64,000 bases of DNA from Spirochaeta lutea (GTDB taxonomy: Bacteria; Spirochaetota; Spirochaetia; DSM-27196; Salinispiraceae). Shown in pieces: positions 1-64,000 of the stretch (position 1 is the first letter of the stretch; every line of letters begins with the position of its first letter). The DNA lies in the NCBI RefSeq assembly GCF_000758165.1, contig NZ_JNUP01000045.1, forward strand, positions 1 to 64,000. Reading direction: 5' to 3'. The position numbers and the translations under genes are program-made. The notes under the pieces are model-generated. The model was not told where the DNA came from, did no database searches, and saw nothing but the letters and a program-made list of their open reading frames with translations.

Positions 1-43
1 GGACTATCGGAAACGCATTGCAAAATTACATTACCCGGCTCTT

Positions 44-168
44 TATAACGACGCCTTGAGCGGTTTCTGCGGCCTGAACGAAGTGAAGGCTTGGCGCGGA
101 TTTTGCCAGGCGAAGCCTGAGCAAAATTCCTTGCCAAAGCAGAAATCCGTCTCGAAGGCATTGTTATG
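44..168 (-). other. attC-like recombination site (gene-cassette 3' end)
   Basis: A long imperfect palindrome starts with TATAACGACGCCTTGAG at 44 and ends with its degenerate complement at 139-168 (CTCGAAGGCATTGTTATG on the plus strand). An inner stem pairs 90-109 with 117-139. Read on the minus strand it follows the AIPR gene, whose TAA stop lies inside the first core box (ACATAAC). The far end carries GTTATAA, resembling the GTTRRRY crossover box. An extended hairpin with short core boxes directly after a stop codon is the usual form of an integron attC. The core boxes deviate from the consensus, so the call rests on architecture. No integrase is visible in the window. Confidence 0.5.
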
Positions 169-1864
169 TTCCAATTTCATTAATTAAATTTGTAGTGAAA
201 GCTTCTGTTCTGATATTATCACGATGAAAGTTTCCGGCAGCGACGCTTTCGACTTTTTGAACTGCCGCATTGAAATACCGTTTATATTTAGTCTCATCAG
301 AAAGATCCTTGATTAGCGGCAAACAATACCGCTCCATTTCTCGGGAATTTTTTCGCGGCAATTGGCTTTTGTTCATAATCAATCGAACAGCAAGAAGGAT
401 ATGAAATCTAGCAGGCTTCAGCTTCGGCTCAATTGCTTGTGATCTAAATAAAAATTCAATTCTATAATATGCAAGAGCTGAGAAATAATACATCTCTAAT
501 CTGTGTTCATCATTGAAAATTTGCTCACCAAGCATTTTGAGCAGGGATGCATAATTTCTAGTTGTGGAATGGGGTAGTTCTAAGAAAATTGCAGCAAAAG
601 CTCGAATCATATTTGGCATAGTAATAATTCTCACTTTTTCAATCCCTGAAATGGGGTCATACTGTTTTGATCTTCTCTCATAAAACAAAGGATTCTTTTT
701 ATCGTAAGAAGGAAAGAAGTCTTCCAATTTTCTTGGGAAATCAGATAAGGCTATCAGTTGATCATCACTCACTTCTGTCTGACGATTTGTTGCTTTAATA
801 ATTGAATTCTTTATTTCCGGTTCTTTTGTTGCAATGATTCGAACTGGTACATGGATGGTATTATCTAAAGAATCGTTTAGCTCATGTAGTACATGACTAG
901 TCTGGCAGCCATTAACAATCTGATAGTCTTCGATGGTGAGTTTATTACCAGTTGGAGTTAGTGCTTTCGCAACGATTGTTACTCCATTGTTGAGTAATGG
1001 AAAATATTCCTTTTTGGAGCTATCTTCAATCGTTGCACGAATTTCCTTATTAACTGGATTCCAAGCTTGCCAATGCCTTACATTGTCATAAAACAACGAT
1101 GAAATTATTTCTTTATTCTCATTTTGTATTAGCTTTAGATATTCGGTTGCATCCAGATACCCAATATATGCCTGTTCAACCCCGGATAGATCAGGCAATG
1201 CAGTTTTATTGGGAAAAATAATCTCTCTCTGTATGGCATTTTTTGAATTTCTATATAAAGAGTGAAGTTCTTTAGCCCCTTTGCACTCAAATTTCACATC
1301 ACTGAAAAGGGAAAGATCCGATAACTCTGTGATTACACTTTCTCGTCTGGAATTAAGATTTGTGTCTTCTCCCCACTTTCCTGTTGTGATGTAATATAAA
1401 AATATTTTGGGATTACCTCGCTTAAATTTGCTACTCTTGGAAAAGAGCTCATTTGCAATCTGAAATTTCAATTCAATTTTTTCATTATGCGGTAAAGTAG
1501 GTCTTTCGGAAAATAAGTCACTTACACCGAAACCAAAATGGCCCAGTTTCTGCATATCAAAATTCTGACTTCTTTCAGACTGAACGAAGATGAATGACAC
1601 ATCTAAATACCCGTTCACACGGAGTAATTCATCAATCTCCTCAATATCAGTGATTAGTGCGCCGTTGATTAGGATTGCAATCGAATCTATTCCTGTATCA
1701 CCTCCAGCACCAATATGAATATCATCACTTGAAAATGACTCCGAGTAATGTTCGGCAACTAATAGCGCTCCTGTGAAATGCTCGAAAGCTGTCGCTTCAT
1801 CGAAATTGGAAAGTGAATTCTCTTTTACGAATTCTTCTAGCATACCTTTTGTTATTCGATCCAT
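164..1864 (-). CDS. AIPR-family abortive phage infection protein
   Basis: A 566-residue protein of the AIPR (abortive infection phage resistance) family, named for lactococcal-type Abi proteins and now found in several anti-phage loci. The family core is visible mid-protein: NNGVTIVAKAL followed by QIVNGCQTSHVL, the hallmark asparagine/cysteine-rich segment. The start is placed at the ATG preceded by GGGAGGTGGAGTG; an upstream in-frame ATG at 1891 lies before this ribosome-binding site. The gene is visibly AT-richer than the rest of the window and is bounded on both sides by attC-like palindromes, suggesting it arrived as a cassette. The biochemical activity of AIPR proteins is not settled, so a defence role is a family-based inference. 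Confidence 0.8.
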   Translation of the reverse strand: MDRITKGMLEEFVKENSLSNFDEATAFEHFTGALLVAEHYSESFSSDDIHIGAGGDTGIDSIAILINGALITDIEEIDELLRVNGYLDVSFIFVQSERSQNFDMQKLGHFGFGVSDLFSERPTLPHNEKIELKFQIANELFSKSSKFKRGNPKIFLYYITTGKWGEDTNLNSRRESVITELSDLSLFSDVKFECKGAKELHSLYRNSKNAIQREIIFPNKTALPDLSGVEQAYIGYLDATEYLKLIQNENKEIISSLFYDNVRHWQAWNPVNKEIRATIEDSSKKEYFPLLNNGVTIVAKALTPTGNKLTIEDYQIVNGCQTSHVLHELNDSLDNTIHVPVRIIATKEPEIKNSIIKATNRQTEVSDDQLIALSDFPRKLEDFFPSYDKKNPLFYERRSKQYDPISGIEKVRIITMPNMIRAFAAIFLELPHSTTRNYASLLKMLGEQIFNDEHRLEMYYFSALAYYRIEFLFRSQAIEPKLKPARFHILLAVRLIMNKSQLPRKNSREMERYCLPLIKDLSDETKYKRYFNAAVQKVESVAAGNFHRDNIRTEAFTTNLINEIGT

Positions 1865-1883
1865 CACTCCACCTCCCGATTTT

Positions 1884-1935
1884 GTGAACATAACATTCCA
1901 CTATTCGGTTTTCCCGCAATGTAGTATATGTTCAC
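1884..1935 (-). other. Short attC-like palindrome after the small membrane-protein gene
   Basis: A 52-bp imperfect inverted repeat. The arms begin with GTGAACATA on both strands and close on CGG/CCG around a short loop. Read on the minus strand it begins 15 nt after the stop codon of the 1951-2349 gene and ends in GTTATGTTCAC just before the AIPR ribosome-binding site. The GAACATAAC string also occurs at the opposite end of the AIPR gene (163-171, minus strand). It would be a short attC with the crossover at G^TTATG. A simple terminator is less likely because no T tract follows. Confidence 0.35.
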
Positions 1936-1950
1936 GGACAATACAGAAAC

Positions 1951-2349
1951 CTACTTTCTTACCCCTATTTGATTCTTCAAAATCTTGCTCAACCCCATCA
2001 TAATCACCCCCTGGGCAAGGCCGCCGAGCATTACTCCAACCCCAAATATCAATCCAAATTCCCAGGCCATAATACTCTCTTCCACCATCACCAGCACACC
2101 ACCGAAGAATCCCCCTACTATCGTCAGAACTCCTAACACCCATAGAAGGCCTGCTAAGAATGAGTCCTCAGGTTTATCTGCCTCCGTAGATGCGTTTTCT
2201 TCCTGGACTTCGCCAACTAAACGCTGGGTAAGAACCTCTTTCAAGGCTTGTTGGGCTTCAGGAAGGAGCTGGTCAATTTCTGTCTCACGCTGTTGTAATA
2301 TAGGGGTAGGCAATGCTTCGAATTGCTTCTTATAATCACTTACGTCCAT
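1951..2349 (-). CDS. Small two-helix membrane protein, unknown function
   Basis: A 132-residue protein of unrecognised family. The first 60 residues are charged and probably helical. Two hydrophobic segments follow (about residues 64-85 and 95-120, glycine-rich), so a cytoplasmic head with two membrane helices is likely. The ATG is preceded by AGAGG at a suitable distance. It is transcribed toward the AIPR gene and followed at once by a short attC-like palindrome, so it may be an independent cassette rather than a functional partner. No function is assigned. Confidence 0.6.
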   Translation of the reverse strand: MDVSDYKKQFEALPTPILQQRETEIDQLLPEAQQALKEVLTQRLVGEVQEENASTEADKPEDSFLAGLLWVLGVLTIVGGFFGGVLVMVEESIMAWEFGLIFGVGVMLGGLAQGVIMMGLSKILKNQIGVRK

Positions 2350-2608
2350 ATTAACAAAACCTCTAAGAGAATTATAAAATGGACTGCCTGGATTGCAAGC
2401 AAATTTTTCTAAATACCATAAGGAAAATTCTTACTTATCAACAGGAACATAGATGTTGAAAATTTCGTTCTTTCTATCTGCTCGCTACCTTCAATAATTC
2501 GCTGGGTGGATAGTATTCGCCCCATGTCCTCTCCCCAGGAGTACATACTTCCTACTGTGTAGATCAGCTCATCACTTCCGGCGGAATGCGTCTCATGCAC
2601 TAGGGCAC

Positions 2609-2641
2609 AAAAAAAGGCCCTGTCCTGTGACACGGCCTTTG
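2609..2641 (-). terminator. Rho-independent terminator of tRNA-Asn
   Basis: On the minus strand, AAAGGCC pairs with GGCCTTT around a 14-nt loop and runs into seven T residues. It lies 31 nt beyond the 3' end of tRNA-Asn. Confidence 0.8.
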
Positions 2642-2671
2642 TAAATCCTTTCATTGTAAGGAAGTAACTCG

Positions 2672-2744
2672 CTCCCCCGGACAGACTCGAACTGCCGACC
2701 TAGTGGTTAACAGCCACCCGCTCTACCGACTGAGCTACAGGGGA
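2672..2744 (-). tRNA. tRNA-Asn (GTT anticodon)
   Basis: A 73-nt cloverleaf on the minus strand. The acceptor arm TCCCCTG pairs with CGGGGGA with one G-T pair; the D arm contains GCTCAGTCGGTAGAGC; the anticodon loop CTGTTAAC has GTT at its centre; the T arm contains GTTCGAGTC. The CCA end is not encoded. It has its own promoter and terminator, so it is a single-gene unit. It sits next to the presumed cassette region, but no duplicated tRNA end that would mark an integration site was seen. Confidence 0.95.
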
Positions 2745-2762
2745 ATGCTCATTACGTTGTGT

Positions 2763-2791
2763 ACATTACCCGAGGGCTTAGAAACTGTCAA
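2763..2791 (-). promoter_or_regulatory. tRNA-Asn promoter
   Basis: TTGACA (2786-2791) and TAATGT (2763-2768) are separated by 17 bp on the minus strand. The tRNA 5' end lies 18 nt beyond the -10 box. Confidence 0.75.
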
Positions 2792-2880
2792 GTATGTTTA
2801 CATGACAATTTTAAGGGCTTACCCGCAAAATTAATCCTACAACAAGGGCACCCCTAAACCACCCCACCGAAGACCAGCCC

Positions 2881-3033
2881 CCAGACGGCATCATACTCCA
2901 GACGGCATCATACTCCAGACGGCATCATACTCCAGACGGCATCATACTCCAGACGGCATCATACTCCAGACGGCATCATACTCCAGACGGCATCATACTC
3001 CAGACGGCATCATACTCCAGACGCCACCATACC
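2881..3033. repeat. 17-bp tandem repeat (8 perfect copies plus one degenerate)
   Basis: The unit CCAGACGGCATCATACT is repeated eight times without change from 2881 to 3016. A ninth altered copy follows at 3017-3033, and CGCCACCATA fragments continue to about 3055. There are no unique spacers, so this is a minisatellite and not a CRISPR array. It occupies the roughly 480-bp gene-free stretch between tRNA-Asn and the MATE gene; nothing else was recognised there. Confidence 0.95.
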
Positions 3034-3227
3034 GGCCCCCCGACAGCGCCACCATATCTGGAGCAGTAACCACCCAGGCTTTCCCAGAACCTTCAAGCCT
3101 CCCCGGGATTAATTGCCCTTGGCAGCCTCCCAAAAAAAGCGAAGCCGGAAAAACATCGGCTGCCTAACCAAAGCATACCCTCATCATAAGCCCTGGCTAT
3201 CCCCATGGACTCTGATCAGCTCTGGCC

Positions 3228-4703
3228 CTATTCAGGCATCGCCGCTGCTACAGCTACATCGGGATGACCCGAGGTGTCTCGTTTCAGCCGCCGGAGTTCC
3301 AGGAAAAAGAACAGGGCGGTCACCACCGAGGATAGGAAATCCGCGGTGGGGCTTGCGCCGAATACTCCCTTCAGGCCGAAGAAGCCGGGCAGGATAAACA
3401 GCAGGGGGATTAAGAACAGCACCTGTCTGCTGAGGCTCAGGAGCATGGCATGCTTGGGTTTCCCGATAGCCTGGAAGAAATTCCCCGCGACGATCTGGAA
3501 GCCAATGAGGGGGAACATAACGAAGAACAAGCCCATGGCGGATGAGCCGATCTGCACCAATTCAGGATTCCCCTGGGAGAAGGCCTGGATAATCTGCTCG
3601 GGGAACACCCGGGTGACGATCCAGCCCAGGGTCGTTATGGCGGTAGCAACGAAGATGGCCAGCTCTGCGGTGCGTACCACCCGCTTGTTTTTCCGGGCGC
3701 CGAAGTTATAGCCGATGATGGGCTGGGCACCCTGGTTCAGGCCGAAGATGGGCATGAGAATCAGCATGGCTACGGAATAAATAATGCCCATGGCAGAAAT
3801 GGCTAAATCACCCCCGTACTGTTGCAGCTGGTTATTCAGGATGGTGTTCAAGGCGCTGGCTGCAATCTGCATGGCGAAGGGAGCAGAGCCAAGGGCGAGA
3901 ATCCGTAGAATCACCTGGCGGTCCAAACGCATCGCCGAAAGCTTCAGACCCAATAGACTGTCCTTGGAGAGGAAGTACCGCAGAACCCAGAGCCCTGCAA
4001 TGGTCTGGCTGATCACCGTCGCCCACGCGGCACCCCCAATCCCCATGTTAAACACAAAAATAAACAGGGGATCCAGGATGATATTCAAGACCGCCCCGAT
4101 GAGCATGGTCGCCATAGCCATCTTGGGATTCCCCTCGCCCCGGATGAAGTTGTTCATCCCGAAGCCGATCCCGTTAAAAACCACGCCGTAGAGAATAACC
4201 CGCATATAATCCCCGGCGTAGGGCAAGATGGTCTCGCTCGCGCCGGCGAAGCGTAGGAGCGGCTCGAGGAAGGCGAGACCGAGGACCGTCAACGCCGCGG
4301 AGATAATGACAATCAATACGAAGGAGTTGTTCAGCACCTTCCCCGCATAGTCCCGCTTCCCCTCCCCGAGGGAAATGGAAAGCAGGGCATTGCCGCCCAA
4401 CCCGATGAGCATACCGAAGGCCATAAAAATGAGCATAAAGGGAAAACTCACCGTCGCTCCGGCAAGGCCCAGGGCACCAACACCGTTTCCGATGAATATC
4501 CGATCCACCACATTATACAGGGACTGGACCATCATCCCCACAATGGCGGGAACCGAGAACCGCAGTAGCAGCTTCCCCACCCCCAGGGTTCCAAGTTGAT
4601 GGGTATTATCCTTCCGGCCCCGGGACGGTTCACCGGATGAGCCTGACTGTTCAGCGGCTCCAGCCCCATCCTGGGGTGCATCAATGTGTTCATTGTTTTT
4701 CAT
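3228..4703 (-). CDS. MATE-family multidrug/organic cation efflux transporter
   Basis: A 491-residue inner-membrane protein with about twelve hydrophobic segments, typical of NorM/MepA-type MATE exporters. These couple Na+ or H+ entry to extrusion of drugs and organic cations. The first repeat begins near residue 45 with LLLRFSVPAIVGMMVQSLYN, a characteristic first helix, and the second half repeats the fold (SAMGIIYSVAMLILMPIFGL). The first 40 residues form a hydrophilic Gly/Ser-rich tail that is longer than usual. AGAAGG precedes the ATG. The gene stands alone between gene-poor flanks, and substrate specificity cannot be read from the sequence. Confidence 0.9.
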   Translation of the reverse strand: MKNNEHIDAPQDGAGAAEQSGSSGEPSRGRKDNTHQLGTLGVGKLLLRFSVPAIVGMMVQSLYNVVDRIFIGNGVGALGLAGATVSFPFMLIFMAFGMLIGLGGNALLSISLGEGKRDYAGKVLNNSFVLIVIISAALTVLGLAFLEPLLRFAGASETILPYAGDYMRVILYGVVFNGIGFGMNNFIRGEGNPKMAMATMLIGAVLNIILDPLFIFVFNMGIGGAAWATVISQTIAGLWVLRYFLSKDSLLGLKLSAMRLDRQVILRILALGSAPFAMQIAASALNTILNNQLQQYGGDLAISAMGIIYSVAMLILMPIFGLNQGAQPIIGYNFGARKNKRVVRTAELAIFVATAITTLGWIVTRVFPEQIIQAFSQGNPELVQIGSSAMGLFFVMFPLIGFQIVAGNFFQAIGKPKHAMLLSLSRQVLFLIPLLFILPGFFGLKGVFGASPTADFLSSVVTALFFFLELRRLKRDTSGHPDVAVAAAMPE

Positions 4704-4867
4704 GGTTTATTACCTTCTCTGTGAAAATAGCCCCGCATGCCATAGCCAGATAGCCCTAGGGGAAAGCGTCAATTGTAATGAAGCAAAATAATGAAAGGAA
4801 GCCCCGGGGGCAAGTTTTTTTAATTCCTCGAATTAACCCATCCCGGCGAAGGGCTTTCATTCTTGGG

Positions 4868-7171
4868 TTAGGGGGATTCTGATGCTTCCCCGCCCTCGGA
4901 CTGCCCGATGGGATCCCCGGCGGAGAATAGGCGCAACCCGATGCTGTAGCTCGTTGAATCCTCCCCGAACCATCCCAGGGGAACCAGGGTTCCCCGGGGA
5001 CCGTATTCCTCCAGGGGGGTATTCCATGCGCCGCCGAGTACCCGGCGGTACCGGGGTTGCCGGGAGACCGGACCGCGGAATAAATCCGGGCGGTCCTCCT
5101 GGGTAACCAGGTCCCTCGCCCATTCCCACACATTCCCCCGGGTGTCGTAGAGGCCGAAGATGGTGTCCGCCGGGAAAAACCCCACGGGGCTGGTGGGTCC
5201 GCCGTTCCGTTGAAAGGGGGGATTGGGATCTTCAAAGGGATCAAAGCTGCGGAAATAGTTGGCTGATTCCTGGTTCGGGCTGAATCCCCGGGGCGTTTGA
5301 GAGACGGCCGACCATTCCACCTGGGAGGGAAGCCGGAATACCCCGGGAAGGGGGTCCTGAGAATCGGACTGCGCCAGGTACGCCAGGGGATCCCACCAGG
5401 TACGGGGGAATTGCTGCATCAATCCGGCCGGATCAGCGAGCATGCTGTACGCCCAGCTCAAGAGACGGGCGCCGGTAAAACTTATGCCCACCGCGGGGTG
5501 ATCCTCCCTTCCGGGAGGGGCGGAGAAATCCCCGGAGAACTCAAGGCTGAACTGCCGCCCGTAGTCCAGGAGGGAGAGACCGAGAATACTGCCGCCGTTC
5601 CGGCCTTCTTCAAAGAGGGTGGAATTGGATGCACTGCGCCGGATAAAGCCCTGGCGGTGCAGGTTGTTCAACAGGGCAGCGGCGGTTGCAGCGGTCATCT
5701 CCCGGGCGAAGACCTGGCCGGTAAAATCCGGGGTCGCAACCTCGACCAGCCGGGGCGGAGTTTCCAGGGGCTCCAGGGTTATGGGAATCTCCAACAGGGC
5801 CTGCCCGTCGGTTTCGGCGGCAAACACCACCTGATACTCCCGGGCCCGGGCATCGAAGGGAAGGAGAAACTCCGGTACCGGGGAGGTTTGCACCGGGGGC
5901 ACCTCCCGAATTCCAGACTCCTGAAGCGGGAGATTAGGGTCCGAGGCTGCCGGGGAACCGTCCTGGCCCCGGTTTACCTGATCCACCGGGGAGGCGAAGA
6001 GCTTATAGCTCCGGGCACCCAACACGGGGAGGGATACCAATCGGGTTTCAGGCAAAACGGAAGCCCGGGGTGGCAGGGATAGTCCCCGGCCGTACTGGGT
6101 GCTGTGGCTCTGGGAAATGAAGATGGTCCGATGGGCAGTACGGGGCGGAAAGGCACCGGTGGCATCCTGAAGCCGCATCTCGTAGGGGAACACCCCGTCC
6201 CGGATTCCCGGCAGGGTGAAGGATGGCGGGATTTCCTGGGGAAGCTGCTGAAACTCCGACCGCAACTGGGCCAGGGTTACGGTCTGCCGGGGTTCAAGTA
6301 TCCGGGGCGGATTTAGAGAAAGACGACTCCGCGGAATCTCTTCAGCCCCCTCCCGGGGCAGGAGGTCGGGAAAATCCCGGAGGTCCCGGAGCGCCTGGGA
6401 ATCGGGCAGGATCATGGCCGGCACCCCCGGATGGGAGGGAGATCCGGCGCCGGTCTTTGGTGATTGCTCGGTTGTGTGCTCGGGGGATTGTCCTGGGGAG
6501 GCCGGATCTGCGGGGTCTTCCAGGGTTTCCATGGTGATGTTCTGGAGGTTCCAGGACATGAGTGCCGGATAGGGCCGTCCCTGCTCGTCGGTAAAGGGGG
6601 CAACCCGGAGACGGATGTCCATGGAGAGGGGTTGGTCGGGAAGGTACCCGGAAATGAAGCTTCCTTGAACCGGGGGATCGGGGATGGGATAGGGAATGAT
6701 GCTGATGCCATCCCGGGGATCATGGTAGGCCAGGGATCTGCCCACCTGCTGGAGGGAAAACCGGACCCCCTGAAATTCCTGGGTAATATCGTATTCCCAA
6801 AATAGATCGCTCTCGGTGAGGGGGGATTCCCTGTCTGCCAGGTCCTCCCGGGGTTTGCCGGAGAATATCAGGTGGATTCGGCTCTCCTGGGGATCGAATC
6901 TAAGTACCGGGGGTTCGCTGGGTTTAAATATGGAGGAAAGGTGTTCCCGGGTTTGTTGATCTGTGGGGCCCAGATCGGTTCCCGGAACGAGGTCCTGCTG
7001 CTCCGAGGAGTCTCCTGAGGGGCCGGTTTGTTCCGGTGAGGCCTCCGGGGGAGCCGGGGGAGCGGTTTGACAACCGGCTATAAAGAGTATCAGCGCCGGA
7101 ATGAGTAGCAGGGCGGATAGGCTGGCGGTTCGACCCAGGGGGGGCCGGGATTGAGCAGGCGGGGTTTTCAT
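4868..7171 (-). CDS. Lipoprotein with C-terminal formylglycine-generating-enzyme-like (SUMF1) domain
   Basis: A 767-residue protein with a lipoprotein signal (hydrophobic stretch 18-32, lipobox IAGC, lipidated Cys34), followed by a Pro/Gly-rich segment and a long middle region without a recognised family. The last 250 residues form an FGE/SUMF1-type fold: an internal GLSLLDYG... segment, then [12 protein letters not shown] and [11 protein letters not shown], ending in IGLRLF. Many SUMF1-fold proteins are not sulfatase activators and simply carry the fold, and no sulfatase lies nearby. The ATG at 7171 is chosen over an upstream TTG because a TATACT -10 box lies 7 nt before it, predicting a leaderless mRNA. 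Probably periplasmic or surface-exposed. Confidence 0.75.
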
Positions 7172-7178
7172 ACCTGGT

Positions 7179-7207
7179 AGTATACCCGGTGGAGAAAAAG
7201 AAAACAA
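7179..7207 (-). promoter_or_regulatory. Promoter of the SUMF1-like lipoprotein, predicted leaderless
   Basis: TTGTTT (7202-7207) and TATACT (7179-7184) lie 17 bp apart on the minus strand. Only 7 nt separate the -10 box from the ATG, and there is no Shine-Dalgarno sequence. Confidence 0.6.
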
Positions 7208-7359
7208 TTTGCTCTTTTTCGGTAGGCGTGATACTGTATCCGGAAAACGTTACTGTATACAGAAACACCGGGGTGAACTCCGAGGTCCACGCCATGCACC
7301 GGTTTGACCATCGGTGGGGGATGGGCAGGCATTCGAATCACCCTAAAGGAGAAAAAACC

Positions 7360-8592
7360 ATGTCAGAAACCAAAACCTTTGTACCCTACCCTGAGGTTCC
7401 CGATGCCCAGGGAAACTTCGGAGATTACGGAGGGAGCATAATTCCGCCGCAGCTGAAAGCGGTGATGGACGAGATTTCCCAGGCATATGAGGAGATTCGA
7501 AGGGATCCGGCGTTTATTGAGGAGCTGCAGACCCTGTATACCCATTTTGTGGGCCGGCCGAGCCCCATTTTTCATGCCCGGAACCTGTCCGAGCATCTGG
7601 GGGGGGCGGAGATTTTCCTGAAGCGCGAGGATTTAAATCATACCGGGGCGCATAAGATTAATCACTGTCTTGGTGAGGCCCTGCTTGCCAAAAAGCTCGG
7701 AAAACGGAAGCTGATCGCCGAAACCGGAGCCGGACAGCATGGGGTCGCCCTGGCGACGGCTGCGGCCTTGATGGGACTAGAATGTGATATTTATATGGGA
7801 GAGGTGGATATTGCCAAGGAGCATCCCAACGTTGTGAGGATGAAGATTCTCGGTGCCCGGGTGATTCCTGCTACCCATGGCCGGAAGACCTTGAAGGAGG
7901 CGGTGGATGCGGCCTTCGAGGCCTACCTCAAGGATACGGATTCCCAGATGTACGCCATCGGTTCGGTGGTGGGACCCCATCCCTTCCCCATGATGGTGCG
8001 GGATTTTCAGTCCGTGGTCGGACGGGAGGCCCGGGGGCAGATGATGGAGATGACGGGGCGGCTGCCCGATGCCCTGGTGGCTTGTGTCGGCGGCGGTTCC
8101 AATGCCATCGGATTGTTTACCGCCTTTTTGAACGATCCCGGAGTGGCGATGTACGGAGTCGAGCCGGCTGGCCGAAGTTATGAGCGGGGGGAGCACGCGG
8201 CTACCCTTACCCTGGGAAAACCCGGGGTTATTCACGGGTTCAAATGTTATCTGCTCCAGGATGAGCAGGGTCAGCCCGAGGAGGTGTATTCCATCGCCAG
8301 CGGTCTGGATTATCCCGGGGTGGGTCCCGAGCATAGTTTTCTGAAGGATCTGGGCAGGGTGCAGTACCATGCCATCAACGATCTGGAGGCTGTGGACGCT
8401 TTTTTCCAGCTTTCACGCCGGGAGGGGATTATTCCCGCCTTGGAGAGCAGCCACGCCCTGGCGTACGCGGCAAAATTAGCTCGGGAACTGGGCCGGGAGA
8501 CGTCCATTCTGGTGAATCTATCCGGCCGGGGCGATAAGGATGTTGATTTCGTGGTGGAGCATTACGGAAAGAAATACATTACCTTGGATTAG
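7360..8592 (+). CDS. trpB: Tryptophan synthase beta chain (stand-alone)
   Basis: A 410-residue PLP enzyme that condenses indole with serine to give tryptophan. Visible motifs are [12 protein letters not shown], the PLP lysine in [15 protein letters not shown] with the following YMGE segment as in the TrpB1 subfamily, and the phosphate-binding GGGSNAIG. The start is the ATG preceded by AAAGGAGA. A longer upstream reading frame is ignored because it runs through the divergent promoter region. No trpA or other trp gene is adjacent, so the enzyme may use free indole or pair with an alpha subunit encoded elsewhere. Upstream, ACTGTAT occurs twice 19 bp apart and CTGTATACAG (7254-7263) is palindromic, a possible operator. 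Confidence 0.93.
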
Positions 8593-8877
8593 TGCCGGGA
8601 TTCCAGAGGCCCCCGGGTGGTTACGGGTGCCCGGAGCTCCGGATGCACCTTCGGGGGCATGAAGACGGCTGCGGGCCGTGGGATTGTGCGGGAGACTGGG
8701 AAATTGTATGGAGGTCGGAGGTCTCGGAAGCACCTAGACTTTCATGGGCACCCGGGGCTCTAGAGGTACCTGCACGGTTACAGACGCCCGGGGTTCCAGC
8801 GGCCCCTGGTGGTTCCGTGCGCCCGAGGCTCTGGAGGCACCTTCGGGGGGCATGAAGACGGCGGCGGGCCGTGGGGA
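8593..8877. repeat. Degenerate intergenic repeat, two ~90-bp copies
   Basis: Positions 8593-8682 and 8785-8877 are clearly related. They share GCACCTTCGGGGGCATGAAG followed by ACGGC-GCGGGCCGTGGG, and both start with a TTCCAG(A/C)GGCCCC block. Shorter related blocks (CACCCGGGGCTCTAGAGGTA; ACGCCCGGGGTTC) lie between and after them. The stretch between trpB and the TrmH-family gene holds no convincing gene. This looks like an expanding GC-rich intergenic repeat. Confidence 0.7.
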
Positions 8878-8887
8878 GCCTGGACCT

Positions 8888-9754
8888 TCACAGACGCCCG
8901 GGGTTCTCCGATTGGTATGCCCGGGGATCCCGGCGTTGCCGCACAGCCTCGTAGAGCATGAGGGTGGCAGCCTGGGCAACGTTGAGACTGTTTACTCGGC
9001 CCAACATAGGAATGGTGATGAGCTCATCGGCCTCCTGCTTCCAGAAATCCGAGAGACCTTCTTTCTCTGCCCCCACCACAATGGCGCTGGGACCGGAAAG
9101 GTCGGTGTCCCAGTAACCTGTTCGGGCCTCCGGTACGGCGGCAAACACCCGTATCCCATGGGTTCGGCAGAAGCTTAGGGTTTCTCGGTTCGATGCCTCT
9201 GCTGAGGGTATCTGAAACAGGCAGCCCTTACTGGAGCGTACCACGTTGGGGTTCAATAGGTCCGTTCTGCCTTGGGCGGAAATCAGTCCATGGCCGCCGG
9301 CAGCATCGATACTGCGGAGTATGGCGCCGAGATTGCCGGGTTTTTCCAAATCCTCGGCAATAATGAGCAGGGCCGGTTGGCTCCTGGGCAGAGCCAGGCC
9401 CTGGAGTTCCAAGGACGGTGCCCTAGCAAGGCAGAGCCATGCATCGGGATGGTCGCGGTAACTTGCCTTCTTCATTGCCTCGGGAGAAAGATGTACAACC
9501 TCGGCTTGCCCCTGTTCTACCAGCCCCAGGAGATGCTGTTCCGCTGCATAGTCGGGATTTTGGGGTGATTTTAAGAGCTGCGGACAGATGAAGACCGTGT
9601 GGGCTTCCAGGCCGGAGGCCCAAGCCAGGGCTAATTCGCTGAGGCCCTCTACCAGCATGAGGCCTGCCTGGCGCCGGCGGCGATGATTCTGCAACCGGAT
9701 GAGCTCCTTAATCCGGGGATTACCGGGACTCTGGATGTACAAGGGCTGTTTCAT
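8888..9754 (-). CDS. TrmH/SpoU-family RNA 2'-O-methyltransferase
   Basis: A 288-residue SPOUT-fold enzyme that transfers a methyl group from SAM to a ribose 2'-OH in rRNA or tRNA. The N-terminal ~100 residues form the substrate-binding domain seen in RlmB/TsnR types (RIKELIRLQNHRRRR). The knot-forming catalytic half shows motif 1 EKPGNLGAILRS, motif 2 VVGAEKEGLS and motif 3 IPMLGRVNSLNVAQAATLM. The modified RNA cannot be deduced. It is transcribed away from an RluA-type pseudouridine synthase across a 45-bp gap, pairing two RNA-modification genes. The ATG sits 6 nt after a TATAGA box with no ribosome-binding site, so a leaderless message is predicted. Confidence 0.9.
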   Translation of the reverse strand: MKQPLYIQSPGNPRIKELIRLQNHRRRRQAGLMLVEGLSELALAWASGLEAHTVFICPQLLKSPQNPDYAAEQHLLGLVEQGQAEVVHLSPEAMKKASYRDHPDAWLCLARAPSLELQGLALPRSQPALLIIAEDLEKPGNLGAILRSIDAAGGHGLISAQGRTDLLNPNVVRSSKGCLFQIPSAEASNRETLSFCRTHGIRVFAAVPEARTGYWDTDLSGPSAIVVGAEKEGLSDFWKQEADELITIPMLGRVNSLNVAQAATLMLYEAVRQRRDPRAYQSENPGRL

Positions 9755-9760
9755 GCTCCA

Positions 9761-9792
9761 TCTATACCATGTTCCCAGGGCTCTGGTATAGT
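9761..9792. promoter_or_regulatory. Symmetric divergent promoter with inverted repeat
   Basis: CTATACCA (9762-9769) and TGGTATAG (9784-9791) form a perfect 8-bp inverted repeat. Each arm contains a -10 hexamer pointing outward: TATAGA on the minus strand, 6 nt before the methyltransferase ATG, and TATAGT on the plus strand, 7 nt before the pseudouridine-synthase ATG. Clear -35 boxes are not seen. Confidence 0.5.
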
Positions 9793-9799
9793 AATTGTC

Positions 9800-10867
9800 A
9801 TGTTCTACGTGTTGGAGCCCCTGGAAACCGTCGGTTCACGTCTGGATGAGGTACTGTCCCACCGGTTACCGGGGCTGTCAAAGAGGCAGGCAGGCAGGTT
9901 GTGCCAGCGGGGTATGGTCAGGAATGAATCCTCCGGCCTCGGGAAATCCGGAACCGTACTGTCCAAAGGCAGCAGGATTACATCCCCCACCCGGATCTGG
10001 ATTGATCTGGAGAAGGCCGGGATTGATGACCGGGGATTTCCGGTTCTGACGGCCCGCCCGCCCCTCCCGAAGGAAGATATTCCGATCTGGATGGATACTC
10101 ACCTCGTCAGCGTAAATAAACCCCGGGGGCTGGCCTGCCATGCAAATCACCCAGGACAACAGAATACCCTCATTAACCGAATACTCTCCCTGATTCCCGA
10201 GCATCCCCGAGCAGGCTGGCCGGTGCCCCTGGAGGCAGGACTGCTCAACAGGATAGACACCTATACCAGCGGGCTGGTTCTCCTGGCCCGGGATCCCCGG
10301 GAATTCCCGGTCCTTGCCAGGGCTGTGAGAACCGAGAGCCGCAAGAAATACTTGCTGTTGGTCTGCGGTTGCCCGGAATGGGATTCCCTGGGGTGCTCAG
10401 CCCCGATACACACCCCGGGAGGGAAACGGGTACGGGTCGTGCCGGATTGTACCGCCGACGGGGTATCCGAGGATGGACCCCCTGCAGGTTCGAAACGCCC
10501 GGAAGCAGCCGGCGGCAAACGATCCGCACAAACGGAATTCCGGGTGCTCGCCCGTAATACCGCCCGAAGCATCGCCCTGGTTTCCGCTGAACTCAGCAGG
10601 GGCCAGATGCATCAGGTTCGGGCGCATGCAGCATTCCTGGGCTATCCCTTGGTCGGAGACGGGTTATACGGAGGGCGGACCGATCTTACCTGGGATCATG
10701 GGGGGGAAACGAAACCGGTGATCCGCCACATCCTCCACGCCAGGTCGGTCCGCTTGAGGATTCCCGAATTCTACCCGGAAGAACTGGAGCTGACCGCTGA
10801 GATACCCGGCTACTTCCGCAAACTCTTGGCTACCTATTTTCCCGATGTCCCAGACCTCAACGCTTAG
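9800..10867 (+). CDS. RluA-family pseudouridine synthase
   Basis: A 355-residue RNA pseudouridine synthase. The N-terminal S4-like RNA-binding segment is GSRLDEVLSHRLPGLSKRQA. The catalytic motif reads NRIDTYTSGLVLLARD; the Asp is the nucleophile and Asn replaces the His of the usual HRLD form. The distal GQMHQVRAHAAFLGYPLVGD and KPVIRHILHARSVR segments fit RluA/RluC/RluD types. A Gly/Ser-rich insertion (GVSEDGPPAGSKRPEAAGG) precedes the final strand region. The start at 9800 is preferred over an upstream frame overlapping the divergent methyltransferase, because TATAGT lies 7 nt before this ATG. The target uridine is unknown. Confidence 0.88.
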   Translation: MFYVLEPLETVGSRLDEVLSHRLPGLSKRQAGRLCQRGMVRNESSGLGKSGTVLSKGSRITSPTRIWIDLEKAGIDDRGFPVLTARPPLPKEDIPIWMDTHLVSVNKPRGLACHANHPGQQNTLINRILSLIPEHPRAGWPVPLEAGLLNRIDTYTSGLVLLARDPREFPVLARAVRTESRKKYLLLVCGCPEWDSLGCSAPIHTPGGKRVRVVPDCTADGVSEDGPPAGSKRPEAAGGKRSAQTEFRVLARNTARSIALVSAELSRGQMHQVRAHAAFLGYPLVGDGLYGGRTDLTWDHGGETKPVIRHILHARSVRLRIPEFYPEELELTAEIPGYFRKLLATYFPDVPDLNA

Positions 10868-10868
10868 A

Positions 10869-10973
10869 TAGTGCACAAAAGAATGTAAACTACGCCAGAT
10901 ATAGGGGAACAACCAGAACACCAACCCAGGGGTGGTGTCCCCCGGGTAAAAAAGTACAATCTTTTGCGCACTA
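10869..10973 (+). repeat. 105-bp inverted-repeat element, copy A
   Basis: The termini TAGTGCACAAAAGAATGTA and TACAATCTTTTGCGCACTA are imperfect inverted repeats. An inner hairpin pairs ACACCA with TGGTGT around CCC-A-GGG, and the centre carries CCAGATATAG. The same element, 105 bp with no gaps, occurs on the opposite strand at 27896-28000; by hand about three quarters of positions agree. It begins 2 nt after the pseudouridine-synthase stop and ends 9 bp before the permease stop, between convergent genes. No coding capacity. Probably a MITE-like non-autonomous element, or a repeated structured RNA. Confidence 0.8.
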
Positions 10974-10981
10974 CCCAAGGC

Positions 10982-11770
10982 CTAGGATTCAAACCCTAGG
11001 CGTTTTTCGAGGGTCCTGCTGATCACCGAGATGGGAAGGGTCAGCAGCAGATACCCCACGGCCAGGGGAATGTAGCTCTCCAGGGTTGCAAAGGTGCTGG
11101 CATTCACCTCCCTGGCAGCCATGGTGAACTCCCGGATTGAGATAACTGATAGAAGACTCGAATCCTTGATGAGGCTTGCAAGCTGGCCAGCCAGAGCGGG
11201 GAGTATTCGGGTGATGACCTGGGGGGCAATGATGTAGCGGTAGATTTGGAACCGGGTCAAACCGATGCTCCGGGCTGATTCGATCTGACTTCTGCCGATG
11301 CTGTTGATCCCACCCCGGATGATCTCCGCCATGTAGGCCCCGGAGAAGAGGCTCATAATTAGAATTCCCAGGGTATACCGCTCTGAGATGCCGAAGGCGC
11401 TGGCAATGAGGTAGTAAAAAACCAGGATCTGTACCAGTAGGGGGGTGCCCCGGATTACCTCCACGTACACCTTCGCCAGGGCGCGGAGCAGAATAATCCG
11501 GCTGGACTGCATAAGCCCGAATACAATGCCGATGACCAGGCTGAGAATCAGGCTCACGCTGGACATGACCATGGTCATACCGAAGCCCTGGATAAAATTG
11601 AGGCGGTACCGCCAAATACTATCCCAATGGAACTGGTAGGCAAATCCTGAGAGGGCGAAGGTCATGACCAGAGCGATGGCTCCGAGCACCGCCAGGGTAT
11701 TGAGGAACCAGGCCGCTGGACTGACGGTTTCACCATCCTCGGGAAGGATCAGGAGTTCACGATATGCCAT
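10982..11770 (-). CDS. Polar amino acid ABC transporter permease
   Basis: A 262-residue inner-membrane permease of the HisM/GlnP family. An N-terminal hydrophobic segment near residue 30 is followed by the five-helix permease core. The conserved EAA-loop that contacts the ATPase is visible as IESARSIGLTRFQIYRYI, and the entry motif VIRGTPLLVQ is typical of amino-acid permeases. It lies 11 nt downstream of its binding-protein gene. No ATP-binding subunit follows; the next feature is the 105-bp repeat, so the ATPase must be encoded elsewhere. Confidence 0.92.
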   Translation of the reverse strand: MAYRELLILPEDGETVSPAAWFLNTLAVLGAIALVMTFALSGFAYQFHWDSIWRYRLNFIQGFGMTMVMSSVSLILSLVIGIVFGLMQSSRIILLRALAKVYVEVIRGTPLLVQILVFYYLIASAFGISERYTLGILIMSLFSGAYMAEIIRGGINSIGRSQIESARSIGLTRFQIYRYIIAPQVITRILPALAGQLASLIKDSSLLSVISIREFTMAAREVNASTFATLESYIPLAVGYLLLTLPISVISRTLEKRLGFES

Positions 11771-11781
11771 GGTCCGCCCCG

Positions 11782-12645
11782 CTATTCCTGGATGTCAAAG
11801 AAGAAGGGTACATCCTGCTCCTCGAACACCGCTTTAACAGAACCCAGGTATTCGTCCCCCAGACGTTCAAATCCCCCTTGAGAGCGATACTCCCGGATAA
11901 AATCATTCACCTGGGCTAACAAGGTGTCGTTACCCTTTTTAAGGGCAGCAGCCCAGTAACCGAAGGTGTCGGGAATGCTTTGGATATTGAGCCGGGTCGT
12001 AGCGGGATTGTTCTTATGGCTTTCATACACGGTCAGGGCATCGTAGATAAATGCATCAGCCTTGCCCTGCACAACCTCCAGGACACAGGCCGCGACATCC
12101 TCAAAGATGCGGATATCGGCTTGGAGCAGCTTTTCCTGGGCCACGATTGCCCCGGTGGTTCCGGATTTAACAGCCACCACCCTCCCCGGCTTGTTCAGAT
12201 CCGAGAAGTTTTGCGCCGGAGATTGGGCGGAAAGCAGAAGGGTCAGACCGGATTGGGCATAGGGGATGGAAAAATCAACGACCTGGCGGCGTTCCTCGGT
12301 GACGGTCATGGAGCTGATCACTACATCTGCCCCGCCGCTTTGAAGACTGGGAATCAATCCGACCCAGGCGGTGTTTTGGATTTCTACGGGTCGGCCGAGA
12401 AACTCACCCAGGGCCTTGGCCATTTCGACACTAATTCCCCGGGGTGTTCCCTGTTCATCGGTCATTTCGAAGGGGGGGAATTGCAGCTCCATCGCCACCA
12501 CCAGGGGTTTTGCTGCCGTTCTGCTTTCCGAATCCTGGCTGGGTTTGTCACCCGCCGAACAGGACATCAGGAAAACCAAGGCCAGGGTAGCTAAGGTCAG
12601 CAGACCTACCCAGCTCAGATTACTCATTCGGTGTTTAGGTTTCAT
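11782..12645 (-). CDS. Amino acid ABC transporter substrate-binding lipoprotein
   Basis: A 287-residue solute-binding protein of the glutamine/histidine/cystine class (SBP family 3). It has a lipoprotein signal with lipobox LMSC, then the domain opening KPLVVAMELQFPPFEMTDEQGTPRG in pieces, VEMAKALGEF, and SSMTVTEERRQVVDFS, a family signature. The ATG at 12645 follows GGAGGATTCCC; a longer frame to 12804 has no signal peptide at its start. The ligand is probably a polar amino acid but cannot be specified. It is co-transcribed with the permease downstream. Confidence 0.92.
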   Translation of the reverse strand: MKPKHRMSNLSWVGLLTLATLALVFLMSCSAGDKPSQDSESRTAAKPLVVAMELQFPPFEMTDEQGTPRGISVEMAKALGEFLGRPVEIQNTAWVGLIPSLQSGGADVVISSMTVTEERRQVVDFSIPYAQSGLTLLLSAQSPAQNFSDLNKPGRVVAVKSGTTGAIVAQEKLLQADIRIFEDVAACVLEVVQGKADAFIYDALTVYESHKNNPATTRLNIQSIPDTFGYWAAALKKGNDTLLAQVNDFIREYRSQGGFERLGDEYLGSVKAVFEEQDVPFFFDIQE

Positions 12646-13021
12646 GGGAATCCTCCATAGTGCGGAAATAGTATGCGTGGCCCGGGCTCCGATGCTCTCC
12701 CTTGGGGAAGTATTCAGGGGTCCGGGGTGCCGGTTGCTCCGCCATTTTTTCAGGGTGAATGTATTATCACCCTTACATCCGCTAATGGGAAGCCGTTCTG
12801 TCAAACTAGCGGGTAGCTTCTAAGAATAATCTGTTTTCCCCGGTTGGAACAGTGTGCCGGCTTCGGGTTTACGCATGGGTAAACGGGCGCATTTTTTTTT
12901 ACGCCAGCCGCCCCACCCTTGGGAGAAACCCGGATTGTTCCGCTAGTTCGCGGGATATCACCGGACACGGCGTTTATACAATCCTAGGTTCTTTATTTGT
13001 GTATTTTTTTATCTATATCTA

Positions 13022-13050
13022 TTGACCTATTTTTCTGATCCTGATATAAA
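13022..13050 (+). promoter_or_regulatory. adhE promoter
   Basis: TTGACC (13022-13027) and TATAAA (13045-13050) are separated by 17 bp. They lie in a markedly AT-rich stretch (12975-13090) that contrasts with the GC-rich genome. The AdhE ATG follows 63 nt later. Farther upstream GTTTAC-N6-GTAAAC (about 12868-12885) and a nine-T run are present. The rest of the 12646-13021 gap shows no gene. Confidence 0.65.
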
Positions 13051-13113
13051 GTCCTTGTTTTATAGATATATATTTATCTATTATACCAGACCAATGACCC
13101 TAGGAGGAGCACC

Positions 13114-15822
13114 ATGGCCAAAAAACAAGAGGCTGTACCGAATAAGCCCGATGTTCGTACCGAAGAAACCCAGGATCCGAAACAATCCCGGAAGGAGTGT
13201 ATCGACACCCCCAAGGCTCTGGAGGATCTGATTTACCGGGTAAAAAAAGCCCAGGCATTGTACGCCACATTCTCTCAAGACCGGGTTGATGAAATCTTCC
13301 GCAGAGCTGCCATCACAGCCAATGCGGAGCGTATTCCCCTGGCAAAGGCCGCGGTGGCGGAAACCGGCATGGGAATTCTCGAGGATAAGGTGATTAAGAA
13401 TCACTTCGCCTCGGAGTACATCTTTAACCAATACAAAGACCTAAAAACCTGCGGGGTAATCGAGTCTGATCATGCCTTCGGCATTCAAAAGATCGCTGAG
13501 CCGGTAGGTATTATCTGTGCGATTATTCCGACGACCAACCCGACCTCCACGGCCATCTTTAAAACCCTGATCGCCCTGAAAACCAGAAACGCGGTCATTA
13601 TATCCCCCCATCCCCGGGCCAAGGGCTGCACCACCCAGGCTGCACGCATAGTACGGGATGCCGCTATTGCCGCCGGTGCTCCGGAGGACCTCATAGGCTG
13701 GATCGACGAACCCAGCCTGGAGTTGAGCAATATGCTCATGACCCATGGGGACATTGCTCTGATTTTAGCTACCGGCGGACCGGGGATGGTAAAGGCGGCC
13801 TATTCCAGCGGAAAGCCGGCCATCGGTGTCGGGGCAGGTAATACCCCCGCCCTCATTGATGAAACCGCTGATGTGAAACAGGCAGTGAACTCCATCCTAT
13901 TATCCAAAACCTTCGATAACGGAGTCATCTGTGCCAGCGAGCAATCTGTAATCGCCCATGATGGGGTGTATGAGGAGGTTCGGGAAGAGTTTGCCCGACG
14001 GGGGGCCTATGTTCTGAATGCCGAGGAAGCCAAGGCGGTTGGCGAGGTGATTCTCAAGGAAGGAAAATCCGGAAAAACCATAAACCCCGAGATCGTTGGT
14101 CAGCCGGCCCATGCCATTGCCGCATTGGCGGGAATATCCGTTCCTGAAACGGCAAAGGTGCTGATTGGAGAGGCCCAGGATATCAATGAAAACGAACCCT
14201 ACGCATATGAAAAGCTCTCTCCGGTTTTGGCTCTCTACCGATGCGAGCATTTTGAGGACGGATTATCCAAGGCCCATGAGCTGGTGCGTTTCGGGGGATT
14301 CGGCCATACATCGGTGCTGTACACCGATCCGGTTAACAGCGGCCGCATCACCCGTTTTGGCGAGGTCATGAAAACCGGCCGGGTTCTCGTGAATATGCCG
14401 AGCTCCCAGGGGGCGATCGGCGACCTCTACAACTTTAAGCTCGCCCCGAGTTTAACCCTGGGATGCGGGAGTTGGGGTGGTAATGCCGTGAGTGAAAATG
14501 TCGGGGTTAAGCACCTGCTGAATATTAAAACTGTCGCAGAACGGAGGGAAAATATGATGTGGTTTAAGGTGCCGCCCAAGATCTATCACAAGTTCGGATG
14601 TCTTCCGGTAGCCCTGGGGGATCTTAAGGATAAAAAGCGGGTGTTCATCGTAACGGATAGCTTTCTATTCAATAACGGGTATGTTACCAAGGTTACCGAT
14701 ACCCTGGATGAGCTCGGGATAGACTTCCAGGTATTCCACCAGGTTAAGCCCGATCCCACCCTTTCGACGATAAATGCCGGTTTGGAGAACCTCCGGGCCT
14801 TCGCTCCGGATGTCATTGTGGGATTTGGCGGCGGTTCCCCCATGGATGCGGCGAAGATCATGTGGCTTCTCTATGAGCACCCCGAGGTAACCTTCGAAGG
14901 GCTGGCCCTCCGCTTTATGGATATCGAAAAACGTATCTATCAGTTCCCCGACATGGGTAAAAAGGCGATCATGGTCGCCGTACCGACCACCAGCGGAACC
15001 GGTTCGGAGGTGACCCCCTTCAGCGTTGTGACCGATGATAAAACAGGGCTGAAGTATCCCATTGCCGACTATGCCCTCACCCCAACCATGGCCATTATAG
15101 ACTCCAGCCTCGTAATGGAGATGCCCAAGGGGTTAACCGCCGCCAGCGGGATTGATGCGGTCACCCATGCCATTGAGGCCATCGTTTCGGTGATGAGCAC
15201 GGACTACACCAACGGAATCGCCCTGGAAAGTCTGCGGGTACTCTTTAAGTATCTTCCCAGCAGTTACCGGAACGGGAAAACCGATAAAAAGGCACGTGAG
15301 AAGGTGCATAACGCAGCAGCCATGGCAGGGATGGCCTTTGCCAACGCCTTTTTAGGGGTTTGTCACTCCATGGCCCATAAACTCGGGGCGGCCTTTGGCA
15401 TTCCCCACGGTGTTGCTAATGCTCTGATTATCAATCAGACCATTCGGTTCAATGCCACGGAGAATCCCACCAAACAAGCGGCCTTTCCCCAGTACGAATA
15501 CCCCTCGGCGCGGAGCCGGTATGCCCGAATTGCCGGATATCTGGGGTTGGCACCCATGTCCGCCATGGATGATCCAAGCCTCCAGGATGCTGCAGTGGAG
15601 GCCCTCGTAAAGGAGATCGAGGCATTAAAGGCGAAACTTGATCTTCCCCACAGCATCCGCGCCTACGGTATTGATGAACAGGAATTCCTGGAGAAGGTGG
15701 ATGAGTTGGCAGAACAGGCCTTCGATGATCAATGCACCGGCGCGAACCCCCGGTACCCCCTGATCAAGGAGATCAAGGCTATGTATCTCAACGCCTTCTA
15801 CGGGAAGGATCAGGCTGTGTAG
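13114..15822 (+). CDS. adhE: Bifunctional acetaldehyde-CoA/alcohol dehydrogenase
   Basis: A 902-residue fermentative enzyme reducing acetyl-CoA to acetaldehyde and then ethanol with NADH, regenerating NAD+ in anaerobes. Residues ~30-460 form the aldehyde dehydrogenase half, with the catalytic Cys in FDNGVICASEQSVI. Residues ~480-895 form the iron-dependent alcohol dehydrogenase half, with FGGGSPMDAAK and the metal-binding segment GVCHSMAHKLGAAFGIPHG. AdhE normally assembles into spirosome filaments. The ATG follows TAGGAGGAGCACC. It is monocistronic, with a strong promoter and a hairpin downstream. High expression is inferred from the strong promoter and ribosome-binding site. Confidence 0.97.
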   Translation: MAKKQEAVPNKPDVRTEETQDPKQSRKECIDTPKALEDLIYRVKKAQALYATFSQDRVDEIFRRAAITANAERIPLAKAAVAETGMGILEDKVIKNHFASEYIFNQYKDLKTCGVIESDHAFGIQKIAEPVGIICAIIPTTNPTSTAIFKTLIALKTRNAVIISPHPRAKGCTTQAARIVRDAAIAAGAPEDLIGWIDEPSLELSNMLMTHGDIALILATGGPGMVKAAYSSGKPAIGVGAGNTPALIDETADVKQAVNSILLSKTFDNGVICASEQSVIAHDGVYEEVREEFARRGAYVLNAEEAKAVGEVILKEGKSGKTINPEIVGQPAHAIAALAGISVPETAKVLIGEAQDINENEPYAYEKLSPVLALYRCEHFEDGLSKAHELVRFGGFGHTSVLYTDPVNSGRITRFGEVMKTGRVLVNMPSSQGAIGDLYNFKLAPSLTLGCGSWGGNAVSENVGVKHLLNIKTVAERRENMMWFKVPPKIYHKFGCLPVALGDLKDKKRVFIVTDSFLFNNGYVTKVTDTLDELGIDFQVFHQVKPDPTLSTINAGLENLRAFAPDVIVGFGGGSPMDAAKIMWLLYEHPEVTFEGLALRFMDIEKRIYQFPDMGKKAIMVAVPTTSGTGSEVTPFSVVTDDKTGLKYPIADYALTPTMAIIDSSLVMEMPKGLTAASGIDAVTHAIEAIVSVMSTDYTNGIALESLRVLFKYLPSSYRNGKTDKKAREKVHNAAAMAGMAFANAFLGVCHSMAHKLGAAFGIPHGVANALIINQTIRFNATENPTKQAAFPQYEYPSARSRYARIAGYLGLAPMSAMDDPSLQDAAVEALVKEIEALKAKLDLPHSIRAYGIDEQEFLEKVDELAEQAFDDQCTGANPRYPLIKEIKAMYLNAFYGKDQAV

Positions 15823-15872
15823 ACAGTAAATCCCCGGCGGACTGTATACGCCGGTGTATCATGTAAAAAACA

Positions 15873-15912
15873 GGCCCATGCCGGGAGTTAAAATTACCTC
15901 CCGACATGGGCC
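15873..15912. terminator. Intrinsic terminator downstream of adhE
   Basis: GGCCCATG-C-CGGGAG pairs with CTCCCG-A-CATGGGCC around a 10-nt loop. The T tract is better on the minus strand (GTTTTTT), while the plus side reads GTATTTGT. It may act in both directions. It ends 10 nt before the next gene's -10 box. Confidence 0.6.
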
Positions 15913-15933
15913 GTATTTGTATATACTTAGGCT

Positions 15934-16656
15934 ATGATTCACCTGGAAATACTTCCCCAACCCGATGACGTCACCTGCGGCCCCACCAGTCTGCACGCCG
16001 TCTACACCCATTGGGGATATACCATGGCACTCAAGGATCTCATTCCCCAGATCCCCCAGCTGCGGGAGGGAGGAACCTTGGCTGTCATGCTGGGAATCGA
16101 TGCCCTTGCCCGGGGGTTCGAAGCCGAACTTATCTCTTACAATCTCCGGCTCCTGGATCCGACCTGGGCAGGACTGGAAACCCAAGGGATCATCACCAAG
16201 CTGCAAAGCCAACTCGAAGCTAAGTCGGGTAAAAAGCTCGCAGAGGCCGGTAAAGCGTATATGCAGTTCCTCCAGGCCGGAGGAAAACTGCTCTGGGAAA
16301 CCCTGAGCCCCCAGCTCCTGAAGAGGTACCTGAGCCAGGGCATTCCCATTTTGACCGGTCTCTCAGCCACCTACCTGTACAACTGCCCCAGGGAGTACAC
16401 GGGTCATCACAATAAATCGGTCTACGATGATATCCGGGGAACTCCTATGGGGCATTTTGTGGTGCTCTCCGGTTTGACTGAGGATGGCCATGTGAAGGTC
16501 GCAGATCCCTACCGGGAGAACCCCATCAGCCGAGACAATTATTACACCGTGGACTCCACCCGACTGATCAACGCCATCCTCCTGGGGGTTGTTACCTACG
16601 ACGCAAGTATTCTTATTCTTCGGCCACGCTCCGCTACCCGGGGTTTCAAATCCTAA
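15934..16656 (+). CDS. C39-like cysteine peptidase domain protein
   Basis: A 240-residue protein with the papain-like C39 arrangement: catalytic Cys in DDVTCGPTSLH (about residue 15), His in MGHFVVLSGL and Asp in KVADPYRENP. No signal peptide and no transporter domains are present, so it is a free cytoplasmic protein rather than a bacteriocin exporter. Its stop overlaps the start of the N-formylglutamate-amidohydrolase-like gene by one base, indicating translational coupling. A joint role in processing a small peptide or modified amino acid is an inference. TATACT ends 6 nt before the ATG, so the mRNA is probably leaderless. Confidence 0.75.
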   Translation: MIHLEILPQPDDVTCGPTSLHAVYTHWGYTMALKDLIPQIPQLREGGTLAVMLGIDALARGFEAELISYNLRLLDPTWAGLETQGIITKLQSQLEAKSGKKLAEAGKAYMQFLQAGGKLLWETLSPQLLKRYLSQGIPILTGLSATYLYNCPREYTGHHNKSVYDDIRGTPMGHFVVLSGLTEDGHVKVADPYRENPISRDNYYTVDSTRLINAILLGVVTYDASILILRPRSATRGFKS

Positions 16657-17426
16657 TGAACAGACTCCAGCTAATCCTGACCTGCGAACATGCCTCCAAC
16701 GCCCTGCCCCGGGAGGTACAGGCCAAGCGGTCCAGGTTATCCAAGAGATTTTTTACGGATCTGGCGGGGCACCGGGGTTGGGACCCCGGGGCATGGGAAA
16801 CCCTCACGGCCCTGGTCGAAATTCTGAAGGAATCGGATTCGTTCATAGACCCCGTGATTTTTCGGGGTGATTTCTCCCGGTTATGCGGGGATTTAAACCG
16901 CCGTGAGGGCAGTAAAACGGTATTTCACCCCGAAGTATCCCGGATCCTCAACCTTGAGGAACAAAACGATCTAATCCGGACCTACCACCGACCCTATCGT
17001 CAGGCGGTATCTGATCAGATAACAACCGCCGGTTCCAAATCCATCCCTACCCTACATTTGGCCATCCATAGCTTCACCCCGGAACTGGAGGGGGTCAAAC
17101 GAAGTGCTGACCTCGGATTTCTCTACGATCCACGGCGCAATTCCGAGCGTCTTTTTGTAACCCGGATTATCGATTTCCTGGGAAACCAACCCCTGGGTCC
17201 TCCAGGGTTGGAGATTCGGAGAAACTATCCCTACCTTGGCATCCAAGACGGCCTGCCGACCTGGCTCCGTAAGAGTCACAGGGATGGCTGGTACACCGGG
17301 ATTGAGGTTGAGATTAATCAACAATGCCTGGTGTATTCCCACTGGCCGAAGATCATCCGTGCCATGGGGCACGGCATCATTCACTCCCTGTCCGTTCTGG
17401 AATCCGACCCTTCCCGTCCCAGGTAA
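16656..17426 (+). CDS. N-formylglutamate amidohydrolase family protein
   Basis: A 256-residue member of the N-formylglutamate amidohydrolase/FGase fold. Visible signatures are LILTCEHASNALP at the N-terminus, a DPGAWE segment, and the LAIHSFTPELEG motif carrying putative metal-binding His. True FGases complete histidine degradation; no hut genes are present here, and many paralogues have other amidase roles. It is coupled to the preceding C39-like gene. Its last 46 bp overlap the end of the convergent pbpC gene. Confidence 0.8.
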   Translation: MNRLQLILTCEHASNALPREVQAKRSRLSKRFFTDLAGHRGWDPGAWETLTALVEILKESDSFIDPVIFRGDFSRLCGDLNRREGSKTVFHPEVSRILNLEEQNDLIRTYHRPYRQAVSDQITTAGSKSIPTLHLAIHSFTPELEGVKRSADLGFLYDPRRNSERLFVTRIIDFLGNQPLGPPGLEIRRNYPYLGIQDGLPTWLRKSHRDGWYTGIEVEINQQCLVYSHWPKIIRAMGHGIIHSLSVLESDPSRPR

Positions 17427-19741
17427 AATACAACCCCGTGGAGAACCGTCCCATCACCCGGTGAAACCAGTTTGAGGATATTTGATCCCCCATGGGGAGT
17501 AATGATTGTCGCCAGGGGAAGGGCCCCCCGGGCTACCTCTCTGGTATTGTGGTATAACACAGCCTCAGGGGTAGTACCGATAGCCCGTACACCAATAGAT
17601 TGGCTGCCGCTTAGCCGCAGGTAGGGATCATCAAAAAACTGGGCTCCATCCAGGGGTTGCAGGATCCGGGCCCACGACTCCTGGCCGGGGGACTGCCAGG
17701 TTTGGGCAGAAAGATCGAGGGCATCCAGGGCCCAGGGCTGGAATTCCGGCGGATAGACGATACTGCCATCCTCACGATGCCAGTTGTCTTGAGGCGGGGT
17801 TACGCCGAGGGGAACTAGTTCGGAGATTGCGAAGGGGTGGGAGGGAGCTACGGCCATGCCGCTGATAGCCGAGACCCAGACCTGCCGGGTGTTCGGCGGC
17901 TCGGGGAATTGAGTGCCCGGGGGGGTAAAAGCTTCCAGGATTTCCACAGCAACCCAGGCCGGGAGGCTCGATCCGGTGGTACCCTGAACGGTCTGACCAT
18001 GCACATTCCCCATCCATACGCCCACGGTATACTCCGGGCTGGCACCCACCGCCCAGATATTTGTGAACTGGTTTGCCGTACCTGTTTTGAAAAAACTAGG
18101 TACTTTGGTTTTCAGCAGTTGGTAATCCCCGAATCCTCGGGTCCTGGCACCTGAATCAGAGAGGATATCCCGGATAATTCCCGCCGCCTCAGGTGAAATC
18201 GGAGACGGGGAACCATTCTGGAGGATGCCCGTGGCGGAATGGTTCAAACCGGAAATTCCGGTGGCCGCCACAGGGTTTGAATAGGATTTCCCCTCGGAAG
18301 GCAGCAGATACCGAAGATTCCGGGGTGATCCCTGGTTTGTGAAGCTGGTGTAGGCCCTGGTGAGCTCCTCCAGGGTTACCTCCACATTTCCCAGGGCGAT
18401 ACCGGTGCCCAGACCTTCCCGCTGATCTTCGATGTCCATCCCGAGGTTCTGGAGAAACGAAGCGAAATTCTGAACGCCGAGTCTACTGACCGTCCAGACC
18501 GCCGGTACATTCAGGCTGGATGCCAGAGCCTCCCGAAGCCGTACGGGCCCTGAATAGGAATTATCGAAATTGAGGGGGATGTACACCTCCGCTCCGCCAA
18601 GTTCCAGGGGAATGTCCGGAAGAATACTGGCTGCCGTATACCCCTCCTCCATGGCCATGGCATAGAGGAAGGGTTTTAGGGTTGAACCCGGTTGACGCCG
18701 GATCCTGACCCCGTCTATCTGGCCGGCATGCTCGTCATCAAAAAAATCGCCGCTTCCCACATAGGCCCGCACCTCCCCGGTCTGGTTATGAACCACCAGT
18801 ACCGCACCGTTATGAATCCGACTCTCCCGGGCCTTGTAGAGGGCCTGGGAAAACAGTCCCCGGGCCGCCCCCTGAATATCCGGATCAATGGTGGTCCGGA
18901 TCCGGCTCCGGTCTGCAGGCTCTCCTCCCGCCTGTCGCGGCAGGTCCTGAGCTAAGCGGATAGACAGGTGGGGTGCCGAGAAGTCTCTGGGTACGGGTAG
19001 CGCCCTGCGGCTATCCTCCACGGCCCGGGCCAGGGCCTGATGCGAGATGGGCGGAGTCATTCCTTCGGCAACCCGCCCAGCAGCCTCCAGCAGGGCAAGG
19101 GGATTCTCCCGGGGATCGTAGGCGCTGGGGGATCTGGGGAGGATGGATAGGACCACAGCCCGGGCGGGACTCATGCTGTCTATAGAGACCCCGAAGTACT
19201 TCCGCGCCGCGCTGGTGACGCCCTCGGCACCCCGGCCGAAGGGAACCCTGTTTAGATACAGCTCGAGGATCTCATCCTTCGAAAAACGGGTCTCCAAGCG
19301 GAGGGCGTTCCAAGCCTCGGTCAGCTTCCCGCGTATCCCTCCCCGGTGGGGGGTGATCAATCGGGCCAGCTGCATGGTGATTGTACTGGCACCGCTCACC
19401 ACCGAGCCGGCGCCCAGGTTCTGAAGCGCGGCCCGCAGCATGGAGGCAGGGTCTACCCCGGGATGCAGATAGTACCGGCTATCCTCCCCAGCCAGAAAGG
19501 CCCGGATGACTCCCCGGGGAATCTCATTCAGGTCGGTCCATTCCCGCTCGGTACCATCCGTCAAATGGTCGCGGTACAGTACTCCGCCCCGATTATCCAG
19601 GAATACCCTGGTGAGGGGCTGATTTAGAAATTCCTGCACCTCCGGAAAAGGCTGAAAGCGTGCACCCAACCAGAGACCGGCGATGACAATGACGGCAATC
19701 ACCGCCCTCTGAACTATCCGTCTGGGAGACAATCCATCCAT
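17381..19741 (-). CDS. pbpC: Penicillin-binding protein 1C (bifunctional peptidoglycan synthase)
   Basis: A 786-residue class A PBP. An N-terminal membrane anchor (about 10-27) is followed by a family-51 glycosyltransferase domain with AFLAGEDSRYYLHPGVDP. The transpeptidase domain has the catalytic serine in STLKPF, the SLN motif in SSLNVPAVW, and KTGTAN. A C-terminal BiPBP_C-like domain covers the last ~90 residues. It lies 19 nt downstream of an alpha-2-macroglobulin gene, the arrangement known from enterobacterial yfhM-pbpC. There the pair is thought to trap attacking proteases and repair the wall. The start has GGAG upstream. Confidence 0.92.
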   Translation of the reverse strand: MDGLSPRRIVQRAVIAVIVIAGLWLGARFQPFPEVQEFLNQPLTRVFLDNRGGVLYRDHLTDGTEREWTDLNEIPRGVIRAFLAGEDSRYYLHPGVDPASMLRAALQNLGAGSVVSGASTITMQLARLITPHRGGIRGKLTEAWNALRLETRFSKDEILELYLNRVPFGRGAEGVTSAARKYFGVSIDSMSPARAVVLSILPRSPSAYDPRENPLALLEAAGRVAEGMTPPISHQALARAVEDSRRALPVPRDFSAPHLSIRLAQDLPRQAGGEPADRSRIRTTIDPDIQGAARGLFSQALYKARESRIHNGAVLVVHNQTGEVRAYVGSGDFFDDEHAGQIDGVRIRRQPGSTLKPFLYAMAMEEGYTAASILPDIPLELGGAEVYIPLNFDNSYSGPVRLREALASSLNVPAVWTVSRLGVQNFASFLQNLGMDIEDQREGLGTGIALGNVEVTLEELTRAYTSFTNQGSPRNLRYLLPSEGKSYSNPVAATGISGLNHSATGILQNGSPSPISPEAAGIIRDILSDSGARTRGFGDYQLLKTKVPSFFKTGTANQFTNIWAVGASPEYTVGVWMGNVHGQTVQGTTGSSLPAWVAVEILEAFTPPGTQFPEPPNTRQVWVSAISGMAVAPSHPFAISELVPLGVTPPQDNWHREDGSIVYPPEFQPWALDALDLSAQTWQSPGQESWARILQPLDGAQFFDDPYLRLSGSQSIGVRAIGTTPEAVLYHNTREVARGALPLATIITPHGGSNILKLVSPGDGTVLHGVVFYLGREGSDSRTDRE

Positions 19742-19760
19742 ACAGGGAGCTCCGCCCGTC

Positions 19761-22700
19761 CTACTGTATCACCGTCAGAACCCCGCCGGTTCTTCCGAAC
19801 ACCTCGGGTTCGTCCATGAGTTCGGCCTGAATGGGTGCGGTAGGATAGATTCCCGGTGTAACGGCCCGGAATAGGAACCCTACCGTCTGGCTGCCCTCGT
19901 AGACCGAGCCGAAATAGAAATGCACCTCTCCATCGTAGATCCGTTTTACCGGCTGGATGGCATATCGCCACCAACCTCCAGCGCCAAGTCCCATGTAGCC
20001 TTCTTCGGTGTAGGTTTGGCTGTCTCCGTAGGCGGTTTCCCTGGTCCACTCCCGGGTATCGACTCCCCCGTCGGCAGCATATTCCCCGGTGGTGGTAAGG
20101 CTGCTGTCCAGGACCTCTGCCCCGCTGGGCAACGGAATCCGCAGGGCCAGATTGTAGTAGCGGCTGGTAGTCTCCAGGGTGGTATTCAACCGGTAGGTCT
20201 TGCCCCGGACCAGATCCTTCCAGTCCACCGGGGTTCCATCGAGATCTTCAACCCAGGCGCTCACCCCGATGCCCTCATCCCTGGGCGGAATAACCTCATC
20301 GGGCAGTGCATAGGTGAGGGTTGCTGCATAATGAACCGGAGGATCATCCTCCTGAGAATACAAGTTTAGGGGAAGCAGGGTGTTCCTGGGAACCTCTCCC
20401 AGAGGCCCCTCAAACAGATCGTATTTCTTCTCCAAGGGCGGATCCAGGAGGGAGAGTTCTTGATCTTCCAGGAGGGTGATTTCACCGATTTCCGCAGTGA
20501 TCCGGGCGGTGCTGGTACCCTGCCCTTCCTGGACCTCATCTTCAGGGGAGAGTTGGGGCCGGGGTGCCAGGGTTGTGAGCACCCACAGTAGGTCCTCTCT
20601 GGATCGCCACTGTCCGCTGCCAACCTCCTGAACCATGGTGTGGGCGATGCGGTCCAGATGATCGGCGCCGGTACCCAGGTATTGAATAAGCCGGTAGAGC
20701 AGACCCAACCGCCGGGCCGGAGCGTCGAAATAACTTCGGGATTCGTAGGTTTCACGGAAGTCTGCCCCCCGGGGGCTGATGGTAACGAAGTTCATCATGC
20801 GCCGGTACGCCGTATTGGCGATGTCTGAGGAACCGGCATTGGAATCACCCTGAAGAACCGAAAGGGCAATAAATCCGAGACCGTCCATCCCCAACTCGTC
20901 GCCCAGGCCGAGCAGATTCTGGGCGGAGGATACATCAGGCTCATGGAGAACCGAGCGGCAGTACAGGGCGTGGGCGCGGAAGGAAGGTGAATTGTCCTCA
21001 TCCTGAACATAGCTGTCCAGACGATTCACTAATTTTGGCAGGTTCTGGGACAGGGTTTCGAGGTCATACCCCCTCAGGGCCGCCTCGGATAGGAACGATG
21101 CAACACGTAAGGTGGTTGTAATGCTGCTGGTTTCGTACCGGTGGATGTGGTCAACAAACTCCACGAATCCCCCGTCCTGGTGTTGAGAAACCTTCAAGTC
21201 CCGGAGGAAGCGCTGAATCTGCTCCGCCGACTTGGGTGTTCTTCCCGTTAGGGATTCCAACCCCTGACCCAAGACCAGAGAGGGCGTCATGCTCAGCACC
21301 CGGGACGAGACATTCTGATGCCAGAGCCCGTCCAAGTCGGCCACGGCCTTTGAAATCTGGTAAAGCCGGGTGCCGTGAACCTGAAGACGGAACTCCCCGA
21401 ACCCTCGGGCCGCATTGCTGGGCAGGGCAACAGCCTCGGATGCCTGGCCCTGAAGGCTGCCGAAGACACTCACGGTTTCCGGGGTAAGGGGCCGTTCAAC
21501 CCTGAGAGTGGTTCGCAATCGATCCTGAAAGCCCTTGGGCTGGGATGCACTGGAATCGCCGTCGGCGGGGTTGCCGGGGTTCTGGGCGTTCATCGAAACC
21601 GCTTCCAGGGTGAAGATAAGGTCCGAGGTTCCTTCAGCCATAGCTGCAACCTGGTATGAGAATTCCCGGGATTCTCCGGCTGCCAGGGCGGCGGTAACCC
21701 CGTCGGGGGAATCCAGGGCAATACTATTCCCCTCCAGGGATAGATCCACGGTGATCTCTTGGACCTCCCCGGTTAGATTGGTCACTACCACACCGGTTCT
21801 TGCGGTGTCCCGCTCCCGAAGAAGCCGGGGCAGGCTTGCCCGCATGGTAACCGGATTGGTAACCAGGACCTCGTCCTCCCTGAGCGCAAAGGTATCATCC
21901 TTCACCCCCACCGCGGTAAGGCGGTAGGTGGTCAGGCTGTCCGGGAGATCGAAGGAAACCCGGATCCTTCCTTGGCTGTCGCTGACCAGGTAGGGCTCGA
22001 AGAAGGCAGTTGGGCGGAAATCCTTCCGTTCTTCGAGCTTATCATCCCCGGAGTCGCCCCCCTGGAGATTCTTCACCTCATAGGTAACCGGATCCATGAG
22101 AATAGACCGGGAGTCTGCACCGCGTCCGCCCAGGGGGAACCGAGAGGGGTCGTAAAAGAAAGCCACCGGATCCGGTACCCGGTAATCAATGAGATCCACC
22201 ACTCCCCGGTCAACCGCCATGAGGGTTACCTCGGCACCGGCCAGAGGCTCACCATTCTTACGCACCAGCAACTCGATTTCCGCCTGCTCTCCCGGTTGGT
22301 AACTCGGCTGGCTGGGATTGATTTCGATATCAAACCGCCGGGGTTCTGGATTTACAAACAGGGCAACGGCTCCGAAATACCCCTTGGGCTTACCCAGGTC
22401 GGGTTCAAAATAACTCTTCGGGGTCTCCTGGCGCTGGCTTGTGCTGCTGATGGTGAGGTAGATAACCGGCAGGTGGGCTTCGGTAATAGGGATTTCCAGG
22501 ACCTGCTGGCTTCCCTGGAGGGTAATGAAGGAATGTTCCTGGATACCCTCCCGTTCCAGGGTCATGAGGTAGGTGCCCTGGGGCAGGGGTGTTTGAAGAA
22601 AAACTCGGGCTGTATCACCCACATGGTACTCCTGCCGGTCGGGAAGCAGCTGAATTGCCTGGGCGTCATTCCCCCACCAACGGGTGTAGGTTGCCCCGGA

Positions 22701-25700
22701 TACATAGAGACTCATCTGGGTTAATACCGGCCTGCTCTGAGAATCTCTTCCCCGGAGGCTTATCATGTAGCTTCCCGAGTCCTCCAGCTTCAGGGATAGA
22801 TGCCCCTGGCCCCGGGAGAAGTTCATGGACCTGCTATCCACCACCTCTTCTTTCCGCTCGTACCGGGTATTGAGTCTGCCGTTTACCCCCTGCTGCTGTA
22901 CCATCTTCCAGGAGATTCGGGAAACCTCCAGGGTAAAGGAATCATCATCACCCGGGAAATCGACAGCCACCTCGCCGTCGGGGGTCACAAGGGCTGATTC
23001 TATTTCCAAGGTTTCACCGGCCTGGATAAAATATCCGCCCCAGTAGCTGGCTGAACGCCCCTTGAGCCCCAGGGCCGCATACACCGAGGCGGGATGGGCA
23101 ACAAAACTCTCCCGTCCGGCCAACTCCTGGCTCGCCGCGTCCTGAACCCTGGCTTCTAACCGGTATTGAAGGGCCATGCCGGGGGCGGCGCCTTGGGACG
23201 AGGTTACAACCTCCTCCACCGCCCTGCCCGCTCCGTCCAGATTGCCGCTTCCGTGCCGGACGACACCACCCCCGGTGAATCCATCCTGGGGCCCGAATAC
23301 ATAGCCATCCCACCGGTTACCCGGGGGATAGTACATCACCGGTGTACGGGTAATATCGAAGCTGTACCCGGCCCCGGCCATGGCTCCCCCGGAAAGCAGG
23401 TCGGCGCTGATCCCGAATCCCGCCTTATCTCCCACAATCACCTCTAGTGCCGGGGGGCTCACCTCCACCTGAAAGGCGGCTCTGCGGAAAAACGCAATCT
23501 GAATGGGTACACGCTCCCGGTCATAGGTTCCCGATCCGCTTCTGGAATACTCGAGGTAGTAGAGGCCGGGTTCTATATCCTCATCGATGAGCGCAGTGCC
23601 GTAGAACCCCCCGTTTTTCGTGGTTCGTCCTTGACTGCTGTACAGCGGCGTCTGGACCCGCCAATCGCTGGACACCAGTTTCAGGCTGTAGCCGCCCTGA
23701 TAGGCATGGTAGGTTCCCAGAATCTGATCCCGGTCGATTCCCCGGAATGTCAGGGTTTCCCCGGGCTTGTACAGTCCTCGATCGCTGAAGAGGAAGGTTG
23801 CCCTGGTATTGTCTTCGGCGTCCTGGGGACTCACTGTGCTCCGGATTCCCTGTGCCCAAAGATTGTGACTGTTGTTGGGTTTAAACTCCACCCGATCCTG
23901 GTCTTTTTCCACCCTGACAATGATGTCTTCTCTGCCGTATCGATCGGTGTAACGCCGGCTGAATTCCCCAGCCTCCAGGGGGATAACCGCCAATCCGTTC
24001 TGATCGGTGGTGGAGACATTTCCAAAATTGTTATTCCGATTTGAATTGATGAGGGATACCTCTGCACCACTTACCGGCTGGTTGTCGGTAAGGCTCCGAA
24101 CCCAGACCAGGGCCTGATTATAGGCATAGCGTAGGGTCAGTCCCAGATCCGTAACCTGGATGGTCAGGTCGTTTTTCGCCCACCGGGGCCGTTTGCCGTT
24201 TTGGGGCTCGGCAAAGTTCCAGCTGACCCCCACCCATCCGGTGCCGGATTCATTGAGGTAGGGAGTGAGGTCTTTTACATCGAACCACCGGGTGTTTTCG
24301 GGAATCTCGGAAAAATCGTAGGGTTCAAGACTGTCTTCGGTAAATACATTGAAAGGACTAGAAATGGGGCCGATCCTCCAGAGACCGGATTCCATGTTCT
24401 GATGTTCGAAGATGATTTTCGGTGCAAACTGTGCCTCCAACATGCGCACCCCACGATCCGGGAAATAATAGAACCGGGCAGCCCGGGGTATCTCCACGGT
24501 GAGCTGCTGTTCCTCACCCAGCGTCCGGCCGTAAACATCCCGTATCCCGGCATCAAGGGTGATCCGGTAGGTGGATTCATATTCCACCGGGAGATTATTC
24601 AGCCGGATCATGTTTCGAAATACCTGGGTATGCTCCGCCAGATCCTGGACTTCCAGATCCACCTTGATGCGGCCATCCACCGATTCCCGATCTATATCGT
24701 GGGTGAACTCAATAAAAATCGGGTTGCTGTCCCCGTCTTCGCTCTTCGGGAAGGCGTAGCTCTGGGCCTTATGCTCCTGGTATGCGAAGGGTGTAAGGCT
24801 ATGAAACATGAACACCTGATCTTCCAGGGTTGGCATGTACTCTGGGAAGGCGGTGGCTCCGGTCTGCAGGGTAATGCTGACGGGAGAATTTTCTGGAAGA
24901 TCTTCCTCCAAGGTGACCAAGATACTCCGGCTGCGGAGATTCTCATCCCCGCCGACCTGCTCCAGGGTGGGGTGTTTGGTGGAGAAGGAGATTTGGCGGG
25001 TGCCAGGGGCATCAAAATCCACCTGTAAAAAAGATTGAATATGTACCGGGTCGATGGGTCCGTTGAATAGGAGGGTGAATGTCCGCTGATCCATGGGGAT
25101 CTGCTCGGGGTCGATCGTCTGGCCCGGATTCCCCGGGTAGGCGGCCGCAATGGAAAGCCGCTCTTTGAATATCTGGAAGGAGAATTCTTCGCTGCCGCTA
25201 TCCAGGGCGGTTCCTCCCAGACTGACGGCCCGGGGGTTCACCCTGATTTCCATGGGCTGCTGGCCCTGGAGGGGAGCATCGGGTTGGAAGGTAATGGTCC
25301 GTGACCCGTACCATCGATACACTCCCGGGATCGGAGGATCAATGATCATTACATCGCTGCTGGTCATGACCTCACCCAGCTTCCCCAGACTGATCATGGG
25401 ATGGCTGAAGGTCAAAAATATGCGGGGTCGGCGGTTTTCGGCGGGAATCTCCCCCACGGGTCCCCAATCCAGGATCGTAAGGGGGCCGGGGAGCTCATGG
25501 ATATCTCCCAGGGCCGTATCTGCCCCAGCAGTACCCGACGGTCCGTCATAATAGGTTATACCGCCCTCGACAAATCCCCAAGAGCTCCAGGCGCCTTCTG
25601 AGGAAGGATGGAGATCGGAAAGCGGTTCCAGCCCGGAACCCCGGGTTGTCGGATCATCACCGCCGCCAGACATTCCGGAACCAGGATCCTCGCCCCCGCA

Positions 25701-25781
25701 GCCAAGGATGGTAATTACCATAAGAACGGTTAATACCAGGACGCTCCTGATCCCTGAAGGTTTGCTTCTTACACCCATCAT
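19761..25781 (-). CDS. Bacterial alpha-2-macroglobulin lipoprotein
   Basis: A 2006-residue lipoprotein (lipobox ILGC, Cys28) built of repeated MG beta-domains. A bait-like region is followed by the A2M signature LPDSLTTYRLTAVGVKDD and a C-terminal alpha/alpha-barrel thioester domain. The thioester CxEQ motif is not seen: the expected site reads LDGLWHQNVSSRVL, without Cys. It therefore resembles thioester-less (YfaS-type) members, which may bind proteases non-covalently. AAAGGGG precedes the ATG. It is coupled to pbpC, matching the proposed periplasmic defence partnership. The 226-bp gap upstream (25782-26008) shows no clear gene or promoter. Confidence 0.93.
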   Translation of the reverse strand: MMGVRSKPSGIRSVLVLTVLMVITILGCGGEDPGSGMSGGGDDPTTRGSGLEPLSDLHPSSEGAWSSWGFVEGGITYYDGPSGTAGADTALGDIHELPGPLTILDWGPVGEIPAENRRPRIFLTFSHPMISLGKLGEVMTSSDVMIIDPPIPGVYRWYGSRTITFQPDAPLQGQQPMEIRVNPRAVSLGGTALDSGSEEFSFQIFKERLSIAAAYPGNPGQTIDPEQIPMDQRTFTLLFNGPIDPVHIQSFLQVDFDAPGTRQISFSTKHPTLEQVGGDENLRSRSILVTLEEDLPENSPVSITLQTGATAFPEYMPTLEDQVFMFHSLTPFAYQEHKAQSYAFPKSEDGDSNPIFIEFTHDIDRESVDGRIKVDLEVQDLAEHTQVFRNMIRLNNLPVEYESTYRITLDAGIRDVYGRTLGEEQQLTVEIPRAARFYYFPDRGVRMLEAQFAPKIIFEHQNMESGLWRIGPISSPFNVFTEDSLEPYDFSEIPENTRWFDVKDLTPYLNESGTGWVGVSWNFAEPQNGKRPRWAKNDLTIQVTDLGLTLRYAYNQALVWVRSLTDNQPVSGAEVSLINSNRNNNFGNVSTTDQNGLAVIPLEAGEFSRRYTDRYGREDIIVRVEKDQDRVEFKPNNSHNLWAQGIRSTVSPQDAEDNTRATFLFSDRGLYKPGETLTFRGIDRDQILGTYHAYQGGYSLKLVSSDWRVQTPLYSSQGRTTKNGGFYGTALIDEDIEPGLYYLEYSRSGSGTYDRERVPIQIAFFRRAAFQVEVSPPALEVIVGDKAGFGISADLLSGGAMAGAGYSFDITRTPVMYYPPGNRWDGYVFGPQDGFTGGGVVRHGSGNLDGAGRAVEEVVTSSQGAAPGMALQYRLEARVQDAASQELAGRESFVAHPASVYAALGLKGRSASYWGGYFIQAGETLEIESALVTPDGEVAVDFPGDDDSFTLEVSRISWKMVQQQGVNGRLNTRYERKEEVVDSRSMNFSRGQGHLSLKLEDSGSYMISLRGRDSQSRPVLTQMSLYVSGATYTRWWGNDAQAIQLLPDRQEYHVGDTARVFLQTPLPQGTYLMTLEREGIQEHSFITLQGSQQVLEIPITEAHLPVIYLTISSTSQRQETPKSYFEPDLGKPKGYFGAVALFVNPEPRRFDIEINPSQPSYQPGEQAEIELLVRKNGEPLAGAEVTLMAVDRGVVDLIDYRVPDPVAFFYDPSRFPLGGRGADSRSILMDPVTYEVKNLQGGDSGDDKLEERKDFRPTAFFEPYLVSDSQGRIRVSFDLPDSLTTYRLTAVGVKDDTFALREDEVLVTNPVTMRASLPRLLRERDTARTGVVVTNLTGEVQEITVDLSLEGNSIALDSPDGVTAALAAGESREFSYQVAAMAEGTSDLIFTLEAVSMNAQNPGNPADGDSSASQPKGFQDRLRTTLRVERPLTPETVSVFGSLQGQASEAVALPSNAARGFGEFRLQVHGTRLYQISKAVADLDGLWHQNVSSRVLSMTPSLVLGQGLESLTGRTPKSAEQIQRFLRDLKVSQHQDGGFVEFVDHIHRYETSSITTTLRVASFLSEAALRGYDLETLSQNLPKLVNRLDSYVQDEDNSPSFRAHALYCRSVLHEPDVSSAQNLLGLGDELGMDGLGFIALSVLQGDSNAGSSDIANTAYRRMMNFVTISPRGADFRETYESRSYFDAPARRLGLLYRLIQYLGTGADHLDRIAHTMVQEVGSGQWRSREDLLWVLTTLAPRPQLSPEDEVQEGQGTSTARITAEIGEITLLEDQELSLLDPPLEKKYDLFEGPLGEVPRNTLLPLNLYSQEDDPPVHYAATLTYALPDEVIPPRDEGIGVSAWVEDLDGTPVDWKDLVRGKTYRLNTTLETTSRYYNLALRIPLPSGAEVLDSSLTTTGEYAADGGVDTREWTRETAYGDSQTYTEEGYMGLGAGGWWRYAIQPVKRIYDGEVHFYFGSVYEGSQTVGFLFRAVTPGIYPTAPIQAELMDEPEVFGRTGGVLTVIQ

Positions 25782-26008
25782 ACAAATACCCCTTTTCTCA
25801 CTCCCGCCCCCGGCGGGTTGTCTACCTAGTCCTGATTAACTCGGATCTGTTCGTACAGCTGCATCCTGGGAGGAATAGCCTAGGACCAGCCCGGGAAAGG
25901 GAGGGCCCCGGTGGTTCTCCGGGATTTAAGATCATGGGTAGCGATGGTTCATACTCCTCCCACGGAACTACAGGTCTTCTCCTGCCTCGCTTCGAAGAAG
26001 TATAGCAT

Positions 26009-27811
26009 CTATCCGCGGTGCTGGTAGTAAATCTCTTCTATGGCCGGGCGGTTTTCCAAGAACTGATCCACCAAGAAGGGATCAAAATGTAATCCCTTCT
26101 GGGATTCTATAAATTGGTAGGCTTTCTCCAGTGGCCAGGCATCTTTGTAGGGGCGTTCGCTGGTCAGTGCGTCGAACACATCAGCTATGGCCACAATTCG
26201 GCCGGCCAGGGGTATGGCAGATTCCTTGAGCTTATTGGGGTACCCGGATCCGTCCCAGCGTTCGTGATGGGTTTCAATGATTTCCACCGCGGTAGTCAAA
26301 AAATGCTGGGATAGGTACTGTCCAAGATTTGTATTGAGTTCCTGCAGAATGGCAGTACCCATAGGGACGTGGGTTTCCATTATCCGGCGTTCCTCAGGGG
26401 TAAATCCGCCCTGCTTGAAGAGGACTGCATCGGGTATCCCAATCTTCCCCAAATCGTGAAGGGGTGCGAACCAGAAAATTTCCCGGACCTTGCGTTGGGT
26501 TACTTCATATCCGGTTTTAATTGTACCCCGGCGGGTGTGCTCGTTTAATCCCTTGGCAAGAACATGGGAATAGTTGCTCATCCGTATTATGTGGGCACTG
26601 GTTTCATCGTCCTTCTTCTCCATGGTCCTCACAAAGGCACCGGCGGTTTGGGCCAGGATGAGTTGGACGATGTAGTGATGGTACACATAGTTTTTAATAA
26701 TCACAAAAAAGCGCTGAACCAGGGCGACATGCTCCTGGGTATAGGCTCCGGGTTTATCTGCATTAATGAATACAAATCCTACGCAGCGGGAGTTGAAAAC
26801 CAGGGGCAGGGTCAGGCTCGAGCGGTATCCTTCCTGAATAATAAGCTCGGTGGCGGGACTGGGAAATTCCTCTTGGCGCTGAATGAGATCGTTAATGATC
26901 CGAGGTTTCTGGGTGGTGACCAGTTCCGATAACGAGGTTTCTTGGAGAGACTGGGTGAACCCGGCATTCAGAAGGGGCGGCCCCAGGATGGAGACGGCGT
27001 TCTCCGCAACAATACTACCCGAAGTATCCACAAATGCCAGTGCGAGGCGGCCGCAGGGGACCCATTGGGCGATGGCTACCTGCAACGATTCCAGTAGTTC
27101 ATCAAGGTTTTTCGCATTGTATCCCGAATCAATAAGGCTGGAATTGAGTTCCATCTCTTGGAAAATCCGCCCCACCCCATCATCCAGCAGCCGTTCTTCG
27201 GCCCAAACCGGTTTCGGTTGATCCTTCAGGGGTGCGATACTGCCGTTTTTGAACTCTTTAAACTGGGCCGCATTTTTCAGGGACTCCAAAGACCCCTTCA
27301 ACCGACCCAGAAAGCGAATCTGATCCCGGTATTCCCCTTGAATTCTCATCCAAAGGATGATGGTCATTCCGCCAAGGAATATCAGAATAATAACCGCAGC
27401 TAAAATTCCCTGCTGGTTTCTACTATAGAGCTGATCGTTTAAGGCCGTTGCCCAGGTGCGCAGGGCGGTTCTTGCCTGTTCAAAGGTTGGTATACCCATG
27501 GTCTCCAAGGGATTGGAAAACCCACGTATGGCGCTGCATTGGAAGTCGCGAATTTCATCGATAAAACGGTAGTACTCCTGGTTATACTCCCCGGCCTGTT
27601 CGAAGGAGGACAGGCGGACCACCAGGGCATTGATGTCCCTCACATCTTGGCGTATGGCCAGGGAACGGTCTTGAATTCCCACAGCAACAAACAAGAGACC
27701 CAATGATCCTGCAAGAATGAGAACCAGAAACACTGTTAAGACAATTACATTATCCCGAATTCTGTCGACCTTTTTCGGTAGTTCCCGCGTACTTGTATTT
27801 TTATATTTCAC
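26009..27811 (-). CDS. Membrane GAF-HD-GYP protein, probable c-di-GMP phosphodiesterase
   Basis: A 600-residue signalling protein. Two membrane helices (about residues 24-46 and 138-155) bracket a short extracytoplasmic sensor. A cytoplasmic GAF-like domain (about 230-375) precedes an HD-GYP domain with HDLGKIGIPDAVLFK, ETHVPMGTAIL, and HHERWDGSGYP. The metal-binding His/Asp residues and the GYP motif are intact, predicting hydrolysis of cyclic di-GMP. Translation starts at GTG (27811); TAGGAT lies 9 nt upstream with TTGATT 17 bp further, so the transcript has almost no leader. The ligand of the GAF domain is unknown. Confidence 0.88.
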   Translation of the reverse strand: MKYKNTSTRELPKKVDRIRDNVIVLTVFLVLILAGSLGLLFVAVGIQDRSLAIRQDVRDINALVVRLSSFEQAGEYNQEYYRFIDEIRDFQCSAIRGFSNPLETMGIPTFEQARTALRTWATALNDQLYSRNQQGILAAVIILIFLGGMTIILWMRIQGEYRDQIRFLGRLKGSLESLKNAAQFKEFKNGSIAPLKDQPKPVWAEERLLDDGVGRIFQEMELNSSLIDSGYNAKNLDELLESLQVAIAQWVPCGRLALAFVDTSGSIVAENAVSILGPPLLNAGFTQSLQETSLSELVTTQKPRIINDLIQRQEEFPSPATELIIQEGYRSSLTLPLVFNSRCVGFVFINADKPGAYTQEHVALVQRFFVIIKNYVYHHYIVQLILAQTAGAFVRTMEKKDDETSAHIIRMSNYSHVLAKGLNEHTRRGTIKTGYEVTQRKVREIFWFAPLHDLGKIGIPDAVLFKQGGFTPEERRIMETHVPMGTAILQELNTNLGQYLSQHFLTTAVEIIETHHERWDGSGYPNKLKESAIPLAGRIVAIADVFDALTSERPYKDAWPLEKAYQFIESQKGLHFDPFLVDQFLENRPAIEEIYYQHRG

Positions 27812-27820
27812 AACAAGGAT

Positions 27821-27849
27821 ATCCTAGGCTAGGCCAGGTCAAAAATCAA
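27821..27849 (-). promoter_or_regulatory. HD-GYP gene promoter
   Basis: TTGATT (27844-27849) and TAGGAT (27821-27826) lie 17 bp apart on the minus strand. The GTG start is 9 nt beyond the -10 box and there is no Shine-Dalgarno sequence. Confidence 0.5.
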
Positions 27850-27884
27850 TATCCTCCCGGGATATTCCAATACCTTGAGGCTCG

Positions 27885-28012
27885 TTCAACATACATAGTT
27901 CGCAAAAGGTTGTAACATTACATCCCGGCAACACCACCCATGGGTGGACTTACTGGCTACTCCACTATATCTGGTGTCGTTTACAACCTTTTGCGCACTG
28001 CATTCAACATAC
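27885..28012 (-). repeat. 105-bp inverted-repeat element, copy B, with 10-bp flanking direct repeats
   Basis: The core at 27896-28000 aligns without gaps to copy A (10869-10973) when read on the minus strand. Its terminal arms pair CAGTGCGCAAAAGGTTGTAA with the complement of TTACAACCTTTTGCGAACTA. The inner palindrome CCACCCATGGGTGG and the central CCAGATATAG are kept. TTCAACATAC occurs exactly at 27885-27894 and again at 28003-28012, immediately around the element, as expected for a target-site duplication. It occupies the 333-bp gap between the HD-GYP and femX genes; no gene was seen there. Confidence 0.8.
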
Positions 28013-28144
28013 CCTTTTTACACGAGCTACACGCCGGCAAAAAAATGTATCTCATTTATTTGAAATGAGTTACTGTTTTGCTATCATTGCAAAATCGGCG
28101 CACCCTGGGCTCACCTGATAGCTTCCGCTGTTCGAACAATCCCG

Positions 28145-29845
28145 TTATCGCTTTTTGCGAAGCCGGACCATCCTGGTTCGTAATACCTCCGCCCACCGGT
28201 AGAGGGCATACACCACCGGCCGGTACACCCGGTCCCAGGTTCCGGGATACACCACCATCTCCCCTTTGAATCCGGTTTTAAACTGGTAGAGACCGTACAT
28301 GGGATGTTCTGGGTCCGGACTCGGAGGTATCCCGAAGAGGTCGTACTCATCGCATCCTGCCGCCTTTGCATCCTGAATCGCCCGCCATTGCAGGGCGTAG
28401 GCAGGCATAAGATTCCGCTTCAGATTGCTGCTTGCTCCATACAGGTAGGTGGCCCTCCGGTTCCAGAACACCACAATAATGCCCGCCAGCACATCACCCT
28501 CATGCTCAGCAAGATACAGGGCGATACCCGGGTTTTTGCCTTCCGGTGGTTCGGTCCCGGTATTCCCGGAAGAATCCCCGGTGCCGGGTGCCTCGGGATG
28601 CCCAGGGGCCGATCCCCTACCTGGGCGCTGGATACCCCCGGTGCCGGGCGCCTCGGGATGCCCAGGGACCGATCCCCTACCCGGGTGCTGGATACCCCCG
28701 GTGCCGGGTGCCTCGGAGAACAGCTCGAATAGTTGGGTATAGTAGTCCCTGCTATGGATGGTGATCCCGTCCCGCAGGGCAGTTTCCCGGTATAGTTCAT
28801 ACCAGGTTTCCAGATCTTTTTTTGCAGAAGTCCGGCGAACCACTACCCCCTTGCGCCGGGAAAGACGGATATTGTAGCGGTGTTTGGTCTTCATCCGGGC
28901 AATGATGGTATCTTCATCCTCCTCCAGATTGAGGATGATCGTCTGGGGGGGCTGGATATCGGCCTCACCCTTTACCAGGCCGGGGCATACCGCCTTTTCA
29001 TCGTCGCCCTTTCCCCAGGCCAGACGAACGGGCCAATCCGGATCGAATCGCAGGGCCATACACCCCCGGGGCAGCAGGGACCGGATCGCCCGACCCAGAT
29101 CTCTCAGAATGAACGAGCCGATATCGGATTCACTGGCTAACAGCTCTCGCAGCTCCAGGCCTATCCACCGTGGAAATTCTGCTTCAGTCTCTCCGGCTGC
29201 CTGGCCCGATGGATCCGGTTCTTTCCGCCCTCCGGGACCCATCTCCGACTCTCGGACTGCCAGGGTATCGGAATCCTCAGAACCGCTGCCTGGGGCCTCA
29301 GGGTCCGCCTCCTCTGGCTGGTACTCGAGATATTTCCTGTAGGTAGCAATAATCCCTTGAATATCCGACCACGCGGGACCATGGGGAACGTAACCGATGC
29401 TGATTCCCCCGGGCATGGACCGGACCAGGACGAGAAGAGAATGCTCCACCCCGCAGCCCCACCGGCATACCAGAAACCGGCTTGACCACCCGAACCGGCC
29501 CTTGTGCCGGGCCCATAGGGGACTCTGAAGCAGGTTCGGACCTGAGAACGAATCCGGGCAGGCACCGGGCTCATCACCCTCTCCGGGGGCTCCGGCTTTT
29601 CTCACCGAGCCTCCCCCGGGGACGCCAGGCCCCCTCACAGAGCCGTCTACAGATGATCCGGGGCCTATTCCCGAGCCCTCTTCGGAGATTCCGGCGCCTA
29701 TTCCGGCATCGTCCCCGGCGCAAAGAAATACCTCCAGGCATGCCCACCGGGAAAACCAACGATACTGCTCTTCAATCCCGGGGATAATTCCCCTCCAACC
29801 TCCAAAGGTATCCGATAATCTGGACCGCAACCCGTATACTGGCAT
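28145..29845 (-). CDS. FemX-like peptidoglycan bridge ligase with low-complexity insertions
   Basis: A 566-residue member of the FemABX/GNAT-fold family, which adds an amino acid from aminoacyl-tRNA to the lipid-linked peptidoglycan precursor. Recognisable parts are NLLQSPLWARHKGRFGW, the central MKTKHRYNIRLSRRKG, and the C-terminal EYDLFGIPPSPDPEHPMYGLYQFKTGF. Two insertions are unusual: a Gly/Ser-rich stretch near residues 50-90, and a 20-residue repeat (EAPGTGGIQ-PGRGS-PGHP) in the second GNAT half, encoded by a 60-bp tandem repeat. Both look like recent expansions in surface loops. It starts 2 nt after the metG stop, so it is co-transcribed with metG. Confidence 0.85.
   Translation of the reverse strand: MPVYGLRSRLSDTFGGWRGIIPGIEEQYRWFSRWACLEVFLCAGDDAGIGAGISEEGSGIGPGSSVDGSVRGPGVPGGGSVRKAGAPGEGDEPGACPDSFSGPNLLQSPLWARHKGRFGWSSRFLVCRWGCGVEHSLLVLVRSMPGGISIGYVPHGPAWSDIQGIIATYRKYLEYQPEEADPEAPGSGSEDSDTLAVRESEMGPGGRKEPDPSGQAAGETEAEFPRWIGLELRELLASESDIGSFILRDLGRAIRSLLPRGCMALRFDPDWPVRLAWGKGDDEKAVCPGLVKGEADIQPPQTIILNLEEDEDTIIARMKTKHRYNIRLSRRKGVVVRRTSAKKDLETWYELYRETALRDGITIHSRDYYTQLFELFSEAPGTGGIQHPGRGSVPGHPEAPGTGGIQRPGRGSAPGHPEAPGTGDSSGNTGTEPPEGKNPGIALYLAEHEGDVLAGIIVVFWNRRATYLYGASSNLKRNLMPAYALQWRAIQDAKAAGCDEYDLFGIPPSPDPEHPMYGLYQFKTGFKGEMVVYPGTWDRVYRPVVYALYRWAEVLRTRMVRLRKKR
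28578..28716. repeat. 60-bp in-frame tandem repeat inside femX-like gene
   Basis: Two full copies and one partial copy of a 60-bp unit begin with CCCCGGTGCCGGGTGCCTCG and differ at only a few positions. The unit length is a multiple of three, so the reading frame is kept and a 20-residue Gly/Pro-rich motif is repeated in the protein. Confidence 0.9.
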
Positions 29846-29847
29846 CC

Positions 29848-32196
29848 TTATCCTATTCTTCCCTGGGGAACCACCGGAGATGCTAGGGTCCTGCCAGCAG
29901 CTGCGAGTCCCTTGCCCCCTACGGTTACCACACCGTCCCGGGCCTCCAGGGGAATATCGAAAAAGGTATCAATATCTATCTGGGTAAGCTCATCCCCGGG
30001 CTCCCCGTCCTGGGTGGAAACCACAACCCGGGTGCCCGGCTCCGCCCAGGGTGCCTCGATAACACTCACTACCTCGCCCTCACCCTCGGGACGGCTGGCA
30101 GCCAACAGCATTCCGTGGCTCTTAACCCCCCGGAGTTTGGCAGCCTTCAGATTAGAAACCAGGATGATATGCTTCCCCAGAAGCTCATCCACGGTGTAGT
30201 GGGGAACCAGACCGGATACAATGGTCCGTTCCTGGCCGCTGCCGTCATCCAGGGTCTCGATGTACAGCTTGTCCGCTTCCGGATGCTGCTCAACTCCGGT
30301 TATCACCGCCACTCTGAGGTCAACACGCTTGGTGAAGCGCTGATCCAGGGTCAGGTCCTTATCCTCCAGGGCAATCTTCTCCGCCTTGGTTAACTTCTTC
30401 GGCTGCTCCTGGGTGTCTGTAGAATCTGTCATGGGTTTTCCCTTCTGCTTTTTTTTATTCTTAGGTGATTGTAATGCCACTGCATCCCCTGGGGCATGGG
30501 AGGACTTCTCAGCAGTCTTGGCGTCCCGGGCAGCCCGCTCAGCCTGGGAACCGCTGAAGCGCTCGCGTAACCCGGAGATCTGATCGTCATCCAGCTGCTT
30601 AAAGAGGATCTCCGCCTCCCCCAGAAGGGTGATACCCCGGGGCAGACCGGCCTCGTGCCAATCCTCGGTGGGGCATCCCAGGAATCCGCTGATCCGCTGG
30701 CTTGTCTCCGGCAAATAGGGCCGGATGAAGATTGCCAGATCCCGAACCAAGTACACCAGGTTCGCCATGATACGCCGGGCGCGGTCAGGATCGTTAGTAC
30801 GCAGCTTCCAGGGCTCATTCTCCTGGAACACCTTGTTCCCGAAGTCCGCAAGATCGAAAATAGCCCGCAGACCGTCCCGGAGCTCCGCCCACTCCAGATG
30901 CTTCTCGATGGTCTCCTTATGGCTCTTAATGGTATCCCAGAACTTGCGGTTTTCCGGATCATCCAAATCTACAGAATCAACCTGACCTCCGAAGAACCGC
31001 TTTTGAAAACTCAGGGTCCTATTTACCAGGTTTGCCAGGTTACCGATCAGTTCCTTGTTTACCTTGTCCTGGAAATCTTTCCAGGTAAATACATAGTCGC
31101 TGGTTTCGGGACGGTTGTAGAAGATATAAAACCGCCATACATCTGCGGGAATACCGGTATCCTGGACATCGTTCCCAAACACCCCGATTCCCTTGCTCTT
31201 GGAGAATTTTCCGCTTTCGTAGTTCAGATATTCGGAGCTGGACATGTGATGAAGCATGGTCCATTCTTCCCCGGTGGCCAGCAGGCTAGAGGGGAAAATA
31301 ACCGTATGAAAGGGGATGTTATCCTTCCCTATGAATTGAAAGAGCTCCACCTCCTTGGGGTTCTTCCACCACTGCTGCCACTGATCGGTCAACTCTGCGG
31401 TAATTGACACGTACCCGATGGGGGCGTCAAACCATACATAGAAGACCTTATCCTCAAATCCCTCCAAGGGTACTGGAATTCCCCATTTTAGATCCCGGGT
31501 AATGGCCCGCTCCTTTAATCCGTCGCGGATCCATGCCTGGGTCATTTGAATTGCGTTCCGTGCCCACTGTCCCTCCACGGAGGCCTTGCCCATCCATTCT
31601 TGTAAGAGGGGCAGCACCTTGGGAAGATCCAGGTACAAATGGGTCGTCTCCCGGAGAACCGGGGTGGTGTTATCCAAGATGCTCTTGGGCTCGATGAGCT
31701 CCGAAGGGTCCAGCAATTTCCCACAATCCTCACACTGGTCGCCCCGGGCATCCTGATATCCGCAGTGGGGGCAGGTTCCCCGGACATACCGGTCTGCCAG
31801 GAACATATCCGAGGCTTCGGAGTACAGCTGTTTAATGGTGTGTTGGTTGATATACCCTGCCTGATACACCTTGGAGAATATATCCTGGACGATCCGGGTC
31901 TGGTATTCTGTACTCGTCCTGCCAAAATGATCAAACTGGATGTTGAACCAGGAATAAATATCCCGGTGAACGGTATGGTAGCGGTCGCAAAGCTCCCTGG
32001 GGCTTACACCCTCCTCCCGGGCCTTGGTCTCGGTGGCGGTTCCATATTCATCGGTCCCGCAGACATAAAGGGTTTCATAACCCATTTGCCGGCAGTACCG
32101 GGCAAATACATCAGCGGAAAGCACTTGAATGAGGTTCCCCAGGTGGGGAATATTATTCACATAGGGTAAGGCGGAGGTAACCAATCGTTTCTTCAT
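29848..32196 (-). CDS. metG: Methionyl-tRNA synthetase with C-terminal tRNA-binding domain
   Basis: A 782-residue class I synthetase charging tRNA-Met. It opens with KKRLVTSALPYVNNIPHLGN (HLGN is the HIGH-type motif), has a zinc knuckle CPHCGYQDARGDQCEDCG and the KFSKSKG form of KMSKS. An alpha-helical anticodon domain and a Lys-rich linker follow. A Trbp111/EMAPII-like C-terminal domain starts at LRVAVITGVEQHPEADKLYI. The start is put at ATG 32196 rather than 32208, because TTGACA-17-TAATGT ends 8 nt before it and the protein then begins MKKRLV as usual. It is followed by femX in one operon. Confidence 0.95.
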   Translation of the reverse strand: MKKRLVTSALPYVNNIPHLGNLIQVLSADVFARYCRQMGYETLYVCGTDEYGTATETKAREEGVSPRELCDRYHTVHRDIYSWFNIQFDHFGRTSTEYQTRIVQDIFSKVYQAGYINQHTIKQLYSEASDMFLADRYVRGTCPHCGYQDARGDQCEDCGKLLDPSELIEPKSILDNTTPVLRETTHLYLDLPKVLPLLQEWMGKASVEGQWARNAIQMTQAWIRDGLKERAITRDLKWGIPVPLEGFEDKVFYVWFDAPIGYVSITAELTDQWQQWWKNPKEVELFQFIGKDNIPFHTVIFPSSLLATGEEWTMLHHMSSSEYLNYESGKFSKSKGIGVFGNDVQDTGIPADVWRFYIFYNRPETSDYVFTWKDFQDKVNKELIGNLANLVNRTLSFQKRFFGGQVDSVDLDDPENRKFWDTIKSHKETIEKHLEWAELRDGLRAIFDLADFGNKVFQENEPWKLRTNDPDRARRIMANLVYLVRDLAIFIRPYLPETSQRISGFLGCPTEDWHEAGLPRGITLLGEAEILFKQLDDDQISGLRERFSGSQAERAARDAKTAEKSSHAPGDAVALQSPKNKKKQKGKPMTDSTDTQEQPKKLTKAEKIALEDKDLTLDQRFTKRVDLRVAVITGVEQHPEADKLYIETLDDGSGQERTIVSGLVPHYTVDELLGKHIILVSNLKAAKLRGVKSHGMLLAASRPEGEGEVVSVIEAPWAEPGTRVVVSTQDGEPGDELTQIDIDTFFDIPLEARDGVVTVGGKGLAAAGRTLASPVVPQGRIG

Positions 32197-32204
32197 ATCC
32201 AGGT

Positions 32205-32233
32205 ACATTACCTGCCCCCCAACCCCCTGTCAA
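32205..32233 (-). promoter_or_regulatory. metG-femX promoter, predicted near-leaderless
   Basis: TTGACA (32228-32233) and TAATGT (32205-32210) are 17 bp apart on the minus strand. The metG ATG begins 8 nt beyond the -10 box. The tRNA-Asn promoter uses the same two hexamers and spacing. Confidence 0.6.
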
Positions 32234-32362
32234 GCTTCAGGAGGTTTTGCCCGAGTCCCTGGCTTCCCTTTTTACCGGGTGGTCAGATGATTTCGAATAT
32301 TCCTCACCCGAGGGTGTATACTACAGAGAAGTCCAACCGCCTGCCATGTCAAACCGGGTTTC

Positions 32363-32391
32363 TTGACGACGGGGTGTCCGGTAGGTATGTT
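32363..32391 (+). promoter_or_regulatory. hflK-hflC promoter
   Basis: TTGACG (32363-32368) and TATGTT (32386-32391) are separated by 17 bp. The ATG of hflK follows 22 nt after the -10 box with a strong GGAGGAATC ribosome-binding site. Confidence 0.5.
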
Positions 32392-32413
32392 GGTATAAGG
32401 AATAGGAGGAATC

Positions 32414-33385
32414 ATGTCGGATAACGTCAAAAACATGTTTCCCCAGGGTATGCCGAAAATCAGCCCCAAACTAATCATTCTGGTAATTGTAGTCGTCCTG
32501 ATAGCGGGCGTCGCAATGACAAGTTTTTTTGTCGTCGACCAGACTGAAGAGGCTGTGGTACTACGCTTGGGAAGATACAACCGAACCGTCGGACCGGGGC
32601 TTCAGTGGAAGTGGCCCCTGGGATTGGAAAAAAATCTCAATGTGGAGACCCAGATCATTAAGAATATGGAATTCGGATTCCGCAGAACCACAGGGGTATC
32701 AACTTCCAGGGACTTCGTTGAAGAATCTATAATGTTGACGGGTGACCTAAATATCGTGGATGTAGAATGGATCATCCAGTACCGGATATCTGACCCCTAT
32801 CAATGGTTATTCAACCTGGAGGATCAGGAGCGTACTATCCGGGATATCAGCCAATCGGTCTTGAATCAGTTGGTAGGCGACAGAGCCATTCTCAATATTT
32901 TAGGTAGCTCCCGGGAAGAAATTGAAATCGGGAGTCAGGATTTATTGAATCAGTATTTCGAAAATTACGGTTTAGGCGTGAATGTCACCGCTGTTAGACT
33001 GCAAAATATTGTGCCACCCGTTGGCCGGGTCCAGGACGCGTTTGAAGATGTGAACAAAGCAATCCAGGATATGAACCGGTTGATAAACGAGGGAAGAGAG
33101 GCCATTAACCGGGAAATCCCCAGAGCACGAGGCCAGGCTCAACAGGAAATTCAGATTGCCCAGGGGTACGCAACCGAACGTATCAACCGGGCGCAGGGGG
33201 ATGTGGCGCGTTTTAATGCCGTTCTGGAAGAGTATGAGGATGATCCGGAAACCACCCGGGATCGCTTGTATTACGAAGCAATGGAAGAGGTCTTCTCCGG
33301 CCAGGAGGGAATTCGGCTCATAGACCGAAATCTGGATAATGTTCTACCTCTCTTCAACCTCAATAACCAGGGAGGCGTCCAATGA
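32414..33385 (+). CDS. hflK: HflK, band-7 modulator of FtsH protease
   Basis: A 323-residue membrane protein. One N-terminal helix (about 18-40) anchors a large periplasmic SPFH/band-7 domain beginning FFVVDQTEEAVVLRLGRYNR, followed by a coiled-coil rich in Gln/Glu/Ala (INREIPRARGQAQQEIQIAQ). HflK and HflC form a large cage around the membrane protease FtsH and restrain its degradation of membrane proteins. The last four bases (ATGA) overlap the hflC start, so the pair is coupled. FtsH is not in the window. Coding sequence looks slightly AT-richer than its neighbours. Confidence 0.92.
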   Translation: MSDNVKNMFPQGMPKISPKLIILVIVVVLIAGVAMTSFFVVDQTEEAVVLRLGRYNRTVGPGLQWKWPLGLEKNLNVETQIIKNMEFGFRRTTGVSTSRDFVEESIMLTGDLNIVDVEWIIQYRISDPYQWLFNLEDQERTIRDISQSVLNQLVGDRAILNILGSSREEIEIGSQDLLNQYFENYGLGVNVTAVRLQNIVPPVGRVQDAFEDVNKAIQDMNRLINEGREAINREIPRARGQAQQEIQIAQGYATERINRAQGDVARFNAVLEEYEDDPETTRDRLYYEAMEEVFSGQEGIRLIDRNLDNVLPLFNLNNQGGVQ

Positions 33386-34377
33386 AAAAGACACTTATAG
33401 TTCTTGGCGTACTTGTGGTCCTGGTAGTAATCATATTATTAGCCGGTCCCTTTTATATTGTTCATGAGGGTGAGCAAGCTGTTGTAGTAAGACTCGGTCG
33501 TATCGTTGATGTTGAGACCGAAGCGGGGCTTAAATTCAAGACGCCCTTTATAGATAATGTGGTTACCTACTCAGCGAAAATTTTATCCTGGGATGGGGAT
33601 GCAAAGCGTATGCCCACTGCTGAGCAGCAATTCATATGGGTTGATACCACAGCTCGCTGGCGGATTGAGGATCCACGAAAATTCTACACCACCATCAATA
33701 CCATGAATGCTGCCGCAAACCGTCTGGATGGGATCATTGACAGTGCTGTACGAACAATAATTTCTAGAAACAGCATTGAGGAGGCTGTTAGAAACTCCAA
33801 TATCATCAACGAAGTAACCGTCATTGATGAAATAACCCAGTCCACTGGACAGGATATTGACGAGGCAGAGATTGAGGAAAACCTTGACCTAATAAGCGAG
33901 GATGAGACCCAAAAGACTGTAGAAATAGGCCGGCTCGCCCTCTCCAACCGCATGCTGGAAGCAGCCCAAGCCACCGTTGACGACTTCGGCATCGAGCTCA
34001 TCGACGTGGTTATCCGGCAAATCCGGTACAGCGACGACCTGACGGAATCGGTGTACGAACGGATGATTACCGAACGGAATCGTATCGCCCAGTTTTACCG
34101 CGCCTTGGGCGAAGGTCAGAAACAGCGACTGTTAGGGGAACTGGAAAACCAAAAGCGGAGTATCCTGTCCGAGGCCTATCGCCAGGCTGAGGAAATCAAG
34201 GGTAGCGCTGATGCCCAGGCGGCTCAGATTTACTCCCAATCCTACAGTCAGAATACAGGGTTCTTTAACTTCTGGCGGAGTATCGAAAGTTACCGGCGGA
34301 CCATCCCCGGCTTTGAGAAGGTGCTCTCCACCGAGCTGGATTATTTCCAGTACCTGGATAGCCCTCAAGGAAGATAG
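33382..34377 (+). CDS. hflC: HflC, band-7 partner of HflK
   Basis: A 331-residue SPFH protein with an N-terminal helix (about 4-25), then the family opening FYIVHEGEQAVVVRLGRIVDVETEAG in pieces, and the central VDTTARWRIEDPRKFYTTIN. The C-terminal segment is the usual HflC helix with EIKGSADAQAAQIY. An insertion around residues 150-178 is acidic (DEAEIEENLDLISEDE), as in several bacterial HflC proteins. GGGAGG precedes the ATG. A strong terminator lies 27 nt after the stop codon, closing the two-gene operon. Confidence 0.92.
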   Translation: MKKTLIVLGVLVVLVVIILLAGPFYIVHEGEQAVVVRLGRIVDVETEAGLKFKTPFIDNVVTYSAKILSWDGDAKRMPTAEQQFIWVDTTARWRIEDPRKFYTTINTMNAAANRLDGIIDSAVRTIISRNSIEEAVRNSNIINEVTVIDEITQSTGQDIDEAEIEENLDLISEDETQKTVEIGRLALSNRMLEAAQATVDDFGIELIDVVIRQIRYSDDLTESVYERMITERNRIAQFYRALGEGQKQRLLGELENQKRSILSEAYRQAEEIKGSADAQAAQIYSQSYSQNTGFFNFWRSIESYRRTIPGFEKVLSTELDYFQYLDSPQGR

Positions 34378-34403
34378 GATCTAAAACAGATAGATCATCA
34401 CCG

Positions 34404-34433
34404 CACCCCCGGAATCCCGGGGGTGTTTTTTTT
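34404..34433 (+). terminator. Rho-independent terminator after hflC
   Basis: CACCCCCGG-AAT-CCCGGGGGTG followed by eight T residues, 27 nt beyond the hflC stop codon. Confidence 0.85.
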
Positions 34434-34559
34434 GGGGGGGAGGCATGGTTACATCGAAGCCAGAATGGGAAGGATTGTCAGATCGTGAACCGAGGGATTG
34501 TCACATCCGTGAGTTGGGAGCCCCAGGGTCCGTCCTGCATAGGTATCAGCCCGTCCCTA

Positions 34560-36308
34560 CTAGAGCCGGGAGCGCACCCTTCGATCCAAGGCCTCCAGAC
34601 GTTCACCCAAGCCGCGAAATCCCCTTGAAGAAGGCAAAGTGGATTGGGACAACCCACAGGCCTCATGAAGCCTGTCATACCAGGAGAGGTAGTCCTCCCG
34701 ATATTTCTTGAAGGCAAACTTCCGTAAGCTGGCCACCAGCAGCTTGTGGAGTTTCGTTTGGTGGGATTTTGGCACGGGAGCCGTCGATGTTTCGAAACCC
34801 TGGAGAACCGTAAAAATGAGTTCGACCCGGGTACGGTAGTCTTCCACCAGGAGGGACTCGAGCAGCGCGATTACCGGATCTGCAGTTTCGTCCTCCAAAA
34901 GCACCTGGGCGGCAATCCGGGGATGCTGAAATGCGCATTGTCCCGGCATGATGATCTTCCGCTCAGCCAGCCAGGTATCAATACCGCGGCTACGGATCTG
35001 CTCAGGATCAAACACCGCCCGTACAATCCGATCTACCCTCCTGCGGCGGGCAAGATCCTCCAAGCCTGCCACCTGTACCCGGCCGGTTTTACCCTGGGTG
35101 TCTACTACAAGAACGAGCTCATGGTTGTTCACCGAGCGCCGGGGGCTCTGCCGTCCGCCCCGGTAGGTTGTGTAGGGCTGAACGGCGGTTTGCACTGAGC
35201 CGTACCGAGAAAGCAGCCCCAGGAGGGTATCCTGGGGGATGACCCCCTCGGTATTGTAGCTGAGAACGATGAACCGGCAGTCCAGGGCTTCCAATAGACG
35301 GTGCATGGCCTGGTAGGCCCGGGGACGTGAACAGTAATCCGACCGGGTAGCGATCCAATCACCCCGGATCCCCGCCTTCTGAATCAATTCTCCCCGAGCA
35401 TCCAGGGTCAGGGGTGCCGGGGGCTGGTCCCAGAGGACGATACTGTTCAGCATGAAGTAGTTGGAGCCGTACTGGTGGATGTTATATGGCGGATCCAGGT
35501 AGGCAATATCTACCCTGCCAGCCTGTTCGGCGGCTGCCACGGCATCAACCCCGGTAACCACGTGCAGCCCCCGGGTCTCCGGGCGGTTGATCAGTACCGG
35601 ATCCTCCAGTTCCATAGGGGACATGATCCGGGAAAGGGCATCCCTGCCCAGGCCGCCGAATCCCCGGTGGTAGGCCTTAAATAACCCCGAGGTGTTCGCG
35701 TGGGTGGCTGCCTCGTAGAGCAGCAGTGCGAGTAACAAATCCTGGGTCAAGGAGTCGTTACCAGGAATCCTGGTCAATATATACTGCCTGGCTGCATCCA
35801 GGTACCGGGCGTTCTCCTGGGTGTAGAATAACCGTTCCCTGCCTATCCGGGGATTCTGGGTGTCAAAGGGTGCAAACCACCGCTGAATGTATCCTGGTTG
35901 GTCACGCTGTGAGGCATATTGTTTACCCGATTCTTGGGTGTATAACTGATTAATATGTTCCCGGATGCGGCTGAATTCCGGTTCGTGGTCTGCCTTATGA
36001 TCGGCATCGTAGTACAGGTATGCCCGGCAGAGAACCTGCGCGTAGGGCTCCCAATCGTTGGCATAAACCGCCATCCCCATCATTTTCGCTAACCGTGCTA
36101 CCGATCCGGTTCCGGCGAAGGGATCCAGAAACCGAAGGGGAGGAAGCTTCCCGGAACCAGGGGTAGAAGGACGTGGCCGGGAGGAGTGCAGCTCCGAGAG
36201 TAGCTGGGAAAACACCTCTTCCAAAAAGGGCAGCAGCCGGCGTTTGTTACCGATGTAGGCCGGAAGCTGATTGGTGAGGTAGGATGATTCTAACGGGGTT
36301 GCCTTCAC
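34560..36308 (-). CDS. DNA adenine methyltransferase (D12/Dam-like), orphan
   Basis: A 582-residue N6-adenine DNA methyltransferase. The alpha-class order is visible: PAYIGNKRRLLPFL near the N-terminus, SAM-binding LDPFAGTGSVA (about residues 60-70), a long helical recognition region, and catalytic YLDPPYNIHQYGSNYFMLN (about 280). The C-terminal ~200 residues are an extra Arg-rich domain of unknown role. No restriction endonuclease gene is adjacent, so it may be a regulatory or solitary methylase; the target site cannot be predicted. The most plausible start is GTG at 36308, as no in-frame ATG precedes the YIGNK motif. Confidence 0.82.
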   Translation of the reverse strand: MKATPLESSYLTNQLPAYIGNKRRLLPFLEEVFSQLLSELHSSRPRPSTPGSGKLPPLRFLDPFAGTGSVARLAKMMGMAVYANDWEPYAQVLCRAYLYYDADHKADHEPEFSRIREHINQLYTQESGKQYASQRDQPGYIQRWFAPFDTQNPRIGRERLFYTQENARYLDAARQYILTRIPGNDSLTQDLLLALLLYEAATHANTSGLFKAYHRGFGGLGRDALSRIMSPMELEDPVLINRPETRGLHVVTGVDAVAAAEQAGRVDIAYLDPPYNIHQYGSNYFMLNSIVLWDQPPAPLTLDARGELIQKAGIRGDWIATRSDYCSRPRAYQAMHRLLEALDCRFIVLSYNTEGVIPQDTLLGLLSRYGSVQTAVQPYTTYRGGRQSPRRSVNNHELVLVVDTQGKTGRVQVAGLEDLARRRRVDRIVRAVFDPEQIRSRGIDTWLAERKIIMPGQCAFQHPRIAAQVLLEDETADPVIALLESLLVEDYRTRVELIFTVLQGFETSTAPVPKSHQTKLHKLLVASLRKFAFKKYREDYLSWYDRLHEACGLSQSTLPSSRGFRGLGERLEALDRRVRSRL

Positions 36309-36335
36309 TGATACCGATCCCTTTACTCCTCATGC

Positions 36336-36364
36336 TTGCGCGAGGTACCGCCAATTGGTACACT
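36336..36364 (+). promoter_or_regulatory. murE operon promoter, predicted leaderless
   Basis: TTGCGC (36336-36341) and TACACT (36359-36364) lie 17 bp apart. The murE ATG follows after 7 nt with no Shine-Dalgarno sequence. Confidence 0.5.
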
Positions 36365-36371
36365 TCGCAAA

Positions 36372-44859: not shown

Positions 44860-46341
44860 ATGCGTACTCGGTTTATACCAATCACCCTCAAGGTGAACGC
44901 CCTGATCCTGGCTACCATGATCCTCGGAATCGGTGGAATCACCGTCGCCCTGGCGGGATCCCTTATAGTTACCATCGAGGATATTAACCAGCGTGATACC
45001 CTCCGCCAGGCAGATACCATCTATGCAGCCATCGAGAGCCTCATGCTTCCCGGCCAGGCGCTGCTCGCCCAGGGATACTTCGAGCGGCTCAACATAGTCG
45101 ATCAGGATCTGATGATTCAGCTCTACAGAACCAGCGGTGAGCAGGCCTTCCAGGATAATAAGACCATTAATACCGTGAACAGCTACCTCATGAATCCCCG
45201 GTTTGAGACCAGGGATGCGGTCGCCTCTCCCCTTCCGATTAATCCCCAGGAGGATCGGCTCTTTTCCCAGGCCCTCGGTGAGGGCGGCGTTCCCCGGGAC
45301 AGTACAGAAATTCTATCCAGCGAGGGAAATACCTACTTCCGGGTGTTGAAACCCCTCATCAATCTCCCCAAGTGCACGGTCTGTCACGGGGCTGATCATA
45401 CCATCCGGGGTGTGTTAGAGATTAAAAGCGATATTTCGGATACCGTCTCCCTCCAGCGCACCGCGGTATTCGCCTCGGGAGGCGCTTTTTTCGCCCTGGT
45501 GGTTATCCTCGGTTTCGGACTCTCCCGGTTTATGGGCAGGATCATCCTCGGGCCGGTCCGTCAGATAGCCCAGGCGTGTACCGCCGTTACCGACGGTGAT
45601 TTTTCCGCCAGGGTGGCGGTACATCAACAGGATGAGATCGGCGGCCTGGCCCAGCGGATCAATACCATGATTGAGGGACTGATAGAGCGCTTTAAACTCA
45701 CCCAGTACGTCTCGGGCTCAACGGTCCGCTCCCTCTCGGACAGTTCCAAAACCGGAATCTCCGTGGATCTGACATTGTTGTTTACCGATATCCGGGGATT
45801 TACCAGCTACTCCGAGTCGAACTCCCCAGAAACGGTGGTGGAGAACCTGAATAAGGTCCTGGAGGTACAGACCGGAATTATCCACCGCCACGGCGGCGAT
45901 ATTGATAAGTATGTGGGTGATGAAATCTTTGCAATCTTCGAGGGCGAAGACGGGTGCTGCCGGGCAGCCCAAACTGCTGTAGATATCCAGCAGGAGTTTC
46001 AGGATTCCGGTACTGTCTACGGCGGACTCCAGGTAGGGGTCGGCATGAATACCGGAGCGGTTATCATGGGGCGTATGGGCAGTGAAGCCAGGGCCGATTT
46101 CACCGTTATCGGCGATAACGTGAATATCGCAGCCCGGCTCTGCAGCGCGGCCCAGGGGGGTGGAATTCTGGTTACTGCCGAGTTCGCGAAAGCCTTGAAA
46201 TCCTGCCTCACCAAGAATCCCCTGATCCAAAAAAGCTACCGGTTTTCCCTGGAGGGTCCTATGGGACTATCGGTCAAGGGAAAACGTCGGACCCTTCGGG
46301 TGTACAAACTCAAACAACGGGAGGCATCCCATGAATCATAA
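44860..46341 (+). CDS. Heme-sensing class III nucleotide (adenylate) cyclase
   Basis: A 493-residue membrane signalling enzyme. An N-terminal helix (8-32) is followed by an extracytoplasmic domain of ~170 residues with a c-type heme site CTVCH (172-176), resembling Tll0287/DUF3365-type heme sensors. A second helix (about 202-222), a HAMP linker, and a class III cyclase domain (about 290-480) follow. The domain has metal-binding acids in LLFTDIRGFTS and DKYVGDEIFAIF and the catalytic segment FTVIGDNVNIAARL, suggesting ATP as substrate. The ATG follows TATACT by 9 nt without a ribosome-binding site. The next gene overlaps it by 11 nt and encodes a second c-heme protein. Confidence 0.85.
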   Translation: MRTRFIPITLKVNALILATMILGIGGITVALAGSLIVTIEDINQRDTLRQADTIYAAIESLMLPGQALLAQGYFERLNIVDQDLMIQLYRTSGEQAFQDNKTINTVNSYLMNPRFETRDAVASPLPINPQEDRLFSQALGEGGVPRDSTEILSSEGNTYFRVLKPLINLPKCTVCHGADHTIRGVLEIKSDISDTVSLQRTAVFASGGAFFALVVILGFGLSRFMGRIILGPVRQIAQACTAVTDGDFSARVAVHQQDEIGGLAQRINTMIEGLIERFKLTQYVSGSTVRSLSDSSKTGISVDLTLLFTDIRGFTSYSESNSPETVVENLNKVLEVQTGIIHRHGGDIDKYVGDEIFAIFEGEDGCCRAAQTAVDIQQEFQDSGTVYGGLQVGVGMNTGAVIMGRMGSEARADFTVIGDNVNIAARLCSAAQGGGILVTAEFAKALKSCLTKNPLIQKSYRFSLEGPMGLSVKGKRRTLRVYKLKQREASHES

Positions 46342-46882
46342 CAAGGGAATGAAGATGGGTACCCCGGAGGTACGCACCATCCTGGCAATCTTCGTCCTGG
46401 TTATTTTGCTGGTTGCGGGATGTTCCCAGGGTGAGCAGGTGCAGTTGATTTCCCCGGACTACCGGAATTGGAATCAAACCACCGATACCGTCCTCGACTT
46501 CACCATTCCCGGCCACGGCAGCGGACTTCGAAAAATATACATCAGTTCGGCCGCATCCGGGGTAACCACCCAGGAGGTCAACGGCCGGTTGTTCTATGAT
46601 TACCCCCAGGGAACCCAGATTGTTAAAGAGGTGTATGCATCTGCCCAGCCCGGAGCTGATGAGGAGCCTGCCATGCTTACGGTGATGATTAAGGATCGCG
46701 ACCATCCCATGCAGCGGGGGGGCTGGATTTGGCTGGTGAAGAACTACCAATCCGAGGTGGAGACCATACTAGACGAGGAATTCTGCTTTACCTGCCATAA
46801 CAACGCCAACGAACCCAATCCCTACAACGACGGCAACACCTCGGGGCAGTTTCGGGATTTTGTATTCTATCCCTATCGGTAA
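46331..46882 (+). CDS. Cytochrome P460-family lipoprotein
   Basis: A 183-residue lipoprotein (hydrophobic 16-29, lipobox VAGC, Cys31). The domain matches the cytochrome P460 family: a beta-sandwich with LFYDYPQGTQIVKEVY and GGWIWLVKNY, and a C-terminal heme-attachment site CFTCH (152-156) followed by the closing FRDFVFYPYR. Family members bind heme c and may oxidise hydroxylamine or bind NO. The gene starts inside the end of the heme-cyclase gene, so the two are coupled. A partner role, detecting or turning over the gas or redox signal for the cyclase, is an inference. Confidence 0.82.
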   Translation: MNHNKGMKMGTPEVRTILAIFVLVILLVAGCSQGEQVQLISPDYRNWNQTTDTVLDFTIPGHGSGLRKIYISSAASGVTTQEVNGRLFYDYPQGTQIVKEVYASAQPGADEEPAMLTVMIKDRDHPMQRGGWIWLVKNYQSEVETILDEEFCFTCHNNANEPNPYNDGNTSGQFRDFVFYPYR

Positions 46883-46936
46883 GATCGATTGGGGGCCTCA
46901 TCAGGGGGCATACTTTTCTTACGTTTCACCTCGGCA

Positions 46937-47578
46937 TTAGTAGAGATGGCCCATCCGGGTTTTTTTCGTCGCAAGATAGTGAGCGTTGAATTCATTGGGT
47001 TCGATGACGATGGGGATCCGCCGGGTAATAGTCATGCCGACCTCCCGCAGCCCCTCAATTTTTGCCGGGTTGTTCGTTAATAGGGCAACGGATCGGATTC
47101 CCAGAAGCTCCAGAATGGCGGCAGCTCCCTGGTATTCCCGGGCCTCCGCAGGGAATCCCAATTTCTCATTGGCCTCCACGGTGTCATAGCCCTGATCTTG
47201 GAGGGTGTACGCTCTGATCTTGTTGATCAAGCCGATTCCCCGGCCTTCCTGACGCATGTAGATGACCGCACCTCGATCGCGCTGACCGATGTAATGGAGT
47301 GCAGCCTCAAGCTGATCTCTACAGTCACAGCGCAAACTGCCCAATACGTCGCCGGTATGACATTCGGAATGGATCCGTACCGGTACATCCTCGGCCCCAT
47401 CCACGGTTCCACGGACAATGGCGGTATGCTCCTCGCCTTTGTGGGTATCGAATATACCGATAATCCGGAAGTCTCCGAAACGGCTGGGCAGAGCGGCTTC
47501 AGCCTTTATTTCCACCCGAAAGGTTCTGCCCCGGGAACCGGTGTATTCCTGGGATTGCTGGTTTTGATCTATGGTCAT
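46937..47578 (-). CDS. ribA: GTP cyclohydrolase II
   Basis: A 213-residue enzyme opening the riboflavin pathway by converting GTP to a diaminopyrimidine phosphate plus formate and pyrophosphate. The zinc site is visible as SECHTGDVLGSLRCDC, the GTP-binding segment as MRQEGRGIGLINKIRAY, and the C-terminal half has LLTNNPAKIEGL. It lacks the RibB (DHBP synthase) domain often fused in other bacteria. The ATG at 47578 has GTGGAG six bases before it; a GTG at 47590 is an alternative. It lies 39-51 nt downstream of a methyltransferase gene and may share its transcript. No FMN riboswitch is seen. Confidence 0.92.
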   Translation of the reverse strand: MTIDQNQQSQEYTGSRGRTFRVEIKAEAALPSRFGDFRIIGIFDTHKGEEHTAIVRGTVDGAEDVPVRIHSECHTGDVLGSLRCDCRDQLEAALHYIGQRDRGAVIYMRQEGRGIGLINKIRAYTLQDQGYDTVEANEKLGFPAEAREYQGAAAILELLGIRSVALLTNNPAKIEGLREVGMTITRRIPIVIEPNEFNAHYLATKKTRMGHLY

Positions 47579-47629
47579 GGTAGTCTCCACTAAAGGTATG
47601 GTGCGCTGAGGATCGTCATACAGAGGGTA

Positions 47630-48457
47630 TCAACTTTTCACAAACACCAGGTGTTCATATGCGAGCCTGCCCTCCCGGCGTAGTCTGCCCCGAAGATGTT
47701 GGCTCATACGGAATTCTCCTGGAGCCGGCGGCTCAGAGTTCCCGGAAAGCAGAGCATAGGTAAGGGCGTTCTGCCCCTGCTGGAATAGGGGTTCCTTCAG
47801 AAAGGGGGTTAGCTCATCCTCATCCGCTAAAACGAGGCCGCTGCGGGCACAGAGGGAAATGAGGTTGTCCCGGGTGGTTAGTCCTGGAATCCGGGCCTGG
47901 CGTTGCCACACCCGGACTAGTTCGCTGTCCGTCTGATCATCCCCGGTGAGCACGTCATCAATCACCACGAAACGTCCCCCCTGGCGCAGATGTCCGGATA
48001 CATCGGCAATCAATGTCTCCAGGGAACTGGCATAACCAAGGGATTCTACCCCAAAGATCAGGTCCTGGTTTGGGAACGGCTTAAAGGATTGAGAAGCGTT
48101 AAAATCACCCTGAAATAATCGAACCTGTTGCTGCTTGTTCCGACGCTGAATTTCCTGGCTTCCCAGATGTATTTGAACACCGCTGTTGGAGATACCTGCA
48201 TAGGCGGCCTGGAGGGTCTCGGAGAGATACAGCAGGGTTCCACCGACACCGCATCCCAAGTCCAGGCACCGAGAAGCCTCAACGGCCTCGGCGCTGCGGA
48301 GGATCAACGCATTTTGGCTGTACAGGGCCTGCCGGGCTGTTTTAACCCCGGGATTCCAGAGGTAGCTGTGCATGGCCAGGGTTTTCCGGCGTTCGGGGCC
48401 AGATAGAAGGACGGGGGTTATCTGATTTTGGTATTCGGGTGTATTCAATCGGTCCAT
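47630..48457 (-). CDS. Class I SAM-dependent methyltransferase, substrate unknown
   Basis: A 275-residue Rossmann-fold methyltransferase. Motif I reads LDLGCGVGGTLLYLSE, followed by an acidic QVRLFQGDFNAS and the post-I loop QDLIFGVESLGYASSLETLI with GGRFVVIDDVL. The arrangement is like small-molecule (UbiE/SmtA or sterol-type) enzymes rather than rRNA enzymes. The gene precedes ribA in the same direction, but a link to flavin metabolism is only positional. The ATG is 6 nt from the -10 box of a good promoter. Confidence 0.8.
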   Translation of the reverse strand: MDRLNTPEYQNQITPVLLSGPERRKTLAMHSYLWNPGVKTARQALYSQNALILRSAEAVEASRCLDLGCGVGGTLLYLSETLQAAYAGISNSGVQIHLGSQEIQRRNKQQQVRLFQGDFNASQSFKPFPNQDLIFGVESLGYASSLETLIADVSGHLRQGGRFVVIDDVLTGDDQTDSELVRVWQRQARIPGLTTRDNLISLCARSGLVLADEDELTPFLKEPLFQQGQNALTYALLSGNSEPPAPGEFRMSQHLRGRLRREGRLAYEHLVFVKS

Positions 48458-48463
48458 GGCAGC

Positions 48464-48492
48464 AGTATGCCCTAGGATTTCGCGGCTGACAA
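48464..48492 (-). promoter_or_regulatory. Methyltransferase-ribA promoter, predicted leaderless
   Basis: TTGTCA (48487-48492) and CATACT (48464-48469) are 17 bp apart on the minus strand. The ATG follows 6 nt later (GCTGCC) without a Shine-Dalgarno sequence. Confidence 0.6.
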
Positions 48493-48537
48493 TACGACCC
48501 CCTCCCCTGAGAGAGGTTTCCGGGCAGCGGGTTTTCC

Positions 48538-51228
48538 TCAGGTGGCCGAAGCACCTGGCACAGCCTCCTGGACCGCAGCTTCAAAATGCTGCCATTCCTG
48601 GCGCAACTGTTCAAATATCCAGGGAGCCTGAGCTGTGTTGCCATCCGCGCAGGCTGCTTCAAGACGCGAAGCGGCGTTCCCCAATCCCATGGCAGCAAGA
48701 TTCCACGCGCTTCCCTTGATGCTGTGGCTCATATTTTTCCCGCATTTCAGGTCTCCTTGGGTAATACACTGGCCCAGATCGTAGATCTGCTGGGGGGTGG
48801 CCGCTAAAAAATGCTGGAGTACCTCATGGAGTATCTCCGGACGGTTCATAAAGGTTGCAAGAGCCTTTTTATAATCGAAGACCTGGGTAGCATGGTCCCT
48901 GTCCCCGGTGTGCCGCAATTCTTCTCCCTGGTTCCGGAGCTGGGGCTGCAGCGCCTCCCGGGGCCCGGGGGTTGAACGCCCGTCCCGGTGTGCACCCGGC
49001 TCTGTGGAGCGCTTTTGGGTAGTAATACGAGCGAGCAGCCCTGACCCGCTGTTCTCCTGGTACTGCGAATCGCTTTTCGGGGTATTCCCGGGGTCTTTCA
49101 GTTCTAGGGAGTCAGGAGGACCGGGGGGGTCCTGGGGATTTTCCGTATAAGAAAACCCGGGAGCCGGTTCCTGAGAATCGGGTTCGAATATCTCCCGCAG
49201 TACCTCCTCCACCTGGTCCTTAGAGAAGGGTTTTGCCAGATACCCGGTCATCCCTGCTTTTCGGCAGTTCTCCCACTCTCCCTGCAATGCATTAGCTGTT
49301 ACTGCTATGATCGGAACACTCGTGGAAAACCGACGAATCTCAGCCGCTGCAGCATATCCATCCATAACCGGCATATGAACGTCCATGAAGATCACGTCAA
49401 AGTCCTCCCGGCTAGCCAAATCCACCGCCTCCTGACCGTTGGAGGCCGTCCGAACCCGGTGTCCCAGACGCTCAATAATAGTCTGGAAGAGACGCTGATT
49501 AACCGGATGATCCTCGGCAAGCAGCACCGACATGAAGACGGAATGCCGGGCGGGGGAAGTATCTTTTTCCAGTAGAGATCGGTCCTCCTCGAGTTCTTCA
49601 AGCTCCAGGGGTTCCTCGGTATCCATGCCGTTTACATCCGAATTTTGGCCTTCATCGAGGAAGATACCCCGCTCCAGGGCACCGGATAGGATGGCCAGGG
49701 TGTCTCGCTGTTTGATCGGCTTGGAGATATATCCGTCAAACCAGCGGAGCAGCTTCATTTTTGCCTCTCCCCCCATAGACCCCGGGGGGCTCATGAGAAA
49801 CAGCCGGGTCTCTCCCAATTCCGGGTCACCGTGGATCAAACTGGCGAATTGCCAGCCGTCCATACCCGACAAAACCAGATCCACTAAGACTATGTCCACG
49901 GGGGCTCCCTGCTCCCTCTGTCTGCGAAGCAGGTTTACGGCATCCCGGGAGTTTTCGGCGTCATAGAGGGTGATGTGCTCGCTGGCAAGCATCTTCCCGA
50001 TGACCCGTCGGCACTCCGGGCAATCATCCAAAATTAAAACCCGCCGGCTCGTGAGGGCATTAAACCGCTCCTGGGGCAGCATAGAGGGGATACAGGGAAG
50101 ATCCATGGTCACCCAGAATTCCGAACCCTGGCCCGGTGTGCTGTCTACCCCGATCCGACCACCCATGAGCTCTACAAGGTTCTTGGTAATGGCGAGTCCA
50201 AGTCCGGTTCCTCCGAACCTGCGGGTTGTCGTAGCATCCAGCTGGCTGAAGGATTGGAACAGTTGACTGCGTTTCTCCGGATCCACTCCTATCCCCGTAT
50301 CGGATATTCTCACCTCAAAACGGACTGCACCGTACACCGCTCCCGGCAGGGGCTCATCTAATTCAAAAACCCGTACCGTGGCCTTCACATATCCGGTGTT
50401 CGTGAACTTGATGGCGTTGTTCACCAGGTTGATCAGCACCTGACGGAATCGGGTTGGATCGCTCACCACGAAGAGCGGCATGGCCGGATCAATATCAATG
50501 ATCAGCTCCAACCCCTTTTTATAAGCCTCGAGACTGAGCATATCCATAACCGTCTCTATGGCCGTATGGAAGTCAAATTCAATCTCTTCGATGGTCAGCT
50601 TGCCAGCCTCGATCTTTGAGAAATCAAGAATATCGTTGATTAGTCCCAACAAGGCGTCAGCAGAAAAATGGATTTGCTGGAGGTACTCCTCCTGTTCGGC
50701 ATCCAAGGCGGTTTCAGCCAGCAGTTCAGCCATGCCCAGGAGGGTATGAATGGGGGTGCGTATTTCATGGGATACGTTCGCAAGGAAGAGGCTCTTCGCC
50801 TGGGCGCTCTGTTCAGCCAGGTGTTTAGCCTTCAACAGGGATTGATGTTCACGGATGGTGTCGCCTATTTCCTCAAAATAACCAGCAATAACCCCATCCA
50901 TGGCCTTGAACAGAGCGATCCGCCACCATGATACCCCCTGAACACCCCTGTACCGGCAGACGCTGTGCCGGTCGAGCAAGGCCCCTGACTCAATCTGCTT
51001 CAAGGCTTCGAACACATCGGCCCAATCTTCGGTGTGTACAACCTCCCTCAGTGATGTTATGCCTGAGCCGCCCTCAATCCCCTGCCGAAAGGCCGGATTT
51101 GTCGCGATGACCCCGCCGTGGGGCTCCAACAAGGCCTGGGGAACCGGCGCTTGGTCGCTGAACCTGCGAAACAGGGTAATATATTCCGAGATCCCCACTT
51201 CCATGTGCCGAGTATTCCCATCTTCCAT
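48538..51228 (-). CDS. Hybrid sensor histidine kinase (PAS-HisKA-HATPase-REC-REC-Hpt)
   Basis: An 896-residue cytoplasmic phosphorelay protein. An N-terminal PAS-like domain (about 15-130) is followed by the H-box FLANVSHEIRTPIH, N-box LVNNAIKFT and G-boxes ISDTGIGVDPE and GGTGLGLAITKNLVE. The first receiver has a phosphoacceptor in VDLVLSGMDGW and Lys in YISKPIK; the second, more canonical, has MDVHMPVMDGY and YLAKPFS. A Gly/Pro/Ser-rich linker leads to an Hpt domain with the relay His in MSHSIKGSAWN. No membrane segment is seen, so the signal is probably internal. The ATG at 51228 lies 7 nt after TATAAT. The response regulator is not encoded nearby. Confidence 0.93.
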   Translation of the reverse strand: MEDGNTRHMEVGISEYITLFRRFSDQAPVPQALLEPHGGVIATNPAFRQGIEGGSGITSLREVVHTEDWADVFEALKQIESGALLDRHSVCRYRGVQGVSWWRIALFKAMDGVIAGYFEEIGDTIREHQSLLKAKHLAEQSAQAKSLFLANVSHEIRTPIHTLLGMAELLAETALDAEQEEYLQQIHFSADALLGLINDILDFSKIEAGKLTIEEIEFDFHTAIETVMDMLSLEAYKKGLELIIDIDPAMPLFVVSDPTRFRQVLINLVNNAIKFTNTGYVKATVRVFELDEPLPGAVYGAVRFEVRISDTGIGVDPEKRSQLFQSFSQLDATTTRRFGGTGLGLAITKNLVELMGGRIGVDSTPGQGSEFWVTMDLPCIPSMLPQERFNALTSRRVLILDDCPECRRVIGKMLASEHITLYDAENSRDAVNLLRRQREQGAPVDIVLVDLVLSGMDGWQFASLIHGDPELGETRLFLMSPPGSMGGEAKMKLLRWFDGYISKPIKQRDTLAILSGALERGIFLDEGQNSDVNGMDTEEPLELEELEEDRSLLEKDTSPARHSVFMSVLLAEDHPVNQRLFQTIIERLGHRVRTASNGQEAVDLASREDFDVIFMDVHMPVMDGYAAAAEIRRFSTSVPIIAVTANALQGEWENCRKAGMTGYLAKPFSKDQVEEVLREIFEPDSQEPAPGFSYTENPQDPPGPPDSLELKDPGNTPKSDSQYQENSGSGLLARITTQKRSTEPGAHRDGRSTPGPREALQPQLRNQGEELRHTGDRDHATQVFDYKKALATFMNRPEILHEVLQHFLAATPQQIYDLGQCITQGDLKCGKNMSHSIKGSAWNLAAMGLGNAASRLEAACADGNTAQAPWIFEQLRQEWQHFEAAVQEAVPGASAT

Positions 51229-51235
51229 GTCCACC

Positions 51236-51274
51236 ATTATAGCTGTTGACCCGGGTTCTGTTAACGCATAAAAT
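51236..51274. promoter_or_regulatory. Interlocked divergent promoters (kinase / outer-membrane barrel)
   Basis: Minus strand: TTAACA (51259-51264), 17 bp, TATAAT (51236-51241), then 7 nt to the kinase ATG. Plus strand: TTGACC (51246-51251), 17 bp, TAAAAT (51269-51274), then 19 nt to the barrel-protein ATG with GGAGGAATTATC. Each -35 box lies inside the spacer of the opposing promoter, so the two should exclude each other. Confidence 0.65.
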
Positions 51275-51293
51275 TCAACCCGGAGGAATTATC

Positions 51294-52406
51294 ATGAATC
51301 AACCCGCGTCTGCCAGATCCGGCTTTATCGTAACCACCCTGCTGATCCTCAGCATCCTTCCCCTTTCACCCGTATTCTCTCAGGATACAGATCCTGTTTT
51401 TGTCATCCAACCGGATCTCCGGCTCTGGGGTGCCAAGGTTGATTTGGGGTATCAGGGACTCACCCTGTTTCCCGGGACCACCACCGGAATCTGGCTCGGT
51501 CTGAGCGGCGCCTATCAAACTAGCCACTACTACCAACACCCCGACGGAACCCCGGTTACCCAGGACGATTTTTCGGACAGCAATCCCGCCCTACTATATA
51601 CAGATTTCTCCCAGCTGAATCTTCAGTGGAACCTGGGACTGCGTCAGGAGTTACTGCCTGAGCTTCTGGAGATTGGTCTGTACTACCGCGGCTGGTACAA
51701 CAATAACTACCAGGATGAATCCTCCATGGCCCTACTGTTTGAATCAGACCGGCCCGAATCCCTCCGAAGCCTCACCCACAGCTTCTCCCTCCTGGCTGCC
51801 CTGGACGCCAGCCTAGAGAAACCGGTCACTAAGGTGAAAAGCGGTTTCGCCGCGGAACTCACTGGGGAGTATGCTCCCGGAGCCCTGAATTCCCTGGGCG
51901 CTGCCGATTTCGGGAGAATCACCCTGGAACTTGAATGCTATCTTCCCATTTATGAATCCCTGGTCTCCGGGAAGCCTGATTTCAACCTTTTCAGCGTCTA
52001 CGCCGGTTTCTACTCCATCACGGATTTCATCACCGGGGAATCGGTCCCGTACTATGCTGAATCCAGCTTCGGCGGACTGTCCTACCGGGATGGGTTAGGA
52101 GGAACCGTGAGAGGATATGAATCCGGTCGGTTCACCGGGGATGTAAAAACCGCCTTCAGCACCGAATTACGGCTGAACCTTCCGACCATCATTTGGTCGG
52201 GTCTCATGCCTGTGGCACTCATCCATATTGACGGAGGATATGAAACCCAGCAAAAGCAGCTTCTCACAAGTATCGGCGGTGGAATCGGGATCGACCTCTT
52301 TGGACTTGGAACGATTCTCGTGTATACTCACTATGCGCTGAACGATCTGACCCTGACGGGTAGTCAATTGACCATCTTCGGTCTGGGTTTCGGATTACAT
52401 TTTTAA
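51294..52406 (+). CDS. Outer-membrane beta-barrel protein, surface-antigen (BamA-like barrel) type
   Basis: A 370-residue exported protein. A classical signal peptide (about 1-30, ending PVFSQ) is followed by alternating amphipathic strands and a terminal Phe (GLGFGLHF), as required for outer-membrane insertion. The segment GLGGTVRGYESGRFTGD resembles the LRGY/VRGF motif of Omp85 surface-antigen barrels, but POTRA domains are absent, so it is not an assembly factor of the usual form. The function is unknown. The start is chosen at the ATG after GGAGGAATTATC; the upstream in-frame start lies inside the promoter. It is 27 nt upstream of the phosphomutase gene. Confidence 0.75.
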   Translation: MNQPASARSGFIVTTLLILSILPLSPVFSQDTDPVFVIQPDLRLWGAKVDLGYQGLTLFPGTTTGIWLGLSGAYQTSHYYQHPDGTPVTQDDFSDSNPALLYTDFSQLNLQWNLGLRQELLPELLEIGLYYRGWYNNNYQDESSMALLFESDRPESLRSLTHSFSLLAALDASLEKPVTKVKSGFAAELTGEYAPGALNSLGAADFGRITLELECYLPIYESLVSGKPDFNLFSVYAGFYSITDFITGESVPYYAESSFGGLSYRDGLGGTVRGYESGRFTGDVKTAFSTELRLNLPTIIWSGLMPVALIHIDGGYETQQKQLLTSIGGGIGIDLFGLGTILVYTHYALNDLTLTGSQLTIFGLGFGLHF

Positions 52407-52433
52407 TCACCCCCACCTTTAGGAGTTCGCCCA

Positions 52434-54413
52434 ATGGCACCATTATATGATTCAGTTTCACAGCTTCCCATCGGAGACCCCCAAGGCTTTTCAGCCCTGA
52501 TCGAGTCTCCCCCAGTCTTCCAGGCTGTATCGGACTTCAGTAAGCCCCTCATTGTCAGCGCCTCAGGTTGGAGGATGGTGTTTGCCTCCTCGAGAGACGA
52601 GGAGGATGCATCTCCGGAGATTCAGCCCGAAGCCAGCATTCTCGCCGGCACCATGGCCCTGGCCTTTGCCCAAATTTTGGCTGCAGCTACCGAAAAATCC
52701 TTCGATCAACTCACCATCACCCTGGCCATGGACTCCCGGCCCACCGGACCGGCACTATCGGACGCCATGCTCCGGGTGTTTCTGGATCTGGGTATCCACG
52801 TCCACTACCTCTTCATCGCTTCTGCACCCGAGGCCATGGCCTACACCAAACAGAACCCGCAGCTGGACGGGTTTTGTTACATCTCCGCCAGCCATAACCC
52901 CATCGGCCACAACGGTGTGAAGTTTGGACTTGAATCGGGAAGTGTTCTGGGCGGGGATTCGGCGCGGGAGCTCATTACCCTCTTCACCAGCCTCAGGACC
53001 GACCCGAACATTCCTCAAACCGTCTTCGACCATTTTAAGTCCTGTTCCCCTTCACTCCTGGAGAAAACCCTTCACGACAGTCATACCCACAAAAACCACA
53101 GCCTCCAATATTACCGGGATTTCTCCCACCAGGTGGCCGCAGATACCACGGATCCTCAACTCATCCAGGGACGAATCGCCGACCTTCACCAGGGCATCCG
53201 TAACAACCGGGTGGGAATCCTGGCGGAACTGAACGGCAGTGCCCGGACCCTGACCATTGACCGACAGTACCTGGAAGATCTGGGGGTAGCCATCCGGGTT
53301 GTCAACGGCGTCCCCCGGCAGATCACCCACCGCATCGTACCCGAAGGCCGCAGTCTGGACCTGTGTATCGCTGAATTAGAAAAAGCCTATCAAGAGGATT
53401 CAAGCTTTCAATTGGGTTACGTTCCCGACAACGACGGAGACCGGGGCAATCTGGTCTACCTCAATGCTTCGACCGGAAAGGCACAGCAAATCGAAGCCCA
53501 GGAGGTCTTTGCCCTGACGGTAATGGCAGAACTTTCTTGGCTGGTGTACACCGGCCAGCTCACCTATGATGAAAAAAACAAGGCAAACCAGCGGGTTGCA
53601 GTGGCGATTAACGGTCCAACCAGTATGCGGATCGAGGAGCTCTGCCGGGCCTTCGATGTGGAGGTATTCCGTGCGGAGGTCGGGGAAGCCAACGTAGTAA
53701 CCCTGGCGCAGAACCTCCGGAAAAAGGGCTACCTGGTCCGTATCCTTGGCGAAGGTTCCAACGGCGGCAACATCACTCATCCCTCAACCGTCCGGGATCC
53801 TTTGAATACCATCTGTTCGGTTCTCAAGGTCCTGACTATGAAGGGTGATTCCAACGCCTCTGCCTCCCCTAAAAGCACCAGCGCCTCCTCCCCCGGAGCC
53901 GGCTCCCCTTCCGGCCTCTTCGAGATCTACTGCCACCGAATCGGGAGGCCCTACAACCCTGACTTCACCCTTCAGGATGTCCTTCAGGCCCTGCCCGAGT
54001 ACATCACCACCAGTGCCTATGAGGATCGGGCCATTCTGCGGATCAAGACGGAGGAACATAGTCTGCTTAAGGAACGGTACGAACAACTATTCCGCAGGGA
54101 ATGGCCGGAGCACGAATCCTGGTTCAACAAAACCCTGGGGGTCGTTACCTGGCGGGAGGTGAATTACGAGGGGATCCATGAACGGGTTGGCTTCGGGCCG
54201 GAATACCGCACCGGTTCCCAACGCGGCGGTTTGAAAATTCTCTTCAAGGATGAAACCGGAATTCCCGTGGCATTCATCTGGATGCGGGGATCCGGCACAG
54301 AACCCGTTTTCCGGGTGTTGGCTGATGTCCGGGGCTCGGACCCCTCCCTGGAGGAGTACCTCTTACACTGGCATGTCTCCATGATTCAAAAAGCCGATTC
54401 CCAGGGCTCCTAG
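52434..54413 (+). CDS. Phosphoglucomutase/phosphomannomutase family protein
   Basis: A 659-residue alpha-D-phosphohexomutase, moving phosphate between C1 and C6 of hexoses for glycogen, cell-envelope sugars or glycolysis. The phosphoserine loop is ISASHNPIGHNGVKFG, the metal loop PDNDGDRGN, the sugar-binding loop GEGSNGGN, and the C-terminal phosphate-binding end WMRGSGTEPVFRVLADV. It is longer than the usual ~450-550 residues. An N-terminal extension and an Ala/Ser/Pro/Gly-rich insertion (residues ~475-497) account for part of this. Glucose or mannose specificity cannot be read. GGAG precedes the ATG. It may be co-transcribed with the upstream barrel gene. Confidence 0.88.
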   Translation: MAPLYDSVSQLPIGDPQGFSALIESPPVFQAVSDFSKPLIVSASGWRMVFASSRDEEDASPEIQPEASILAGTMALAFAQILAAATEKSFDQLTITLAMDSRPTGPALSDAMLRVFLDLGIHVHYLFIASAPEAMAYTKQNPQLDGFCYISASHNPIGHNGVKFGLESGSVLGGDSARELITLFTSLRTDPNIPQTVFDHFKSCSPSLLEKTLHDSHTHKNHSLQYYRDFSHQVAADTTDPQLIQGRIADLHQGIRNNRVGILAELNGSARTLTIDRQYLEDLGVAIRVVNGVPRQITHRIVPEGRSLDLCIAELEKAYQEDSSFQLGYVPDNDGDRGNLVYLNASTGKAQQIEAQEVFALTVMAELSWLVYTGQLTYDEKNKANQRVAVAINGPTSMRIEELCRAFDVEVFRAEVGEANVVTLAQNLRKKGYLVRILGEGSNGGNITHPSTVRDPLNTICSVLKVLTMKGDSNASASPKSTSASSPGAGSPSGLFEIYCHRIGRPYNPDFTLQDVLQALPEYITTSAYEDRAILRIKTEEHSLLKERYEQLFRREWPEHESWFNKTLGVVTWREVNYEGIHERVGFGPEYRTGSQRGGLKILFKDETGIPVAFIWMRGSGTEPVFRVLADVRGSDPSLEEYLLHWHVSMIQKADSQGS

Positions 54414-54470
54414 GACCCGGATCCCTCCGGGGTTGGCTCGGGCGATCTAGCTGTATCCGGTATCCCCCCC

Positions 54471-54515
54471 AAAAAAAACGATCCGCCACCGAGCTTAAAA
54501 CGCTGGTGGCGGATC
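54471..54515 (-). terminator. Strong rho-independent terminator
   Basis: On the minus strand GATCCGCCACC pairs with GGTGGCGGATC around a 14-nt loop and is followed by eight T residues. It would end a minus-strand transcript from 54516 upward, not the plus-strand phosphomutase mRNA. Confidence 0.85.
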
Positions 54516-54628
54516 CCATGGAAATCCTAGGCCTACCCCCAAGGCAGATACCTCATCTTAAGGGATTAGCCTGCCCCCATGAAACCCTGGGTTTGCACCC
54601 TCGGCCCCGTACTGCAGACTAATCCACT
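54516..54628 (-). ncRNA. Candidate structured small RNA between two terminators
   Basis: This gene-free minus-strand segment lies after the terminator of the surface-protein operon (54629-54663) and before its own strong terminator (54471-54515). It folds readily: GGATTAG-T-CTGC pairs with GCAG-G-CTAATCC, extended outward by CTTA/TAAG and GGCCT/AGGCC. A small GCCT-TGGGGGT-AGGC hairpin lies on the 3' side. It resembles a long bulged rod but matches no RNA family I can name; hallmark loops of SRP RNA are absent. It could instead be a 3' UTR. No separate promoter was identified. Confidence 0.35.
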
Positions 54629-54663
54629 AAGAAAAGGCCACGGAATCAAGATACGATTCCGTG
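54629..54663 (-). terminator. Terminator of the surface-protein operon
   Basis: CACGGAATC-7 nt-GATTCCGTG followed by GGCCTTTTCTT on the minus strand, about 65 nt beyond the last stop codon of the operon. Confidence 0.65.
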
Positions 54664-54726
54664 AACCCTCCTTCCCGATACACGGGAGAGCCCCCCGGCA
54701 TCGGGAATGAACTGACGGTAGGCTGC

Positions 54727-55167
54727 CTATTCAGGTTTCGCTGCCATCAGTCCCTCATCCACATCCTTCTCGGCATCCCAGGTAAGTTCCCAGTTACCGC
54801 CGTCCATGGTGATGTCCTGGGCATCAAACACATTGGCGTTATCGTGGGGATCCTTGAAGGTACCCAGGGCTGCAAACTTCCAGGTTCCAGACTGGACGAT
54901 CTTGAACTCTGAATTCCCGGGCTTTACCTCAATGGGGGTCTCAAACTCCCAGGTAACCGTCGCATCCGAGGAGGCGGTTGCCAGGTTTGTATTGTCCCAG
55001 GATGATTCGAAGAATCCCCCAGCCAGGGCATAGGTCCCGTCTTCCGGCAGGTTCACCGCCGTAATCTTGGTGATAAATACCCCGGATGCATTATGCAGGG
55101 TATTACCGCAGCTGCCGAGCATAAGGACAGCAGCCGCTAACAGTATGAAATAAAGTGCTTTCTTCAT
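54727..55167 (-). CDS. Small lipoprotein, possible carbohydrate-binding fold
   Basis: A 146-residue lipoprotein (lipobox LGSC, Cys20). The mature part is beta-rich; ALAGGFFESSWDNTN, EFETPIEVKPGNSEFKIVQSGTWKFAALG and GGNWELTWDA recall the E-set/SusE-like repeats in the two larger proteins encoded upstream. No family can be assigned. AGGAGACGTACC precedes the ATG, and the gene is 12 nt downstream of the barrel gene, closing the operon. A surface glycan-binding role is inferred from the neighbours. Confidence 0.65.
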   Translation of the reverse strand: MKKALYFILLAAAVLMLGSCGNTLHNASGVFITKITAVNLPEDGTYALAGGFFESSWDNTNLATASSDATVTWEFETPIEVKPGNSEFKIVQSGTWKFAALGTFKDPHDNANVFDAQDITMDGGNWELTWDAEKDVDEGLMAAKPE

Positions 55168-55179
55168 TGGTACGTCTCC

Positions 55180-57186
55180 TTAGAAATTCCAAACAATGCC
55201 GAAGCTCATGAAACCGCGGCCTTCACCGCCCAGGTTCTTCACGAAGTTATCCTCGAATTCCACGGCGGCGTTTTCCTTACCACTGAAGGGACTAAAATCG
55301 TAACCCAGCTGCATGAACACAACCCCGGCCCGTAGACTCTCCGGCAGGGTGATTGCACCCCCCAAAGCGGCACCGAAGGGAGAGGTCTGCCCTTCATCCA
55401 AACGGCCGATCATGCTCAAACTAGTCTGAACCGTTTCGGCTATCCCGGCGCGGGTTATGAAGGTTATATCGTCTCCCTTCCAACCCAGATCAAAATCTAG
55501 GGTCGGTAGGGCAGAGGCAAGGTTAACCAACCGTGCATTTGCATACACCGCGTGGGGTTGGGCATCGGCCGCAGTATAGCCGTATCCTGCACCCAGGGAC
55601 GCAATGCTATCGGAAAGCTCAGCCACTGCAACGGAACCGCCCGCTTCAGTAAGAGAAAACTCAGAAGCAAGCTCCATCTTCGCATAGCCGTTTACGGTGG
55701 CATCAAGGCCCAGAGCTGAAGCAAGGTAGAGATTAAGGTAGGGATTAAACTTGTTTACCAGAGTCCCCGCGAACAGATGGTCAGTCTCCAAATCGTAGTT
55801 CAATCCGAACTGAAACAGGTCCACCGGCTTCGTGGAGGGAGAAACTCCAGCCTTGAAGGTGCCCGATGAAAGGGTATCATTTTCCCCGAAGAGGGTTGTT
55901 ACGTTATTTCCGGCCCATTTTGCGTAAAATCCGGTCTTGAAGACATCACCGGCGTTAAAATCACCGGAAAGACCAACCACAAACCCCTCTGCAGCATCGA
56001 AGGCAGTAGCAGCATCAATGGTAGTTAATCCCTCGAATTTAAGGGTAAGCATATCCTTAACGATGGGTGCGGTTACCCCCAGCCCCAGGGTATGCTTCGC
56101 ATCAAAGAAGTAGTACCGCAGGGGATTTCCATCCAACCGGTTCGCCAGGGTGTTGTAGAGAAGAGATACGGTGTAGTCGGCCAAACCGAGATCGATCCAG
56201 CTGTACATGCCATGACCACCCTCCCGCTTGGTTAGTCCAAGAAGAACATCCAGGGTAATACCGTCGGCAAGCTCCCGAATCTGGCTGCCGTTAGCAAGCT
56301 CCAGGTAGCCGTCATTGGCACTGGATTCATTGGTAAAGGTCTTGAAGAGGAGTTCCCTGGTAGACTGATCACTCTTGGCATACTTATAACCCGTAGACAG
56401 GTCTACAATTCCGGTTTTGAGTCCGGCCTTGAAATGGCCCAGTTCAGGGAGGGCATTGCCGTTAAAGGCATGAAAGGGTGCAAAGAACGCAGAGCCAAGG
56501 TTTTCCAGACCGTCAACCACCGTTACCTCGGGGTCTAACAGGTTATCGGGATCAGCGGATGCATCCGGAACCTGTTTGTAGAGATTCACACTGCCATCGA
56601 AGGCTTTGATCTCCAAGAAGGTACTGATGCCGGGCAGGATATCTGCAGTCAGCTTCCAGTATGATTTGGTAACCAGGTCACTGAAATCAGTTTCGAGTCC
56701 CCGGAGGGTATTCCCTTCTACATCCGGGGCAATCGAGGATGTCAGGAATTCTGTGTTGGAGTACACCTGGGTGTAGGTACCGAAGGTGATCTTGGAGCGG
56801 AAGATATCTTCATCTTTACCGCTGGGAACCAGATCGGCCACGGCCACAACCCCGTTCTTTCCGCCATATCCATCTTCGGTGGTGGCGGGTGCAAGACCTT
56901 CCATGGTACTCAGGTATTCACCGTCCACAACGTACTTGAAGGTGATGGTATCCCCGGGCTGTACATCCATGCGGTATACCCAAACTCCTTCCTCAAGAGT
57001 CATAGGTGTCTTTTCAGTATCCCAGCCTTGAAAGGGACCGGCAATATTGACCTGTTGGGCGTCCGGATTTTCATACCGGAACTCCAGTACATACTCATCG
57101 GGTAGTTCCAAGCCCACCGAAGACTCGGTGTACCCTGGCACCAGGGCCGTAAGCATGATGAATAAGATTAGTAATGCTTTTTTCAT
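55180..57186 (-). CDS. Outer-membrane beta-barrel with N-terminal E-set/CBM48-like domain
   Basis: A 668-residue exported protein. A signal peptide (about 1-20, ending PGYTES) leads into an ~85-residue domain of glycogen-recognition type: LEFRYENPDAQQVNIAGPFQGWD, then MTLEEGVWVYRMDVQPGD and FKYVVDGEY. The remaining ~550 residues are alternating beta strands with short turns, ending in FMSFGIVWNF. The terminal Phe marks an outer-membrane barrel. A carbohydrate-binding module in front of a barrel suggests a sugar-selective porin or glycan receptor, but the combination is unusual and the ligand is not known. It is preceded by AGGAGTTAATCG and lies 19 nt after the FN3 lipoprotein gene. Confidence 0.72.
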   Translation of the reverse strand: MKKALLILFIMLTALVPGYTESSVGLELPDEYVLEFRYENPDAQQVNIAGPFQGWDTEKTPMTLEEGVWVYRMDVQPGDTITFKYVVDGEYLSTMEGLAPATTEDGYGGKNGVVAVADLVPSGKDEDIFRSKITFGTYTQVYSNTEFLTSSIAPDVEGNTLRGLETDFSDLVTKSYWKLTADILPGISTFLEIKAFDGSVNLYKQVPDASADPDNLLDPEVTVVDGLENLGSAFFAPFHAFNGNALPELGHFKAGLKTGIVDLSTGYKYAKSDQSTRELLFKTFTNESSANDGYLELANGSQIRELADGITLDVLLGLTKREGGHGMYSWIDLGLADYTVSLLYNTLANRLDGNPLRYYFFDAKHTLGLGVTAPIVKDMLTLKFEGLTTIDAATAFDAAEGFVVGLSGDFNAGDVFKTGFYAKWAGNNVTTLFGENDTLSSGTFKAGVSPSTKPVDLFQFGLNYDLETDHLFAGTLVNKFNPYLNLYLASALGLDATVNGYAKMELASEFSLTEAGGSVAVAELSDSIASLGAGYGYTAADAQPHAVYANARLVNLASALPTLDFDLGWKGDDITFITRAGIAETVQTSLSMIGRLDEGQTSPFGAALGGAITLPESLRAGVVFMQLGYDFSPFSGKENAAVEFEDNFVKNLGGEGRGFMSFGIVWNF

Positions 57187-57205
57187 CGATTAACTCCTGT
57201 TTTCG

Positions 57206-58705
57206 TTATTCCCAGACGGTGGTGCCGTCGATGGCCATGCTGGCCCGTCCGCCCCCGGCTGCATCAATAGTCACGGTGTAGTCCGAGCCGAATGCAAAGC
57301 CGCCATCCGGTTTAGCCTCTCCTTCGTTCCCGATACCCCAGTTGGAATCACCAGAGTCGTAGGAATGATCATCATCTAAATTATTCCAGGCATTAGGCTC
57401 TAACACACTGTAGTCCACTCCGGCAGGTGCACTCCAATCTCCTCCACCAACTACCAAGCGGAATAGGATCTTGTTAAGCCCTTCTTGGTCCGAAACGGTC
57501 ACATCGGCATTCCCCGAGGCATCGAAGTTCAGGGTATAGGCGCCATGGGTCCAACCGCTAACCGTGAAATCACCGACCAGATCGGCTGTACCGTTGGCTA
57601 ATCCGGTAAAGTTCCTGAATTGGAAGGTGATATTTGCCGGTGAAACATAGGAGAGAAGAATCTCCGGGGTATCAGAATCCCCTTCCTGCCCTGCGAAGTA
57701 ATAGCTGATGGTCACCTTGCCGTTCGAGGCTGGTACGGTGTAGGTGATGCTGGTTCCACTCTCGCCATCACCGTATGCAGCTGCATCAAAGGCGGTATTG
57801 TTCACCAGGGAGTGGCTGGCCGCATCGCCGTAGCGGGTGGAGTCATCGTTATTTCCAATAACAAATTCCAGCGTATCCCCGGCTGTTACGTCCATGGTTA
57901 TTTCCCACTCGTTCTGGGTGACCATGCCCATGTAGTAACTTTCACCGTCATTGGTTCCGCCTACAAAGGAGAGCTTAGGCGAGAAGGGAGCCACCTGGGA
58001 TTCTTCGTATTCCACTAGCAGCTCGGGTACGCCTTCATCGTTTTCAAACTTGAAGGTCATGGTTATCCGTCCTTCACCTTCCACAGCAAGGCTCATGTTG
58101 GGAAGCTCGTCCCCGGTTCTCAGTTCGAAGGCGGTACCAACAGCAATCTCAGTGTCCTCAAGATTGGTGTAGGCATTATCCCAACTCCCAAGCTTTCGTA
58201 TTTTAAATTCCAGATCGGTTCCATCGGTGAGGAAGGTATAGGTCCACTCGTACTCGCTTACCTTCGTCATAGCACCGTTACCGTCCCAGCCGCCCGGGGT
58301 TCCGATTCCGATAACCTCGGGGGTAAAGGGAGCAGTGAAGCTGCCCTTGGGAGTAGCCGTAATAGAAGCCCCCTCGGCGGCCACTACCCCATTCTCAGCC
58401 ACGGTTTTTACCACGAAAGTATATTCAGTACCTGCGGTCAAGTCCGTTACACTGAGGGCTCCGTCACCCTTGGCAACATCGACAGTAACAGTCTCCACAC
58501 CCTCTGCGGAGTACTCTACCTTCAGTCCAGAAAAGCTAACCTCGGGATCTGTCCAGGTAAGATCTACCTTAGCAACCCCGGCGGCCGCTACTAGGTCAGA
58601 AACCACCACGGCTCCCCCGTCGCTTCCTACTAGCGGATTAGCACAGCCCACTGAAACGATCAGCAATGCAAGAATGCTTATCCCTAAGACAAACAGTTTC
58701 TTCAT
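57206..58705 (-). CDS. Multidomain lipoprotein: fibronectin III plus carbohydrate-binding-like modules
   Basis: A 499-residue lipoprotein (lipobox VSVGC, Cys21). A fibronectin type III domain (about 35-118; LTAGTEYTFVVKTVAENG) is followed by three beta-sandwich modules beginning near PEVIGIGTPGGWDGNGAM, PKLSFVGGTNDGES and ANITFQFRNFTG. The first resembles SusE/starch-binding type domains (GWDGNG...LEFKIRK). A surface glycan-binding lipoprotein is likely. It heads the three-gene cluster, behind a promoter with two LacI-type operators. The ATG has GGAGG nine bases upstream, and a CCGCGG-TGTAT-CCGCGG hairpin (58730-58746) lies in the leader. Confidence 0.72.
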   Translation of the reverse strand: MKKLFVLGISILALLIVSVGCANPLVGSDGGAVVVSDLVAAAGVAKVDLTWTDPEVSFSGLKVEYSAEGVETVTVDVAKGDGALSVTDLTAGTEYTFVVKTVAENGVVAAEGASITATPKGSFTAPFTPEVIGIGTPGGWDGNGAMTKVSEYEWTYTFLTDGTDLEFKIRKLGSWDNAYTNLEDTEIAVGTAFELRTGDELPNMSLAVEGEGRITMTFKFENDEGVPELLVEYEESQVAPFSPKLSFVGGTNDGESYYMGMVTQNEWEITMDVTAGDTLEFVIGNNDDSTRYGDAASHSLVNNTAFDAAAYGDGESGTSITYTVPASNGKVTISYYFAGQEGDSDTPEILLSYVSPANITFQFRNFTGLANGTADLVGDFTVSGWTHGAYTLNFDASGNADVTVSDQEGLNKILFRLVVGGGDWSAPAGVDYSVLEPNAWNNLDDDHSYDSGDSNWGIGNEGEAKPDGGFAFGSDYTVTIDAAGGGRASMAIDGTTVWE

Positions 58706-58757
58706 CTTCGAAACCTCCTATTGTTGTCTCCGCGGATACACCGCGGCTCTCGGCATG

Positions 58758-58775
58758 ATTGTAAACCGGTTTACA
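58758..58775 (-). promoter_or_regulatory. LacI-family operator overlapping a -10 box
   Basis: TGTAAACCGGTTTACA (58760-58775) is a perfect 16-bp palindrome of the LacI/MalR/CcpA operator type with a central CG. On the minus strand it overlaps a TACAAT -10 hexamer (58758-58763) 53 nt before the gene start, so binding should block transcription of the surface-protein operon. Confidence 0.7.
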
Positions 58776-58877
58776 CAGACACAGTGAGAGACCTCAGACG
58801 GACCTAACGCCGCTCACCTGAGCCTGCATACCTCGGAATACGGGTTGGGGGGTTCTTAAGTGTTCTTCAGGGGGGAA

Positions 58878-58889
58878 TAAACCGGTTTA
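58878..58889. promoter_or_regulatory. Second LacI-family operator
   Basis: TAAACCGGTTTA is the central 12 bp of the downstream operator, again a perfect palindrome. The two centres are 116 bp apart, close to eleven helical turns, which would suit repression by looping. From here to 59233 no gene is seen; an ATGAAAG-AG-CTTTCAT inverted repeat lies at 59128-59143. Confidence 0.6.
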
Positions 58890-59233
58890 GTTCCGGACAT
58901 ACCCTTAGTACTATCGACAGGATTTAATCATCCAGGTGATGGAAAAACCATCCTTGGGAATGATTATCTGGTAGGATCCCCTGATAGCGGCTCCTTGGAA
59001 CATCTTAAGATTGTGAATTGAATTGCTACGTGATAGGCTTCATTCGTACCCCCATTGTTTTATACCCCTATCAACTATAAAAACATTACTTTCATTTTCC
59101 TGCAAGATTTTTTTTCCATTTTTAGCCATGAAAGAGCTTTCATTTATCCTTTCAGATGACCGAACACTGGTTATGGAAACCAATCCAACGAGAGGATGAG
59201 GGAAAATTTGTACTTCTATACCTTCGCAATGGG

Positions 59234-61459
59234 CTATTTGCTGTTTTTTGACTTGTCAGTATACATCCGGGAATCAGCCTTACGTAATAAGGACTCGATG
59301 TGATCCGGCGAATTCATTCTCCTGGAAACGAATCCAATACTCAGGGATAGTCGATATGGCAGGTTGTTTTGGTTGTTGAATTCAGCCAGGGTGGATTTGA
59401 GGCGAGTAACCAACACCTCGGCTGTCTTGCTATCCGTTTCGGATGTTAATACGGTGAATTCATCACCTCCGTACCTGGCAACAATATCCTGGGAACGAAA
59501 CGCCCGTGTTAAGAGATCGCCGGCGCTCACAATAGCCCGGTCTCCTTCATCATGACCGTAGCGATCATTAATTGCCTTCAGGCCGTCAAGATCAATGTAA
59601 AACACGCAAATCCACTGGTCCAATAATTGTGCGCGGTGCAGGTGGCTTTCGCCTAGTTCAATAAATCCTCGTCTGTTATACAGCCCTGTCAGCTCATCCC
59701 GAATGGAAAGACTCCGCAGATCCTGATTCTTTTGTTTTAATTCATCCAGAGTATCCCGGAGCCGGCGCTCGGTTCGCTCCTTGGCTTCGAATACCTGAGA
59801 CCCCTTAATAACAGAGCTCATCTGTGCCCGAAGTCCCTCGAATAACAGATCATCGGTCATAGAGAGACTAAAGACAACGATGCCGAAGTGCTCATTCCCA
59901 TGAAAGAGAGGCTGGATAAGCAAGGATTCACTCTCCCCAGCAATCCTCCCGGAGGGGTCACCTACCCCGGGGGGTACAATTCTATTCATGGGAAAGGTGA
60001 GCCCCTCGGATCCCAGGGGGACGGTGGATCCGTTCCAATAGCAGAACTTCCATACTGCCCGATCCGGCGGAACTGCGACCCCACGGGCCGGGCTCCGGAT
60101 TACTCCGGTCTCATAAAAGGCAACGGCGCATCCCTGAATACCAAGATTCTGAAGCACCCCGGGGAGGGTCTCGAAGAGGCTTTTAATCCTGAGGTCATAC
60201 AACTCTTCGAGAATCACGTGGCGGAAATTTGATACAAGGTGAACAAACCGCCGTTTGTCCATGGATTCTCCTGCGGTCATTACAGCCCCGTGAACCATCT
60301 GCACGTGGAGTCCAAGTTCATAGTTGTTAATTTCCTTTTCAGGGGCAGCAGGGGCTGTATCCTTTCGCAGCTGTTCATCAAGCCGCTTGGCAATCACCTG
60401 GCCGATATCCTGGTATGGAGCGACCGACCGGCCCAGAGCGATTTCCTCCGCCAGAGCGGAATATACCCGGGATGGTATGTCCTCCCGCCGTCCCCTGGAA
60501 ATACAATCATCAACCTCTGAAAGGAGTCTTTTCCAGAAATCCTGAATTACCTGAATATTAACCACAGATCGGCTGGAGAAGGATCCTAAACATCCACAGG
60601 ATTGCCGAAAAACGGGGATGCTATCCAATACAATCTGCCGGGGGGTTGACTCAGCCCCTGGGTTATCGAAGCCTTCTACCAGGAGTGAAACTGCTTCAGC
60701 CCCCATTTCTTCTAGGGGTTGATGGGCGGTGGTAAGGGAGGGAACCAGGGCCTGACTGGATGCGATATTATCAAAGCCTATTATTGATACGTCCCGAGGC
60801 AGGTTGAAGCCGTGCTCTAGTAAGTATGCCATCCCCCCCTGGGCAAGACTGTCATTAAAGAAAACAATACCGTCAAAGGGCACGCCGGATTCTAGGAGTC
60901 TCTCCATCGCCCGCCGCCCCTCAGGCTCTCTGAAGCCCCCGGGAAGCACCGGCAAGGATGTCTCAGGCCCTAGAGCCAATTCGAGGGCATCACGTACCGC
61001 CTGTTCCCGGATCTGATTATCCGAGTTGTCCACCGGACCTGCGATGTAAACAAGATTCTTCCTCCGGTGGTCCAGAATCAGATGTAAGGTTAGAGCCTTC
61101 AAGGATGCATGAGAATCAATGGTTATAGAATTCGCCCCAGAGGATGGCCGTTGTAGGGTAACCACGGGCCTCCCGGAGAATTGTTTCATGAACCCTTCGT
61201 AAGCGCCTTGATTAAGGGTATGAGCCAGGGTTCCAGCGCTAATGATATAGCCGTCATAGAGCTCGGAACCACTCATGGAGTATACGATATTATGCTGCCC
61301 TTCGTTGCGGACCGAAGACTCGATAACCCGTCCCTCGAACACATGCAGATCTACCCGGTTTGTCTGACAGGCTTTGAGAACCCCTTGCCAGATGGGCTCA
61401 AGATAGTACCCCTCCAGATTATTTATCAGTAACGCGAGTGTTTTCCTGGCCCTAGCCAT
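59234..61459 (-). CDS. LacI-type sugar-sensor domain fused to a GGDEF diguanylate cyclase
   Basis: A 741-residue protein. It begins directly with the effector domain of LacI/GalR regulators (KTLALLINNLEGYYLEPIWQGV; IIGFDNIASSQALVPSLTT; ending near residue 290 with FRQSCGC) and has no N-terminal helix-turn-helix. A helical and GAF-like middle region leads to a coiled coil (RRLRDTLDELKQKNQDLRSL) and a C-terminal GGDEF domain with LTGLYNRRGF, YIDLDGLKAINDRYGHDEGD and intact RYGGDEFTVL. No inhibitory RxxD site precedes it. It should make c-di-GMP in response to a sugar or similar ligand. There is no signal peptide, so sensing is cytoplasmic. It is last in the trpS-led run. Confidence 0.87.
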   Translation of the reverse strand: MARARKTLALLINNLEGYYLEPIWQGVLKACQTNRVDLHVFEGRVIESSVRNEGQHNIVYSMSGSELYDGYIISAGTLAHTLNQGAYEGFMKQFSGRPVVTLQRPSSGANSITIDSHASLKALTLHLILDHRRKNLVYIAGPVDNSDNQIREQAVRDALELALGPETSLPVLPGGFREPEGRRAMERLLESGVPFDGIVFFNDSLAQGGMAYLLEHGFNLPRDVSIIGFDNIASSQALVPSLTTAHQPLEEMGAEAVSLLVEGFDNPGAESTPRQIVLDSIPVFRQSCGCLGSFSSRSVVNIQVIQDFWKRLLSEVDDCISRGRREDIPSRVYSALAEEIALGRSVAPYQDIGQVIAKRLDEQLRKDTAPAAPEKEINNYELGLHVQMVHGAVMTAGESMDKRRFVHLVSNFRHVILEELYDLRIKSLFETLPGVLQNLGIQGCAVAFYETGVIRSPARGVAVPPDRAVWKFCYWNGSTVPLGSEGLTFPMNRIVPPGVGDPSGRIAGESESLLIQPLFHGNEHFGIVVFSLSMTDDLLFEGLRAQMSSVIKGSQVFEAKERTERRLRDTLDELKQKNQDLRSLSIRDELTGLYNRRGFIELGESHLHRAQLLDQWICVFYIDLDGLKAINDRYGHDEGDRAIVSAGDLLTRAFRSQDIVARYGGDEFTVLTSETDSKTAEVLVTRLKSTLAEFNNQNNLPYRLSLSIGFVSRRMNSPDHIESLLRKADSRMYTDKSKNSK

Positions 61460-61488
61460 GTGCCTGACTCCCTTCCTGGCAGTGTTGA

Positions 61489-62367
61489 TTATGGGATGTT
61501 GTAGGTTCCATCCCCATCCTGAAGGATGAGACCGTCATTAATCAAGGTGCTGCTTGCTTGTAAGAACCGGGTTTCGTAATCCCTTGGAGGAGAATCCCCT
61601 AAACCCAGATCTTGATAGACCCTGGTATATACCTCATCTCGGGAAACCCCCTGTCCTTGGGCGGTTAATATTCGGAGAATAGCCCCACGAACCTGACGTA
61701 CAGATCCCTCGAAGGGGGATTGCTTAGTATACTGGCGGCTGCGGCGGTTGGGGTTTATAACAATGCGGCTGAGATAGGCCCCATAATCCATGAGAGCGTA
61801 GTACCACCGCCGGGGATTTTGGGTATCCAGGGTTTCTGCAATTAGAGGCATAAGCTCCCCATCAGCTACGCCCTGCTGCCCGTAAAAAAAATGGTGTAAG
61901 TATACCCGGCGAATATTGGTCTCTATGAAAACCGTAGGGCGGTTGTAGGCGAAGGCAGGGATGGAGTTGCTTGTATAGGATCCAATTCCCGGAAGGGAGC
62001 GCAGCAGCTGAGGATCCTCAGGAAGGAATCCATGGTAGCGTTGCACCACTTCCTGGGCTGATCTATGCAGGTACCCCGCACGCCGGTTGTATCCCATTCC
62101 CTGCCAAAGTGAAAGCACCTGGGATAAACGTGCGGCAGCCAAAGAAGCAAAGTCTGGAAAAACCCGTAAAAACTCGGGTAGTTTTTGCTCAACCCGAGAT
62201 GTCTGGGTTTGCTGCAGCATGAATTCAGACAAGAACACAATATACGGACTGGTGTCCCGGCGCCATATAAAGTCCCGGCCCCGTTGGTCGTAAAACCGGT
62301 ATATGAATCTTTGGAACCCTGCCCTCCAATCATGACCAGAGGTATTGCGCTCCTCTACATCCTCCAC
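61489..62367 (-). CDS. HhH-GPD DNA glycosylase, MutY-like but without iron-sulfur cysteines
   Basis: A 292-residue base-excision repair protein. MutY-type motifs include the catalytic Glu in SEFMLQQTQTSRV and the helix-hairpin-helix LRSLPGIGSYTSN. The usual catalytic Asp (VDGNV in MutY) appears as Glu in VFIETNIRRVY. After LMDYGAYLSR the four cysteines of the 4Fe-4S cluster are missing; the protein contains none there. Instead of the MutT-like 8-oxoG domain it ends in a ~65-residue winged-helix-like segment. Adenine opposite 8-oxoguanine is the likely substrate class but is unproven. It overlaps the HAD gene by 13 nt. Confidence 0.8.
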   Translation of the reverse strand: MEDVEERNTSGHDWRAGFQRFIYRFYDQRGRDFIWRRDTSPYIVFLSEFMLQQTQTSRVEQKLPEFLRVFPDFASLAAARLSQVLSLWQGMGYNRRAGYLHRSAQEVVQRYHGFLPEDPQLLRSLPGIGSYTSNSIPAFAYNRPTVFIETNIRRVYLHHFFYGQQGVADGELMPLIAETLDTQNPRRWYYALMDYGAYLSRIVINPNRRSRQYTKQSPFEGSVRQVRGAILRILTAQGQGVSRDEVYTRVYQDLGLGDSPPRDYETRFLQASSTLINDGLILQDGDGTYNIP

Positions 62368-63041
62368 TGGAACCTCTCTGTTAATTGGTGTATGAGGCCT
62401 TCAGCCGTAAACTCGGTCATGCCGCCGGGAAAAAGAATATCTGCCTGGAGAAAGGCTTCAGCCAAGGGTGGTGTAGTGACCGTTGGTATGGCCGCACACA
62501 CCATACCGGCGGCCTTTCCCGCAGTAACGCCGTACTGGCTGTCTTCGATTACCAGGCATTCCCCTGGATCAACCCCCATCCGCCGGGCAGCCTCAATGAA
62601 TATATCCGGCTGTGGTTTTCCCCCGGCCACCTCATCAGCACTGACCCTGACGGGAAAATACTGTTCCAGCCCGGCCCATCCGAGGGTTTTCTCGATAGCC
62701 TCCCGGGAAGAACCGCTTGCTACTGCCATTTTGATACCCCGAGAATGGCAGGCTTCAACAAATAGTTGCATCTGTGGGAAGGCTCTGGTATTGCCCCGGG
62801 CGATTTTAAGATAGCAGCTGTCTTTTTCAGCAAGTAGATCATCTAGATCACCCGTTAAGCCATAATCCCTTTGCAGTGTTCTCAAAAACGACCGGGACCC
62901 TACCCCCACAACATCCTTCCAGTGCTCTTCCGGAAGATGAATTCCACGGGCCTCCAAGAACTGCTGGTCGCTGTGGTGGTAGTTGGCTTCGCTGTCAATG
63001 AGGGTGCCGTCCAGATCAAAAATGACAGTTGAAAGACTCAT
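62355..63041 (-). CDS. HAD-superfamily phosphatase/phosphoglucomutase-like hydrolase
   Basis: A 228-residue subfamily IA HAD enzyme. Motif [12 protein letters not shown] carries the nucleophile Asp and acid/base Asp; motif II is AVASGSS, motif III the Lys in GGKPQPDIF, and motif [11 protein letters not shown]. The cap region follows motif I, as in beta-phosphoglucomutase and sugar-phosphate phosphatases, and the substrate cannot be told apart from sequence. The start overlaps the trpS stop by 4 nt and its end overlaps the glycosylase gene by 13 nt, so all three are translationally coupled. Confidence 0.87.
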
Positions 63042-64000
63042 GACTGGCCTAACTTCTCCCGTTTTTTCCTGGCATCCTCAGCCTTTCTGCTTATCCTGTT
63101 CCAAGCTCCGGTAAGCCCCATGGCTTTTTTTGCATCCCTCAGGGTCTGGGATGCCACCTCTCGCATCTTCAAGGTTCCTTCATAAATAACCTCGTCCACC
63201 AAACCCTTTTGGGACTCATAATAATCACGTTTTTCACGAATCGGGTCTAGGAACTGGTTAATAGCCCGAGACAGCTTCTCCTTAACCTCCACATCCCCCA
63301 CGGTTCCTTCCCGGTATCGTTGTTTTAGGTCCTCGACCTCATCTTTCCGGGGATTAAAGATATCGTGGTAAATGAACACCGGATTACCCTCTACCCTGCC
63401 GGGTACATCAGCCCGAATTCGATTGGGATCAGTAAACATACCCCGGACCTTCTTCTCCACAGTCTTTACATCGTCTGAAAGCATAATTGCATTCCCCAGA
63501 CTTTTAGACATCTTTGCCTGGCCATCGGTTCCAACCAGGGTCGGGACGTCACCTACCAACACATCCGGAACAGGGAATACCTCATCATAGAGGGTATTAA
63601 ACCGCCTGGCAATTTCTCTGGTCAATTCAACATGGGCCTCATTATCTTTTCCCACGGGAACCAGGTGAGCCCTGGGCATAAGGATGTCGGCAGTCTGTAA
63701 GACAGGATACCCTAATAGTCCGAAAGGCATTTCATCCAAGTTTGCAGAGCGCACCATATCCTTTAGGCTGGGAAGTCTCTGGAGCCGGGGCACCGTTACG
63801 AGGTTTTCAAAGAATAGATTGAGTTCATAGACCTCATGGACGGCGGATTGCAAATAAATCACGGACTTATGCGGATCAATCCCGCAGGCAAGGTAATCCA
63901 GAGCCATATCCCGTGCGTTATTCGAGATCTGCTCAATATCCGCCTTGGTAGGTTTGGTGGTGAGCATATGCAGATCAGCGATGATGAAGTAACACTCGTA
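63038..64000 (-). CDS. trpS: Tryptophanyl-tRNA synthetase (N-terminus beyond window)
   Basis: A class I synthetase charging tRNA-Trp. The frame is open to the right edge: the first visible residues read [19 protein letters not shown], matching the segment after the HIGH-containing first strand, so roughly 25-35 N-terminal residues lie outside. Visible: [27 protein letters not shown] (tryptophan pocket), the [11 protein letters not shown] signature, and the C-terminal helices. It leads a coupled run with the HAD phosphatase, the glycosylase and the LacI-GGDEF gene. Whether upstream genes belong to the same operon cannot be seen. Confidence 0.95.

What the first reader, a model, noticed from the sequence alone, without database searches (positions are those of the whole stretch)
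10869..10973. Two-copy 105-bp palindromic element with covarying stems and a target-site duplication
The intergenic sequence at 10869-10973 and the reverse complement of 27896-28000 align without gaps over 105 bp (about 78 of 105 positions identical by hand). Both have ~19-bp terminal inverted repeats, an inner hairpin and an invariant CCAGATATAG core. Some changes are compensatory: the outer stem reads CAAAAGA/TCTTTTG in one copy and CAAAAGG/CCTTTTG in the other, on both arms. Copy B is bracketed by the perfect direct repeat TTCAACATAC. This fits a MITE mobilised in trans, or a mobile structured RNA. I know no named family with these ends.
Basis: seen in the sequence. Interest (0 to 1): 0.78.

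Follow-up and report, generated by a model that had tools for sequence, protein, structure and literature searches.

The report
Abundant MITE in a spirochaete genome
The two palindromic repeats are copies of a short non-autonomous transposon, present in roughly 200 copies in this spirochaete genome and most likely moved by an IS1-like transposase whose long element sits in the same genome; it is a new family of a familiar kind of jumping DNA, unusual mainly for its copy number and for an internal motif kept across related genera.

Summary
Window 10867-10975 (+) and 27894-28002 (-) are two copies of a 109-bp element with about 20-bp inverted ends (TAGTGCGCAAAAGGTTGTAA). The target duplication is exactly 9 bp (17 of 119 sampled copies perfect, 39 with at most one mismatch), at nAAnnnTTn sites. 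About 190 copies are estimated in the 3.5-Mb genome.

The likely driver is in the same genome: a long element with the same tip lies at about 20 contig breaks, and one copy, joined across a break, has a perfect 9-bp duplication. Its C-terminal peptide leads to intact IS1-like transposases in Salinispira pacifica, where 1,403-bp elements and 137-150-bp MITEs share ends. So: a MITE mobilised in trans.

However, an internal block (CCAGATATRGYGG), not found in the IS copies tested, is shared by MITEs of related genera with diverged ends; its role is open.

Novelty: new family of a known kind. Interest about 0.4.

The parts
10867..10975 (+). MITE copy A, 109 bp, in the gap between two convergent ORFs; its first base is the last base of the stop codon TAG of the ORF 9683-10867
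   Evidence: CM match 101 bits, model 1-109; alignment; sequence
10858..10866 (.). left target duplication of copy A (CAACGCTTA), decayed
   Evidence: 7 of 9 against 10976-10984
10976..10984 (.). right target duplication of copy A (CAAGGCCTA), decayed
27894..28002 (-). MITE copy B, 109 bp, between two ORFs on the minus strand
   Evidence: CM match 119 bits, model 1-109; sequence
27885..27893 (.). left target duplication of copy B (TTCAACATA)
   Evidence: perfect 9 of 9
28003..28011 (.). right target duplication of copy B (TTCAACATA)
   Evidence: perfect 9 of 9
10869..10888 (+). left terminal inverted repeat of copy A (20 bp)
   Evidence: columns 3-22 of A3; 95% mean conservation of columns 3-24
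10954..10973 (+). right terminal inverted repeat of copy A (20 bp)
   Evidence: columns 88-107 of A3; 94% mean conservation
10892..10907 (+). conserved internal block of copy A (TACGCCAGATATAGGG-type, columns 26-41)
   Evidence: 88% mean conservation; homologous block in S. pacifica and G003 MITEs
27962..27977 (-). conserved internal block of copy B (ACACCAGATATAGTGG, columns 26-41)

Best explanation
It is a MITE family: 109-bp non-autonomous DNA transposons with inverted ends TRTAGTGCGCAAAAGGTTGTAA. They are inserted through cuts staggered by 9 bp, which duplicate 9 bp at nAAnnnTTn targets, by the DDE-type transposase of a long IS1-like element present in several copies in the same genome (ends TAGTGCGCAAAASCCTGTAACTTTTT). 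Shown: element borders, TSD length, target preference, copy number, the shared end tip and TSD length of the long element, and the matching MITE/IS pair in S. pacifica. Inferred: that this transposase acts on the MITE ends, and that the long element of this genome carries an intact gene (its interior lies in contigs that read N here). The conserved internal block is most likely an accessory site that helps the MITE transpose or persist; that step is a guess.
For: Flank agreement is 60-73% over exactly nine positions and near chance outside; 17 of 119 TSDs perfect; 17 observed against 0.47 for re-paired flanks in 50 copies. Target consensus. 347 tip hits against 12 control, about 194 copies. 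Long element: ends A and B at about 20 contig ends, perfect 9-bp TSD AAATCGTTA joining C46 and C68, same first 12 bases as the MITE. Its C-terminal peptide matches intact ORFs in S. pacifica at 39-45% identity. S. pacifica: 1,403-bp elements with 9-bp TSDs and about 30 MITEs with the same ends. IS1 InsA-like N-terminus, hhalign 93%, IS1 model touched by 25 of 27 relatives below cut-off. Placement mostly intergenic and enriched in convergent gaps.
Against: The interior of the long element in this genome could not be read, so an intact transposase there is not shown. MITE and IS ends diverge after base 12 (GGTTGTAA against SCCTGTAA). No empty site or strain polymorphism was seen. The catalytic half of the transposase does not align significantly with InsB, so its DDE chemistry rests on motifs only.
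Confidence: 0.88

Rival explanations
1. A mobile structured RNA: the element encodes a transcribed RNA whose fold (outer stem plus inner hairpins on the CCAGATATAG strand) is under selection, and transposition is only how it spread.
For: Internal block kept across related genera and not found in the IS copies tested. G-U changes outnumber A-C changes in the two innermost helices, 39 to 17, against 34 to 32 in the TIR stem. S. pacifica interiors fold somewhat better than shuffles, mean z -1.2.
Against: No two-sided changes beyond column shuffles (7 pairs against 5.4, 121 of 500 shuffles reach it). Interior z -0.49 equals the flank control -0.48. RNAalifold finds no consensus fold in S. pacifica cores. 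No strand bias beside genes, 22 to 17. No Rfam match. In S. pacifica both strands fold equally well.
Confidence: 0.06
2. A domesticated or relict MITE: it spread long ago by another transposase and the coresident IS merely shares a similar tip; the copies no longer move.
For: Copies are diverged, median pairwise identity 74%, and 17 of 119 TSDs are still perfect. MITE and IS ends differ after base 12.
Against: The first 12 bases, the two outer bases and the 9-bp TSD agree. Some copies are up to 96% identical. A chimera of a MITE right half and IS end A exists (contig C63, L067). In S. pacifica the MITE and IS ends match over about 17 bases.
Confidence: 0.05
3. An ordinary regulatory or terminator palindrome (REP-like or bidirectional terminator) kept for host use at gene ends.
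For: Enrichment in convergent gaps, 35 of 92 against 22% of intergenic length.
Against: Exact 9-bp target duplications show transposition; no terminator-like or promoter-like site in the one copy scanned; copies also overlap ORF ends.
Confidence: 0.01

Closest known systems
MITEAba12 of Acinetobacter (PMC6382973)
   Same: 111-114-bp MITE with terminal inverted repeats that match a coresident IS, 9-bp TSDs, no orientation preference, variable centre (read)
   Different: 16-bp TIRs; driven by ISAba12; at most 22 copies per genome against about 190 here; no target motif was found there, nAAnnnTTn here; no sequence comparison was made
Correia elements (CREE/NEMIS) of Neisseria (from memory)
   Same: About 100-150-bp intergenic MITE with long TIRs and a very high copy number
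   Different: TA target duplication and an unrelated sequence as I recall; not tested here
IS1 family (driver)
   Same: InsA-like zinc-binding and HTH N-terminus (hhalign 93%), TDxxxxY and basic R-rich motifs, 9-bp TSD
   Different: Single 376-398-aa ORF, 1.3-1.4 kb; far below the curated IS1 cut-off (22 of 100 bits); InsB half not significantly matched
REP/BIME elements with RAYT (from memory)
   Same: Palindromic, intergenic, high copy number, mobilised in trans
   Different: REPs are 20-40 bp (PMC3733652 abstract); TIRs with a 9-bp TSD, as here, are not a REP feature as I know it

Membership tests
MITE | Short element (under about 600 bp) with terminal inverted repeats | tested here: met
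   109 bp, about 20-bp TIRs at 94-95% conservation
MITE | No coding capacity of its own | tested here: met
   109 bp cannot hold a transposase; copies vary in length 106-111 bp without regard to frame
MITE | Target-site duplication of fixed length | tested here: met
   Exactly 9 bp; 17 of 119 perfect, 39 with at most one mismatch
MITE | Many dispersed copies | tested here: met
   About 194 copies
MITE | Autonomous relative with matching ends and TSD | tested here: met
   Long element with the same 12-base tip and a 9-bp TSD in the same genome; complete pair in S. pacifica; intact gene in this genome not seen
MITE | Mobilisation in trans shown directly | not testable with these tools
   Needs an assay or strain polymorphism
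IS1 family (driver) | Score over the curated IS1 transposase model | tested here: not met
   22 bits against a cut-off of 100
IS1 family (driver) | InsA-like N-terminal zinc-binding/HTH domain | tested here: met
   hhalign probability 93%, E 3.6e-7
IS1 family (driver) | IS1-type catalytic domain | tested here: inconclusive
   Conserved D127, D220 and mostly D/E263, but no significant match to InsB
Structured RNA family | Covariation above controls | tested here: not met
Structured RNA family | Match to a known family | tested here: not met
   Rfam scans
Structured RNA family | Discrete transcript | not testable with these tools
   No expression data held

The most novel reading that the evidence does not exclude
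The conserved internal block (CCAGATATRGYGG followed by CCRCYATCGG-like sequence) is a functional module carried by the MITEs but not by their driver IS, kept across related spirochaete genera while the ends diverged: either an RNA that benefits the element or host, or an internal transposase-binding enhancer that makes the MITE a better substrate than the IS itself.
Probability: 0.25. Interest if true: 0.65.

Novelty: new member of a known kind. Interest (0 to 1): 0.4.

Why it matters
It is a large bacterial MITE expansion (about one copy per 18 kb) in a group for which my paper searches found no described MITE family, with its likely driver in the same genome and a complete MITE/IS pair in a sequenced type strain (S. 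pacifica), so the driver hypothesis is directly testable. The internal block, shared across genera but not found in the IS copies tested, bears on an open question: why some MITEs outnumber their autonomous relatives and what their interiors are for. Many contigs of this assembly also end inside the long element, which matters to anyone using it.

Tried and rejected
RNA reading: Rfam scan of the window and of five S. pacifica MITE loci, nothing relevant; covariation, folding and parsimony tests negative or marginal. PF01609 transposase as driver: one IS5-like fragment without these TIRs around it. IS256-type transposase beside a decayed IS end: judged an unrelated neighbour. Exact TIR-pair pattern over the GTDB genome collection: none, but the own genome and near ones may be left out. 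Transposase relatives in viral contigs and solved structures: nothing relevant. Named-genome search for the transposase: one MAG fragment. Empty sites within the genome: only self-matches. Promoter or terminator role: no site in the one copy scanned. Mutual information between columns mostly reflected subfamilies.

Full report
OBSERVATION. The two stretches match as described and fold well because of the inverted ends. The window belongs to a 3.53-Mb draft genome of 69 contigs, here G000. A search for the tip TAGTNCGCAAAAG gave 168 + 179 hits against 12 for the reversed control. From sampled stretches (and earlier loci) 119 full-length and about 30 partial copies were recovered. Corrected for the 80% of ends the pattern catches, for the control and for the long element's ends, the genome holds about 194 copies. 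The sampled stretches were partly chosen around known copies, so densities within them are biased; the genome-wide tip count is not.

BORDERS AND TARGET. Comparing left and right flanks position by position, agreement is 60-73% over exactly nine positions and 19-33% outside them. Perfect duplications: 17 of 119; at most one mismatch: 39 of 119. In the first 50 copies, re-pairing flanks at random gave 0.47 comparable repeats on average against 17 observed. The target is nAAnnnTTn. Copy B has a perfect TSD, TTCAACATA; copy A one of 7 in 9.

LONG ELEMENT IN THE SAME GENOME. About 20 contigs end in one of two sequences that begin with the same tip: end A, TAGTGCGCAAAAGCCTGTAACTTTTT..., and end B, TAGTGCGCAAAACCCTGTAACTTTTT.... 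The 9 bp beside end A on contig C46 (AAATCGTTA) are the reverse complement of the 9 bp beside end B on contig C68 (TAACGATTT). That is a perfect 9-bp TSD and shows A and B to be the two ends of one element; a second pair matches 8 of 9. The interior lies in contigs that read N, so an intact gene was not seen. End A encodes a C-terminal peptide...GLSRERLTAIIRELWGRRPFRGKLSLWTEELRTWNMKWRNPGVDFGTYVPKYISA.

DRIVER FAMILY. That peptide matches complete open frames in a same-family genome, G002, whose contig length, 3,782,798 bp, is exactly that published for Salinispira pacifica L21-RPul-D2 (PMC4511686). The 398-aa version there (called 405 aa as an open frame) sits in 1,403-bp elements with ends AGTGCACCAAAGCTTGT; two have perfect 9-bp TSDs, TAATTCTTT and AATTGCAAA. 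Relatives of the 376-aa version are widespread in the class (54 of 248 genomes). They share zinc-ligand cysteines, DGFE and TDxHxxY motifs and a basic NYxDRxxRKD block. The N-terminal half matches IS1 InsA (hhalign 93%). The catalytic half does not match InsB significantly, the curated IS1 model is missed by a wide margin, and no Pfam family covers the proteins. I therefore call it IS1-like and do not file it as IS1.

PARALLEL MITES. S. pacifica carries about 30 MITEs of 137-150 bp with the ends of its 1,403-bp element. A covariance model built from this genome's copies finds 11 matches in G003 and 7 in S. pacifica, none in G001, and none in 37 genomes of other families of the order (several matches are the two strands of one element). 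A blastn search with the consensus finds none outside G000, so shared orthologous insertions are not the explanation.

INTERIOR. Over 79 gapless copies, mean conservation is 94-95% in the TIRs, 88% in columns 26-41 (ACACCAGATATAGCGG) and 58% in columns 42-55. A profile of 22 S. pacifica interiors, applied to the interiors of this genome without TIRs, exceeds the 99th percentile of dinucleotide shuffles in 72% of copies, and in one orientation (mean 4.8 bits forward, 1.1 reverse, 0.04 shuffled). Some G003 copies show the same block, for example CCCCAGATACAGTGGGGG. The block was not found in the S. pacifica IS copies or in the two IS ends of this genome that were tested. So these MITEs do not look like simple internal deletions of the elements seen, and the block has been kept while the ends changed.

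RNA TEST. For a structure of outer stem plus three inner helices, two-sided changes occur at 7 pairs against 5.4 in column shuffles (121 of 500 shuffles reach it); only one outer-stem pair has any. RNAalifold predicts nothing for the S. pacifica cores. Interior folding z is -0.49 on the core strand against -0.48 for flanks; S. pacifica interiors do better (-1.2) but on both strands alike. A parsimony count gives 39 G-U against 17 A-C changes in the two innermost helices and 34 against 32 in the TIR stem; this is suggestive but was made on a structure picked from the same data. Beside co-directional genes there is no strand preference, 22 sense to 17 antisense. The RNA reading is therefore not excluded, but it is not supported.

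PLACEMENT. Of 116 located copies, 92 lie between predicted ORFs and 18 overlap one, mostly at its end. Convergent gaps hold 35 of the 92 although they make up 22% of intergenic length. ORFs were called mechanically by length, so this is approximate. It fits selection against insertions in genes and promoters.

KNOWN RELATIVES. MITEAba12 (PMC6382973) is the nearest described analogue in size, TSD and mechanism. My searches found no MITE described for these spirochaetes, but the paper library is partial and ISfinder could not be searched.

VERDICT. A real, abundant MITE family with a likely driver identified; ordinary in kind, notable for its copy number and for the internal block kept across genera.

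Noticed in passing
L083, L092, L097 (contigs C7, C16, C23): Three small contigs end in the same repeat, CTTAACCTGCGGAGCGAAAGTGGCGCGGTTTTTGCCAAGAA, which resembles an integron attC site; possibly a cassette array broken in assembly.
   Followed up: partly
L072 (contig C46:417-3507): A truncated IS256-type (Transposase_mut) gene lies beside a decayed copy of IS end A.
   Followed up: partly
L067:1449-1599 (contig C63): A 151-bp chimera joins the right half of a MITE to about 90 bp of IS end A, with TIRs at both ends.
   Followed up: partly
L028:2529-2633 (contig C25): A diverged 105-bp copy with the same ends but a changed interior (CCCTAGTTGTAGCG); a possible separate subfamily.
   Followed up: no
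L055:1629 and L054:2841 (contigs C64, C49): TIR-bearing variants whose interior is longer or degenerate, with extra hairpin sequence.
   Followed up: no
L180, L189, L194, L198 and G002:C1:3067292-3067439 (S. pacifica): A second IS1-like element with ends GCCCCAAACAATGTGGAA in four nearly identical copies without an obvious TSD, and a 148-bp pair of similar ends that may be its own MITE.
   Followed up: partly
L226 (JAAAOB010000005.1): A fragment 96% identical to the S. pacifica 376-aa transposase sits in a MAG labelled Bacteroidetes from GSL; either recent transfer or mis-binning.
   Followed up: no
window 2672-2744: tRNA gene on the minus strand.
   Followed up: no
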